64,000 bases of DNA, from contig CAIIXF020000006.1 in NCBI GenBank assembly GCA_903813345.2, forward strand, positions 40,124,848 through 40,188,847. Direction: 5' to 3'. Source of the stretch: Owenia fusiformis (lineage: Eukaryota > Annelida > Polychaeta > Sabellida > Oweniidae). The translations under genes and the position numbers were made by a program. Below, in pieces: positions 1 through 64,000 of the stretch; within the stretch, counting starts at the first letter, position 1; each line of letters begins with the position of its first letter. The notes under the pieces were generated by a model. The model saw only the letters and a list, made by a program, of their open reading frames with translations, had not been told where the DNA came from and ran no database searches.

Positions 1-215
1 TATTAATCATCTTTATTGTATTCCATAAAATACAGATATACAAACTTAAACAATTGCCAAAGTCTAATGACATTGACGGCAATTTTGAGTGAAATCCAAA
101 GGAATGTTATTAATTTTTTACATAATAAGTTATTTTTATGTCATGTTATTGTTAAAATAGATGAAAAAAAGTCAATAAAATATCATCACACTACACTCGT
201 ATATCACAAAAATGT

Positions 216-2551
216 GTAAGGTTCTTTTTTTATCCCTTGGCCAGAGGGATTTCAGTTGTAACATGTTGTAATCGATTACATGTCCAAAAGATCTAGACCC
301 TGGTGGATATAATATGCTACTATGTTCATTAGTTTCTCATTGACATCTATTGGAAATTTATTATCACCAAAAAGTAAGAACTGGGATTGATCATGCATAT
401 TAAGTCCATCATAGTGGGTAAGGATCCCTATCGTCTCCAATCCTGCAAGTAGTGTTGTTCTCTGCTCTGTCAGCAGTGGGCATTTCAACAGGAAATGTAA
501 AGTTGTCTGGTTTGTATTGTCACATAAACATTTAGGATTAGCAACCCGTTCAAAGTTGTGTGCATGGAGGTGAGCTTGCAAGAGAAGTCCGGACCTGAGT
601 CGGTTTAACGGAATTTCTAGGTAGCGAGGCATGGCATTTTTTAGTTTTGACGTTGATAGGGTAGAAGCATGGCTTCCATCGCCTCTTACTATTCTTTTAA
701 ATCTTGAAATTGGCTGGCCAATTCTATAATCTGGTGGAAGGTTATTCCAAAGGGCCATACCTTTAAAAATTGTAGATTTCTTAGCCAAAGCGCTTGTTTG
801 AAGGGGAATCTTATAGTCCCTGTGGCTCCTTAGTGAGCGCACTTGTATATCATTCTCATAGGACCTGACAAGATTACAAATGAAAGGAGGAAAGTTATTA
901 TATCTTGCTTTAAAAATAAATATTTTGAGATGTTCCTCTCTTCTAGAGGATAAAGTTTTCCAGTTTATTGATGAGAGAACTTTATTAGTGTTCGAGCCAT
1001 GGATTGCTCCAGAGACTAGACATGCTGCTCTATAATGTAACCGTTCAAGAGATTGCAATTTGGTATCTGATGCACTATTGTATATGATGTCACAATAATC
1101 AAAATGAGGGAGTATGTACGCATTATATAAAGTTTCAAGGTGCTTGCTTGACAAGATCTTGCAGAGTTTCTTCATGGGCCTCATCAGGCTTATTACTTTG
1201 TTAATTAAGTGGTCAATGTCAGCGTTGAAGTTTAGGTGCTGGTCAAGAGTAAGTCCGAGGTGTTTATGAGTATTACATCTAGGGACTATTTCCCCGTTCA
1301 TTTTCAGAGGAGGAGGTTCAATATTAATGTTTCTATGTCCAGTGAATATCAAATCAGCACTTTTCTGTGCTTTGAATAACATTTTCCAAGTTGCGGCCCA
1401 TTGGTCTAAGTGGTCCAAATCACTTTGAATGGGTTCATGAATATCGAGAAATATTTCATTTACATCAAAAGGATTATGGAGTGAAGTGTCATCCGCGAAT
1501 ATGAAAGTCTTTGAAACAAGACCATCCGGTAAGTCGTTGATATATATCAAAAATAGGAGGGCTCCCAACACTGAACCCTGAGGAACTCCTGCGTTAATTT
1601 TATAATTCTTGATCTGAGGGTTGTTATTATGTATTTGTGTATCTGATTCTTGAGCATCTGTATGTTGAACAGAGGACCATTCTGATAAGTTATTATTGAC
1701 CTTAACTCTGATACGCCTATCACTTAAGTATGATTTAATGAGATTAATAAAATTGTTGTTACAACCATAGCCTTTTAATTTAGTTATCAATAAGTTGTGC
1801 GGGACAACGTCAAAAGCTGAACTCAGGTCCAAAAAGATTGAGCGTATATGCTCTTTATTATCAATATGTTGATGAAGATCATGTACAATATTTATTAGTT
1901 GATTTGTTGTTCCATGTTTAGGTAAGAACCCACTTTGGAGTTTATACAAGAGATTGTGCTCGAGAAGATGAGAAAGCAAATGTCTATGAATAATGCGTTC
2001 GAAAACTTTAGACAAAGTACTTAGGAGAGTTACAGGTCTATAATTGGAGGCAATGGTTGAGTCACCTTTTTTGTAAATTGGAATAACTATTCCCTCCTTC
2101 CAGATATCTGGAAAAATATTCTCATCAAGTATTCTATTAAATAGGTTGCTTACTGGTAATGAAAAAGAGCTGGCACACATTTTTAACATCTTGTTTGAGA
2201 TTTCATCAGGACCAGGAGATTTATGTACATCTAACTCGTTAAGTAGTTCAAAGACCTCTTGTTGTGAAGTTCTGAAGTTTTGGAGTATTTGATTGGTTCT
2301 GCTTGGAAAAATAGGTGTAAGATTTGCATTATTTTCAATCAGATTTTCTGTACAAAGTATTTCATGAGCATATTAGATTTGTCCAAACTGGAGCATGCAG
2401 GAACATCATTATTAGGCAGGTATAAAACTGGAATGGAAGAAATACTGTTTTTACCTAACAAGTCTTTGATGAGTGTCCAATAATTAATTGAATTTTTATC
2501 ACAATTTTCAATTTTAAAAGTAACATTAGATAAGTAGTCACTTTTACCTGT
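216..2551 (-). mobile_element. 5'-truncated LINE (CR1/L2-like group of the Jockey superfamily)
   Basis: Non-LTR retrotransposon copy read on the minus strand. The largest open stretch (2189 to 276) encodes reverse transcriptase, and its frame stays open upstream of that ATG to about 2340 (LLNELDVHKSPGPDEIS). A one-base frame change near 2340 then joins a more N-terminal part (INYWTLIKDLLGK) reaching about 2551. No apurinic endonuclease domain follows, so the copy is 5'-truncated, the usual LINE state. The 3' end is probably near 216-240, where a CCCTctggccAAGGG hairpin is followed by an A-rich run. No target-site duplication is visible. The clade is inferred from the RT and the C-terminal knuckle. 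Confidence 0.85.
276..2189 (-). CDS. LINE reverse transcriptase, ORF2-like (partial)
   Basis: A 637-codon open frame inside the truncated LINE. Reverse transcriptase motifs appear in order: the finger region NYRPVTLLSTLSKVFE (about residues 49-64), motif A DLSSAFD (121-127), motif B GVPQGSVLG (201-209) and the catalytic FADD (231-234). A polar 20-25 residue insertion (about 172-196, rich in Q, N and D) precedes motif B and looks lineage-specific. The C-terminal third includes a Cys/His knuckle (CLCDN...TTLHFLLKCP) typical of CR1/L2-type LINEs. The ATG at 2189 is only the first methionine in an interrupted frame, not a biological start. Without the endonuclease domain the copy is unlikely to move by itself. 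Confidence 0.85.
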   Translation of the reverse strand: MLKMCASSFSLPVSNLFNRILDENIFPDIWKEGIVIPIYKKGDSTIASNYRPVTLLSTLSKVFERIIHRHLLSHLLEHNLLYKLQSGFLPKHGTTNQLINIVHDLHQHIDNKEHIRSIFLDLSSAFDVVPHNLLITKLKGYGCNNNFINLIKSYLSDRRIRVKVNNNLSEWSSVQHTDAQESDTQIHNNNPQIKNYKINAGVPQGSVLGALLFLIYINDLPDGLVSKTFIFADDTSLHNPFDVNEIFLDIHEPIQSDLDHLDQWAATWKMLFKAQKSADLIFTGHRNINIEPPPLKMNGEIVPRCNTHKHLGLTLDQHLNFNADIDHLINKVISLMRPMKKLCKILSSKHLETLYNAYILPHFDYCDIIYNSASDTKLQSLERLHYRAACLVSGAIHGSNTNKVLSSINWKTLSSRREEHLKIFIFKARYNNFPPFICNLVRSYENDIQVRSLRSHRDYKIPLQTSALAKKSTIFKGMALWNNLPPDYRIGQPISRFKRIVRGDGSHASTLSTSKLKNAMPRYLEIPLNRLRSGLLLQAHLHAHNFERVANPKCLCDNTNQTTLHFLLKCPLLTEQRTTLLAGLETIGILTHYDGLNMHDQSQFLLFGDNKFPIDVNEKLMNIVAYYIHQGLDLLDM

Positions 2552-2844
2552 TTCTATTAACTAACAATCGTTGGTAGAGATAAAACGTTTCGATTATCCC
2601 TCTCAACTGTTTTTCTCCATTTCAAAAACATTTTAGCTTATGACATACCCTTTTAGACATTCAAAAATGTTTCGTTTCTTAAATAGAACTAAACTTTTAA
2701 CTATTCATCTGAATAAGCATTGGGTATTGTGCAAAATATAAGATAAACTATCCCTGGTTAATTGAATTTTTAAGTAATTTTTTACTTAAAATGAGTAGTT
2801 CAATTTCTCAATATAAGGAAATCCAAGTAATACTTTTTAAGAGT

Positions 2845-3120
2845 GGCATCATTCTGTCATAAGTCTCAATATACAGTACTTGAGCATAAATTTAGATTGA
2901 AGATACCTATCCTTTGAATTTGTGATTCCTACCCTTTCTGGCCTGAATCACAAATTGAAGAAATTAAACTAACACAATTAGAATGAATCTCCCAATGAGA
3001 TGTCCCTATATTATAGCATCAAGTATATTTCCGTTTTGTTTTAACCCTACACATTTACTTTTTGAACAAAAGTATCTTATCATTTTAACCTATGGTAAAC
3101 AAATGCTTGCCTTTTACTTT
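2845..3120 (+). repeat. Diverged repeat shared with 15950-16230
   Basis: The stretch 'catcattctgtcataagtctcaa...gagcataaat...cctttctgg' matches 15950-16055 at roughly 75-80% by eye. A second block, 'ggtaaacaaatgcttgcc' near 3090, matches 'ggtaaacaaatgattgct' near 16197. In the second position the block lies directly upstream of the gene 2 promoter. It may therefore be part of the gene duplication unit, separated from the gene 1 promoter by later insertions, or simply an interspersed repeat. Confidence 0.5.
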
Positions 3121-3665
3121 CCCCGCCACATAGTGAGGGACCATATTGTCGGCCTGGGCGCGTCTATCAGTATGTCTGCCCATCTGTTTGTCCGGCAGTT
3201 TTTGACCCAAAAGATGTTATGCGGTTAGCACGATACAATTCATATTCTGAATTTTTCAATTTCATCGATTGAACGCATTAACAAAAGTTTACAAATTATT
3301 TTATATTACTGAATCAACAGGTCAGTGAATAGCATGTGTCAACTAATATAATTGAATAACATACACCACTTGTACCTGTCTTGTTTGATGTTGTTTTATG
3401 TATGTGTTACACGCATACACACTTTAAAGGGGAGCACAACCATGGTCACATGATCAGTCGTGTGGAGGTAAGCTCCCAGTTGAAATAAAAGCACTGTCCT
3501 CCTTTGGTTTAAGTGAAAAGTAGCTAATACCCTCATGTATCGGTCAGTTTGTGTGTCACACGACTAATCCACACCATATGCTTCATTCAACATATTTTAT
3601 GCTATTAAGCTGCATATAAAAACACTACTTTGCAGTAAAAACGTACTACTGGATGAACTAAGGTT

Positions 3666-4061
3666 AGGGTAATTAAATTAGTTGTTTCTCATTCTTGCCC
3701 GCGTTTGGCCCAATCCCCATCCATCATTTCTCTGCCATTTCTGAGAAAAAAACACCGTCCCTGGCGCGCATCCATGGCGTGTGAAACACTTTTTTATGGA
3801 TCAGGATAATTGACAATATCGTGGTACTGATATATGATCAAATATACCAGTAAAGTAGGCTAAATTCAACATATAAATTCAACATAAACTCAGTTTATTT
3901 CCTTCAAAATTAGTTATTTGTTTTTACAGTTATTTTAAAGAAAAAAATCATCCCGTCCCTCATCAGCATTTTAGATAGACAAAAAAGGTAATATAAAAAC
4001 CGTCATTCCCGTATAAATTTTGAAAAATAGAAGAAAGAGAAACAACTAATTTAATTACCCT
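3666..4061. mobile_element. MITE with 25-bp perfect terminal inverted repeats
   Basis: Positions 3666-3690 (AGGGTAATTAAATTAG...) are repeated exactly as the reverse complement at 4037-4061. The 396-bp element has no coding capacity. I cannot see a clear target-site duplication, so the superfamily is not assigned. Confidence 0.7.
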
Positions 4062-5159
4062 GGCCTAACATAAAATACAAAGCCACTAGCTAGCTCATAC
4101 AGTATACTTACCCCTTGCAAATTGTAATTTATTGAATTCACAGTAAACCCATGAATTAAAAAAACAAAGAATATTGTTCTCATGGATCTATTATTCATGT
4201 TAAACTAACTAGGAAAATATAAATATGAAATAATATGTTAGCTTGAAGTCATATATAAGATGAAAATATATGTTCATGCATTTGCATTTTTCCAAAGGGA
4301 ATATATTCCCATGTAAGTAAATACAGGTGCAATATATAATTTATATGTATATCTATGTCATCTGTCTATACATGCGCGTATAGTGATACATTTGAACAAG
4401 ATGGTTCTGGAAAACATGAGCGTAGCAGATTTGCTAAAAAGCCACATACACCACAAAAGCAAGACCAATTTGAAAGTAAGTTCATTATTCTCAAGGGTAC
4501 ACTTCAAGTGAAAGCTACATTGCTACAGGGTGGCCTATCATTCTAAGACAAATGTATTATCCAACGATTTTGATTTTCGAAGCTAAAATATGATATCTTG
4601 AGCAGATGGAAATACATTCCCATGAGATATGTATATATAGTCAAAAGTGGAAACCTTTTTACCTTTTTACGCATAAATACGACACAAACCTACGTTCGTG
4701 GAGCTTATGAGTGACTCTTTTTTATAAAATCAACAGTTGACAAAGTCCAGATGAAAAACCACTGTTGTATTGGTAATCACCATTTACACATTTTTGATAC
4801 TTCCAGAAGTATCATTCTGAAATTATAAGTAACTTACTTAATCAATCCCGGAATTTTATAAGCGCAAACAATATTGTAAATTTGGTAGTTCAAATATCAC
4901 CTTCAAATTTCAGGGACTACTATATAAACATTTCAGTTCGATATCTACTTCCTGTCAGCCATTTTTAAGTCAAATGCTAAAATCCTTGTCCTTACCCTAT
5001 TGTTTGCACTTAAAGAATATCGATCTTACATTCACTTTTAAAACGAAACATATTTAACTCATTTCATTCTAAGTCTGATTCTAGGGTATTGAAATATCTA
5101 ATATGCGTTTACAGCAAAAATGTATAAAGTTCGATATCAAATTTTCAATTACGCATGCT

Positions 5160-5690
5160 AATGGTGAACTTAATTAGGTTTCGGGCATTCTGGGTAAATT
5201 GTAAGATGGCTATTTCGTATCTACCATCCAAAATCTTCTTTGTTAAATCTTTTTTACTCGTTTCAAGGTGAACCATTGGACGGATCTATTTCAACTTTCC
5301 AGCCATGATTCTTTATATGAAAATCTCAAACAGGTTAGGTTTTGGGCTTTCTGGGTAGATGTTAAGGCGTTCATTTTGGAATTTCCATCCAAACGTCTTC
5401 TCTGTAAAGTCTTGTCTATGTCATTTGACAGATCGATCTCAAATTGTCAATGCTGATTCTTTGTATGCAAATCTGAAACTGATTAGGTTTTACGCATTCG
5501 GGTAAATGTTGGTTGCCATCTTGGATTTCCGTCCAAAAATCTTTGTAAAGTCTTGTCTACGCATTTTCAGGCTGTCTTTTCACGGGATGATTCTTTAATT
5601 GTATGAAAATCTAAAACTGGTTAGTTTTGGGGCATTTTAGGTTAATGTAAATGTAGCCATATTTGATTTCTGTACAAAATGCGTGTCGTT
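5160..5690. repeat. Diverged tandem array, unit about 135-158 bp, four units
   Basis: Units start at about 5171, 5329, 5480 and 5614 with variants of 'attaggttttgggcattctggg'. Each continues with 'gattttcatccaaaa(t)cttctttgtaaagtctt'. Units are heavily diverged. The array ends shortly before the gene 1 promoter block. Confidence 0.65.
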
Positions 5691-5892
5691 TCAGTTGATT
5701 TGTTTGGGCAATGAAGAGAAAAGGTAACAGGATCACCCGTGGGTGGGGATATGTTGTACACTTTTGTGTACTTGTTAATTAAAGATAAACTGACCATTCT
5801 CAATAAAAACGTCACCATTAAACGTACAAATCAACTTAGACACTTGAAGGCCTTAGACTTCCGTCATAGAACTGTTAATTACTTTCAATTGT

Positions 5893-5990
5893 TGTTTGCC
5901 TCTTTGCCAACTGAAAGGTGTTGTTCGAAAATACGAAATGTACTTAGTTATCTTATCTTTGGTCGTATCTAGATTTTTATTATAAATATG
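5893..5990 (+). promoter_or_regulatory. Core promoter of CBM14-olfactomedin gene 1
   Basis: A TATA box (TATAAATA, 5981-5988) lies about 110 bp upstream of the start codon. Just upstream, 5893-5972 is identical base for base to 16347-16426 before gene 2. This block contains 'ttatcttatc', two overlapping GATA sites on the minus strand, and 'ttcgaaaatacgaa'. Identity across otherwise diverged flanks indicates a shared, probably functional promoter. The transcription start would be near 6010. Confidence 0.7.
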
Positions 5991-6095
5991 GGGCGGCATT
6001 TCACCTTCTGTTTTATATTTCTCAATCTCTTTCTACACCGTGGTAACTTATGCACCTGCTTTTTCAATCTCAATTTCAATCATAGTTCAATAACC

Positions 6096-9000
6096 ATGAG
6101 GAGCTATACTGGAGTACTATTTTGGGGTAAGAAAACATTTTTATGCTTTTGGGAAGTTTTTTTAAATTAAAATATTTATTCACAAAAATAAAACAAACAT
6201 ATCACGTATTTGGTGTTAAAATAATATCATCGATTACATGGTTAATGATACCCGTTGCCATATGATCCAATACTTTCTTATAAAATATGATACTTGATTT
6301 AACTTTTAACTGTAAATTACAATGCAATGACGAATGTTCATTTATGAGTTTTTTGACCATTCAGAATGAATAGGTATAGTTTAATTACAAAAAGCATGAT
6401 GACAATAATCAAAGTGGTATTTTTGTTTTTTGGACTTATTACACGCTAGCTTACTTACATAAGCACGCAATTAACCCGGTCACAGACCTGCCGACACCTA
6501 TTTATTTTCGGGTTTGTAGTGGATTCAGAAATTCTAGAGGATTTCAATTTTTTCACAATTTCCAAATAATAAACTAGGTAGATTTTACGGTAGAATCAAA
6601 TAGTGTTGATTTCAGCATACACAGTTTTTCAAATATCAACAGTATATTTTATGGCCGTTCTCATGGAGAAAATTGAGTTACAAAAAATTATTTACGGTAG
6701 ATTTCGGTAAAAAATACCATAGATAAACACGGATGGCTACACATAACTTTATTTAGCCCACTTTGGCTATTTAATTCATGTATCAGTTTTTTATTAATGG
6801 TCTGCTTGTGATATACCTACATGTATATACTTGTAATCCAGGGTGCACAAAAGTGGAGACCTTGCCGCTATATTCCTCATATCTTTGTCATTGTAAGGAC
6901 ATACACTCCCTTCCATAAGTTTGGCAACCTTTTTTCTCCATTGAACTACGTGTTAAAGCCTCTTTATGTTTGAATTTTTATTTACTTAACCGGCGATGAA
7001 ATAACTTATGATATTGATGGAAACGTAACTTGACTTTATTTCCAATACCTCCATATTTTTACAGTTTTAAGTTACAGCGCTTCAAAGTCATTTTTGAAAA
7101 ATATTTTTCGCCTCCTGTGTTATTTCAATGGGAGAGGTTTTTTGAAAAACAATTTTGACTTTAAAGCCCTATAACTTTGTTGAACCTGAGGAAACATATC
7201 ATTTTTTGTTAAATAAAGTTAGCAAATTCAATTACCTGCCTAACTCGTATTTTTGCAAGGACTCAGATGGATGGATATTCTGTCATATGACTTGCGGCAA
7301 ACCTACCATTTCCCATTGGTTAACATGGGAATGTCGATTTTCAAAAATTCATCAAATTCATCATCAATTTTCGACCTATAGTAATTGAGGAAAAAAATTG
7401 AGAAAATTTGGAGGTATTGGAATTAAAGTCAAATTACGTTTCCATCAATAGTATAAGTATTTTCATCGCAGGTTAAGTAAATAAAAATTCAAAAGTAAAG
7501 AGGCTTTAACACGTAGTTCAATGGGGGAAAAAGGTTGCCAAACTTATGGAGGGGGGTGTACCTCGTAATATTTAGCACGTTTGTACATTTTCTAATTCCG
7601 TACTAGCCTACCATTTATCAAGATCATCAGCTCGATAGTCACAGACTTGTCCTCAGAAATGTCCCCAATCCTAACTCCTACCCATGGGGATACGCCAACG
7701 AAAGAATATACAAGAATAAAAATTGCAGACCTAAAAGGAGATCATGTGTGGCATTCAGGCCATACCTGCTGAGGAATGCAGTTGGGCCATTGATAACTTG
7801 TTCAGGTTTGCCTACAGCACAATGATGACCATACCTGGGGCATGTTGTCGAAGTGTTGAAAAAGTGTGACTCCGTCTGATGATCACGAAATATGGTCGGT
7901 TGGTATGCAAATGAATGATGTACAAATGTGTCAGATATCAGAGATGGTGTGGGGGCAAAAGTCCTAATAAGAGGTTCCGTGTCCTTTTTAGAGGCGAGCT
8001 AAGCGACAAATGTTTTTATGAACTAGAAGTGTCACTAATCAAGAAAAGTGATGTTGGCAATAATGAATCCGCGACAGCGTTGCTATGGTAACCAACTAAA
8101 TACCACGCCCACCTTTAGGTGCTCTTTTTTCTTAAATTGAAATAATATGAGGAAAATGCAGGGTTTCCAATTTGACCACCCTGCAGATCGCATGAGTCAA
8201 CAGGATACACTATTGGAAAAGACAAAATAAAATCATATCAAACACATTATACATTTTTAAATGTATGTTTTAACGGCAATGTACCAGTGATGATGTAACC
8301 AATGTAATAACGATAACAAAATTGTTCCCCTAATTTTAGCGATATGCATCGTTGGAATAGTTTGGGCTCAGGACGCCTGTACTGGACAATGCCCAAATGA
8401 CGAAACTGGAAATCCTGTTGATGGTAACTTCGCCCATCCAGCAGATTGCTCAAAGTACTGCGCGTAAGTTCCGTTTGGATTCAAGGGGGGGATTCCACAA
8501 AGTTCAGAGTCGGTATTGGTTAACATTGTGATGAAGACATTCATTGTGATGAAACACGTTTGTCGACCCGAAAGCCGGAAGTTTTTTCAGCAAATTTTAT
8601 TTCAAAAATCAAGACATATACACCTCTTTAAATATAGGTTCAAATGTTGATGCGCTATAGTTTGCTACGGATTTGTTATATTCTTTAACTACCTTTAACT
8701 ACCAATGGCATATTACACGATGATGTGAAGTCTAAGTAACGGACTAAGTAAACAATGTAACCGAACAATTGTTTATGTGAGAAAAACTACATGTATTTGT
8801 AAAGGACGATTTATGCGTGCATGTTGCCGTTTTGATTTTCGCCCCATGCAGACAGATCGCCTAAAATTACATTCGTATGATGTTCGACTCGACATTCACC
8901 GGGAAAGTGGAAACATGTTGTCACCTATGATGCAAATTAATTTTTTACTGCTTAATTAATAAATGATGAATGACAGTCATATCAAGTTCTATAAGTATGA

Positions 9001-12000
9001 AAATAGCACGCTGTCTTGATATCTCAAGGTAACCCGATCATACGATCGGACATGTCCGATCATAAGTTCGTATGATAGTTGTCAAATATTAATCGTATGA
9101 CATGTATGAGACCAATGTTAATGCTACCAGGGGGAATCTGACCTGCAGGCCTAACCTTTTATACATGTTTTTTCTGATTTGAAAAATTCGATGTGTGATG
9201 TAAATTTCTCTATTTTTCAAAGAAATCTACAAATATATCATTACGATTTTATCTTTACATCGTTATTTTGATAATTCACATTTCGAATGAGTTACCTTGA
9301 AATATCAAGACATCGTGCTATTATCATATAGGACGCAGTGTAACTGTCCTTGACCATTTATTAAGCAGTGGAAAAATAATTTGCTTTATTGGTGACAAAA
9401 TGTTTCTACTTTCCTGGTGAATGTCGAGTCTCGCATCATGTGAATGCGATCCGTCTGCATGGGGTGATTTTATATCCTTAGTCTCCTGTGTCCGGTTGAA
9501 ATGATCTGAAATGTAATGCTGGTTCATTAATACACATACTTCATATACGAACCTACGGAAAACGAGTTGAATTTATTTGGTAGTTCCGTCGAATAAGTTC
9601 TGTATGCAAACTTGATAAACTCGCGACGAGGTTAAACTGGAATGGTCGGAGCCATGAATTTTTAAACAGGTCTGAAGTTCTTATCAAGCACCTTTTTGAC
9701 AAAGCACGTCGATAAAGCTCTTTGTGAAGACCGTAAATTAAACATGCCAAATCCGCATACATTTAAAACACGTTCGGTAATCCGGAACGTAGTTTGGTAT
9801 GAGCGCAGCTTTATGCTCTTTGATTCATAAATAAACACCCTCCACTACGTTCATCTTTAACTATTTAAAGTCCCAAAGAATTTTCATTTACATGTAAAGT
9901 CTATTTATCTGATATATACCGAGGCCTGTTTTAATGGCAATTCTATTTTTTCAGTTGCAATGGTGGCGTTGGAACCGAGCAGTCTTGTCCAGATGGTTTG
10001 GTCTTCGACCCTGTCCTGAACATTTGTAATTGGCCAGAGGTGACAAATTGTACACGTATGTATACAATTAAATACACTGCCCTAAAAAAAATTGGCAAAT
10101 AGAATAGAAAATAATTTAATTTGTCATACATTTCCAAACTATTGTAATAGCTAAAGAACAAAATTAATATTTAAGGATCGACAGGCGGCTTGATGTGTTA
10201 TCAAATGAAATGTTCCGGTTGCTAAACGTGAGGTACTGCATAAAAAAGGATAGGTATCGATTTAGTGAACTGAATTCAACTATGTTTTTCTCTTAAACCA
10301 ATTATTGAAAACATTCTGTAAAAAACACCGTCCTTTATGTGATGTTGACTGATTGGCAACAATTTAATGCAAAAGTTATTTATATCTATTTTATATAACT
10401 GTTTTTGTTAACATTTTTTTCAGTGCAATTGTTTTTTGTATCTTTCTACCAATTCTTGAGAATGAAATAAAATGTCTGTCCGAACCTTGTTAGAACAAAA
10501 TAGCATATTCAACATTTTCTTAGACTTCTCAATATTATAGTTTATTATAAAAAGGAAATTTCGGTTGATTTAACAAAAAGTATGCAAAAACTTAAAACAA
10601 ATCCCCCCAAAATAGATAAAAAATAAGATAAACATTTCATTTTATTAACGAGATACTTTTTTAAAATCAACCAAACGTTCCTTTGTACAATTACAATATT
10701 GAGAGACCTAAACACGTTGTGTTTATGTCGTTTTCTTCCAATGAGGTTCGGATAGATGTTTCATTTCATTCCGAACATATGATACCAAGAACCAAAGAAG
10801 TGCCTTATGTGTTTCTAAAACAATATAGAGAAAAGTATATATATAATTCAAATTATAATGTTACCATCCATCGCGTGTTCAAAAAGTTCACAATATCGAT
10901 ACCACTCCTTTATTAGTTTTATGCATTGCAACTGTAAGATACACGATATATAGAGTTCCGATCAAATAATTGAGTTAACCATCAGTCAAAATCGCAAAAA
11001 TGTAACAATATCCATAGCAAACATCAAGCTACATCCGCATACATAAGCTGTGCCCAAATACATCGAACGTAACCCAGGAATCGGTTCAAAAACCGCGGAT
11101 GCACGCCCTATAATTATAAATCGTATGTGCATAGACAAAGAAAACCGCATGACCACCAATTGAGCGGTCTACAACACTGAACAAACAAAGTCAGGCGCTT
11201 TCGCAATAACGCAAAGTCGTGAGACTCGAATCGTGTCCTGTCTAAAAAAAGATGCAAATGCGTTTATTATAATTTGATAGATGTCGTTCAGAGCAAAGAA
11301 ACAATTTTTAACACAGTGATCGGAAAAAGCAATCATAAAGGATGTTTACAAATCGTTGTCAAATTAATTACTCTTTTGATTCATATATCTATAAACATTT
11401 TATTTTAGAAAACGAATGCCCAAGAACTGTGTCTAACTTCACTCGAACGTCCACCTACGCCCAGTTCGGTATGATTTGGGGCGCCTGGATGAAAGACGAT
11501 TATGTCCTTGCTGATGGGGTTCGTGTATGGCTTATTAATGGTATCAACAGCGCGGAACTTCTGGAGTTTGCCAATGAGTTAGACTACACAAATGGCGTCA
11601 TCGGCAGAATTATCACACTTCCGTTCAATTGTGCAGGAACTGGTCACGTGGTCTACAAGGGCGACCTCTATTGCAATATTTATGCAACAAGAAACATGCT
11701 CCGCTATGGTATCGACACAGGCGCCAGTGAAATCAAAGAGCTTGTTGGCGTGGGCGTTTCAGCTGTTGATGAATACGACTGGGGATACAAGGCGTTCACG
11801 GACGGAGATTCTTCGTGGGGTTCCGGGGCATTTATTGACTTTGCTGTTGACGAGTATGGTCTATGGGTAATCTATTCCAGTGATGCCACATTCAATAAAA
11901 TAACAGTTTCGAAATTCGACGATGAATTCAATTTAACCGACACTCAATCGACCAACTATGATAAAGTCTTAGCTGGAAATGCGTTCATCGCTTGCGGAAT

Positions 12001-12301
12001 TCTTTACGTTGTCCAAGCCAGTTATGGAGACTTCTCTGGGTCCAACAACAATTATATTCGCTATACATATGACTTTGCCTTTAACACAGATGCAAATCTA
12101 GGCCCTCTGGATATACCTTTCCCTACCGTGGATAGGTCGTGTATGGTTGGTAATACAAATGTCAACTCATTCTATTCCCGGGTGAGTTACAGTGCACAGG
12201 ACGAAAAGATTTACGCCTGGAACTGTGCCTTCCACGAACGCATAGATGTTGCTTTCTCCCAACAAGGAGAATCCATCGTTAGACTATATGCAGATTACTA
12301 A
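6096..12301 (+). CDS. Secreted chitin-binding (CBM14) and olfactomedin-domain protein, copy 1
   Basis: Four coding exons: 6096-6126, 8340-8463, 9955-10055 and 11409-12301. All have gt/ag borders and compatible phases (1, 2, 1), giving 382 aa. Exons 1-2 give a signal peptide (MRSYTGVLFW, then AICIVGIVWAQ) and the start of a peritrophin-A domain. Exon 3 completes it (TCPDG-type core as SCPDGLVFDP, then CNWPEVTNC). Exon 4 is a whole olfactomedin propeller with the family hallmarks GMIWGAWM, GTGHVVYKGDLYCN, FAVDEYGLWVIY, AGNAFIACGILY and DEKIYAWN. The product should be secreted and bind chitin or a chitin-containing matrix through CBM14, while the propeller mediates protein contacts. It is the upstream member of a tandem pair, with its own TATA promoter. 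The first ATG after the TATA box with a good signal peptide was taken as start. Confidence 0.88.
6904..7558. mobile_element. Foldback MITE with about 150-bp TIRs and TA target site (Tc1/mariner-like)
   Basis: Arms at about 6904-7053 and 7408-7558 are inverted copies ('CACTCCCTTCCATAAGTTTG' against 'CAAACTTATGGAGGGGGGTG'). TA dinucleotides flank both ends (6902-6903, 7559-7560), as for Tc1/mariner insertions. There is no transposase. It sits in intron 1 of gene 1. A terminus-like fragment recurs near 20444-20470. Confidence 0.7.
8833..9477. repeat. Foldback element in intron 2 of gene 1
   Basis: About 8833-9036 and 9284-9477 are inverted copies of roughly 190 bp (for example 'ccccatgcagacagatcgc' against 'gcgatccgtctgcatgggg', 'caaggtaac' against 'gttaccttg'). 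The spacer holds a palindrome at about 9040-9060 (GATCGGACATGTCCGATC). No coding capacity. Confidence 0.7.
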
Positions 12302-12347
12302 TGGGACATTTCGTTATTTTATGTAGTTTATTTAAGTACATGAGATG

Positions 12348-12353
12348 AATAAA
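12348..12353 (+). terminator. Polyadenylation signal of gene 1
   Basis: AATAAA lies 47 bases after the stop codon. The 3' UTR is alignable with that of gene 2 ('taatgggacat...tcgttatt'). Confidence 0.7.
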
Positions 12354-12419
12354 ATTTAAAAAAATATATTACAGTCAATACTCAATAATAGAGAGGTGTC
12401 GCACAACGGGTTAGCTAAA

Positions 12420-15060
12420 ACGTATCCGCATCCGGCCGTATCTCGTTACATTTGTCTTCGAATTTTCAACTCATTGCATTTCACTGACGCACTTTTATCC
12501 CAAGATAGACTCAGGCTATTTCAAAGGAATTAGCTCCACACGACAATACAGTGTTTTGACCTATATCTTACCGATCAAATTATATGTCACGCTCTTTCAT
12601 TGATTTAAAAACGTATGTCGATTGAGTTTAATCCATAGAAAGTGACACAAATATATAATTTATGCAATAAAAGTACATTCTCCTGTTTTGTATGGAAAAT
12701 CAACGAAAAATACATTATGTAAAAAGATATATTGGCATTGCTTTTCTGGGATTCATTGAACAACAAGAGACAACCTCATCAGAGATTGCACTATTTTTGA
12801 ATACAGGTAGGTACCAAACCTATAGCATCCCGATAATGTGCACAGATATGTTATTATACCCTTTGATTCAACCCAAAATCAACTGATATACCAATATTGA
12901 AATAATAAATGTTTGTATCTTAACCCAATAATACTCCATAACCCGATCGGGCACAGCCCGCAACTCGACATATTTATTAACCATGCAAACACAACCTAGA
13001 TCACCAATCATACAACTGTACAATAGAACATAACCCAACCGTCGAAAACACAACGAACTGTAAAATCAAGACCACATAATTTGGCTCAACTTGATGATGA
13101 ACCAACAAAAGCAATCACAATCCATTGTTCAAGAAACACAAAACAATTTTCCAAAACCAAACAATCAAAACAAAATCAGACAAAAGCAATAAAACACAAC
13201 CAAACTGTAATACCAATATACACAACTAACTTACTCCAATTGGAGACAACGACAATCACATAACACAATCAGACACAACCAGATACCTCTCCTGACTAGC
13301 CACAACCAGCTACCTGGAACCAACATAACACATTCACAATAGAACACAGCCCATTATAAAATTAACATAACCAAAGGGGCACAACCCGATGCTAAACCAC
13401 CAGACCTACAACCATCAAAAGACAACCGACTCTCAAACTGACACAACACAATTCAGTTGAAACCTATACCTATACCTGACAGTAACCCACCATTACACAA
13501 CCAGGCTCAACCAAATACTCAATCGATTAAACCAACCCATCAGAACACAATCAGGCACAACGAATAAACCACTGGTAGGTGGGTTAATTAACTGCATTTT
13601 AGGGGGTCTGAACTTCAATATATGATGCAAATATTTTCTTTGACATGCAAGTACCTTAGGACCATAGAAACAAATTTATCCAAAGACACATGTCAGATGG
13701 CGCTTTATATTTGAAATATTCACATTTTTCAAAATGGCCGCCAAATATACAACGGAGACAATATCTTTGCTTCTATGCATGCTATAATGATATGATTGTT
13801 GCTAAATCTACACTTTTGTTGTTGAAGAATCCATTTAGTAGGGGCTTGCGTCTTGAAAATTAGGAACTTCCTCTTTATAAAAATATGCCTTTTAAAATGG
13901 CTGCCAGAGATGTAACAAAAATGATATATTCACTTGTATGCACGCTACAAAAGTGAGATTGATGTCCAAGTATACACTAATGGGGTGGTAGAATACATTT
14001 GATAAGGTTTCTAGTATTTATCATCCCAACGAAGAAAGTTCAGTGGGGATATAGTGAAGCCCTCCGTCCGTCAGTCAATCCGCCTGTCAGCTCATCGTGT
14101 GTCTTATGTATAATTTTGCAATTATTTTCAAATTCCTTCAAAGTATGGCTATATTATACTCAATTAAATTGAAGATGGTGTAATTTTTATGATTCGTTCC
14201 TCAGAAAATTCAAAATGTCCTAGACCAGGAGTTAGTTAGCATGGGAGATGTGGTTTTTAACTCAGCACATTTCAAACTTTTGAATTGTTCTAATTGAGAA
14301 AAAGCAATATCAACGTTTTACAAAATAAACTTAACATTTATAAAAGTGCCAAGGTGGGATCCTAATCCATACTTTTCCAGAAAGCTGGATTGATATTTTA
14401 CAATCATTCGGACTTCACTTAAAAGAAAACACATTGTATTAATAAAAAAACACTGTATTTTTGGCCAGAAAGTATTCATGGTGAAATATATTGCCGTTAA
14501 AATCTTAAAATCTTAATCTCTTAAATATTCAAACGATAAAATAAGAATATTTTTCTCAATATGACTATAGTCAGTGCTGTATGTGTACAATAGGCATTTT
14601 TCAAAATGGTTGCCAATCAACAACAAACTTAACAGTTGGTTAATTGGCTAGGGACCTTTTTACATGCTAAGTCGGGATTAGTGGAATACTCGGTAAACAG
14701 CGGTACTATCATTGATTTTGTCAGAGGAGATAAAGAGAGTTCTGCAATACTGTCATAATTTGTTGCCCTTGAGATTTTCTCTAACCAGAAGGTTTCTGCC
14801 CTTTCTAACCACAGGTACGTATGTATGTTTGTCCCGGATGGTTTCTATCTATCACATTTCTCTCTTATTTATGTTATTAGAGAGATTCTGGTATTTCTGT
14901 TGAATCTGAGTTAAAATAACATTGAAGGTTAAATACAATTTTGCTCTGTTAAGGCGAAGATAATTTTTTTAAGACTCATATTAATCCAATGAAATAGATT
15001 TTACACTCCCAAAAATGTAGATTCTATAGCCAATTTTATGAAATGTTATACCCAGAAGCA
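12420..15060. other. Intergenic: AC-rich low complexity and diverged tandem repeats, no gene seen
   Basis: About 13020-13560 is strongly A/C-skewed ('acacaacc'-type) simple sequence. About 13620-13960 holds two diverged copies of a unit ending in 'aaaatggc(c/t)gcca'. At 14020-14110 'tcatcccaacgaag...ggggatatagtgaagcc...tccgtccgtcag' is a diverged terminus of the repeat family also seen at 52.65 kb. I find no coding sequence. Confidence 0.55.
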
Positions 15061-15079
15061 ACAAAAAGGTTTAGCAAAG

Positions 15080-15450
15080 ATACAATTTTTTTAGCAATGA
15101 TACAATCTTTGTTAGCAAAGATACAATCTTTGTTAGCAAAGATACAATCTTTGTTAGCAAAGATACAATCTTTGTTAGCAAAGATACAATCTTTGTCAGC
15201 AAAGATACAATCTTTGTCAGCAAAGATACAATCTTTGTTAGCAAAGATACAATCTTTGTTAGCAAAGATACAATCTTTGTTAGCAAAGATACAATCTTTG
15301 TTAGCAAAGATACAATCTTTGTCAGCAAAGATACAATCTTTGTCAGCAAAGATACAATCTTTGTTAGCAAAGATACAATCTTTGTTAGCAAAGATACAAT
15401 CTTTGTTAGCAAAGATACAATCTTTGTTAGCAAAGATACAATCTTTGTTA
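15080..15450. repeat. 21-bp palindromic minisatellite, about 18 units
   Basis: Unit 'ttagcaaagatacaatcttt(g)' with a 21-bp period and a T/C variant (ttag/tcag). Each unit contains CAAAGAT-aca-ATCTTTG, an inverted repeat with 7-bp arms. Because 21 is divisible by 3, the array is open on both strands: the plus frame reads AKIQSLL and the minus frame TKIVSLL. These are by-products of the repeat, not evidence of genes. Confidence 0.9.
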
Positions 15451-15949
15451 GATTTTTAGATGTGTATATTTCCAATATAGAGCGAAAACTATTATCTTGA
15501 ATCTATTATAATTGATTCTTCCCATAAATATAAAATTGTGACACCAATCCTATCAGTGTAGGATGTTCAGATGTGAAGATATCATATTTGTTTTATATCT
15601 GGTGGCCATTTTTAGAAACGCATAAACTTTTATCAGCCCTTCGGGCTGCGGGAAATATACTGAGGGAAAGATGAACATGTATTCACCTCAATAGAATGGA
15701 ATATTTGGTATATATTTTCATCAGGCAAGCGTTTTAAATTGAACATAAACAAATTTATTATATTAATTGAATATTTAAAGATTATATTTACCTTTCACTG
15801 TCTCAATTTCGAACTTGTGTGAGCTCATGACATACAAATCTTCGATATTCAAAAACATTTACACAATGCATCTTAAATCACATATTTGATATTGGACTGG
15901 ACTAGATTATAAAATGGACTATTCCTGATGGAATTTACATCATTTTGCC

Positions 15950-16230
15950 GTAAGTCTTAATACATACATTGGGAGCATAAATCTAATTTGTAAACATCCA
16001 CCCTTTGGATTTCTGTTTCTCGCCCTTCCTGGGTTGAAACATAAATGGTAGATATGCTGCCTACAAACTTGAAGTGAAGGCTCCAAATGGTTACCGCCTT
16101 TTCAACAACAAGCCTCTTATTTTGAAGCTAAGAATATATAAGCACAAATGCCAAAGGGAAGGGTGACTAAAAACTTTAAAGAAACCCAACAAGAGGTAAA
16201 CAAATGATTGCTTTTTATTTATTGCTTATT
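15950..16230 (+). repeat. Diverged repeat shared with 2845-3120
   Basis: Counterpart of 2845-3120, ending where the homology with the gene 1 promoter region begins. Either an interspersed repeat or the 5' part of the duplicated gene unit. Confidence 0.5.
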
Positions 16231-16346
16231 AGAGCTGATCTGACCATTTTTCTATCAAAACGTCACTATTAAACGTTAAATTCAACTTAGATACTTAAAA
16301 GGCCTTGGACTTCCGCTTCATAGTCCGATATAATTAATTATTTTGC

Positions 16347-16444
16347 TGTTTGCCTCTTTGCCAACTGAAAGGTGTTGTTCGAAAATACGAAATGTACTTA
16401 GTTATCTTATCTTTGGTCGTATCTAGTTTTTTATTATAAATATG
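16347..16444 (+). promoter_or_regulatory. Core promoter of CBM14-olfactomedin gene 2
   Basis: A TATA box (TATAAATA, 16435-16442) lies about 110 bp before the start codon. The block 16347-16426 is identical to 5893-5972, including the double GATA motif. Weaker similarity to the gene 1 flank starts at about 16235 ('ctgaccatt...aaaacgtcac(t/c)attaaacg'). Confidence 0.7.
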
Positions 16445-16549
16445 GGGCGGCACTTCACCTTCTGTTTTATATTACTCAATCGCTTTCTACACCGTGGTAA
16501 CTTATACATCTGCTTTTTGAATCTCAATTTCAATTAATGCTCAATAACC

Positions 16550-19500
16550 ATGATGAGGTGTACCGGTGTGTTGTTTTTAGGTAAGAAACCATTTGTATAA
16601 TTAAGAAATTTTGGTGATATATTTTAATTGTATCTGGGCTACACGCACCTTTACCTGTAAAATGGGCTACCAGTACCTATATGTAGTCTGTTTAATTCAA
16701 CAAAAACGTTAAACGTTATTTTAAAATGGAGTAATGCTTAGGAAAGCCTTTGTAAAATCATTACACAATCAACCAAAATTAAATATCACATTTAGATTGG
16801 GGAGCAGTTGTAAGTTTAGTGTATTCAGAAGAACAAGACGTTAACTAAATTAGAAATCCATTGATCTTTTCAACGGTTAAATTTTGTGAATTTACTAATT
16901 ATTAAGGATTTTCGACTCAGTGCATTGTTTGCTGAATCTTGCCATGAAATTGTTGTTTCCAAATCTTTGCATGATCGCATAGCGGGAATGAAAAGTTAAG
17001 GAAACAACGCCTGGCTGGAATAAAGCAGCTACAATGCATTGAGTCGCTTAATTATTTTCACACGTTGCAAAATGTTCTCTATAAAATCACCTAAAAGATA
17101 CAAAATCACTAAAAGAACATATTTTCAATGAAACTTTTTGGAAGTGTCAAGTATTGGCAAAATATCAAGACATCTCCTCACCTTGGTAACCATGCACAAC
17201 AAATGCGTAATTGATTATCTCACGCAGTGCTGTCATTCAGAAATACTCTGTTCGGATTGGCTGGAATCGGACAAACTTTGTCTAGCCATGTATGAATATT
17301 AAATGATAAACGGTCGTTCCTCTTTATTTTTAGCCATATGCTTGGTTGGTGCAGTTTGGGCTCAGAACGCCTGTTCGGGGCAATGCCCTAATGACGAAGC
17401 TGGGAATCCTATCGATGGTGACTTCCCTCATCCATTAGATTGTGAAAAGTTTTGCTCGTAAGTTTCGTTTGGATTTGTTCATCACCACGAGGAAATAAAT
17501 TCAGTTTCACGAAATCTTCAGAATTTCCAGTTACTCTCGTACACGATGATATTTTCAGAATTTTCAGTTACTCTCGTACATACATTTTTACGCATAACCC
17601 CTACTTACACCAAAATAATTCTTAAATCGCTTTTAAATTGTTATAAATGAGTTACAGCGTGAATGGACGCAATCAATGTTTCGGACAATTTCGAACATCT
17701 GGATAACCTTCCCGTCCTACCACGTCCACAAAGTTCTTAAAAAGACCGTTTAATTGTAAACATGTAAATTCAGTTTGCATACCACACTATCACACCGAAC
17801 TAGGGGGTTAAACGAGGGCTTTGGACGTACTTAGAACCATTTGAGGTCTACTTACAAACTTCATGAACGTACTCGTACTGTTAGGTGCTCCAGAACTTAG
17901 GAATTGCTCCAACATTTCTGGTTGTCGTCACATTCTTCAATCAGAACGAGTGTAACGCGAACGATCGAACGAGTTATTAATCCTAATGTGTACAGGGGGG
18001 GGGGGGGTCGGATTATTTCCCCCCTTGTATTTCTCTGCCAAAAAAACTATTTTTATAACCGTGATATCGTAGTACCTATAGCTACAGACAAAATATCATT
18101 TTTTGGTGCAAAAATCGAGGTAATCGGAGGTAATTTGGCTGAGTTTATAGGATGGTGGTAACTTGGAATTTTTTCAGAAATTGCTTGAAAATCACACATA
18201 TTCATAGAATAAAAATACAAAAGATGGGTATTTTACCATATTCTGGATATAGACTATATGGTATAGTAAATACCCTTTCAAACAAGCCATGTTACAAGGT
18301 AATCTGGCTTTTATTGACTGAGAATATTATATTGTGGTCCGCGACTTGCGTTTCGATCCAAATAATTTGAGTAAGAAATTGTTTTTTTCAAAAGCTAGTG
18401 ATCATATATCCACGAAATTTTTTCTGTGCGGTCCTGGACATGTTTGTCAGATGTCTGCAAAACCACATAACCATATCTTTAATTCCTTTGTAGAAATGAT
18501 TTTTTGTCTTCCCTACCCCAAGATATTTCCGTTTTTCGGCTATTTTTAGTCATTTTCCAAACTTGAAAATATATATGCAACAAAATATTACACAATGTCA
18601 ATTATTTGAAGTATGTAACAAACAAGTGGGTAAGAGTAAATTGTGTGTTTTTTTGAGGAAAACGATGTTTCAGTCATTTTGGGTGGCTTTATTTATTTTT
18701 AAAGATTTTTCATCAATCAGTAAATATAGAGTCAAGCACATATTTTGATTATTTACAAGTAGAAACCTATGGCATCCATTATAAGAAGCAAAATAAACCA
18801 TGGAAATATGTCAATGCTGCAACTTCAGGCTCAAATACGCTTATTTCAACCCGCGACATTGCGTTTTCGCTAGTATGCACTAAAACCAAATTTTCTCAGC
18901 TAAAACTTTTTACATTGTATTGTCCTATGATATTATTAAAAAATATATATATCTTATAGGTCCTGGGCTGTGATTTGTCTCCGATCCCTCCATTTTTCTA
19001 AATTTCATTTCGTCCAAATTACCTAACGGTGTTTACCTGGATCTAGGAAAGGTATTTACCTTTATTTTGAATGACCTACTATAGGGGTCATCTGAACCAT
19101 ACCCTTATGTTATAAGATCGTGTGACAGTGTACTTCAAACGAGATGACCTAATAGACTACGAACTAGATTGCCTCTAGTCCCTTCTTGAGATCGGACGCG
19201 TAAACGACGATGTGCAATCAGATATCAAGTACCGTCCGTGTGCACACCGATAATGGAGACTTTCAGCTTACAATGTTTTCACAGCGAAACCGTGAACGCA
19301 AAGTCCGTGAATCAATAGTTATACCAGGTACCTGTATAGCGCGCGTACAAAACAAGCGCTAATTAGTCTACTTTAGATTAACCCCGACGCTGCTTCAGTT
19401 TCGTGTTTAGAACGAAAGATTTGCAATTTCACGTTGGTGTCAACGGGAATCATTATACTCATGTCTGTTCAATACTATGCTGGCAATTTTGATGGCGATG

Positions 19501-21944
19501 CCTTGCATATGCTTCTGAAGAAAATGATAATTTACAATATAATCAGAAAACAGTTTCTGTTATGCCTGAGTCACATTTGCTTTGATTCATCGGCCGGCAC
19601 CAGGCCAATTAAGTATTTCATTCAATACTGAATTCAGTTATCGGTTTTGAACAAAATACTCAATCGGCCGGGTGCCGACCGATAAATTGGAGCAAATGTG
19701 ACCTACAACATAGATATTATTATGCATATTGTGATTTATCATGATACTATTGGTTGTCGAATGAACTAAGGTTTTAAAGAATTTTAGAATTGCTTCAATT
19801 GATATTTTGGTTTTTACTTTTGAGGAAAGTTGAAAACTCAATAAATCAATTAAGTTATTATTGTGGAAAACTTTTCACTTAATCTAAAAATGCTATAAAA
19901 GAGAAGGAAATGAATGTCATTTGAGGTTTAATATGGAAATCTCTTAAACCACACTAAAACGAGAATTTCAAAGTTATATAAACTCCTATATTGCAATTCT
20001 TGTTTGTTTTTTTAGTTGTAATAGTGGCGTAGGAACCGAGCTGACTTGTCCAGATGGTTTGGTTTTTGATCCTGTCTTGAACATGTGTAATTGGCCAGAG
20101 GTGACCAATTGCACACGTATGTATACAAAAAAGAATAAATATTGTATACGATGCAGGGGCGTAGCCAGCTTTCAGTCAGGGGGGGTGCGATCGCCGAAAA
20201 TTTTTCAGTTTTCGGTCAGGGGGGGTGCGATTTTGCCATAAGCAACACAAAAAATTAAGATTTCTTTTGAATTTTACAAAAATTGATGCAACTTCCTTCA
20301 AAATTGAGCTAGAAGCTTCAAATAAAAAGCATTTTAAAGCTCTTTTCTACCTCTATCCAATGGTCATATTTTGAAAGGTTATGGGGGGGGGGTGCGATCG
20401 CACCCATCGCACCCCCCCCTGGCTACGCCCATGCGATGTATACACTCCCCCACTAATTTAGCAACCGGAAGTCCACTGGGGATATAAAAGATATTGAATT
20501 TATCATAGATTTCGCCAACAAACTTATATGGGTTGCGCATATAATGTATGTTTCGTTTTATGCAGTGCGATATTGTGTAAGATATCTTTATATATGATAT
20601 GTAAAACATATTAAAATAGCAAGTGATTTTCAACAGTAGTCACGTGGAATTATATTCTTTAGTCAAGACTTAGTCCAGTGTAATTTTGATTCAATATATT
20701 CCAAGAAAATATTATAATGGTGAATTAGACACCAACAGTTTGTTATTCAATTAATGTGATGTCCCTTGACAAAAACTCAACATTTGGAGCATCGTTTTCT
20801 CTTCGCACCTTTTTGTGACATTTCTTTACCTTTGCTCATGTTTGCTCAAAAAATTTACACGTCAATACAACCATGAAATTTTAAAATGAACACACGATGC
20901 GCATGTGTGAATTGCCATTCACTTTTCCACGAGCTGATACATAAGACGTAGTGTAGATATCGTGTTATTCGATCAATTCATTAAATTTAATACAATTTAC
21001 CCGAATATAAATATAAATAATTCTCGATGAATACCTGTGACACTTTCACTTTAGAAAACGAATGCCCAAGAACTGTCTCTAACCTCACTCGAACGTACAC
21101 CTACGCCCAGTTCGGTATGATTTGGGGCGCCTGGATGAAAGACGATTATGTCCTTGCTGATGGAGTCCGTGTTTGGCTTATTAATGGTATCAACAGCGCG
21201 GAACTTCTGGAGTTTGCCAATGAGTTAGACTACACAAATGGCATCATCAACAGAATTATCACACTTCCGTTCAACTGTGCAGGAACAGGTCACGTGGTCT
21301 ACAAGGGCGACCTCTATTGCAATATTTATGCAACAAGAAACATGCTCCGCTATGGTATCGACACACAAGCCAGTGAAATCAAAGAGCTTGTCGGCGTGGG
21401 TGTTTCAGCTTTGGATGAATACGACTGGGGATACAAGGCGTTCACGGACGGAGATTCTTCGTGGGGTTCCGGGGCTTTTGTTGACTTTGCCGTTGACGAG
21501 TACGGCCTCTGGGTAATCTATTCGAGTGATGCCACATTCAATAAAATAACAGTTTCCAAATTCGACGATGAATTCAATCTCACCGACACTCAAGCGACCA
21601 ACTATGATAAAGTCTTGGCTGGGAATGCATTCATTGCATGCGGAATTCTTTACGTTGTCCAAGCCAGCTATGGAGACTTCTCTGGGTCAAACAACAATTA
21701 TATTCGCTACACATATGACTTTGCCCTTGATAGAGAAGCACATCTTGGTCCTTTGGATATCCCATTCCCTACCATTGATAGGTCGTGTATGGTTGGTACC
21801 ACAAGTGTCAACTCATTCTATTCCCGGGTGAGTTACAGTGCACAGGACGAAAAGATTTACGCCTGGAACTGTGCCTTCCATGAGCGCATAGATGTCGCAT
21901 TCTCTCTTCAGGATGAATCCATCGTTGGACTATATGCAGATTAA
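16550..21944 (+). CDS. Secreted chitin-binding (CBM14) and olfactomedin-domain protein, copy 2
   Basis: Coding exons 16550-16580, 17334-17457, 20016-20116 and 21055-21944 give 381 aa. Phases are 1, 2, 1 as in copy 1, and exons 1-3 have the same lengths. The signal peptide runs MMRCTGVLFLAICLVGAVWAQ; the second ATG (16553) aligns with the copy 1 start, so either may be used. CBM14 spans about residues 24-80 (ACSGQCPNDE...CEKFCSCNSG...TCPDGLVFDP...CNWPEVTNC). The olfactomedin domain follows to the end, with GTGHVVYKGDLYCN and FAVDEYGLWVIY. It is about 93% identical to copy 1 in the propeller but only about 71% over exon 2. The role is inferred as a chitin- or matrix-associated secreted protein. 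Confidence 0.88.
19563..19713. mobile_element. Foldback MITE, copy a (second copy at 25594-25733)
   Basis: Termini 'gcctgagtcacatttgct' and 'agcaaatgtgacc' are inverted, as are the inner GGCCGGCACC and GGGTGCCGACC segments. The whole element is a palindrome of about 150 bp. It lies in intron 2 of gene 2. Confidence 0.7.
20154..20433. mobile_element. MITE with CAGGGGCGTAGCCAG termini and 5-bp target duplication
   Basis: The left end CAGGGGCGTAGCCAG and right end CTGGCTACGCCCATG are inverted with one mismatch. They are flanked by CGATG at 20149-20153 and 20434-20438. Internal G-runs are mirrored by C-runs. Termini and a 5-bp duplication suggest a hAT-like (hAT5-type) non-autonomous element. 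It sits in intron 3 of gene 2. Older copies lie at 37430 and 42251. Confidence 0.75.
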
Positions 21945-22001
21945 TAATGGGACATATCGTTATTCTTTGTAATATTTTTATTTAGTTCCGTGAGAAGAAT
22001 T

Positions 22002-22007
22002 AATAAA
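22002..22007 (+). terminator. Polyadenylation signal of gene 2
   Basis: AATAAA 58 bases after the stop, in a 3' UTR alignable with gene 1. Confidence 0.65.
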
Positions 22008-22009
22008 AT

Positions 22010-25000
22010 AGATTGTGAAGGTATGATGATATTTATTCAGATTGGCTTTAAAACCAAAATGGAAAATGTACAACATATCATAAAATAAATTACAGTATTC
22101 TAAGCATTAACATAATATTGTGGCGGATATAATATAATGTGTATTGAACATGACAAAAAAGACAGAAACGTTCAATAATACATGGTATAACATTTCTAGA
22201 ACGCCTTATAAGCTGGTATCGCCAGACCTAATGTTTACGTACCTGCGCATGCCCAGTTTAATCTTTTAATCTAGTTGTTCACTATTTTTTAGGCTTTCGG
22301 GATGAATTATGTGCGTCATTAGCAGGGAATTAGTAAAAACTAAATCCCTTTCCAAGTTGAAGTATATAATGCTACAGAAAATGATATGAAATAAATTTTG
22401 AATGTATGTTTTAGGTTTCTCAGCTATAAAGTTGACATTATTCGTGATTAGAGACATATTTTGATCCAAAAGCTAGACGTTATTTCCGCAAACGGTATTT
22501 TGAAAAGATGATGAAGACATAGGAAACCCCTTAATTATTGGTTTGAATGTTGCGGTCCTAAATTGTGCTATGGATTCTTCAAATAACAGTCTTACCATAG
22601 ACTAATATGAAAATAACCGGGGCGTACAGTACACACCGGGCGTGTCATGAAATACTTGTTTTTTATAATACTGCGTTGTCAAGGTGACCATCTTCGATTC
22701 TTCTGTTGAAATGATATCTGTCCTCTCGTCCTGGGCTTACAAAATATCGTTTTAATTTTCAGACTATTTTTTTTATTTGCAACGTTCCCTGTTTAAAGGG
22801 TTCCGATTAGCATCCCGTACAAAAACAATATGGCGGCTCCAGGCGAATCAACTGGATCAGTCCATTTTTAAGAAATAAGGGGAGTTCTGTAAAAGCCAGT
22901 TTATTGAAATTGTCTTTGAGATAAAGTAATCCGTTTATAATGATTTTGAAAACGTTATCCAAAGAGTGATTGCGTTCAAAGAATACATGTACAACAGCCA
23001 ATATAAATCCTTGTATTAGAACTGCTTTGTTTCATTTGTAGGATTTTCATATGCCAAGCTGTGTGCTATTACGTTATGGGGAAATTTAGATGCCAATTTT
23101 TCCTTATTATACACAAATAGAAGATCCTGAAATTTCACCCATAAATGTGGAATTGATTTGTCAAAATAAAAATCACCTTTTATAAATGTGTGACGATCTA
23201 TAATATACTTATGCTATATAACAGTTAGAGGTATTGACACAACGACCTCGAACCTGTGAACCCTTGAGTATTATTCCGGGATCGGGCCTTTTATACTAAA
23301 CGGTGAGCAACACCAGAAACGAGCGTTCGATTTGCTAAACGATATGCGTCACCCTTTAAATGCATCCGAACAATCTGAAAATTATTCTATAATCAGTTAA
23401 ATATAATCATTATAATCATCAATGAATTAAACAAGATGATGAAATATAAATCAGATAGATATATATAGATGGAAACATGATCATAAACCAACATTCAAGA
23501 AGACTTTGAGAGATGACAAAACAAAACAAGTAACAAATACAATGGAATATACATGAATACGGAAACACCCAAACAATGACATTTGCAAGATAATGAGCGA
23601 TGGGAACTTATAATTATAATCAAAACAAAAATCAAAGGACGTGTCATTAAATGAAACGTAATCAAAGATGAGCATCTCGACGTGCGTGTAAGAGGCACAA
23701 ATGTGATGATTTTCATTCCAAGGACAATATTTCAAGGTGACAAGGTGACCACCGATAGGTGGCTAATTAAATGACATCTCGAGAACATGACAAGTTGCAA
23801 TCCGACTAATAACTGTGAAGAACACGTCAAAACCATTTATTCAAATATTTTTCCCTAGGATTATGCAACTTTTTACGGCTCAAACTCTACACTAAAAAAA
23901 CGTGAATTTCAATTTTAGATCTACCACAACCAGATATTTGAAAATCAAGGGTTGTGAGTCTCAAACGACACCGTTTCAAACTTGGCTTTGTGTTGATACA
24001 GAGTCACTCTTGTAAGCAATTTTTGGGTCCCCAGTAAGAAGAAGTGCTTCTCTCACCGCTAGGGACCCAAACGCCTCTAAAAGGAGGGAATCTGTATAAC
24101 TGAATAGAGGGTGGAAGAAACGATGTCGATGATGTCGGAACTAACAATCGCGTGGTTGGAGTCTAGGATGCCTGTTAAGATTAACGTAATTTGTTTGTGA
24201 TTTGGATCTGCTTTTGATATCCATAACATCACACTGAGGCCCCCAAAGAGATCAATATCACCTCCTTAGACCAATAATGTATTTACAATTTCATGAAAAT
24301 GATAAATGTACTTTTATAAAGGAAATTACCATTCTGAATAATTGATACCGTGGATATTAAAATAATGTAAATGATAAACATAACGTACACTTGGCATTTC
24401 CGTTTCCCAAAATTATTACATGAGAAACAATATATATTTTTAAAGGGTTGTTGATAATGAAAATTTTATTCAAAATCAGTCAAATGTAAAATGATGCAGA
24501 TATTGATATTTACCATTTTTCAAGATTACAGCTTCAAAGGCAAGTTGTCAAAGAAAAATGAGCGGTGCTTAGAAGAATTTGCAAATAAAATACCGACAAA
24601 ATCGCTCCGTAGTTATAACAAAAATGTCAAACGATGCCTAAACTGAACAATGGAAACTCCATGGAGTAGCAAATCCAACAGAACAAAATATATCACTCAT
24701 CGTGTAAAGTGCTTCACATCATCTGTTGTTTAGTCTCGTTTCGGCAAAATCTCATTCTCTGGATGTAATCGGATAATTTAATTTATGTCGAGGAAAAGTT
24801 GTTTTTACCAAATGTTCAAGATTTCCAAACGATTTATTTTTTAACTCATAAGCTACTTATTCGCAGGAAAAATGAACCAGTATATGCAATAAAAATGTCC
24901 ATCGTGTTTTTGCACAAGATTGAAATCCCATTATAATCCAAAGCGAAGTCAAAGAACGAGAAAAAGATTTAATTTTGCCTGACTTTGGTTTGATATCCAT
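22010..25000. other. Intergenic stretch without a supported gene
   Basis: AT-rich sequence with only short open frames lacking recognisable domains. At 24030-24070 'gggtcccc...ggggaccc'-like arms form a small hairpin. At 24655-24685 'ctccatggagtagcaaatcc' matches the right terminus of the 52.65-kb repeat family in reverse. Nothing else stands out. Confidence 0.5.
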
Positions 25001-25026
25001 TATCACATTCCGCTTACCACACAGGA

Positions 25027-25236
25027 GGGAGGGGTGCACATCATCTTGTAAGGTGTGTGTATCACGAACTCAGTTGTTGTTGAAACTAAACTTATGGGGA
25101 GGGGTGTACATCATCTTGTAAGGTGTGTGTATCACGAACTCAGTTGTTGTTGAAACTAAACTTATTGGGAGGAGTGTACATTATCTTGTAAGGTGTGTGT
25201 ATCACGAACTCAGTTGTTGTTGAAACTAATTGATTT
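25027..25236. repeat. Tandem repeat, 70 bp x 3
   Basis: 'aaggtgtgtgtatcacgaac' recurs at about 25050, 25120 and 25190 with a constant 70-bp period. Units differ by only a few bases, so the expansion is recent. Confidence 0.85.
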
Positions 25237-25593
25237 CCCTTTTGAGGTATAAATAATATATAATCAAATTAGCTCATTATAAATTATGTCCGACATTTTG
25301 ATAGTGTTGATTAAGAAGATTTGTTAATTTCAACTTTCTCACCAATGTCAGGTTCAATTTGTTCGTTATTCTTTTTCCAAGTATGATATACTGTATATCA
25401 CCCTTGTAATTGTAGCATCCTGAGATTGTTACCATGTCTGGCAATTTGAGAGTGTTGATTGTTACTTTTTTTAGTTAAGCCAAGTCCAATTTGCTCTCGC
25501 CATTTTTGTATGAACAATTTAATACCTTTGAAAGTTTAACATACAGAATCACATATTATCTCGTTTTTGAAAGCCAGGGTTTCATTTTTATTT

Positions 25594-25733
25594 ATGCCTG
25601 GGTCACATTTGCCCCGATCCATCGACCGACGTCCGGCCGATTGAGTGTTTTGTTCCATATTGTGTTAAATTTTCAACCAAATACTCAATCGGCCGGACAC
25701 AGTAGTGAAAATCGGATCAAATGTAACCAAGGC
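25594..25733. mobile_element. Foldback MITE, copy b
   Basis: Second copy of the palindromic element at 19563-19713: 'gcctgggtcacatttgcc' with inner 'gtccggccgattgagtgttt', mirrored by 'atactcaatcggccggacac'. The 163-codon plus frame that crosses it is produced by the element and flanks and is not a gene. Confidence 0.7.
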
Positions 25734-26783
25734 ATCACTAAATCGTATTTCGCGTCATATATTATACACGTCATGTCACGTGAAATCAATTTTGCCGTGC
25801 AAAACAGACACGTGCTGACTTTACATCCCCGTTATCATAATAAAATGAACTTTATTTTATTCATATTAAAGAAGAGGCTGCATGAACATATGAGGCTAAG
25901 AAATTTCAACTATAAAGTTCAAACGTCAATATTAATTGAGCTCTCAGATGTCTTAACCGCCCACAATAAGAGATACATCTGATATCAGGTGTGGGTGGGC
26001 GAATGTAACTTGAAAGAAGTTGTGACTAGAGGTTCGAAATGACGTGAAAGTAGATGTGAATCAGTAAATATCTTGGTAGTTCAAAATTAAAGAAAAGGGT
26101 GATCGGTTACAAATATAGAACACTCAGCCTTGCAGACTATTTTATGAAAATACAAGTGAAAAAACATTATTGCTTAATGCTTGAGCGAGGTATTTTGATA
26201 TAATAAAATTTGCAAAACAATTACCTGAAAGAAGATGTAGTGACTAGTAGTGACTGGCGTGAAAGTGAAGGGTTTAGGTAGGAAAAGGGTGAAGTAAAAT
26301 TATAATTGTAATGAATTTGATTTGTTGAGATTAAAGATAAAGAAGTTCTAATTGGTCAGAACTGGATAAATAAAAATAGGCCTCGTTTTCAAGAGGGAAT
26401 TTAGATGAACGAAATGATAATGTGCCCCGGTAATTAAAGCGGGTATAAGGTCTGTGGAGAAAAAATATTAATTTTACCTTTTCTGAGCTAACGGGGCGAA
26501 GTTTGGTCTAACATCTTCTTCCCTTTTCCTATTCCATACAAGGAGTCCGACTCATAGATTTTTCAAATCCTTTCCAAGTTGACGTCGAAACACCTACAGT
26601 AGCTGGTGAAATTGAAACTAATTTTTCTGGCCGCTCGAATCGATAAAATCTCTGACAGTGTGAGTCTTTTTACGAAAACTTAACTTATAGAAATCACTTG
26701 ACGATTATTAGAAAGCATTTAAAGTTGAATCCGAAGCGTAATCTGAAATAAAAGTGAAAATATTGCGCGGACGTAAGAGAACA

Positions 26784-26833
26784 AACTTCCGGTTTAATAA
26801 AAAATGGCGGAGACGAAAGGAGAAAGGATATAC
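26784..26833 (+). promoter_or_regulatory. Possible promoter and first exon
   Basis: 'acttccggttt' resembles an ETS-type core promoter element. It is followed by AAAATGGCGGAGACG (start context) and, 11 codons later, a consensus-like donor 'atg|gtatgt'. The reading would be MAETKGERIYM. If spliced to the acceptor at 36322 the frame ends just before the ATG of the 285-aa gene, so it could be a 5' UTR exon of that gene. No direct support beyond these signals. Confidence 0.22.
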
Positions 26834-28690
26834 ATGGTATGTGCACAAATTCTAGTTGCATACATGGAAAATAGATACATTTTTGAAGGCAACAATATAT
26901 CCAAAGCTTTCATGTTACGATAGTCTCCGGATCATTGGATATGACTCGACAGTCGATGTTCCCACTTTAATGTTTTACAATGTGTAAACTGCACTTTATT
27001 ATTGTATTCATATTAGCATCACCATGCAGTGGTTGGATTTTGGTAAGTACATGAATGAAAAGTGTATGTATGGACCAACTCTAACACATCATTTGATGTG
27101 ACTGAGGTGCATTTTCTTTAAAACATTTGACCTTTTTACATCTGTCAAAATCAGAGTGTCAAGTTTTTACATTTTCTAAAGATGGCATATTTTGATTTTT
27201 GTGGGGAGTTTTGCTTTCAAACTTTTTCGACTGACAGAGGGCATACTGGGGTATGACAGCATGATAGCAAAACATGTCCACAAATCGTTCTTCTCTGAAA
27301 AACAAATGATTTTGATGGGAATACGCATGTTTTAGCATTTTGGTTGTGTTACCCCCTATGGCAATGAAAAAACATATATTGGAGTGCGTGCGCAGCTTAT
27401 CATCTGAACGAAACGTGACTACACCGCGAATTAATAACGCAGATGCGAGTAGGTAGTTACCAGTTTCGCCACCAGGTGGCTCGTTCGGGTCAGATAACAT
27501 AGCGGGTATAGTAGAAAGTTCCCTTTAACTTAAATTACATCTGTTTTAGTGCTTCGACTTTTATATAACCATTATGTATCTAATAGTTATGCAAATTAAA
27601 ATATGTCCAGTAAAAGAAAATGTCATCTGTCCAATACAAGAAAAGATATTTCTCCTTTTGTGATTTTGTAACATGGGGTCTATGAGGAATCAACCCGAAC
27701 TAGAAGTCACATTTTCAAAAAAATTAAATCTCCAAATTTGATTAACAATTTTCGAAACCATATTTCTAGATGTACTTTTACATGTAGATTTCAAATATGA
27801 CATCACTTTGACTGAATTTTGAATATTTAATGACGTAAATCAAGATTATTTTTATTCGCATCTAGTCTATTAAGGTATTGACTTTTCCATAGATTCATTC
27901 ACAATCAGGCATTGACATCAAAATGATGCATGTCACACATGGGCACATATTTCCAATAATTCAAAGCTTTCTTCATTGGATTTCATTTAACTTAGTCTCC
28001 CGGGAAAATGGATCGAATTAATCATATGTCGGTTACTAAACAATAATGACAATCTAGTAGCAGTTTATCAAACCCAATGTTTGTTTTATGTAATATATTG
28101 AACGAAGGATAAACATAGCGACGATATATTTGACAAGTTCAATAATCATTTGATATAGGACAAGTAGGATCCATGAATTATCTGTAACTATACTCTTGGA
28201 AGGATCAACGATGTAAAATAAAGACGTTTTAACAGACTGCACAAGTACTTCCATAAACAGGTGCTGCTATATTACTGCAACCAAGAGACCCCGGGTTCGA
28301 AACGCACGAGTTCCTTGAATTCATTCATACTGTACCCAAATGTCACTCCAGTCTTTGTCGCATGAAAAGTCTATTAACTGATCGACGCTTGACAAATACC
28401 TAATATATAAAACTATCGCGTCTCCTGAAAATTGTACATTTTCATTTAAAGAACATTTATATAAGTTAACCTTTCCGATTCATAAACCCCCGAAGATGTG
28501 AAATATCGACGTAATCTTGCCCACTCTGTATAATCGCTCGGCAAATAAAAAAGATTCATGGACTTGAATTGCAGGAATCGTCTGTGATTTAGTACGTTTG
28601 TGTTTATTTTCAATTGATAGTACACGGTATGTCAACATGTTAGATTCTAATAGAATATCCTACAATATGAGGATAAGACTTTGCATCTAT

Positions 28691-28811
28691 CAGGGGCGGA
28701 TCTGAGAACCAACAAGGGGGGGGGGGGGCAAATTTCAGATCAAAGAAAAAAATTTAAGGCCCAATTTTTTCTTGTCCCAACTTAGGGGGGGGGGGGCTGG
28801 ATCCGCCACTG
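28691..28811. mobile_element. Short hAT-like MITE with 5-bp target duplication
   Basis: The left end CAGGGGCGGATC and right end GATCCGCCACTG are inverted with one mismatch. They are flanked by TCTAT at 28686-28690 and 28812-28816. The interior contains a long G-run near each end. Confidence 0.75.
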
Positions 28812-29023
28812 TCTATATATTATCCGTATTTCATAACATAGATCCTTCCAGGCCAAGTTTAATTAATTAAAGCTCGCACCAAAGATACAAAGATAGAGAG
28901 ATGAATAACTAGAAAGTATACTTAGTATGAGATGTTTAGCACTCCGGCTCATAGCTATAACCTACCCGTGGCCGCATCTTGTTTTAGTTAAGGTGCTATG
29001 GAACTTAACAGGAAATGACAAAA

Positions 29024-29682
29024 CAGGAAATGACAATTTTTTTTGCATTTTTAGACATTTTTTGAACAAAGATAACAGAGTTCTGTTTTGACCTCAAGTC
29101 AATTCAACTAGTTCCAAATACCATTTACAGGTCCAGGATCACAATGTTCATGGTCAGAATGACCCTAAACATGATGAAATAACGTTTTCAGCCCTATGAA
29201 AATATGACTGAAAAATAGCTTAAAGTAGGAGGGTAGGAAAGGTCACTGAACAGAATCTTTTGAATTTTTCAGAAAATGTGCCCAATATATTGCTCTAAAT
29301 GATACAATCTTTGAAAATTTGATATCATTCATGGAAAAAGAAAAAAAATGAAAAAACTGATTTTAAAAGCGATTCCTTTTTATGACTGTCATTTTTGTTT
29401 AAGACAATTTTCTAAAATTTATATTGGGCACATTTTCTGAAAAATTCAAAAGATTCTGTTCAGTGACCTTCCCTAGCTCCTACTTTTAGCTTTTTTTCAG
29501 TCACACTTTCAAAGGGCTAAAAAGGTTATTTCATCATGTTTAGGGTCATTCTGACCCTGCACATTGTGATCCTGGACCTGTAAATGGTATTTGGAACTAG
29601 TTGAATCGATTGGAGGTCAAAACACAACTCTGTTATCTTTGTTCAAAAAATGTCTAAAAATGCAAAAAATTGTAATTTCCTG
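29024..29682. repeat. 659-bp foldback element with about 265-bp arms
   Basis: Arms 29024-29291 and 29423-29682 are inverted copies through their whole length. Ends are 'caggaaatgacaatttt' and 'aaattgtaatttcctg'; inner landmarks are 'aggtccaggatcacaatgt' and 'acattgtgatcctggacct'. The loop is about 130 bp. No coding capacity. The arms differ by scattered substitutions. Confidence 0.85.
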
Positions 29683-30200
29683 GATATAGGCATCGTTTTC
29701 ATATCAGATCATTTGATTCTAATTTTGATTTCAAGGCCTGAAAGAGCGCGTAACATTTGATCTAGTTTAATATATTTGATTAAAATCCAACTCTCTGTAA
29801 AGCTTGGTGAATCCAAAGAATATCAAAATTAATTATTATTTGATACAGAGCCGGGTCGTTAAATTCGCCATTTACATTGTATAGTTGCTCATAATGCTAT
29901 ATTGTATAACGAAAGGATTGAATTCCCCTGAAAAAATTCAAAGAACCAGGTATGGTTAGGCTTGCAGGTGATTTAAGTCAGACATATCTATATCATATTA
30001 ATAATTAAAACTGAATACGAAAACTGCATAGAAAATACAACCCATATTTTAACAGCAGATTATTTGAACAGGCTGTGATGCGAAAAGTGTCCAATTTTCA
30101 TTTGGCATCTTCTTTGTTAATCTAAACCTTATTAATATACCTCAACAAAATGCAATGTAAAGAGTACATGTGGGCAAATTTACGGAAATTGTTATTTTGA

Positions 30201-30570
30201 AGAGTCAAATTCTGTTATTCTATCAAAGCCTGCGCCATGTCTGTTAATATCAACGACATTTAATGTATGCTATTTCAATGTCAACACAACTGGCTATCGA
30301 CGACCATACGATATTAACTGAAAATATTGCTTATTAATTCTTAAAAACAGCTTTGATTTTTTGGACAAAACTCAAAATGTTCTTATATAAACTCAGACAA
30401 CATAAAACATAATGTATGAATAAATGTAAGAATAAATAAGCAATATTTCCAGTATATATCGCATGGTCTTTATATCCAGTTGTGTTGACATTAAAATAGC
30501 ACACATTAAATGTCGTTGATATTAACACACATGGCGCAGGCTTTTGATAGAATACCAGAATTTGACTCTA
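30201..30570. repeat. Foldback element, arms about 140 bp
   Basis: Left 'agagtcaaattctgttattc...gcctgcgccatgt' is mirrored by right 'acatggcgcaggc...gaataccagaatttgactct'. A short extra copy of the right end follows at about 30573-30622. Confidence 0.75.
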
Positions 30571-30633
30571 TTCCAAACACACATGGCGCGGGCTTTAGTA
30601 GAATAACAGAATTTGACCATATTTGAAAATATC

Positions 30634-31080
30634 ACACAGCAAAAAATGTGTATCAAACCCTTGAAACCTGCTTACAGGTTTCATACAGGTTTCATACGGC
30701 ACGTATCAAACCTGCGTATATCCTGTATACAGGTTTCATGCAGGTTTCACCCGTGTGTACCAAACCTGTATATATCCTAGATACAGGTTTCATACAGGTT
30801 TAGTACAGTACACCAAACCTGTATATAACCTGCGTACAGGTTTCATACAGGTTTCACTCGTATGTACAAAACCTGTATATATCGAAGATACAGGTTTCAT
30901 ACAGGTTTAGTACAGTTTACCAAACCTGTATATATCCTGTGTACAGGTTTCATACAGGTTTCGTACAGTGCACCAAAACCTGTATATAATTCAGGGTACG
31001 AGTTTTATACAGGTTTCACGCGAATGTACCAAACCTGTATCTTGGGTAGTAGTGGGTACAGGTTTCAAACAGTTTTAGTA
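30634..31080 (+). repeat. Element with internal 'acaggtttcatacaggttt' tandem units, copy A
   Basis: Starts with 'cacacagcaaaaaatgtgta' and continues with about seven units of 50-60 bp built from 'aaacctgtatatatcct' plus 'acaggtttcatacaggttt'. A second copy lies inverted at 57243-57673 with the same boundary. The 80-codon frame across it has no independent support. Confidence 0.75.
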
Positions 31081-31730
31081 AACGAATTTAAAATGAAATA
31101 TTGAAGAGTGTAATTATTTGAGTCAGTTTCTCAATTGTCAATTCAACATGTCACTCAGTTGCAGTGCAGTGTTAACTCCTCTCGAGCTCTGATTCTGCCT
31201 ATATCTGTATATTGCTGGGCAAAAAATGCAATTATCCTGAATTATCGTTTTGGGACTGAAAAATTCCGAAACGCATATAGGAAACATTTCAATTAAAGAA
31301 CGTGGTGAAAACATGCATAATGAGAAATGTTGTGATAAAACATCCAACATACCGTTTACTAAACTTATTTGTACTTCTTTGAACAGCTTGAAACCAGAAT
31401 GATCATTCTAGGCTGAGTTATTCAATGCAACGCAATGAACGCATAGATTAGATATAGAGGTTATTTAATGGGAGGGATGGATCCGCCAGTGTTACTCGAT
31501 GTACACTACAGCCAGGGGTGTGTGGTTATTTTTAGTTGAAAATAAAATCACAGGTTCTTCCCAGGGCTCTTCAAATGAGGAGGAGATAATGACAGGTGCT
31601 TTGAGTGACTCTTCAAATGGCTGACTTGCATCATGGAAGAATTACAGGTAAGGATTACTGCTATTTCACATCTTGTGCAATCAATGAGTCTTGTTGCAAT
31701 ATAAAAGTATACGCTTACTAGAAAATAAAC

Positions 31731-33300
31731 TCAACGGAGTAGCAAATCCCACAGAACAAAAGGGCTACTTGTGAACACCTAAATTGAGTGACTTACAAGT
31801 GTTGAACACCTTCAAATTGTGAACAACTTGGTCCAAATCTGAACCAAATTTTATTGCATACATCCCAATATCGCTCACGTTCACGATCTCTGTGACATCA
31901 TAAGACATGCTTGAGTTCATGAACTCCGTCAAGGAGGGTAGAGACAAAAATTTCCAAGCAAATGTGTGACAGTTTACTATACGCAATTCTCCAGGAATAT
32001 TTTTGCTTGACAATGACAATAATCAGAAAATGCATTTGTGTAACAGATTCTGTCAAACACAAAAAACTGGCGTGAATTTCTTCAGCACAGGGCTGTCAAC
32101 TTGGGAACACCTAATATGAGTGACTTACAAATGTTGGACACCTTAGTCAGGGCTGTCAACTTGGAACCACCTAATATGAGTGACTTACAAATGTTGGACA
32201 CCTTAGTCCAAATCTGAACACTTTTGTCAAAATTTTGAACACCTTTGGCCAACTTTTGAACACCTTTGGCCAAAGTTTGAGCACCATTGCCAAAGTTTGA
32301 ACACCTCAAATTTTTCGAGATCGCTTCGCTCGACGGAAATTTTCAATGAACATGCGTGACATATACGGGATTCGCGTGACAAATCCGAACAAATTACGTT
32401 CGGTTTTTTCCGACATTCGTATTTTTACCTTTTACTGATCGTAAACATTTTTTGAAAATTTTTCTACAGAAATATTTTTGCTTGACAATTACCAGGTAAA
32501 ATGCGTATTTGCGTGACATTTTCTGTCACGCAAAAAAAAACTGGCGTGACTTCAAATTCTTCAGCAAATGTGTGACAAATACCCAAATTGCGGGACAGTT
32601 GACAGGCCTGCCTTAGTCCAAATCTGAACACCTTTGTCCAAATTTAGGGGGGGGGGGGTAGGTACGGAAATTTCCGATAGGAATGCGTAACATATACAGA
32701 ATTCGCGTGACAAATCCGAACAAAATGCGTTCGTGACATTTTCTGTCACGCAAAAAAACTGGCGTGACTTCAAATTCTTCAGCAAATGTGTGACAAATAC
32801 GCAAATTGTGGGACAGTTGACAGGCCTGTCAGCAATACGCAAATTGAGGGACAGTTGACAATTTTATTGCATGCAAAGTTATCAAAGATTACATTGTTTA
32901 CCAAAAATGACGTCCACTTTGAAATTCAGGTCATCTTACAAATGTCAGATAAGGTGTTACACCCATACGTCTATAAAATTTGAAGCTAATCTGTCAACCG
33001 GTATTTGACACACCCTGACACGGACGGACGGCTTCTCTATAGCCATATGAACTTTGGTGGGATATTAACAGTGCCTCTTTGATGCATATATTGCGTTTGC
33101 TTTTTTTTCGACTTTCGTATTTTTACCATATCGGCAAACTTTTTTGACATTTTTCTACAGAAATATTTTTGCTGGACAATTACCAAGTAAAATGCGTATT
33201 TGCGTGAGATTTTCTGTCACGCAAAAAAAACTGGCGTGACTTCAAATTCTTCAGCAAATGGGTGGCAAATACGCAAATTGCAGGACAGTTGACAGGCCTG
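31731..33300 (-). repeat. Repeat with 'gtgggatttgctactccg' terminus and satellite-like interior
   Basis: The left end 'aacggagtagcaaatccca' and the block at about 33015-33066 ('ggacggacggcttctctatagcc...ggtgggatatta') match, in reverse, the two ends of the 52654-53660 element. Inside, a 60-bp unit is doubled (about 32090-32212). A block 'ctggcgtgacttcaaattct' occurs at 32541 and 32758, and again at 33231 beyond the terminus. No gene is supported. Confidence 0.6.
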
Positions 33301-33436
33301 CAGCCTGAATATACTAAGTATCAATTCGCTACATTTGATGCAACTTCACAATTGATAAACTGATTTTTGCTTTTTCTACCTATTCAAGTCATGAAAAACT
33401 TATTTATAATGACTTTTCTAAATAATGTACTCTGTA

Positions 33437-34918
33437 CAGGGTGTCAAATAAGTCCCGTCCCCCCCCCTCTTCAGCCAAAACCAAGATATATGGTACCAAG
33501 TATTATATATCATTGGAAAGATTGTCCAAAGTTAAGTTGATTGGCATATATCTGATACCTGTCAATCAATGTCACAAATTGCTACATTGTATCAAATGAG
33601 GTGACCAAAGACCTAAAAACAAAGCAATTCTTAAAATCGCGGATTCGGTAGTATTGAATCTCTAATAAAGATGGCGCAAAAGTTTTTCCTTATAAGGTCA
33701 AAATATTTCCCATGATGCAGTTCGCGGGGGAACAAAATTTTTCTACCTTGTTTTTCCCCGTTGGTTTAACATGGGGATTTTCATACCCATTTTTCAAGCG
33801 ATATTTTCGATCGAATCTCCATGCGATCGGAGAAAACAAACTATCAGAAACAATTAGTCTTTTAATAATCTTTATATAACATATATTTTTTTTCATTTTA
33901 TTGGCTCCTAACGGGGTGAAAACAATGATTGAAAATGGGAGTATATTCCGGAAGAGAAGAAGTCACGTGACTAGTCGCCATATTGGAAAAAGCAATTCCA
34001 TTCGACTTTCAACACGTTCATGCCAATATTACCGCACTACAAACTGTAACATCGATGCAACAACTGAATAAAAGTACTCATCTTCATATTACATTATAGA
34101 GTTACGTTGAAAACCCACAAACAACTGAGCATTTGACCAAAGAAGACACGTCGCTATTATCTAGGTCAAGTTTAGTGGTTCGAAAGCAAATCTTACATAC
34201 TCGTTTCCGAATTTTGTTGTTAATTGTATAATCTTTTATTGATTAAATCTGGTATACTGACTATTAATTCAATGACAAAGAAGAAGAATTCCGATGGTGT
34301 CATTTTTTTTATTTAGCTTGCGGGTGTAAAAACAAAATTGCGTAATTAATTTGATTTAGAACTTTCGGGTCTCACAAATAGCTACACGAAATGCATCGTT
34401 GAAAAATATTGACCAATCAAATTTTGTCCTTTTTGAGTACATATATGCACCATATATGCGAACGTTCTGATTCAAAGAGCGAACAGCGAAATGGAGAATT
34501 TGGCTTATTTGGCAGGATTTTAAGAATCGGGAATAAGAGAAATCAAAGGAGCTCAAGATGACAGTTAAGTAAATGGCGGTGAATTTAACCAATTTCTGGA
34601 CAGGGTTAGATGTGTAGAAAATACAGGGGCAAGGATAGTGGTGGAAACTTGTTTGTAACTAGTGAAATGCGAAAAATAGTAACTTTTAGACACATTTTTG
34701 AGGCCATTTCCTACTCATTTTGATGCAGTAAAAGCTGCTGGAGGAGGGCTCACTCACTATTAAAGACATCATGAAAATATAGGTAAATTTTATCCAAAAT
34801 ATTTGAGAGTATGTGAGTTAACGTAACTTTGGATGATCTTTCCAATGGTATATCACACTGGGTACCATCTATTAAGGGTTTGGCTGTAAAGGGGGGACAG
34901 GAATTATTTGACACCCTG
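33437..34918. mobile_element. 1.48-kb non-autonomous Tc1/mariner-like element
   Basis: Ends CAGGGTGTCAAATAA and its inverse are flanked by TA (33435-33436, 34919-34920). Similarity of the ends extends about 110 bp inward ('agccaaaaccaagatat...ggtacc' against 'ggtacc...gggtttggct'). The interior encodes no transposase that I can recognise. Confidence 0.72.
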
Positions 34919-35402
34919 TATATTATACCATACTCCTGGTTAATTTTGAGAAAACATGATTTTGCAGCTATTGGGGTTTATTTGATCTAATAAGCCACTG
35001 TAACAGACATTGTTACTTAGTATCCCATTTATTGCCTAAAAACACTTAACAAACATTTTACAAAACACGGAATGCAATGGAGAGGTAATAAAAAATTTCA
35101 CGAATCCCCGGGGATTCAATTGACAGTTTCGCAAAGATTTTGCGAAATTTTCGCAATTTTATCACAAACGTGAAAAGTGCGAAACCAAAACGCATACGAA
35201 AAATACCGGGAGTACAATAGATTTTGATAATTGAGTTTTTTATTGTTCAACTGATAACCTTAGGGTTTAGCGAGAAATAATCCTTTAATGAAATCAGAAG
35301 TCTTATGCATTTCTTCATATCAATGAATCATTTGGTGTAACTTTATCAATTTCTCTCTGATTTTTATTTTTTGAACCAAAAATTAGAAAATGTATTGCAA
35401 AG

Positions 35403-35576
35403 TTGCAAGTCAAGGAGGATTGGAAGCCAGGGTTCCAACTCGATATTCTTTAAAGGTGCAACATTAAGTGCAGAGGGGAGAATGAACCGATGCTCTCCAA
35501 CAAAGGTATCGCTTGGTGATTGTTTTGCAGAATATCGGTGTTGCATTCTGGGAGTCAATCCTCCTTGGTTGCAAGT
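35403..35576. mobile_element. Small MITE, about 170 bp
   Basis: 'ttgcaagtcaaggaggattg' on the left is mirrored by 'caatcctccttggttgcaa' on the right. Overlapping open frames on both strands here come from this element. Confidence 0.55.
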
Positions 35577-36322
35577 TACATTTATAATCATCACTGGGGT
35601 CTGATTATTATATAATATTGTTTTAAATATTTTTACTGATTGTCTACCCTTTGCATTCGTTCAACTTCGCTTCTTAAAAGAGAGCTTCGTCTTCACTCGA
35701 GGGTAGTTTCTAACTCTGCACGCAAGATATGTTTTAACCTTTCAATGAAACAGAATCTACGGGCCTTCTTATCATTTTGATCTCTTGATTACATTTGGCA
35801 TAACTTGGTCAATTTCCACCCGATTTTTATGATTTTTTCAACCTGAATCCTGAAATTTAATAATAACGATTTTTGTAAATACATCACAAAATTCTGATGG
35901 TGAAATGAATTTTTGATAGTTTTGACTGATCACCTTAAGGTTAATTAGTTATAAGCCAATTATAATCCTTTTATGAAATCAGAACTGCATTAGCCTTGTT
36001 TAAAATAATTTACCACATTTTGCGTAACTCCAACAATTTCCAACAGATTTTTATGATTATAAACCAAAATCATTAGATTTAATTATAACTTGTTTAAGAA
36101 ATACATTACAACACAAAATTTTGATAGCAAAATTAATTTCTTAATAGTTTATATGATTGTCCTTTAGTTTTACCTAGGATGATAAGCCAATTAAGAGTTT
36201 AATTCTTTGATAAAGTTATGATTCATGAAAATAACAATTAGTTTCAATAAGGTTAATCCCTAATTAGAGGAAAAGTGGATAATGTACATGTACATGTGTT
36301 TTGCTCTTCATTCTATCTCCAG

Positions 36323-36377
36323 CTATCGAGACAAGAAGACAGCTATATAACAGACAGTTACAGAAACATACAGTAAG
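36323..36377 (+). other. 5' UTR part of the first identified exon of the 285-aa gene
   Basis: A polypyrimidine-rich acceptor (cattctatctccag, AG at 36321-36322) precedes this stretch. An in-frame stop (36348-36350) lies upstream of the ATG at 36378. So 36323-36377 is probably untranslated, with at least one more 5' exon upstream, not identified. Confidence 0.45.
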
Positions 36378-39300
36378 ATGGCCCAAAGAAGTCCTAATGC
36401 TCCAACTCCCAAAAGGAGAAGATCTTCAACTGCAGATGGTAAATAATATGTTTTATTTAAATCTTTTTTTAGCATTTTGCACTTCAAAAATTATTACATA
36501 GCAGTCAATCTTAAAGGCAGAATCAGATATATAAATGTACAATAGCACTGTTCAACAACTGGATGAGTATACTTGGAGTATTTTAACTATTTAACTATTT
36601 ATGCATGACTGGCAAATGAAGTGAAGCTTAGTAGATTAGGCACATTGTAGTTCATATATTGACAAATCAAATTAAGTCTATCTACAAAACTCTAGATTTT
36701 AATCAAGGTTTTGTGAAAATATGTCAAAATTGCCCACTCTAAGAGTCAACATGACATGTGTTAAGAATCACTGTTAAAAACACCTTTTTACCATATTTTC
36801 CACACAATTTTTGTGATTTGTTGAAAATATACTTAATAAAGATTCAAACTGCATAAAGATAATTCTGGAATTCCATTTCACCCTTTTCAATAATTTTCTA
36901 AGTTCTTATAGGTACACTAATGGGTACAGATCCTTTCCAATAGAATCTCCCAAAACATTCATGATACATGTATATAACAAATTAGCATCATGATGAACAA
37001 TGTCATCTCATTTCTTCTTGACCCTGAGATGCCATGATCTAATGAGTTAGATTTGGTCCAAGAGTGCCCAAAATTGAGGATCTTTGAGATCTTTCATCCC
37101 AACTCTTATCATCTAAGAGGGAACTCAACATAAAACTTGTGTACCTGTGCCTGTACTAATATCTGCTGTTAAATACATGCCTATAGTGCAATGAATTTCA
37201 CACTTATTGACAATTTCATGTATAACTCTTCCATGATGTGCTCAGATCACAGAATATGCCTCATACTATCAGATGATGTTTCAGGTAAAACAGAAAGATG
37301 TATCAGAATGACAAATTATTGAAGTTATTTAAGGTTTATAGTGCAAAAACGGGGAGGTATTCAGGAGCATCGTGTAATCTAGAAAAAAATGTCTAGGTAG
37401 GGGTCTACCATCACCTATCAAGATCAATGCAGGGGCATAGCCAGCTTTCAGTCAGGGGGTGCAATCACCATTCTATGATGGGTGTGATCCATCATAGATT
37501 ACTAAAGCACATTTTCTCTAGAAATGTTATTTTGTCCATTGAGATTCCATAGTACTATCTGAGACTAATATACAGTCTCAGGTACTATTTAAGCAAAGTT
37601 AAACATATTAGATGCACGTATATACTCATATATATGTGACAATGATCTGGTGTTTGAGCATCATATAAGTTGAGTGTACATGTCATTGGCATCGGCAGGG
37701 GGGGGGGATCTACATCAAGCATAGAAGATCTCATTTCTCATATTATATTTAATTCATGTATAGTTTCTCAGGAACCCGCATACAGTATGTAAATACTTTG
37801 AAGAATAAGTGCATAATGTATATTTTAGTAAAAGTCAACGTTTGGAACGATTTATTACCCGGGTTATTGTCACAGGAACCAATCTTCGGGACGGGGCTGC
37901 TAAACTGTAATATAGTCTATACTAGGCAGAGGGTAGTTCATCTCGTGACTAAGAACATCTGATTTTAATAATCTAAATATAGAATGAATGCTTTTTAATG
38001 TGATTTCAAGAGTTAAGTTTGTGTAAGCCAAGGAGCTTTAACTGTTGACTAGATGCACCCATTGAGAGTACCACTGATACAAATTATAATGTAGGGTCTA
38101 AGTAAATAATACATGAATATAAATATTCAATATTCTCCGGATCCTCATTTTAATATTTTCTGGATTTTTCAATTATCTAGTATATATGATCATGTGTCTC
38201 TTATATTTAGAAGCTTCTCTGCCATGTTATTTTCGAAAAAATTAACATGGCTGAAACTCCCTAAATTACAAAAGGCCACAGCTTTGCTGCACATTATGCA
38301 TAACTATCTGCAATATACAAAAATAGGCCTTGTACATACATGTATGTTTCTATTTTTTCATTGATTCTTGATTTGTTGTTAAATATAGGCAAGGGCTGTC
38401 ATTTATTTTTTAATTGGACTACGGAATACCCTATAATTGAGTGAAATCTTCAAAATGTTGCCCTTTGTCCCGGCCTTTTGTATGTGTTTAAACTTATTGG
38501 AATGTTCATAGGGTTATATTCCAAGTCCAACCATCTGATCATCTATAGATCTCCAAAGACACTTAGGTAATTTAACCATTGCTAGCCAAGAGCCTACCAA
38601 ATAGCATTTTGTTTTGTTGTAATATTGCCCTTTGTGCTTTTACAAGTAAAAATCATCTCGATATAATCAAACTGGTTAGTCTTGAAACTGTTGTTTATAT
38701 TTAGACAATGGTGAATAACTGTGACATTTTGTAAAAACACCAAAAAGTATACAGCATAATACGGACTATAGTGCAAAATGTCAATGGACAAAATTATCAC
38801 AAATGATTCCTCTTCAATATGACATACATTATTATGAAATATCTATAGGGGATAAGATGGGCCCTAAATGATACACGTCCTCTAAAATTCTATCTAGGGA
38901 AAAACAACCAGATCATATCTGTCTCTGATACATTTGGATATAACTCTTACATCTCAATATTAATGTTAACCCATAGTGAATATCAACTACAACTATAATT
39001 ACTTATGAAAACAAGGAAGTAGGTACAGACAAACTAATTACTTAGTAATTTCAAGTTGTATATAATTACATTGTTATATAGCAATCAAGCAAGAATTTTG
39101 TCTCCTATTGTTTAAGCCTTGATTCACAAGGTTTCAGTTGCTACAACTTCCAAATAATCCCCTCACAACTTACAAACTTACAAATATTTTCTGGATTTTT
39201 CAATTATCTAGTATATATGATCATGTGTCTCTTATATTTAGAAGCTTCTCTGCCATTTTATTTTCGAAAAAATTAACATGGCTGAAACTCCCTAAATTAC

Positions 39301-42300
39301 AAAAGGCCACAGCTTTGCTGCACATTATGCATAACTATCTGCAATATACAAAAATAGGCCTTGTACATACGTCATACATGTATGTTTCTATTTTTTCATT
39401 GATTCTTGATTTGTTGTTAAATATAGTCATTCATTTTTTAATCAAACTGGTTAATCTTGAAACTATCTCTGATACATAGAGGTTATTTAATGGGAGGTTT
39501 TTGATACAGGGTATATCTGAGGGAAATATAATATATCAACCCGAGGGACCGTAGGGACCGAGGGTTGATATATTGTATTTATCGAGGGATATACCCTGTA
39601 TCAAAAATCGAGCATTTAATAACTGATTTATTCTATACTTAGTAGATTATGAGGAATAATAGCAAAGTCACCTGGCTCAGTATCTACTCCCTGAATTTGT
39701 GACGTCCTAGATCTGATGAGCGGGAGATATAGAGATTATCCTATATGAGGTTCAGGATATTGGGATTATCCCGAGGCCAATATAATATATCTGCCCGAGG
39801 GCCGTAGATAATCTCCTGGGTTGATACATACATGTATATACCTTTTGTTAAATAATTTTTCATTCAAGATAATACATATTAATCAAGGTAGTTTATTTCA
39901 AAAGATTTAATCCCCTTTCCCGTATTTTTCTTTAAAAGTTTTTCTGAAATTGTGATTCCCATGTTTATGTTTGCTGAGTTTGCTGAGATTGGATTAAACA
40001 AATAGTAGCCAACTGTACATCTGAATATTATTACAACCTGACTCAGGTGCCTGATATATAAACAAGAAACCCTGTGAAGGTCTTGATTGCAATTTGACCA
40101 TTCTGATACTCATCACATCTTTCTGCCTTCAACTAGAAATATGCTCTGATTTAGTTGGTTACCCTTTGCAATCTGATATCATCAGATGGGAGGGGTACAG
40201 CATACTAAGTGGAAATTTAAAATAAACTTCAAGAAATGAAGATTTGTATCCAACCAATGTCAAGTGCAGTTGAGATTTGATAAGGCAATTACAAATTCAC
40301 ATTGAATCACATATTCTTAAACTTCTATGAATAAAAGCAATGGATTCAAATCTTTTAAAATTAATACCTCGTGACCAAACCCACTTTTGCCTTTACAATA
40401 TGCAAGTAAATTAATATTTCATTCTATTCTTCCTAAGTTCTTTCAGAATTCATCAAAATCATAATGAAAACATACATTAAATTGATATTTAAATTTGGGT
40501 TGACTTAGGGTTGAGATGACTTAGGGTTGAGTTGACTAAGAGTTGAGATGACTTGGGGTTGAGTTGATTCTGAGTTGACTAAGAGTTGATTAGGGGTTGA
40601 AGTGATAAGTTACCAGATAAAGATGTCCATCAAGAGTCCTCCAGCGACCTCTTAACAACTATAGGTAGATCAGCGTTTTTCATTCTGATTTCAATTTTCA
40701 ATAATTTGTTTAATTACTTTTCATAATATGTATGCATTTGTGTACAATGAATGCTAGAAAAGGAAAGTATGCATCTAGGCGTTCAGCATCATAAAACTGC
40801 TTGAGGCAAAATGACAAGTCTCATATCATTCAGATATGAAATAAAAATTAGCTATATTTGTAACAATTGGCACATTATACAGATTGAGAAATTAATGCAC
40901 AAGTTAAATAGCAACCAATTTTAGATCTTCACTCTTTTCAATGGAAATTCTAAGTGTTTCTATGTTTATTTAATGTAGAGATGGTACACAGGAACTCTTG
41001 AATTAGCATCAGCGAAAATGACTAAAGATTAGTTAAAACATGGGCTTTAATAATTAATGTATTCCAGATTTAAATTTAAAAAGGAAAGATTTGAATAAGC
41101 GCACAGACTAAATAACCAATAACAGGTTAAAATCAATATGTATCTCATACTTGAGTGGGTTTGGGGTAGATATCACCTGGGAATATATATCATATCTGAG
41201 GAGCGGGCAGGATATATTGTATATGTCCCGCTCCGGGCCAAATGTGGGCAGATATAATATATCCCGGGAATTTTTCAATTTAATTGTTCTTTTTAAACAT
41301 CTCATTCTTGAACAATATATTCATAAACAGTTCTTGTTTCACAATTACAAAAGTTTAAATTTTACAATTTTATTGTATTGAACTAAAGGAATATTACGAA
41401 AATGTAAAGTATAAATTGTGCTTTCAAAGTATAGGCCTATCTTGTCATTTGAAAAGGTGGAAAGATTATTTCTACCCGAAACCCACTCAAGTATGAGATA
41501 CACCAGTTGTGTACGGTTGGTTTTGGATATCGGGTATATCCCTCGGGAAATATTTATATCTCCGCTTGGTCCCTTCAGTCCCTTGGTGAGATATAAATAT
41601 ATCCCTCAGGATATACCCTTTATCCAATACCTCCCAGTACATAACCCTTTTATACCATGAATTAACTTATTTTATTCCTGGTTGTCTGCATTAAATAAAA
41701 AAGCTTAAAATTGCCATTGAAAAGGATGTAAAACCATCCTTGCTGGTAAGTATTGAATTCCTTGAGACCATATTCATCCTAAAAGTCACATGTGCTTACC
41801 AGAACTGTGCAATTAATAACCTTTTATTACCAAACATTTTTTTGAATACTTTTGGTCTGTGCGCTTAATCAGATGAATATGGGACATTGTTTTAAGTGCC
41901 ACACTAAAACAACTGGTAGTATTGTTTCTTTGTTTGAAGAATGGAGAAACTTGTTCTTTCAGTATTTGAGTTTGGGACAAGCTCGCCAGGCCAAGGAACC
42001 CCGCCAAGCAATGCCAAGCTGAGGCAAATCATAGCCAACCAGAATGCCATATTAAAGCTTATGGAGGAGGAGAAAGCCCACAGGATGAAAAAGGAAGAAG
42101 ATGCACACAAGAAATTTGAGAGAAATCCACATATAGCGGTAATAATTGTTTTTTTGTAAAAAATCTCATTCTCAATTATATTGATATAGCCCATATGTAA
42201 AAATCATGATGTCAAATACATTTTGCGTTATTGAGTTTATTGACGACAGTCAGGGGCCAAGTCATTTTCAGCCAGAGGTGGATTGATATATTTCAGTAAG

Positions 42301-45300
42301 AATTTCTCTCGAATTCTACAAGATTGACGCAACTTCATTCTAGAAGTCTCAAATAAAATAAAACTTTTTAAAGCTTTCATCTCCCTCTGTCTGATGGTTT
42401 TACCCATTGTAACCCTGGCTATGCACATGATATCTAGTACACTCAATACAATATTACATGATATGATCATCATTCTCAAAACTCATTTGGTTCACTTAAA
42501 ATAAAAATTCAAATATTTGGAAACTTTCTTGGTCTAAAAATAATATTTTGCTCAAGTCATTGATTGCTGCAATCAAATCCTGATATGTGTTTTGAAGTTT
42601 ATATTTAGGAAGATTTAGCCATTTCTTCTAAAATATGATTTTGAGTTGTATATGTAAAATGGTCCAATGCAATGTATAATCATGCTAATTTGCTTATTGT
42701 TCCAGGCTCTTGTACCTGTTTGCATCAGAAGCTGTACAACTCTTCTTAACTTAGATCCATGGAATTTTGATGCTAAGTAAGTTGAACTTCGAATACTTCC
42801 ATATACATGTTCATGTATAGGGTGACCCAATATTGGCACAGTTTTCTTTCAAAATGAAATGAAATTTAACTCACATAACTGACATAAATGCACATATCTC
42901 TAAAATAGATGGTAACATGTTTTGCTTGGTTACCTTGAAGAAAGATATTAGTTGGAGTTAGGGTAGTTGCATGATATATTATTCATAGAGTGTTATCTCT
43001 ACAACTGTGTTCTTAACATAAACAAATGGTTGAAAAGGTACATGTTTAAATTTATGTTTGGTCATCAACATGTTCATTATACACCTCATTTAGGGCCATC
43101 ATTTATTAGTGTGACTACTGGAGAAACACCTGATCTTTGAAATTTAGCAACAAACTTACCTGCTAAACATTCCCTTTGTTTTTATGTTATAGGTTCATAG
43201 CTCCTGAAAACATGCAGCTCAATAGGAAAGTAACTGAAGAGATTTTAAAACACAATGACAAGTGGTCAATCACTGTAGTGGAAGGTAAGCTTATTCTTAC
43301 TTTTGTCCTTGAATCTTTTCATTTTTCACTCCAAATAAATTTTCTTGTGACATACCTTACCTCCTGATATAACCAAAAAGAAAATAATTGTGTCACCAAA
43401 CAGAGTGTGAGGTGGATATAAAAAAGAGGAGAAGTGTTATTTACTGAAACATTAATTGGAATCTAAGGTTCTTTTCATCTTAAAATCCTGTCTTTTCAAC
43501 TGATTACCATAGTACACTGTATACGCATAAAGCCTGGATGAAAAATCAGTAAAGGGCCCCCCATTGGTGGTTTACATTGTTTACATTTGTGTTCTTGTGT
43601 TTTTATGTCACCACCAAAAGCGTTTTTTTTGTGAAGGCGTCTGGCATCATCTACAAGTTCCCAGAAGTTCAAATCTGACTTTAGATTTGACATCTGGCCT
43701 TCAATGACCTTCTCAAGGTCAAAAAAGGTCAAAAGGTCTTTTTTCAACTTGCTTCAAATTAACAATTTTTTTTCAAAATCATCAACAAGTTCCAAGAAGT
43801 TCAAATCTGAATTCAGATTGGACATCTGACCTTCAATGACCTTCTCAAGGTCCAAAAAGGTCTTTTTCCAACTTGCTTCAAATTGACTAATGTTTTTTTC
43901 AAAATCATCTTCAAGGTCTCAGAAGTTCATATCTGACTTTAGATTTGAGATTTGACCTTTAATGACCTTCTCTTGGTTAAAAAAGGTCAAAGGGTATTTT
44001 TCAACTTGCTTTAAATTGACTAAAATTTTTTTCAAAATGATCTACAAGATCTAAGAAGCTCAAATCTGATTTAAGATTTCAGATCCGACCTTCATTGGCC
44101 TTCTCAAGGTCAAAAAGGTCTTTCCAACTTGTTTTAATTTTTTTTAATTTTTTTTAGGTGGTGACATCACACACGGGCATTTTACGTCATAAAGGCTCAT
44201 CCGCTAGAGGCGCTGCGAGCGCTCGGCCATTTTGCCGGTCAATTCGGGTCAAATATTGTCCAACTTTACACATGGTTTTCTAGTAGTTGATGATGCCCTT
44301 ATTAACGTATGTAATGATTTTTGTCCTGTGCAGTTTAAAGAATTCTTTTTCTTCCAATCCTATAATTACATCATATTTTTTTCGAAAATCAGCGTTAAAA
44401 CTTGACACGGGTCAGCTATTTTTTCTCTAATTGTAATTAGGCCAGTCAATTGGTGATTTCACATCTGACAAATTGCAATAGTTTTGAAACATGGTTTAAT
44501 TGGTGAATTGATATATATGTAGCAACATATTAAAAATATAGGAAAATATATGTAGTGGACAAATATGAAATTTCACTTCTTAGGTACCCCCACCCCAATT
44601 TTGACTAGGGGTAAGGGAAAAAATAATTTCTCCATATTGGAATCGTTTTTACATGTTTTTATGTTGTATTAGTTCAGGGGAAAGATTCAGAGGGGATTTA
44701 AATCTACTTTTATTGCTTTTTTGTGCCAACAATTGACAATTTACCTCCCAAATACACCAAAATATGTTGTCATATGGCCAAAATATTTTATTATAATGCA
44801 TATATTTCTTAATTGCTTTATCCAAGAGCCATGGAAAAATTCATGGTAATACTTCTATATACAGGTAATACACATATGGAATACCAACTTCTCAACTTGC
44901 ATATTTTTGAAGAAAAAAATATTTAAAATTTCAATTTTTTGCCCCGCCCACTTTTGGGGTGACCTTACTTTTGCAATATAACTTCCAATATATACCACAT
45001 ATGTCCTCAAATTTGATATCAAAATACAAATATAAACCCATTCTGTCTTGTACATAACTTTTTATTGGAGTTATTTCCCCTGTCTTGTTAAAAATCTCAT
45101 AATATGCTTGATGCAAGATGAAATATTAGGGTCCAATTACCGTTACTTATAACAACTGAGATATCACATCTCTATAGCTTAAATCAACTCTAATTTGAGA
45201 ATACAACATGGTTACCTGACCCATAAACACTATCTCTTAGTTATTTAATCATTAAACAGTTTTAAAATGAAACTTAGAAACACTAGCGCCATCTAAAATT

Positions 45301-48300
45301 CAAGGGTCTACTTCAAAGTTGACTTCAAACGTTTGTTACAATAAACACCTGACCAATCCAACCATTCATCTATTGCAAAATTAGCTTTTCCAAATTAATA
45401 TATTTGAATAGAGGTGGAGAAAAATAAAAATACAAAATGAACATCAAAATAACAATTACACATTGAATATATAAATAAATAATATATATTTAATATAAAT
45501 ATACATATATTTACTCTATATATTGTATCAATATTACCAGCCATGTTTCAGAACAACATCTGCATATTTCATTAGTATGTACAATGAATCAAAAAGGTAT
45601 TAACCCTAGAAAACGAAATAAATACATAGACACCATAAAATTCGATATTCTGAATATATTATTAGAGTTTGTGTATTGGTTTCAATTTAATGAAGACTGA
45701 AGATCTGCTGTTCTGATTCCTGATTTGATGTCCTGTAGCTGTAGACTGATTGCAGTGCTGTAGGCATTTAAAAAGGTTAGTGATTACTGCGGTGCGATAT
45801 TCACAGGTAAGTGATTCACAGGTAAGTGATTACTGCGGTGCGATATTCACAGGTAAGTGATAAATGCGGTGCGATATTCACAGGTGAGTGATTACTGCGG
45901 TGCGAAATTCACAGGTGAGTGATTACTGAGGTGTGATATTTACTGGTCAATGATTACTGAGGTGCAAAATTCACAGGTCAGTGATTATTGAAGTGCGATA
46001 TACACAGGTAAGTGATAACGAGGTGCTATATTCAAAGGTGAGTGATTAATGAGGTACGATATATATAGGTGAGTGAGTGATTATTGAAGTGCGATATTCA
46101 CAGGTGAGTGATAACGAGGTGCCTTATTCAAAGGTGAGTGATTAATGAGGTACGATATATATAGGTGAGTGAGTGATTATTGAAGTGCGATATTCACAGG
46201 TGGTGATGATGAACAAATAACTGTCACTGATCTTATTAGCAAGATGAAAGAGTTCATAAATGACAGTGAAATTGAACCCTATAGCTTTAAATACATGAAG
46301 AAAGAGCTGAAAGCATTCTTTGGTGAGAACCTTATCATCAGTGATATCCAAGGAATACAAAATGTTGTTACCTTTCATGACAATGCTGCCAAAATATTGC
46401 ATGCTTTTCATCAACACACAGGAGACCAAGTAGATGAAAAAGAGAAAATTATAGAAACTGCAGCAAGTTTGATAAAAAGTGCCATAAAGGACAAAAAGCA
46501 ATCTCCCCAAACTTATCCTGAATATGACACAATGTCCTCCATCAATGAGTCATTAGACTTTTTACCTGACATTTTGTCGATGTTTTTGAGCAAGTTGTTT
46601 GTTGGTAAAGATGTTAGAAACAAAGTAGCATCAATTGGACAAGCTATTATGCAGGCCACTCGTCCAAATGCCCTTTTGGCCCCATTGCAGCTTGGTCTAG
46701 GTGTGCAGCTCCATCATCATTTCCAGTCAAGATTTTTGATTGACACACTTAACAAACATGGGTTTAGTTGCTCATATTCTGAGGTCCAGAGGTTTGAAAG
46801 GAGTGCAGCATTGATGCAAAACACAGACATACCTAACATTACTCCTAATCATGTTGTACATCATGTTGCAGATAATGTAGATCACAACATTCGAACTCTC
46901 GATGGCAAGAATACATTCCATGGAATGGGCATTATTGCAACAGTCACTCCTAAGGTGAGAACAACTCGGCCAGTGATCAGACATGAAGTGTCTTCAGAAG
47001 ACATAGAGGCAATTGGTCGCATCAATACTCACTACTATTCAAATGACAGTGATATGTTTAGTAGTTTGAGGTATGCAGAGCTTGTGAGACAATCATTTGA
47101 TAAACCTTTAACAGGCTTTGATCTTGTGTGGAAATCATCCTTGCTTTTTAAGACTCCTTGTCCACTTTGGTCAGGATTTATGCAGATGGTTTATAAGGGG
47201 GAACATCCTGGTGAATCTTCAGTCATGTTTCTACCTATGATAGATATGAACCCAGGTGACATGTCATGTATCTACTCAACTTTGAAGTTTGTTGCATCTC
47301 ATGCTGGACGGTACAACTGCACTCCTGTCATCACATTTGATCAGCCACTTTGGTGGAAAGCAAACAAAATTGTAGAAAATGAGCCAGAAGACAGTGATGT
47401 TCACAAAATGGTTGTAAGATTAGGGGGGTTTCATACCGAGATGAGTTTTCTTGGCTCTGTAGGCCACATCATGGAGGGGTCAGGATTAGATGCTGTCCTA
47501 AGCTTGGTATATGCTGAAAATACAGTCGGTCATATGTTATCTGGTAAGGCAGTTTCTAGGGCAGTTAGAGGCCACCTTCTGATTGATAGTGCATTGAATA
47601 CTATGTTAGCAGCTCAGATATATGACATTGATCTTGATCAGACCAATGAAGAACAAAATGGTACACAAGAACAACCATTTGTAGAAGTAGAGAATGATGC
47701 TACCCATATTGACCTGAAGGAATTGCATCTTGTCCTTGATAAGATAATAAATCATGTTCATGACAATGGTGACAAAATTGATGTTGCGACAGTCTTTGGA
47801 GAAAAGCTTCAAGCTGAGAAAGACTCACTTCAAAACCTAAAAACTGCCAAGCTATGGTTGCAATATATGGATATGATCGACCTATTTAGGAACTTCATAA
47901 AAGGAGAAAGGATTGGGAGTTGGACACTTCATCTCCAATGTTTGCATGATATGTTGCCATATTTTGCAGCAGCAGGTCACAATCTATACCTAAAGTCTGT
48001 ATATCTTTATCTCCAAAAAATGAATAACCTTGAAAAACAGACCCCAGAGGTATATGCCCATTTTATGAATGGGCTACATGTCATTCGTCGATCAGATAGG
48101 TCATGGGCAGGACTATCTGCAGATCTCATAATTGAGCAATGCCTGATGCGAAGCATCAAGTCAACAGGAGGTCTCACGAGAGGCCGGGGCATGGCTGAGA
48201 TTCAGCGTCTGGTGTGGATTCTTTCCTCACCTGCATGTGGAGAGATAAGCAGTGCAATGCAAGAACTCACTGATATAACATATGCCACAAGTGAGCAGCA

Positions 48301-51300
48301 TAAAGATGCAACACCAACAAGAATCACCAAAGATGTAACAGATGCTAAATGTATCCTGAAATACCTTGTTGAAAGAAATCCCTTTTTTCCTGAACAATCA
48401 TTACGTAACATCGCAACAGGAGTTGCAGCTTCTTCTGCTGTCAATGCATATGACGCAAAAGAATTAGGCAACGTGATTGTGGCATCTATGATTGGGAAAA
48501 AGGTATCTGAGTGTTCCTTCAAAAGAAAAAGCCAAGCTGTGACCATGGGATCAAAAACTGCAGTCAAGGTTAACAATGAAGAAATACACATAGATCCTAT
48601 TTTGCTTTTTCAACGCCTTACCATAGCTGGTACACGATCTGGTGATTTGTCAGAGGCTCTAGTTTATGAGCTTTGTTCCTTTCCACCGGCTTTGTTTGAA
48701 TCAAAAGGTGTAATGAGACCAGCAGTAAAATCACAACTGGCAGAAGCATTGTGGACACCTAAAATATCATCCTTACCAGGGCCAAGCGACAAAGATGTTC
48801 AACATGTGATTGATGGAGGCGCCCTTCTTCATCGCATTCCTTGGCAAAAAGGTTTTACATGGGAGAACATTTTAAGCCAATATGTATACTATGTGCAGTT
48901 GAGGTACCAAAATGCTAAAATAGTATTTGATGGGTACCAAAATGGCCCTAGCACAAAAGATGCAACTCATCTTCGTAGAAATGGAGGGAACACCGGGACT
49001 GTAATCCAATTCATTAACACAATGAAGCTCCAATGTAAGAAAGAAGATTTCTTAATGAATCCAACAAACAAGCAGAATTTTATTTTTCTGCTGTCAGAAC
49101 GACTAGAATCCATTGGTTGTGAGGTTTTACATGCAGAGGCAGATGCAGACCTTCTCATTGTAGAGACTGCAATTGAATGTGCTGCAACTTCTGAGACCAT
49201 TCTTGTAGGAGATGACACTGATCTCCTTGTGCTGCTTATTCATCACGCCCACAACATTGAACACAACATATTCTTCAAACCTGAACCAAAGCAATCCACA
49301 CACAAAACCAAAATATGGAACATCAAAGATACAAGACTATCTTTAGGTGACATAGTGTGCAGCAACATCCTATTCATTCATGCGTTTCTTGGCTGTGATA
49401 CTACATCAAGGCTATTTGGAGTTGGGAAACGGGTCTCAGAAAGGCAGATAAAGAAATCTGATGTCTTTCAGAAAAGTGCTTGCACATTTAAATTGCATGA
49501 TGCCACACAAGACATGATATCAAAAGAAGGAGAAGCTGCCTTTGTATCATTATTAGGAGGTAAGCTTGGGCAAACCTTAAACAAATTGAGATTACAAAAG
49601 TTTCATGAGAAAGCTGCCTCTAGTCGAGAGTCTGTTCATCCAAAAGTGCTTCCACCGACATCTGATGCTGCAAAGCACCACAGCCTAAGGGTATATCATC
49701 AAGTACAAGCATGGATGGGGATAAATCTTCCACCAGAGGAATGGGGATGGGAAATGAACAATGGCCACTATCTCCCAGTTGCTACAACTTTACCGGCAGG
49801 ACCTTCTTCACTCTTAGAAGTGATCAAATGTAATTGCAAGACAGGTTGCACAACAATGCACTGCACATGTCGAAAGAATGGAATGGACTGTTCCATGGCA
49901 TGTGGTGAATGTAGAGGAATATGTGCAAATATAAATAATGATGATTAATTGCCAACCGCAATCTCTCTTGAAGTCCAAAATCTGCAATGCCCTGTAGCAG
50001 TCTGAGATACTAGTATTTTAAGATTTCACAAATCTTTCTAAATCAGTGATTGTACTTTCATTTAAACAAACACACTATTATACCTTCACATAAGCACATA
50101 AGTGCAATGGCCCATAATTGGCACATTTGATTTGGTTTGATATAAATATATGTCAAAAACATACAGTATTAGCCTTACAAATAACCCCCCCCCCCCGTTT
50201 TCCGGATTTTTCAAATTGCAGTTATAATTTTGTTCAAAACAGGAGTCCCAAACTCGAATAAAAGTTAATATTGGATGAAATATGTCCAAATCATTCTTTA
50301 AGTTGTAGAATTGTTAGGAAATATTGCATAGTTTGAAAATTATTTAGCAAAAGTAAGGTCACCCCAAAAGTGGGTGGGGCGAAAATGTAAAACTTGTATA
50401 TTTTTTTTCTTCCCCAATATGCCACTGATGATACTGGTATCCCATATATGTTATGGCCATATATACATGTATCACCATGATTTTTTTAATCATTTTGGAA
50501 TGCACCAGTCTAGAAATATGAGAAAAGATACGTGAAATGTCAATCATTTAATGACTCATTTGGGGTCGTCCAGGGTGAAACAAAAAATTCTAAGCCTCGA
50601 ATGAAAGTTTACTTAGGTAAAAAATTTTGTTTTGTCATTCTATTATCATAATATAACAAGAAAACTTGAAAAAACTATTCAATTATAGATAAAAAAAATT
50701 TTTTAAAACAAATAGTCAAATTTAGGGGTGGGTCGTAGGGGGTACCTATGAAGTAAAATTTGACATTTGTCCACTAATTATATTTTCCTATATTTTTGAT
50801 ATGATATAAGGTGAATATTGATCAACAATTTAAACTAAGTTTGCAAACTATTGCAATTTGTCCTAGGTTAGGCTGTTTTTTTTCACCAATTGACTGGCCT
50901 AAATTTGAATTTTAAAATTGCGCCTTGAGTAAGCCACGTTTTATATATTTAGCTCAATCGTATTTCAAATTTGATAAAGATTCATCTATAAATGAAGAAA
51001 TGCCATGGACGCAAAAAATGTTGTGTTTTCGTCAAATCTTTGCTGACGATGCGGTTTTTAGTTTACGAAGAAATTCCCCCTCTATAGAGAAGTCGTAACT
51101 TTACTAATATTGAACCTATCAATTTGAAATAAACAGGATTAAAATAAGCAATTCTTTAGAAACACGGTGATATGTATTATGCCTATATAACAATATAAAT
51201 TATGAAAGATAATCATAGTTTAAAACACCTACCTGAATAGAACATTTCATTGCAAACATGAAAAACGACGGGTTGTACTTATACGTCCGCGCGATGTTTA

Positions 51301-54300
51301 TATACGTTGCATAGGATGTTGCTATGCAATACAGCGCACCTAGCGGATGAGCTTTTATGACGTAAAATGCCCGTGTGTGATTTTGTCGTATTAATGCCTT
51401 GTTATGAAAATTGTTGTCATCCTGTATATTTGTACACTCATTTTAATTTACAGCTCATCTGAAAAGATACTTTAACATTAAAAGAACATATTCGAGAAGA
51501 GCAAACCGGCCTGGGGCCTCACTCAAACACAAGGAACAAATCACAAGACGAAACAGACTAACTAGGGTAAGTTGATTTAGTGATCAATTTCCATTCCTTC
51601 TAGCCCAGTTGAGAAATATTTAGGTTTTAATTCCTGTTTGCAAGCAAGTTCAGCTAGGCCAAATCTGTGAATTTTACACCTTGATATTATTTAGCTTAAA
51701 AAGGTGAAAAAGTATGCATCAGTCTACTACTCAAATACCTTGTGATCACTGCTCAGGGTGCCTTCATTCATATATTTTAGATTGCTGTAACTTTAAGTGT
51801 ATCAATTTTGACAAAGTATCATAATAGGCTAGTAAAATCCAATGGATTTGGGAAGTCAGAGGGCCACTACATAATTTATAGGAATAAATAAGCATATTTT
51901 CGTTCATTTTTCAGTCGTACCGATTTTATTTTCGCAGCTTCAGAGAAAACATGGGCAGTAGTAGGGTTTCGAATAGTATTCTGAAAGTAATAAAAAAACA
52001 CAGAGGGGGGGGGGGTCCAAATGACCCCCCTCTTGTGACTTAGTGTTATAAAAAAAGTTGCAGACATTAGGGCTAATAGGGTCGCTCAAAATAAAGTTTT
52101 TTTGGAAAACCATGCTCCCTACATGAATTGGGTTTTCTTTTGGGGTAAAACTAATGTGTGATTTTTTAACATTAGTGGGCGTCAGCCATATTTGAAACAT
52201 TATTGTTAATTCAAACATGCCAGGGGGGCTCAGCCAATCAGCATTTCAGTATGTTAATTTATTGATATATGCATGAAAATTATTTTGCTGTGCATTTAAT
52301 CTTTGATAAATGCATGGCCTGAGCAATATTATTCTTTGAAAAGGGGTGAAAGCATATCATCAGTGTGTTCATTTCAGTCAAAGCTATGATTATCCAACTA
52401 AGTTTTCATAATTTTTCTGAATTAAATTAATTATTTCATTTCCTATAATATTTTGCAAACAAAACCTTCTCAATCATTTTCAAATGAATATCAATTGTAA
52501 CCCAACACCCCTATTTAGTATTTCTAAATAATGAACTTGTCCAAAATTTAATTTCTTCAAAGACAACAATCTTGTAGATGTGAATGGTTAATGTTTTACT
52601 TCATCATTAACCAGAGTCATGTTTGAATCGCAATAAAGAATCATGTATCATTATCCCACCGAACGAAGTTCGAGGGGGATATAGAAAAGCCGTCCGTCCG
52701 TCCGTCCGTCCGTTCGTCCGTCTGTCCGGGCGATAACTCAAATACCAGTTGACAGATTTGATTCAAATTTTATAGGATTATACCTTATGGGTGTAGGACC
52801 TCTGCTCGAGAAGGAATTTTCAATATGGCCACTCAATTCAAAATGGCCGCCATTTTTCGTAAAAAATGTAATCTTTGATAACTCAAATACTAGTTGATGG
52901 ATTTAGTTCAAATTTTATATGCTTATGCCTAGGGACAAAGGAGCTTCGCTCAAGATGAGATTTTCAAGATGGCCACTGATTTTCAAAATGGCGGCCATTT
53001 TTCGTAAAAAAACGTAATCTTTGATAACTCAAATACCAGTGAACAGATTTGGCTCAAATTTTATATGATGATGCCTAGGGACACAATAGATCTGTTCAAG
53101 AAAGAATTTTCAAGATGGTGGCTGAATTTCAAAATGGCGGCCATTTTTCATAAAAAAAGGTAATCTTTGATAACTCAAATACCAGTGAACGGATTTGGCT
53201 CAAATTTTATATGATGATGCCTAGGAACAAAGGAGATCTGTTCGAGAAAGAATTTTCAAGATGGCAGCTGAATTTCAAAATGGACGCCATTTTTCGTAAA
53301 AAAAAGTAATCTTTGATAACTCAAATACCAGTGAACGGATTTGGCTCAAATTTTATATGATGATGCCGAGGGACACAGTAGATCTGTTCGAGAAAATGTT
53401 TTCAAGATGGATGCTGAATTTCAAAATAATGGCCATTTTTCGTAAAAAACGTAATCTTTGATAACTCAAATACCAGTGAACAGATTTGGTTCAAATTTTA
53501 TATGCTGATCCCTAGAAACACAGTAGCTCTGTTTGAGAATTTTTTTTTAAGATGGCGGCTGATCTTCAGAATGGCTGCCATTTTTCATTAGAGAACGTAA
53601 TCTTTGGTAACTCAAATGCCGTTCGGTGGGATTTGCTACTCCGTGGAGTTGCTGTTTTTCTAGTTCTATATTGTAAATATAGAAGCATTCGTGTATGTAC
53701 TAACCCATTCTGATAACGCACTCAGGCTTCGCCTTCGTGCATTATGTGTATGGGTTAGTACATACACTCATGCATTTATATTTCCAATATAGAATAATAC
53801 ACGATTCTTTATTCCTTAAATGAATAATCACAAGGAGCACACACGTCTCAAACTCACAACCTCGTGGTTACGGCATTCAATCGCCTAGTTTGAACGTGCT
53901 AGCGCCCAAGCCCTCTCTCTCTCTGCCAACTCAACAACCCCAAATAAAGCTGTTTTTCTAGTGCAAATGTTTATTTTTGAATATGGTTCATGTTAAACTG
54001 TTAATTGTTTTAACAATTGTTACAATACATTTTCAGGAATTTTGCCTTTTGCCTATCCCAAAGCCCCTGGTGTTGTCTAGTTTTTTTTATATTAATACCC
54101 TTTATTATTTTGTACTTTCAGAAGCTTAAAAGTCGCAAGGATGCATTAGGAATGTTGGAATCTGAATGGTCGGAGACTAAGATAGCCCGTGTTGGAGCTA
54201 TTTTAACAGAAGAATACATCTCAAGTGATGAGGAGGACATAAATGAAGAGGATTCATCTTTAAAGCCAAATTGCCGCCCAAAGTTAGTTAAGAAACTCAC

Positions 54301-54466
54301 TTGGGAGTCAGATCGGCTATGTAAAGTGAAGCAAGCTCTTGATGAGAAATACAGAAGCAAACTTAGCAAAGCGTCCAAAAAGAACTTTGCGAAATCTACA
54401 AGAGGAAAGGCGACATCCATTAGAGAGGCTCCTGAGAATGCTCCAAGTTGGACATTGAAATTGTAA
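36378..54466 (+). CDS. Six-exon gene for a 285-aa basic coiled-coil protein of unknown function
   Basis: Coding exons 36378-36438, 41963-42138, 42706-42776, 43193-43284, 51454-51566 and 54122-54466 all have gt/ag borders. Their phases join perfectly (858 bases, 286 codons with stop). Residues 1-20 contain a basic patch (PTPKRRRSS) like a nuclear localisation signal. A charged coiled coil follows (about 40-77, LRQIIANQNAILKLMEEEK). Exon 5 is very basic (HLKRYFNIKRTYSRRANRPG). The C-terminal part has an acidic run (SSDEEDINEEDSS) and ends in NAPSWTLKL. I do not recognise a named domain; it resembles uncharacterised animal proteins that end in a similar NAP-W motif (recalled, not checked). A nuclear or nucleic-acid-binding role is inference. 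Intron 4 (8.2 kb) contains the 7.2-kb transposon. Confidence 0.68.
37430..37500. mobile_element. Remnant of the CAGGGGCGTAGCCAG MITE
   Basis: 'caggggcatagccagctttcagtcagggggtgc' variant matches the left end of the element at 20154. The right end is not visible. Intronic. Confidence 0.55.
38152..39426 (+). repeat. Near-identical direct duplication of about 240 bp (38152-38388 and 39183-39426)
   Basis: Both segments run from 'aatattttctggatttttc' to 'gttgttaaatatag'. They differ by one base near the middle (ccatgtta/ccatttta) and a 7-base indel (acgtcat). Copies are about 1.03 kb apart in intron 1 of the 285-aa gene. Flanking pieces ('taatcaaactggtta') also recur, so the event may have involved more sequence followed by deletion. 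Confidence 0.85.
39479..39624. mobile_element. Solo copy of the palindromic 'gatacagggtatat' element (unit 1)
   Basis: 'ggttatttaatgggaggttt' is mirrored by 'aaatcgagcatttaataac', and 'gatacagggtatatc' by 'gatataccctgtatc'. The centre is 'gagggaccgtagggaccgag'. It is unit 1 of the composites at 41139-41649 and 62056-62546. A fragment of its end occurs at about 31460. Confidence 0.7.
40495..40605. repeat. Short tandem 'gggttgagatgactta' array
   Basis: About eight irregular copies of a 13-16 bp unit of the form (g)gttgagttgacttag. Intronic. Confidence 0.7.
41139..41649. mobile_element. Composite foldback element, copy A
   Basis: Unit 2 (41139-41502) has inverted ends TGTATCTCATACTTGAGTGG and its complement. 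It is directly followed by palindromic unit 1 (41503-41649). Copy B at 62056-62546 has both units joined in the same order in reverse orientation, so the pair moves or is duplicated as one unit. The interior has nested palindromes ('ggagcgggcaggatat...gtcccgctcc'). Confidence 0.75.
42251..42430. mobile_element. Old copy of the CAGGGGCGTAGCCAG MITE
   Basis: Starts with 'caggggccaagtcattttca' and ends 'aaccctggctatgcac'. Internal 'attgacgcaacttcattc' and 'tcatctccctctgtctgatgg' match 20285-20370. Well diverged; lies in intron 2 of the 285-aa gene. Confidence 0.6.
43604..44167. repeat. Tandem array (about 130 bp x 4) bounded by ATGTCACCACC inverted ends
   Basis: Units with 'caagttcccagaagttcaaa' and 'tgaccttctcaaggtcaaa' start at about 43648, 43780, 43909 and 44040. 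The array is flanked by ATGTCACCACC (43606 on) and GGTGGTGACAT (ending at 44167). It may itself be a MITE with internal repeats. Its right end abuts the left end of the 7.2-kb transposon. Confidence 0.65.
45775..46200 (+). repeat. Tandem repeat (about 40 bp) with splice-like motifs before the transposon ORF
   Basis: About ten units of the form 'gtgattactgcggtgcgatattcacag/gtaagt' or '.../gtgagt'. Each unit pairs a 'ttcacag' acceptor-like end with a 'gtaagtg' or 'gtgagtg' donor-like start. The last unit ends at 46199 with an acceptor-like AG immediately before the open frame (GGDDEQITVTDLISK), 44 bases before the ATG at 46244. Confidence 0.8.
46244..49948 (+). CDS. Transposon protein, 1234 aa: putative Academ-type transposase with FEN1/XPG-like nuclease and Cys cluster
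   Basis: Uninterrupted. The frame is open upstream to an acceptor-like site at 46199, so translation may start at 46244 or the ORF may be the last exon of a spliced message. N-terminal two thirds: conserved-looking blocks DNVDHN (210-215), TFHGMG (about 224-229), MIDMNP (D334) and TFDQPLWW (D366). These could belong to a DDE-type transposase core (not assigned). Residues about 850-1070 read as a FEN1/XPG nuclease: IDGGALLHR (D857), VFDGYQ (D896), HAEADADLL (E965, D967), GDDTDLLVLL (D991, D993) and LGCDTTS with GVG after it (D1052). All seven metal-binding acids of FEN1 have counterparts. Residues 1196-1227 hold nine cysteines (CNC, CTC, C..C..C). The intact frame suggests recent activity. A family of similar orphan proteins occurs in many invertebrates (recalled, unverified). 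Confidence 0.8.
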   Translation: MKEFINDSEIEPYSFKYMKKELKAFFGENLIISDIQGIQNVVTFHDNAAKILHAFHQHTGDQVDEKEKIIETAASLIKSAIKDKKQSPQTYPEYDTMSSINESLDFLPDILSMFLSKLFVGKDVRNKVASIGQAIMQATRPNALLAPLQLGLGVQLHHHFQSRFLIDTLNKHGFSCSYSEVQRFERSAALMQNTDIPNITPNHVVHHVADNVDHNIRTLDGKNTFHGMGIIATVTPKVRTTRPVIRHEVSSEDIEAIGRINTHYYSNDSDMFSSLRYAELVRQSFDKPLTGFDLVWKSSLLFKTPCPLWSGFMQMVYKGEHPGESSVMFLPMIDMNPGDMSCIYSTLKFVASHAGRYNCTPVITFDQPLWWKANKIVENEPEDSDVHKMVVRLGGFHTEMSFLGSVGHIMEGSGLDAVLSLVYAENTVGHMLSGKAVSRAVRGHLLIDSALNTMLAAQIYDIDLDQTNEEQNGTQEQPFVEVENDATHIDLKELHLVLDKIINHVHDNGDKIDVATVFGEKLQAEKDSLQNLKTAKLWLQYMDMIDLFRNFIKGERIGSWTLHLQCLHDMLPYFAAAGHNLYLKSVYLYLQKMNNLEKQTPEVYAHFMNGLHVIRRSDRSWAGLSADLIIEQCLMRSIKSTGGLTRGRGMAEIQRLVWILSSPACGEISSAMQELTDITYATSEQHKDATPTRITKDVTDAKCILKYLVERNPFFPEQSLRNIATGVAASSAVNAYDAKELGNVIVASMIGKKVSECSFKRKSQAVTMGSKTAVKVNNEEIHIDPILLFQRLTIAGTRSGDLSEALVYELCSFPPALFESKGVMRPAVKSQLAEALWTPKISSLPGPSDKDVQHVIDGGALLHRIPWQKGFTWENILSQYVYYVQLRYQNAKIVFDGYQNGPSTKDATHLRRNGGNTGTVIQFINTMKLQCKKEDFLMNPTNKQNFIFLLSERLESIGCEVLHAEADADLLIVETAIECAATSETILVGDDTDLLVLLIHHAHNIEHNIFFKPEPKQSTHKTKIWNIKDTRLSLGDIVCSNILFIHAFLGCDTTSRLFGVGKRVSERQIKKSDVFQKSACTFKLHDATQDMISKEGEAAFVSLLGGKLGQTLNKLRLQKFHEKAASSRESVHPKVLPPTSDAAKHHSLRVYHQVQAWMGINLPPEEWGWEMNNGHYLPVATTLPAGPSSLLEVIKCNCKTGCTTMHCTCRKNGMDCSMACGECRGICANINNDD
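50257..50262 (+). terminator. Possible polyadenylation signal of the transposon gene
   Basis: AATAAA about 310 bases after the stop, within the right inverted-repeat region. It is the first exact hexamer I noticed downstream. Confidence 0.35.
52654..53660 (+). repeat. Element with TCCGTCCG head and 146-bp tandem units (six)
   Basis: Left 'tcccaccgaacgaagttcga' and right 'gttcggtgggatttgctact' are inverted at their cores. After a TCCG microsatellite, units beginning 'atctttgataactcaaatac' recur at 52871, 53017, 53162, 53309, 53454 and 53600 (145-147 bp apart). Each contains 'caaaatggcggccattttt'. Related termini occur at 14.03, 24.66, 31.73 and 33.03 kb. It lies in intron 5 of the 285-aa gene. 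Confidence 0.8.
53664..53800. repeat. Long hairpin repeat
   Basis: 'tctatattgtaaatatagaa...tatgtactaacccat' is mirrored by 'atgggttagtacatacac...aatatagaat', with arms of about 60 bp. It lies directly between the 146-bp array and the SINE-like segment. Confidence 0.75.
53801..53925 (-). repeat. Possible tRNA-derived SINE fragment
   Basis: On the minus strand 'ggcgctagcacgttcaaact' resembles a degenerate pol III A box. 'ccacgaggttgtgagtttga' resembles a B box (GGTTCGANNCC type), spaced as in a tRNA. The likely body continues into the hairpin at 53664-53800. Clearly degenerate. Confidence 0.4.
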
Positions 54467-54548
54467 TAAAATGAACAGTAAAGTTTTCAAAAGTGAAAGG
54501 GACATTGAAATTGTAATAAAATGAACAGTAAAGTTTTCAAAAGTTATG
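54449..54548 (+). repeat. 50-bp tandem duplication spanning stop codon and poly(A) signal
   Basis: 'gacattgaaattgtaataaa' and the following 'atgaacagtaaagttttc' occur twice, 50 bp apart. This duplicates the final codons, the TAA stop and the overlapping AATAAA (54465-54470 and 54515-54520) of the 285-aa gene. Confidence 0.85.
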
Positions 54549-54549
54549 T

Positions 54550-57230
54550 ATTAGGGTCATTTAAACACAATAACAACTAAAATATCAAACAAGAAATATG
54601 AAATTATCAAACATAAAATTGGAAAAAGCAAATATCTTAAAGTCTGGTCAGTTTTTGCATGTTAAGCTCTCTTCCCTTTTGCTTTGCTTTTGTAGTGTTT
54701 GTGTATATCACATTTTTTAACCCAGAGCATTAATCTAAAACATTATATTCACAGCCTCAAATTTTCACCATTTTAGAATTTTGAACTTTTCACTGTAAAT
54801 TCTGTAATTATGACTGTCAGTCTATCAAAGGGGAATTACCAGAATATTTTCATTAGAATTCTAATTTTGGATTTCAATACATTTAATATTGGCATTTTTG
54901 TATCTTTATTCAATATTTCAATTTTATGATTGATATTTGATTTTTCTTGTTTGAATTTCCACTTCGGATATTTGTTTAATATTTCAAATTTGATGTTCAT
55001 ATTTCTTGCTCAATGCTGCAGTTTTCAATTCAACCTTTCAATGCCTTTGTTTAATTTTGTAATTTCAAATGAGCAATTTAACATCTCATCCATTTTTGAA
55101 TGAAAATTAAGACTAGCTTTGTTCTTGTTTAAATCCTCAACAATAGTTCAGTTTTTATAAAGCTTTTGCAATCTCACTAAATCTCATTTTTGGTGATATT
55201 TGAAGAGATTTGCATATTAGACCTCTAGTGACTTACTTTTGCTTTCTTTTAAATGGCATACTTGAATTCAGTGAACTGTTTTCTACAAGAATGTAATGTT
55301 TAAATTCTCTAAAAACCTTGTTGTGATAATTCACATTAAGTATGTTATAAGGGTATATATCAATCAAGTTTTTAAACAGATTCAACCAACACGTTTTGAT
55401 AAATCATGAAATAAAGTCAATATGGAAGTCAATGAAAGTCTGGCCCAAGAAAAATCTGAATCAAAGATGGCAGCACTGGTTTTCATTCATTTTCAGCTAT
55501 CTTTTTGCTTTAACAAATCTGTTTCTGTGTTTGATATTTTGGTAAATGGTTTGGTTTTTATCTTTAAAGGTTTGAAACTTGTTCCTTATTAGATGCTTTA
55601 AACATTTTTAGATTGCATCAATTGAAATATTATACCATTTTGAGCCATTTCTGTATCTACATTGACCACATGTAGGACTACTTGAGCAAATTAGAGGTGA
55701 AAAGTGCTCTCCTTAGTGATAAAATAAGCTCATCATTTGCACAAGAGTTTCCATACACCATTGGAAAGCTGTGAGTGTCAATTTAAGGATTTAGCCTCTT
55801 TTCATTTTTTTGATAGTTGCTTTTTATTTTTACAACAAGCACAAATCCTGATGGAGGTCAGATTCTTAAAGCTGGAACCCTCAGCTTTCCAATGGTGAAT
55901 CGGAACTATTGTGTAAACAATGAGTTTCTTTTGACCCTAGCTTGCTCAAGTAGACTATTGGATTGGATTTATAATCTATATGTGCATTGTATATCACAAG
56001 GGAATAACAATATTAGATATATTTAAATATCTCATTTAGTACATTGTAATTATGCATCAAAATGAAAATGTACAATATACAATATGTTTAAAAATTAAGT
56101 TTCTATCTACAAGTATTAGCAAATTCCCATCATGAAAGCCAAGTACTCAAGTGCTAATTTTACCAGTATCTGTAACTAAGATGGATTTAGATTGCAAGTA
56201 AATCCTTTAACAAAAATTATGTGTAGTGTCAGTCCATGATTGTGATAAATAAATATATTATTAAATAACAGTATAATTGTTGCTTTTCTAATTAAATACT
56301 AATTAAATAAGTTGACCATTTGGATCATCAATGATCTTAAGAGTTAAGACTGGATTATGCTTTATCTTGTATAAGTCTAGATGCCTTTTTGATGTTTTTG
56401 AGTTTTTAATTCATGGTTATGGTTCAACATGTTTTGCAATGACTTCAGTATGAATGAAATGTCTCTTGGTGTCTCGAAGTGTGAAATTGGTTCTAGAATG
56501 GTGAGGGTATGGGGAATATTTGATGGATCATGTTTTGAAATATATTTGGTTTCAAAATTACAGATTCGGTCTCTATGAATCATAAGCTTGCTGCCTCCTC
56601 CTATAGATAAATTAAGTCATGTCTTTTACATGTCTCATTTTTAAATCCACAACCGATCAGTTTGCTGTTGTCCCCAATTTATCAAATTATTTGTATAGAA
56701 GATACTTATGCACATCACAGTAAACTAGAAAATGAGCTTCTGTTTCAACCTGATTCTTGTTACAGGGAAAACACCTTCTATCCTCAACCCTATCATCTCC
56801 TCTAAAACGTATACTTGAAATAATATAGTATAGATGATAAATACTTTCAAGCATGTCAATTTTAATGCTAAAACCTTATACACTGATAAAAATGCTGTAA
56901 CTTTTTTATTTTTCTATATTTCTGACTAAAATGACCCCAAATGACCGACTTAAAGTGTGAACATTTTCATACATAATTCTATTTTTGAACCCATTTTGAA
57001 CCCATTTCGAAAGTTGGTAAATAAAAACTGGTACTAAGATACCTTGGCAACACCTATTGATGGCAATAAAGAGCAAATTCTAAGGTGGAAATATCATCAT
57101 GGAGTAATAATAATTACATTGATGTGTGACAAGTTGGTGCGTAAGCAATAGACCGAGGAGCAATATTCACATTTCGAGTTGGTCATTTTGAAACTTCGTG
57201 CAGACCTGATCCGCCGGGCACCATATTTCT
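54550..57230. other. Intergenic, AT-rich; remnant of a LINE 3' end
   Basis: No gene is supported. On the minus strand around 56380-56830 a broken frame reads RCFPCNKNQVETEAHFLVYC, a C-x2-C...H-x4-C knuckle typical of the C-terminus of some LINE proteins. This part is probably an old 3' LINE fragment with several stops and frameshifts. 54560-56370 shows nothing I can name. Confidence 0.4.
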
Positions 57231-57242
57231 AGGATCGTACAT

Positions 57243-57673
57243 GCGAAACCTGCATCAAGGATTATATATACAAGTTTGGTAATTATGAGTGAAACCTGTA
57301 TAAAACCTGCATCCAGGATATATACAGGTTTGGTACATACGAGTGAAACCTGTATGAATCCTGCACCCAGGATATATACAGGTTTGGTACATACGAGTGA
57401 AACCTGTATGAAACCTGCATCCAGGATATATACAGGTTTGGTACATACGAGTGAAACCTGTATGAAACCTGCATCTAAGATATATAAAGGTTTGATACAC
57501 CGTTTGAAACCTGTACGAAACCTGTATCAAGAATTTATACAGGTTTGATACGCCGTATTAAACCTGTATGAAACTTGTATACAGGATATTTGCAGGTTTG
57601 ATACGTGTCGTATGAAACCTGTATGAAACCTATAAGCAGGTTCCAAGGGTTTGATACACATTTTTTGCTGTGT
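57243..57673 (-). repeat. Element with internal 54-bp tandem units, copy B (inverse of 30634-31080)
   Basis: Ends in 'tgatacacattttttgctgt' on the plus strand, the exact reverse of the start of copy A. About seven units built from 'gaaacctgcatccaggatat' and 'acaggtttggtacatacgag' have a regular 54-bp period in the middle. Open frames on both strands (TGLVHTSETC, MYQTCIYPGC) come from the repeat. Confidence 0.78.
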
Positions 57674-57679
57674 CAATTA

Positions 57680-59750
57680 TCGTAAAGGAAGTGGTGCGTT
57701 TATTCGCAAATACCCTTATGGTCAAAATGAATAATTCTTAGGTGCAACATGAAGAATAGGATGTCATATAACTCTTTGGAAATATAAAATTGCCCGGGCA
57801 CACATAGGCTGAGATAGGGGAGATAGTTCAGTAAGGTTGTATTCACTTACATGGGGCTGTGCATCATTGACTTAACATGAGGATATCAGCAGATCCCAAT
57901 AGAGGCCATTGGTTTCCATTGATTATCACTAACGAAACAAAATAGCATAGGTAAAAGTAAAACAAGAATAAAATAACGCAAGCCAGATGTTGTCAAATGC
58001 ACCAGGTGCAGGGCAAATACTTTTGGACAGTCATATATTTCATCATGAACGCTTCTGGCCATAAGTATAGTCGTTTTCGATTGACACAATATGTTTTCTT
58101 TCAAGCAAAGTCCCTTTATGACAATAGGAATATCAATCTAACACTCTGGATATCTAGGTATTAGGACCCCACATTGTCACTTCTTTGAAAATGATTTTCA
58201 ATCGAATATTTTGATCATTATAGGGACCTGAGAAAACTTTGTGTCAATGAAAAAACACTGTATTTGTGGTCGGAAAGTTCTCATGGTAAAAGATAATACC
58301 AACTAAAATCACTTGCCAAACTACACCTGGTGCTTTACTTAAATCGAACGTGAACGTCAGTGCACCTAAGCATATTAAAGATACAAAGATAATTAAAATG
58401 ACGCACTTTTTAAGACTAGATGAGCTCCTTATATAGATGAGAAATACTATTGATAGCATTCGCCAATTTTTTTACACTTTCGCAACTTGTTCAGCAATAC
58501 CGGTAAATGCCTCGCATCGATTTTTATCTTGATTAACAAGTTGATAAACGTGTTACGGGTTGAATCTGAGTGGGAAACTATGTTTATTTCGTGCTTCAAT
58601 ACACTGCTCAACTGTGTTCGTACAAGCCACTCGAACGTGATATTCAACTTACACATTCCTCAAAACAATAGAAACGTAGAAGACGTACAAGGGATAGATA
58701 TTTGAACATATGCAAAGTAATTGGATGTTATTTACCACAGAAGATGTGTGAAACAATTTAACTGTCCTAATGAATTACCAGATTTCTGTAGGTTTCATGT
58801 TTCATTGAACAATAGAAGTTGCTATGTGAATTATGTAACGTTCTGTTAATTGATATGTTTAATGTTTACCTGTTGATTTACGTAGGTACAGAACGTTCCA
58901 AGCAAGATGTAAATTTTTCAATTGGGCCGATACTTTGTAGGATTGTTGTACTTAGAACTCATATTTCCATGGTATGATGAACGCATGATAGAACATCCCT
59001 GGATAGAATGCATGAATAATGAATATGGAACTGATGAAGCTTAAGTTGATTTTTATCATCAAGAGAATTGTAAATCAAAAGTTATCCACTACATTGGTGT
59101 AACGTTTACTCTTAAAAATGCATGGGTAACACTCATAAGTTTGGTGGTCCAATTCGCCCTCTTTCTGGATCTCTCTTCTGAATTTTTCTTATGTTTGGCT
59201 ACTAAGAAGTCATGAAAGTAATTTCTCCTAACTACATAATAAATGAACAAATTTAAAGTCCGAACATTAACAGACTTAACGCACTTTCGATTGCAAATTG
59301 TATTGTAGGTATTGAAAGACCTAATAATAGTCAAGAACAGCTTCATAATTTAGAACCTCTTACTCGACACGAGTATCAAACAAGAAATTAATATCCGTTG
59401 TGACAATATAAAGTAAACTTCCGAACCCCAATTAAAGCACCAGGGCAGCAAACTAAACCTTTGTCCACTCGACATCCCTCGACAAACTAAACTAATTTAG
59501 AAAAATGATATTCTGAATTAATCCCAAATCGCTCTTCATCGGGTAAACAGAGGACATTGACTGTTATAACAATAAATTTTAACCTTTCGAAGACATAAGG
59601 TGACCGATATGAACAAAGTCAAGCAAGCGGTATGCTAGTAAACAACCTCACCCAAATAATACAGCAATTTGCATTTTGTATGTTTTCAGCCTAAATTTGA
59701 CACATCAACATTCGTGTTTGCCTTACAAATATAAACATTTTCAACATTTG
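57680..59750. other. Intergenic stretch without a supported gene
   Basis: AT-rich single-copy-looking sequence with short frames only and no recognisable motif or array. Confidence 0.45.
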
Positions 59751-59754
59751 CATT

Positions 59755-60970
59755 AACCTCACCAATATTTGCATTTACCACACCAATATTTGCATTTACC
59801 TCCCCGATATTTGCATTTGCCTGACCAATATTTGCAATTACCGCACCAATATTTGCATTACCTCCCCAATATTTGCATTTGCCTCACCAATATTTGCATT
59901 TGCCTCACCAAGATTTGCATTTGCCTGACCAATATTTGCATTTGTCTCACCAATATTTGCATTTGTCTCACCAATATTTGCATTTGCCTCACCAATATTT
60001 GCATTTGTCTCACCAATATATGCATTTGTCTCACCAATATTTGCATTTATCTCACCAATATTTGCATTTGCCTCACCAAAATTGGCATTTGCCTCACCAA
60101 TATTTGCATTTGCCTCACCAATATTTGCATTTGTCTCACCAATATTTGCATTTGTCTCACCAATATTTGCATTTGTCTCTCCAATATTTGCATTTGCCTC
60201 ACCAATATTTGCATTTGCCTGACCAATATTTGCAATTACCGTACCAATATTTGCATTTACCTCCCCAATATTTGCATTTGCCTCACCAATATTTGCATTT
60301 GCCTCACCAATATTTGCCTCACCAATATTTGCATTTGTCTCACCAATATTTGCATTTGTCTCACCAATATTTGTATTTGCCTCACCTATATTTGCATTTG
60401 TCTCACCAATATTTGCATTTGTCTCACCAATATTTGCATTTGTCTCACCAATATTTGCATTTGCCTCACCAAAATTGGCATTTGCCTCACCAATATTTGC
60501 ATTTGCCTCACCAATATTTGCATTTGTCTCACCAATATTTGCATTTGTCTCACCAATATTTGCATTTGTCTCTCCAATATTTGCATTTGCCTCACCAATA
60601 TTTGCATTTGCCTGACCAATATTTGCAATTACCGTACCAATATTTGCATTTACCTCCCCAATATTTGCATTTGCCTCACCAATATTTGCATTTGCCTCAC
60701 CAATATTTGCCTCACCAATATTTGCATTTGTCTCACCAATATTTGCATTTGTCTCACCAATATTTGTATTTGCCTCACCTATATTTGCATTTGTCTCACC
60801 AATATTTGCATTTACCTCCCCAGTATTTGCATTTGTCTCACCAATATTTGCATTTGTCTCAACAATATTTGCATTTGTCTCAACAATATTTGCATATGCC
60901 TCACCAATATTTCCATTTACCTCACCAATATTTGCATATGCCTCACCAGTATTTGCATATTTGCATAGCC
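59755..60970. repeat. 21-bp minisatellite with 393-bp higher-order period
   Basis: The unit 'ccaatatttgcatttgcctca' (21 bp) is repeated more than 55 times. Marker variants recur at a fixed distance: 'aaaattggca' at 60078 and 60471, a shortened 15-bp unit at 60301 and 60694, and 'ctgacc' at 60219 and 60612. This defines a 393-bp higher-order unit (18 x 21 + 15); an earlier copy is offset by 398. Long frames on both strands (ICICLTN, HLPHQYL, NANIGEA, MQILVRQ) are consequences of the period being divisible by 3. Confidence 0.92.
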
Positions 60971-60999
60971 TGACCGATATTATCCTAATCAATATTTCC

Positions 61000-62050
61000 A
61001 TTTGCCTCGACTAAGATCTGGACTATTTGCTTTTGACGTGATATACGACTTTGACCAATGAAAAGGTATCTTGAATTAGGCATCTCCTTAAATAATTAAT
61101 TGGAATTACCGAGAATCATCCGGAGTTTAATATTGTCATGTTATTTTTCTAGTATTTTCCCCAAGCTTTAATTCGCTGTCCTTAAGCTTTGATTATTTGT
61201 CCTACAGCTGATAAGTTATTATTTTGTTTAAACAAGGTTACGTCTATAGGGAATCATCGTATACATCATCATATTAGTCCTTCATAACCTTGTGAGGATA
61301 GCTTAAAGGAACATTGAGACAATGACATGTTTATTTAATGTTTTTCTAGCTTTAGAAATAAGTGCATGATTTCTATGGTTCTATTTTTGAAAAATACACG
61401 AAGGTTCATTCAAAGTTTATAGTCCAGTCAAAGTAACATTTGACCCAAAACTAATTGCAATAGAAACAAAATGTTGTTTTTTCAATTCATATAAACATAT
61501 GAAATGACATACTAAAAATCTACCAAAATCTATTAAGTGGAACATGTAAAAAAATCATTTTTGGTGCCCCCTCCCCTTGAAAAATAGACCCCCCTAAGGA
61601 AAAAATTATTTTTCAAATGCCTGCAATTTTTTGAAAGTAATTTTACAATTTCTTGCTTGTAATAAGGTATCCCAATCTGTGTATCTCTTTAACTTTGGTA
61701 TTCAGAGTGAATAAGAATATTTTTAACCCTTATTCATCTGAAATTTTGCATTAAATGCGCATAGTAATTTTACGTGAACGCCATTATATTCCTAAAAAGC
61801 AACTTAATCATGTATAAAAAAATCCCAGTTTTACCTTCTTGTGTACTCTATACATATACAAAGAAAGAGAATTTGACATTTATTAGTCGTTGAGAAAAAA
61901 AATCATAACTTTCGAAAAAAAAATTAAAAAATTAGGGGCAGGCCTTCATTCGCTTCACTTATTTTTAAATCACTAGGAGAATTTAGATCATTAACCCCTA
62001 AGGACTTTATAATGAAATCATATATATATTATGTATGCCTTAAGTATAAT
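61000..62050. other. Intergenic stretch, no gene seen
   Basis: AT-rich with several A-runs and short frames only. A segment at about 61900-62000 ('aggccttcattcgcttcact...ctaggagaattt') recurs diverged at about 62590-62660 on the far side of the composite element. The composite is therefore flanked by a direct repeat of about 100 bp. Confidence 0.45.
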
Positions 62051-62055
62051 ATATA

Positions 62056-62546
62056 GGGGTTATGCACTGGGAGGTTTTAGATACAGGGAATATCCCGAGG
62101 GATATACAATATATCTTCCCGAGGGACCGAAGGGACCTAGGGAAGATGTATTGTATATCCCAAGGGATATTCCATGTATCCAAACCGACCGTGCATAACT
62201 GGTGTATCTCATACTTGAGTGGGTTTAGGGTAGATATAACCTTTTCCACCTTTTTCAGATGACAAGATATTTATATTGAACATTTTCGTAATATTCTTTT
62301 TGTTCAATAAAATGAAATTGTAACATTTAAACTTAAAAAAATTTAATTTTAAAATTAAAAAATTAAAACTTTTGATATTTAAACTTTTTTAAACTTTTCA
62401 AAAATTCCCGGGAGCGGGATGGATATATTATATCTGCCCGCATTTGGCCTGGAGCGGGACATATACAATATATCCTGCCCGCTCCTCAGATACGATATAT
62501 ATTCCCGGGTGATATCTACCCCAAACCCACTCAAGTATGAGATACA
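62056..62546. mobile_element. Composite foldback element, copy B
   Basis: Unit 1 (62056-62202, 'ggggttatgcactgggagg' mirrored by 'ccgtgcataactgg') is directly joined to unit 2 (62203-62546, ends TGTATCTCATACTTGAGTGG and its inverse). The arrangement is inverted relative to copy A at 41139-41649. Confidence 0.75.
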
Positions 62547-63364
62547 AATATATATAAAGTCATACTTTTTTAAAACAAATTGAAAAATAGGGATAGGCTT
62601 TCATTTGTTTCACTTATTTTTAAATTACTGGGAGAATTGAGACCAATAACCCTTAAGGACTTGAAAATGAAATCTTATTAATCTTATATACACTATAAAT
62701 ATGATATAGGTAGCTGGGTAAGTAGCTAAATAAGTAGCTTAGTGGGTTGCTGATCAACATCTCGCCATTGACTTAACATGAGGATATCATCAAGTCGACT
62801 TTTCGAGATTTCAGAACATAAAAGAATCTAAACTCGAAGTCAGATTTCAATTCTGATTTCAGAAATTCCCCAGTATTTTGACACCTCAAACATTGCATTT
62901 ATTTAGAACTTTTTGTTTTGACCTACTTTCCATACAAATCTCAAAAGTAGGTTAAAATACCCTCTCACTAAAAGAGGCTAAGACTATGAGCGTATTCTTG
63001 GCAATCAATACATCAAACCTCAAAGAATATTATGAAAGTGTTGTTAGCACGTTCCTTGAATCAATGTATTTGACAGTTGTGTACAGTTCCGTATCACATT
63101 CTCATTGGTCAGTGTATATGCCATATACCGCGGGTGAATCTGGCATACACCGCAAGTGAATATGCCATATTTGTCGCGGAATAAGACATATATTTGTATC
63201 GTGTTTACCACGTAACAATAGTAACTTTTACAATGCCAATCAACATTGTGTCTAAATACATGAGTAGAATGTAGAACAAGGCACTCGGTTAACAATATTG
63301 TACCTAATACTTAAGTACATAGCAGTGTGGGCTTGTTTCCCTAAAAAGCAAGATGACCACCAAA

Positions 63365-63830
63365 ATGTTTATCAGCTGTAGAACATCTTACCATGTAACA
63401 TGTGTAAAGTTTTGAAGTAAATCCATTAAGTGGTTTTTATGGAATGCCAATGACAAAATCAATCCAAAAACATCCAACATGGCCGCCACAATGCAAGATG
63501 GCCGCTGAAAGGGGACCAGAATGCAAGATGGCTTCTGAAAAGTTTATAAGCTCTAGAACTTCTTATGTAACATGTGAAAAAATTGAAATAAATATGTTAT
63601 AATATTTTGGGAATTGTGATGGCAAGATTAATCTAAAAACTTCCAAGATGGCCGGCAGAATGCAAGATGGCCACCGAAAAGTTAATCAGCTCTAGAACTT
63701 CTTTCCATGTAACACTTGTGAAAATTTGAAGTGAATCCATTAAATGGTTTTCCAGAAATCGTGATTTTAAGAAAAATGAAACGCCACCCACCCGCCAAGC
63801 AGACAACAGTATCGTACCTTTTTAGGTACA
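63365..63830. repeat. Diverged tandem array with 'aagatggcc' units
   Basis: Three units contain 'agctctagaacttctt...catgtaaca' (near 63384, 63556 and 63695) and 'atgcaagatggcc(g/a)'. The array closes with 'gtacctttttaggtac', a palindrome. Similar in style to the 13.6 and 52.7 kb arrays. Confidence 0.65.
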
Positions 63831-64000
63831 ATAAAATACACATCATATGATGTCATAATAATGATGTAAAATGAGCTAATTTGCATATGAGCTTATTACA
63901 TATTTATTGCTTCATTATGATACAAATATCAATTTGAGTTGACGAATAATGAGTAGAATATGCCTGTTAATGTATTACATCTATTAACAATATTCAAATG

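Follow-up and report, generated by a model that had tools for sequence, protein, structure and literature searches.

A probable AcademX-like transposon copy nested in an older MITE-like element in the genome of Owenia fusiformis

Introduction

Academ transposons carry an XPG-type nuclease and a Cys-rich finger. The Academ superfamily and its AcademX lineage are said to go back to Kapitonov and Jurka in 2010 and to Kojima in 2020. The texts cited here count Academ among the DDD/E superfamilies (PMC9587614) and describe, within the same superfamily, AcademX with a nuclease (the wording is "nuclease", not XPG) and a TSD of 3 or 4 bp, and AcademH with a helicase and a TSD of 9 or 10 bp (PMC10045372). 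TSDs of 3 bp are given outside Academ too, in the text cited for PIF/Harbinger (PMC2213677).

The window analysed here is a stretch of 64,000 nucleotides from the annelid Owenia fusiformis. It had been read earlier as holding one intact 7.2-kb transposon at 44168-51379, whose only protein carries a FEN1/XPG-like nuclease and which would belong to an Academ-like or sister family. We found that this region consists of two nested elements, an ORF-bearing transposon inside an older MITE-like element. The former, at 44438-50901, is likely to be a copy of an AcademX-like cut-and-paste transposon that was inserted in the latter.

Results

Copies of the inner and the outer parts of the region match separate spans, and there are therefore two sets of inverted repeats, arranged as follows.

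44438..50901, + strand: ORF-bearing DNA transposon copy, the real element (6464 bp), with boundaries common to other genomic copies whose flanks differ
44438..44456, + strand: left TIR of the ORF element, TAGGCCAGTCAATTGGTGA, at the outside of an imperfect inverted arm, about 0.57 kb long, that reaches to about 44988
50883..50901, - strand: right TIR of the ORF element, with an imperfect arm from about 50333
44435..44437, no strand: left copy of the TSD AAT of the ORF element; the target is single-copy in 29/29 outer-end loci
50902..50904, no strand: right copy of the TSD AAT
44168..44437, no strand: left part of the older MITE-like host element, with the outer TIR CACACACGGGCATTTTACGTCATAAAG at 44168
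50905..51379, no strand: right part of the MITE-like host element, whose outer TIR ends at 51379

When its two parts (44168-44437 and 50905-51379) are joined, the MITE-like host measures 745 bp. The matching inverted ends reported in the earlier note do exist, with a match of 94% between 44166-44215 and 51332-51381, but they bound the MITE-like host and not the ORF transposon, and it is this host that supplies both the CACACACGGG outer ends and the AT/AT flank. What had been described as subterminal inverted repeats of about 1 kb are the imperfect arms of the inner element itself, about 0.57 kb in length (44438-44988 and 50333-50901). Since the AT/AT flank belongs to the MITE-like host, it no longer speaks for a distinct lineage. 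The TSD of the ORF element itself is 3 bp.

Near copies of the ORF element in the same genome, which are 89-98% identical in DNA by piece (mostly 94-98%), match 44438-50901 of the window and stop at 44438 and 50901 amid differing flanks, the largest overrun being 13 nt (at L022). In three near-copy loci the sole further matches to the window fall in a tandem array at 52651-53000. TSDs were looked for at 11 of the 13 other near-copy sites, and 8 of these 11 had both ends present. The loci that share the outer ends match approximately 44168-44438 and 50902-51381, with few overruns, none longer than 33 nt, and where both pieces are found, the overlap between them within the locus is in most cases about 4 nt. 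One outer-end locus, L052, also matches the array to the left of 44168. The joined host halves align over positions 1, 2 or 8 to 745 in 22 of 29 outer-end loci. The comparison of copy boundaries with empty sites, which had been proposed earlier as a check, gave the following result: a 3-bp TSD was found at 9/9 ORF-element sites with both ends (the window included), and the target, TGTAATTT, was uninterrupted in 29/29 other outer-end loci read.

If a single 7.2-kb transposon ran from 44168 to 51379 with the CACACACGGG sequences as its ends, the 94% inverted repeats at the outside and the ORF enclosed between them would be accounted for. Its ends do recur elsewhere in the genome, but on loci without the ORF. 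Moreover, among the outer-end matches listed (at least 41 and at least 40) no site of the ORF element was found except the window, and the inner TIRs and the 3-bp TSD are located right at the two junctions. This explanation is refuted on the copies seen, and we regard it as most improbable.

The coding part of the nested transposon comprises the following features.

46244..49948, + strand: 1234-aa ORF for a probable DDE transposase joined to a FEN1/XPG-like nuclease, with the N-terminal part absent in comparison to L065
45774..46207, + strand: tandem array with units of about 31 bp, located where N-terminal coding sequence is present at 6 near-copy sites

The uninterrupted frame of 1234 codons is present as described earlier, but its first Met corresponds in the alignment to residue 233 of L065, an intact relative of 1482 aa in the same genome that is 67-68% identical to the window protein in amino acids. 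When the N-terminus of L065 was used in tblastn, the window element was matched only from around residue 233 onward, besides three chance-level matches. The Cys/His-bearing N-terminus of L065 is absent from the window ORF and a tandem array lies upstream of it; the description of the transposon as "intact" is therefore not supported, and, judged by alignment with L065, the start of the gene is missing from this copy. Given the absence of the N-terminal Cys/His motifs, the window copy is probably non-autonomous; the protein of a fuller relative may have mobilised it.

Comparison of the window with L065 gave a pN of 0.20 and a pS of 0.78, which indicates purifying selection. A pN so far below pS, together with the single long ORF, would also be expected of a gene of the host, whether ordinary or domesticated, that happened to fall between inverted repeats. 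However, the sequence is multi-copy, dispersed and flanked by TSDs, and its copies are decayed, with stop codons in one or more of the matched stretches at 13/13 other near-copy sites. The TSD-flanked copies refute the host gene, to which we assign practically no probability.

The ORF element belongs to a multi-copy family, and its one ORF is conserved among relatives that form a large radiation within this genome. Long-frame relatives are numerous: of the 30 sites scored, 20 had an open frame of 1000 aa or longer whose match contained no stop. L065 has TIRs starting with TAG and a 3-bp TSD, TAA. L068 and L069, which form a distant family, also have TIRs starting with TAG and 3-bp TSDs (TAC and AAG); they are 99.7% identical to each other over 6.4 kb and have open frames of 1526 codons. 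Pattern-based scans of prokaryote genomes gave 8 and 94 pattern matches and that of viral contigs 70, and none of these was confirmed as a relative of the window protein.

Eight proteins, the window protein included, were aligned, and the other seven were 18-70% identical to it in the nuclease region. Three sets of conserved residues were located.

46871..48136, + strand: candidate DDE triad D210, D366 and E631, invariant in 8/8 aligned proteins, with a putative catalytic role
48812..49429, + strand: FEN1/XPG-like nuclease motif region, D857 to K1062 (D857, D896, K905, R912, D967, D969, D991, D993, D1052)
49829..49930, + strand: Cys-rich C-terminal tail, with six Cys invariant in 7/8 aligned proteins; L068 is without the tail

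Six acidic positions of the nuclease region and the pair K905-x6-R912 are invariant in all eight proteins, and position 967 is D in three of them and E in the other five, which are distant relatives. A regular expression for the Cys tail fits only one of the eight proteins. Seven acidic positions stand in the same order as in the FEN1/EXO1/XPG (Rad2) nucleases (FEN1 D34, D86, E158, E160, D179, D181 and D233), and the K-x6-R pair (EXO1 K85/R92) and a GCD/GSD motif are likewise shared. We take R100 of FEN1 to be a residue of the K/R pair, and the seven acidic residues and the helical K/R pair presumably have catalytic roles. Unlike the Rad2 nucleases, the window domain sits in a transposon protein and has no significant profile match.

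No Pfam or NCBIfam family matched the window protein. No XPG family was detected in Pfam scans at E up to 1 in five proteins or at E up to 10 in the nuclease region of the eight proteins, and Pfam XPG_I run over the genome was above the cut-off at four other places, the window ORF not being among them. When compared with the PDB, a profile of five relatives found nothing at E up to 10, and the window protein alone found only three chance-level chains (E 0.34-0.76). The profile of the nuclease region ranked Exonuclease 1 first among all 177,635 PDB sequences, at E 0.13; the aligned pieces of this match are each weak, with independent E values of 12 and about 1500, and a third piece is out of place. 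The hhalign comparison with a small FEN1 set, in which the FEN1 row 5zod was off by one residue, gave a probability of 1.9%, confined to 27 columns at the GCD motif.

In decoy tests the family profile beat 1000/1000 shuffles for human FEN1, 993 for L070, and 698, 949 and 890 of 1000 for three archaeal FEN1s. L070, a FEN1-like protein from a viral contig, was used as a comparator, and a search for further relatives of it found none beyond its own place. In the reverse tests 105/300 shuffles scored as high as or higher than the real window protein, and its best match lay outside the nuclease region; the corresponding numbers were 3 for L065, 2 for L010, 26 for L068 and 16 for L073, and L066, L067 and L072 had no match. 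AlphaFold without an alignment gave poor models of both the nuclease and the DDE regions of the window protein (pLDDT about 37).

Because the profile searches were not significant and the AlphaFold models were poor, the assignment of the nuclease rests on its motifs. For the FEN1/XPG-like nuclease proposed earlier there is a motif pattern conserved in 8/8 proteins but no significant profile match, and we consider it probable that the window ORF carries a nuclease of this type. The non-significant profile comparisons would also fit a nuclease-like region that is degenerate or non-catalytic, or a fortuitous match to the FEN1 motif. This is distinctly unlikely, since the order of the acidic residues and the K-x6-R pair is that of FEN1 even among proteins so divergent, and EXO1 came first in the PDB search, though at a weak E value.

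Discussion

The assignment to an Academ-like or sister family is partly supported, in that the locus holds a DNA transposon with nuclease motifs and a Cys-rich tail that is most like Academ; the ends claimed for it were wrong. The element resembles AcademX, compared here by description only, in its TIRs and its 3-bp TSD, and may share with it a transposase-like protein that combines nuclease motifs with a Cys-rich part; it differs in that the window copy is without the N-terminal Cys/His region of its fuller relatives. The TSD of 3 bp, which falls in the range described for AcademX (3 or 4 bp), was found at all nine sites and also at L065, L068 and L069. It is unlike the 9 or 10 bp of AcademH, and a Pfam scan of five proteins for a helicase gave no significant match, the nearest being AAA_22 and Pox_D5 in one protein each at E of about 0.09. 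An AcademX-like family thus appears most likely.

A sister superfamily to Academ, or another superfamily with 3-bp TSDs, might have acquired a FEN1/XPG-like domain independently and fused it to its transposase. The lack of a match in the profile libraries is consistent with this, as are the 3-bp TSDs given for PIF/Harbinger in the text cited (PMC2213677), but a nuclease together with a TSD of 3-4 bp is the combination that the cited text describes for AcademX (PMC10045372), and we find such an origin rather unlikely. It is also unlikely, to a slightly greater degree, that the family and its radiation stand apart from AcademX as a superfamily of their own, whose transposition requires a FEN1-like nuclease joined to a DDE transposase, and that recently active members are present in the genome, to which the two copies 99.7% identical with open 1526-codon frames would point. 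The AcademX-like element seems to represent a new family within a type of transposon that is already known.

In the mechanism that we propose, the N-terminal two thirds of the protein would be an RNase H-fold DDE transposase (D210/D366/E631), which would cut at the TAGGCC ends and join them to the target DNA at a stagger of 3 bp. In the C-terminal part, a structure-specific nuclease of the FEN1/XPG type would trim strand ends or flaps that arise from excision or integration. DNA could be bound by the Cys-rich tail and by the N-terminal Cys/His motifs of the fuller relatives.

The corrected anatomy assigns the odd AT/AT flank, the main ground for a distinct lineage, to another element, and the MITE-like loci provide a natural empty-site proof of the 3-bp target duplication. 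In addition, the near-identical copies L068 and L069 could allow the role of a FEN1-like nuclease in DNA transposition to be tested.

Element boundaries and target site

The window lies on contig C6 of a genome of 498 Mb in 525 contigs. The following features were recognised in it:

276-2189, reverse strand: 637-aa ORF, by eye like a non-LTR retrotransposon reverse transcriptase
11342-12301 and 21027-21944: ORFs of 319 and 305 aa, alike, perhaps a gene pair and, we presume, perhaps of olfactomedin-like type
43646-44131: tandem repeat (about 133/258 bp) adjoining the MITE-like element on the left; in outer-end locus L052, too, an array like it lies ahead of the copy
44166-44215 and 51332-51381: outer inverted ends, 94% matching
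44168-44437 and 50905-51379: halves of the MITE-like host element
44438-50901: ORF element, 6464 bp
45774-46207: 31-bp tandem array just upstream of the ORF, with units containing the splice-site-like CAGGTGAGT or CAGGTAAGT
46244-49948: 1234-codon ORF
52732-53617: 146-bp tandem array, with similar units inside the ORF copy at C12:0.62M (L016, L029) and in L019
59769-61001: long repetitive ORFs on both strands, apparently minisatellite-derived

The matching outer ends and the uninterrupted ORF were described correctly in the earlier note, but its single 7.2-kb transposon bounded by those ends had to be abandoned, as near copies of the ORF element stop at 44438/50901 and the 29 other outer-end loci compared carry no ORF insert. 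We consider it likely that an AcademX-like cut-and-paste DNA transposon copy (44438-50901) was inserted in an older MITE-like element. The genome search scored only the best candidates (38 of 947 for the protein query), and its counts are lower bounds. The 1234-aa protein as query located at least 13 near-copy sites besides the window and at least seven sites of more distant relatives, all in this one genome. The first 133 bp gave at least 41 matches and the last 180 bp at least 40; among these, none fell at a near-copy site except the window itself.

The near copies matched the window at 44438-50901 with an overrun of at most 13 nt, and three of the loci additionally matched a tandem array at 52651-53000. 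The inner ends TAGGCCAGTCAATTGGTGA / TCACCAATTGACTGGCCTA were common to them while the flanks differed; in the window the boundary reads ...TGTAAT/TAGGCCAGTCAATTGGTGA ... TCACCAATTGACTGGCCTA/AATTTG.... Eleven near-copy sites were taken for the TSD count, which leaves out C4:14.16M and C2:33.36M, and in three of the 11 one end lay outside the extracted locus. All eight sites with both ends showed a 3-bp TSD (TTG, TTA, GAA, GTA, TGA, AAT, CAA and ATA). Counting AAT in the window, the target duplication was of 3 bp at 9/9 sites with both ends.

From the 41 first-133-bp matches 30 loci were cut, namely the window (L035) and 29 others (L036-L064). These 29 matched the window at about 44168-44438 and 50902-51381, mostly with an overlap of about 4 nt where both host pieces were present. 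Most measured about 0.78 kb end to end; L036 was longer (about 2.3 kb) and L063 was 520 bp. The two host halves were joined in silico with a single AAT (745 bp). The joined sequence aligned from position 1, 2 or 8 to 745 in 22 of the 29 loci (82-86% identity) and from 47 to 745 in two more, the alignment being partial in the remaining five. The target TGTAATTT was present without the insert in all 29, with a 6-nt gap right beside it in L036, a 1-nt gap close by in L042 and L043, and substitutions in a few loci. The duplications of the host element itself, scored in the 22 loci aligned from 1, 2 or 8, were of 3 bp (10 loci), 2 bp (seven), 4 bp (two) and 5, 1 and 0 bp (one each). The AT/AT flank, formerly read as the boundary of the ORF transposon, is of the same kind.

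Coding capacity of the window copy

The transposon had also been called intact. However, the first Met of the window ORF aligns to residue 233 of the 1482-aa protein of L065, a relative from the same genome. Of the preceding part of L065, which has C-x2-C and H-x2-C motifs, the window element showed nothing except some 12 residues just upstream of the Met; the 31-bp tandem array occupies its place. The N-terminal sequence was partly kept at six of the 12 near-copy sites covering the region (C12:35.18M, C6:3.30M, C1:25.32M, C1:12.29M, C8:6.76M and C3:32.69M) and absent at the other six, and at none of the 12 did the match to the L065 query begin before about residue 143. The ORF body bears the mark of purifying selection (window versus L065, pN 0.20 and pS 0.78, with synonymous sites saturated). 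Stops, some of which may be frame slips, occurred in at least one matched stretch at all 13 other near-copy sites. The window copy has kept its long frame, yet it is probably not autonomous.

Motifs of the encoded protein

Eight proteins were aligned (window, L065, L010, L066, L067, L068, L072 and L073). D210, D366 and E631 were present in all, and we infer from this a DDE triad in which a long insertion precedes the E. On the C-terminal side lie the motifs VIDGG, VFDGY...K-x6-R, EADAD, GDDTD and GCDTTSR, corresponding to FEN1 D34, D86, K93, E158, E160, D179, D181 and D233; the K-x6-R pair corresponds to K85 and R92 of EXO1 and, presumably, its R to FEN1 R100. We take the FEN1/EXO1 residues aligned to these motifs to be catalytic. 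Six of seven acidic positions, K905 and R912 were invariant; at the seventh, three proteins have D and five have E.

A profile of the nuclease region listed seven of 177,635 PDB sequences at E up to 10, none significant. Four were Exonuclease 1 constructs, three of them top-ranked (E 0.13-0.14); the alignment fell on the K/R and GCD motifs, but taken singly its pieces were weak (independent E about 1500 and 12), and a third piece was out of place. The others were orotidine 5'-phosphate decarboxylase, ribosomal protein uL11 and 2qip, which we assume to be NYN/PIN-like. A profile of five whole proteins matched nothing in the PDB, and the window protein alone matched three chains at chance level. 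Pfam XPG_I matched four other places in the genome and not the window ORF. Neither Pfam nor NCBIfam yielded a significant match; the weak Pfam ones included NYN_YacP for a single nuclease region out of eight (E 0.11). An hhalign comparison with a small FEN1 set, in which one FEN1 row was misplaced, reached a probability of 1.9%.

The decoy tests, in which the PDB FEN1 rows were partial sequences, were mixed. Human FEN1 exceeded 1000 of 1000 shuffles and L070, a FEN1-like protein from a viral contig, 993 of 1000, whereas 302, 51 and 110 of 1000 shuffles equalled or bettered three archaeal FEN1s. In the reverse test, the shuffles (of 300) reaching the real protein numbered 105 for the window, 3 for L065, 2 for L010, 26 for L068 and 16 for L073; L066, L067 and L072 gave no match. 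Since these tests were not significant or mixed and AlphaFold models made from single sequences were poor, the assignment of the C-terminal part as a putative nuclease rests on the conserved motifs. That the FEN1-like match is fortuitous, or the region non-catalytic, appears improbable to us.

Classification and mechanism

PMC10045372 gives TSDs of 3 or 4 bp for AcademX and of 9 or 10 bp for AcademH, a difference related there to the encoded nuclease and helicase. By its description, AcademX would be the closest known kind to the ORF element because TSD size and putative domain type agree. TIRs, a 3-bp TSD, dispersal and an empty site were all observed. The putative DDE domain would act by a cut-and-paste mechanism in which the cuts are staggered by 3 bp, the putative nuclease may trim strand ends or flaps, and the Cys-rich parts may bind DNA.

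Related elements in the genome

L065 (7422 bp, TIR TAGGC..., TSD TAA) shares 68% aa identity with the window ORF. Its TAG start and 3-bp TSD recur in the pair L068/L069, two 6.43-kb copies of a distant family with 521-bp TIRs (97% alike, starting TAGTGG) and the TSDs TAC and AAG. The 1526-codon frames of this pair are open and differ at 8 of 4578 coding bases. When the distant member L067 was the query, 20 of the 30 best sites scored, among 982 candidates, had a stop-free match and a frame open for 1000 aa or more. L068 and L069 are 99.7% identical to each other over 6.4 kb, which points to recent transposition.
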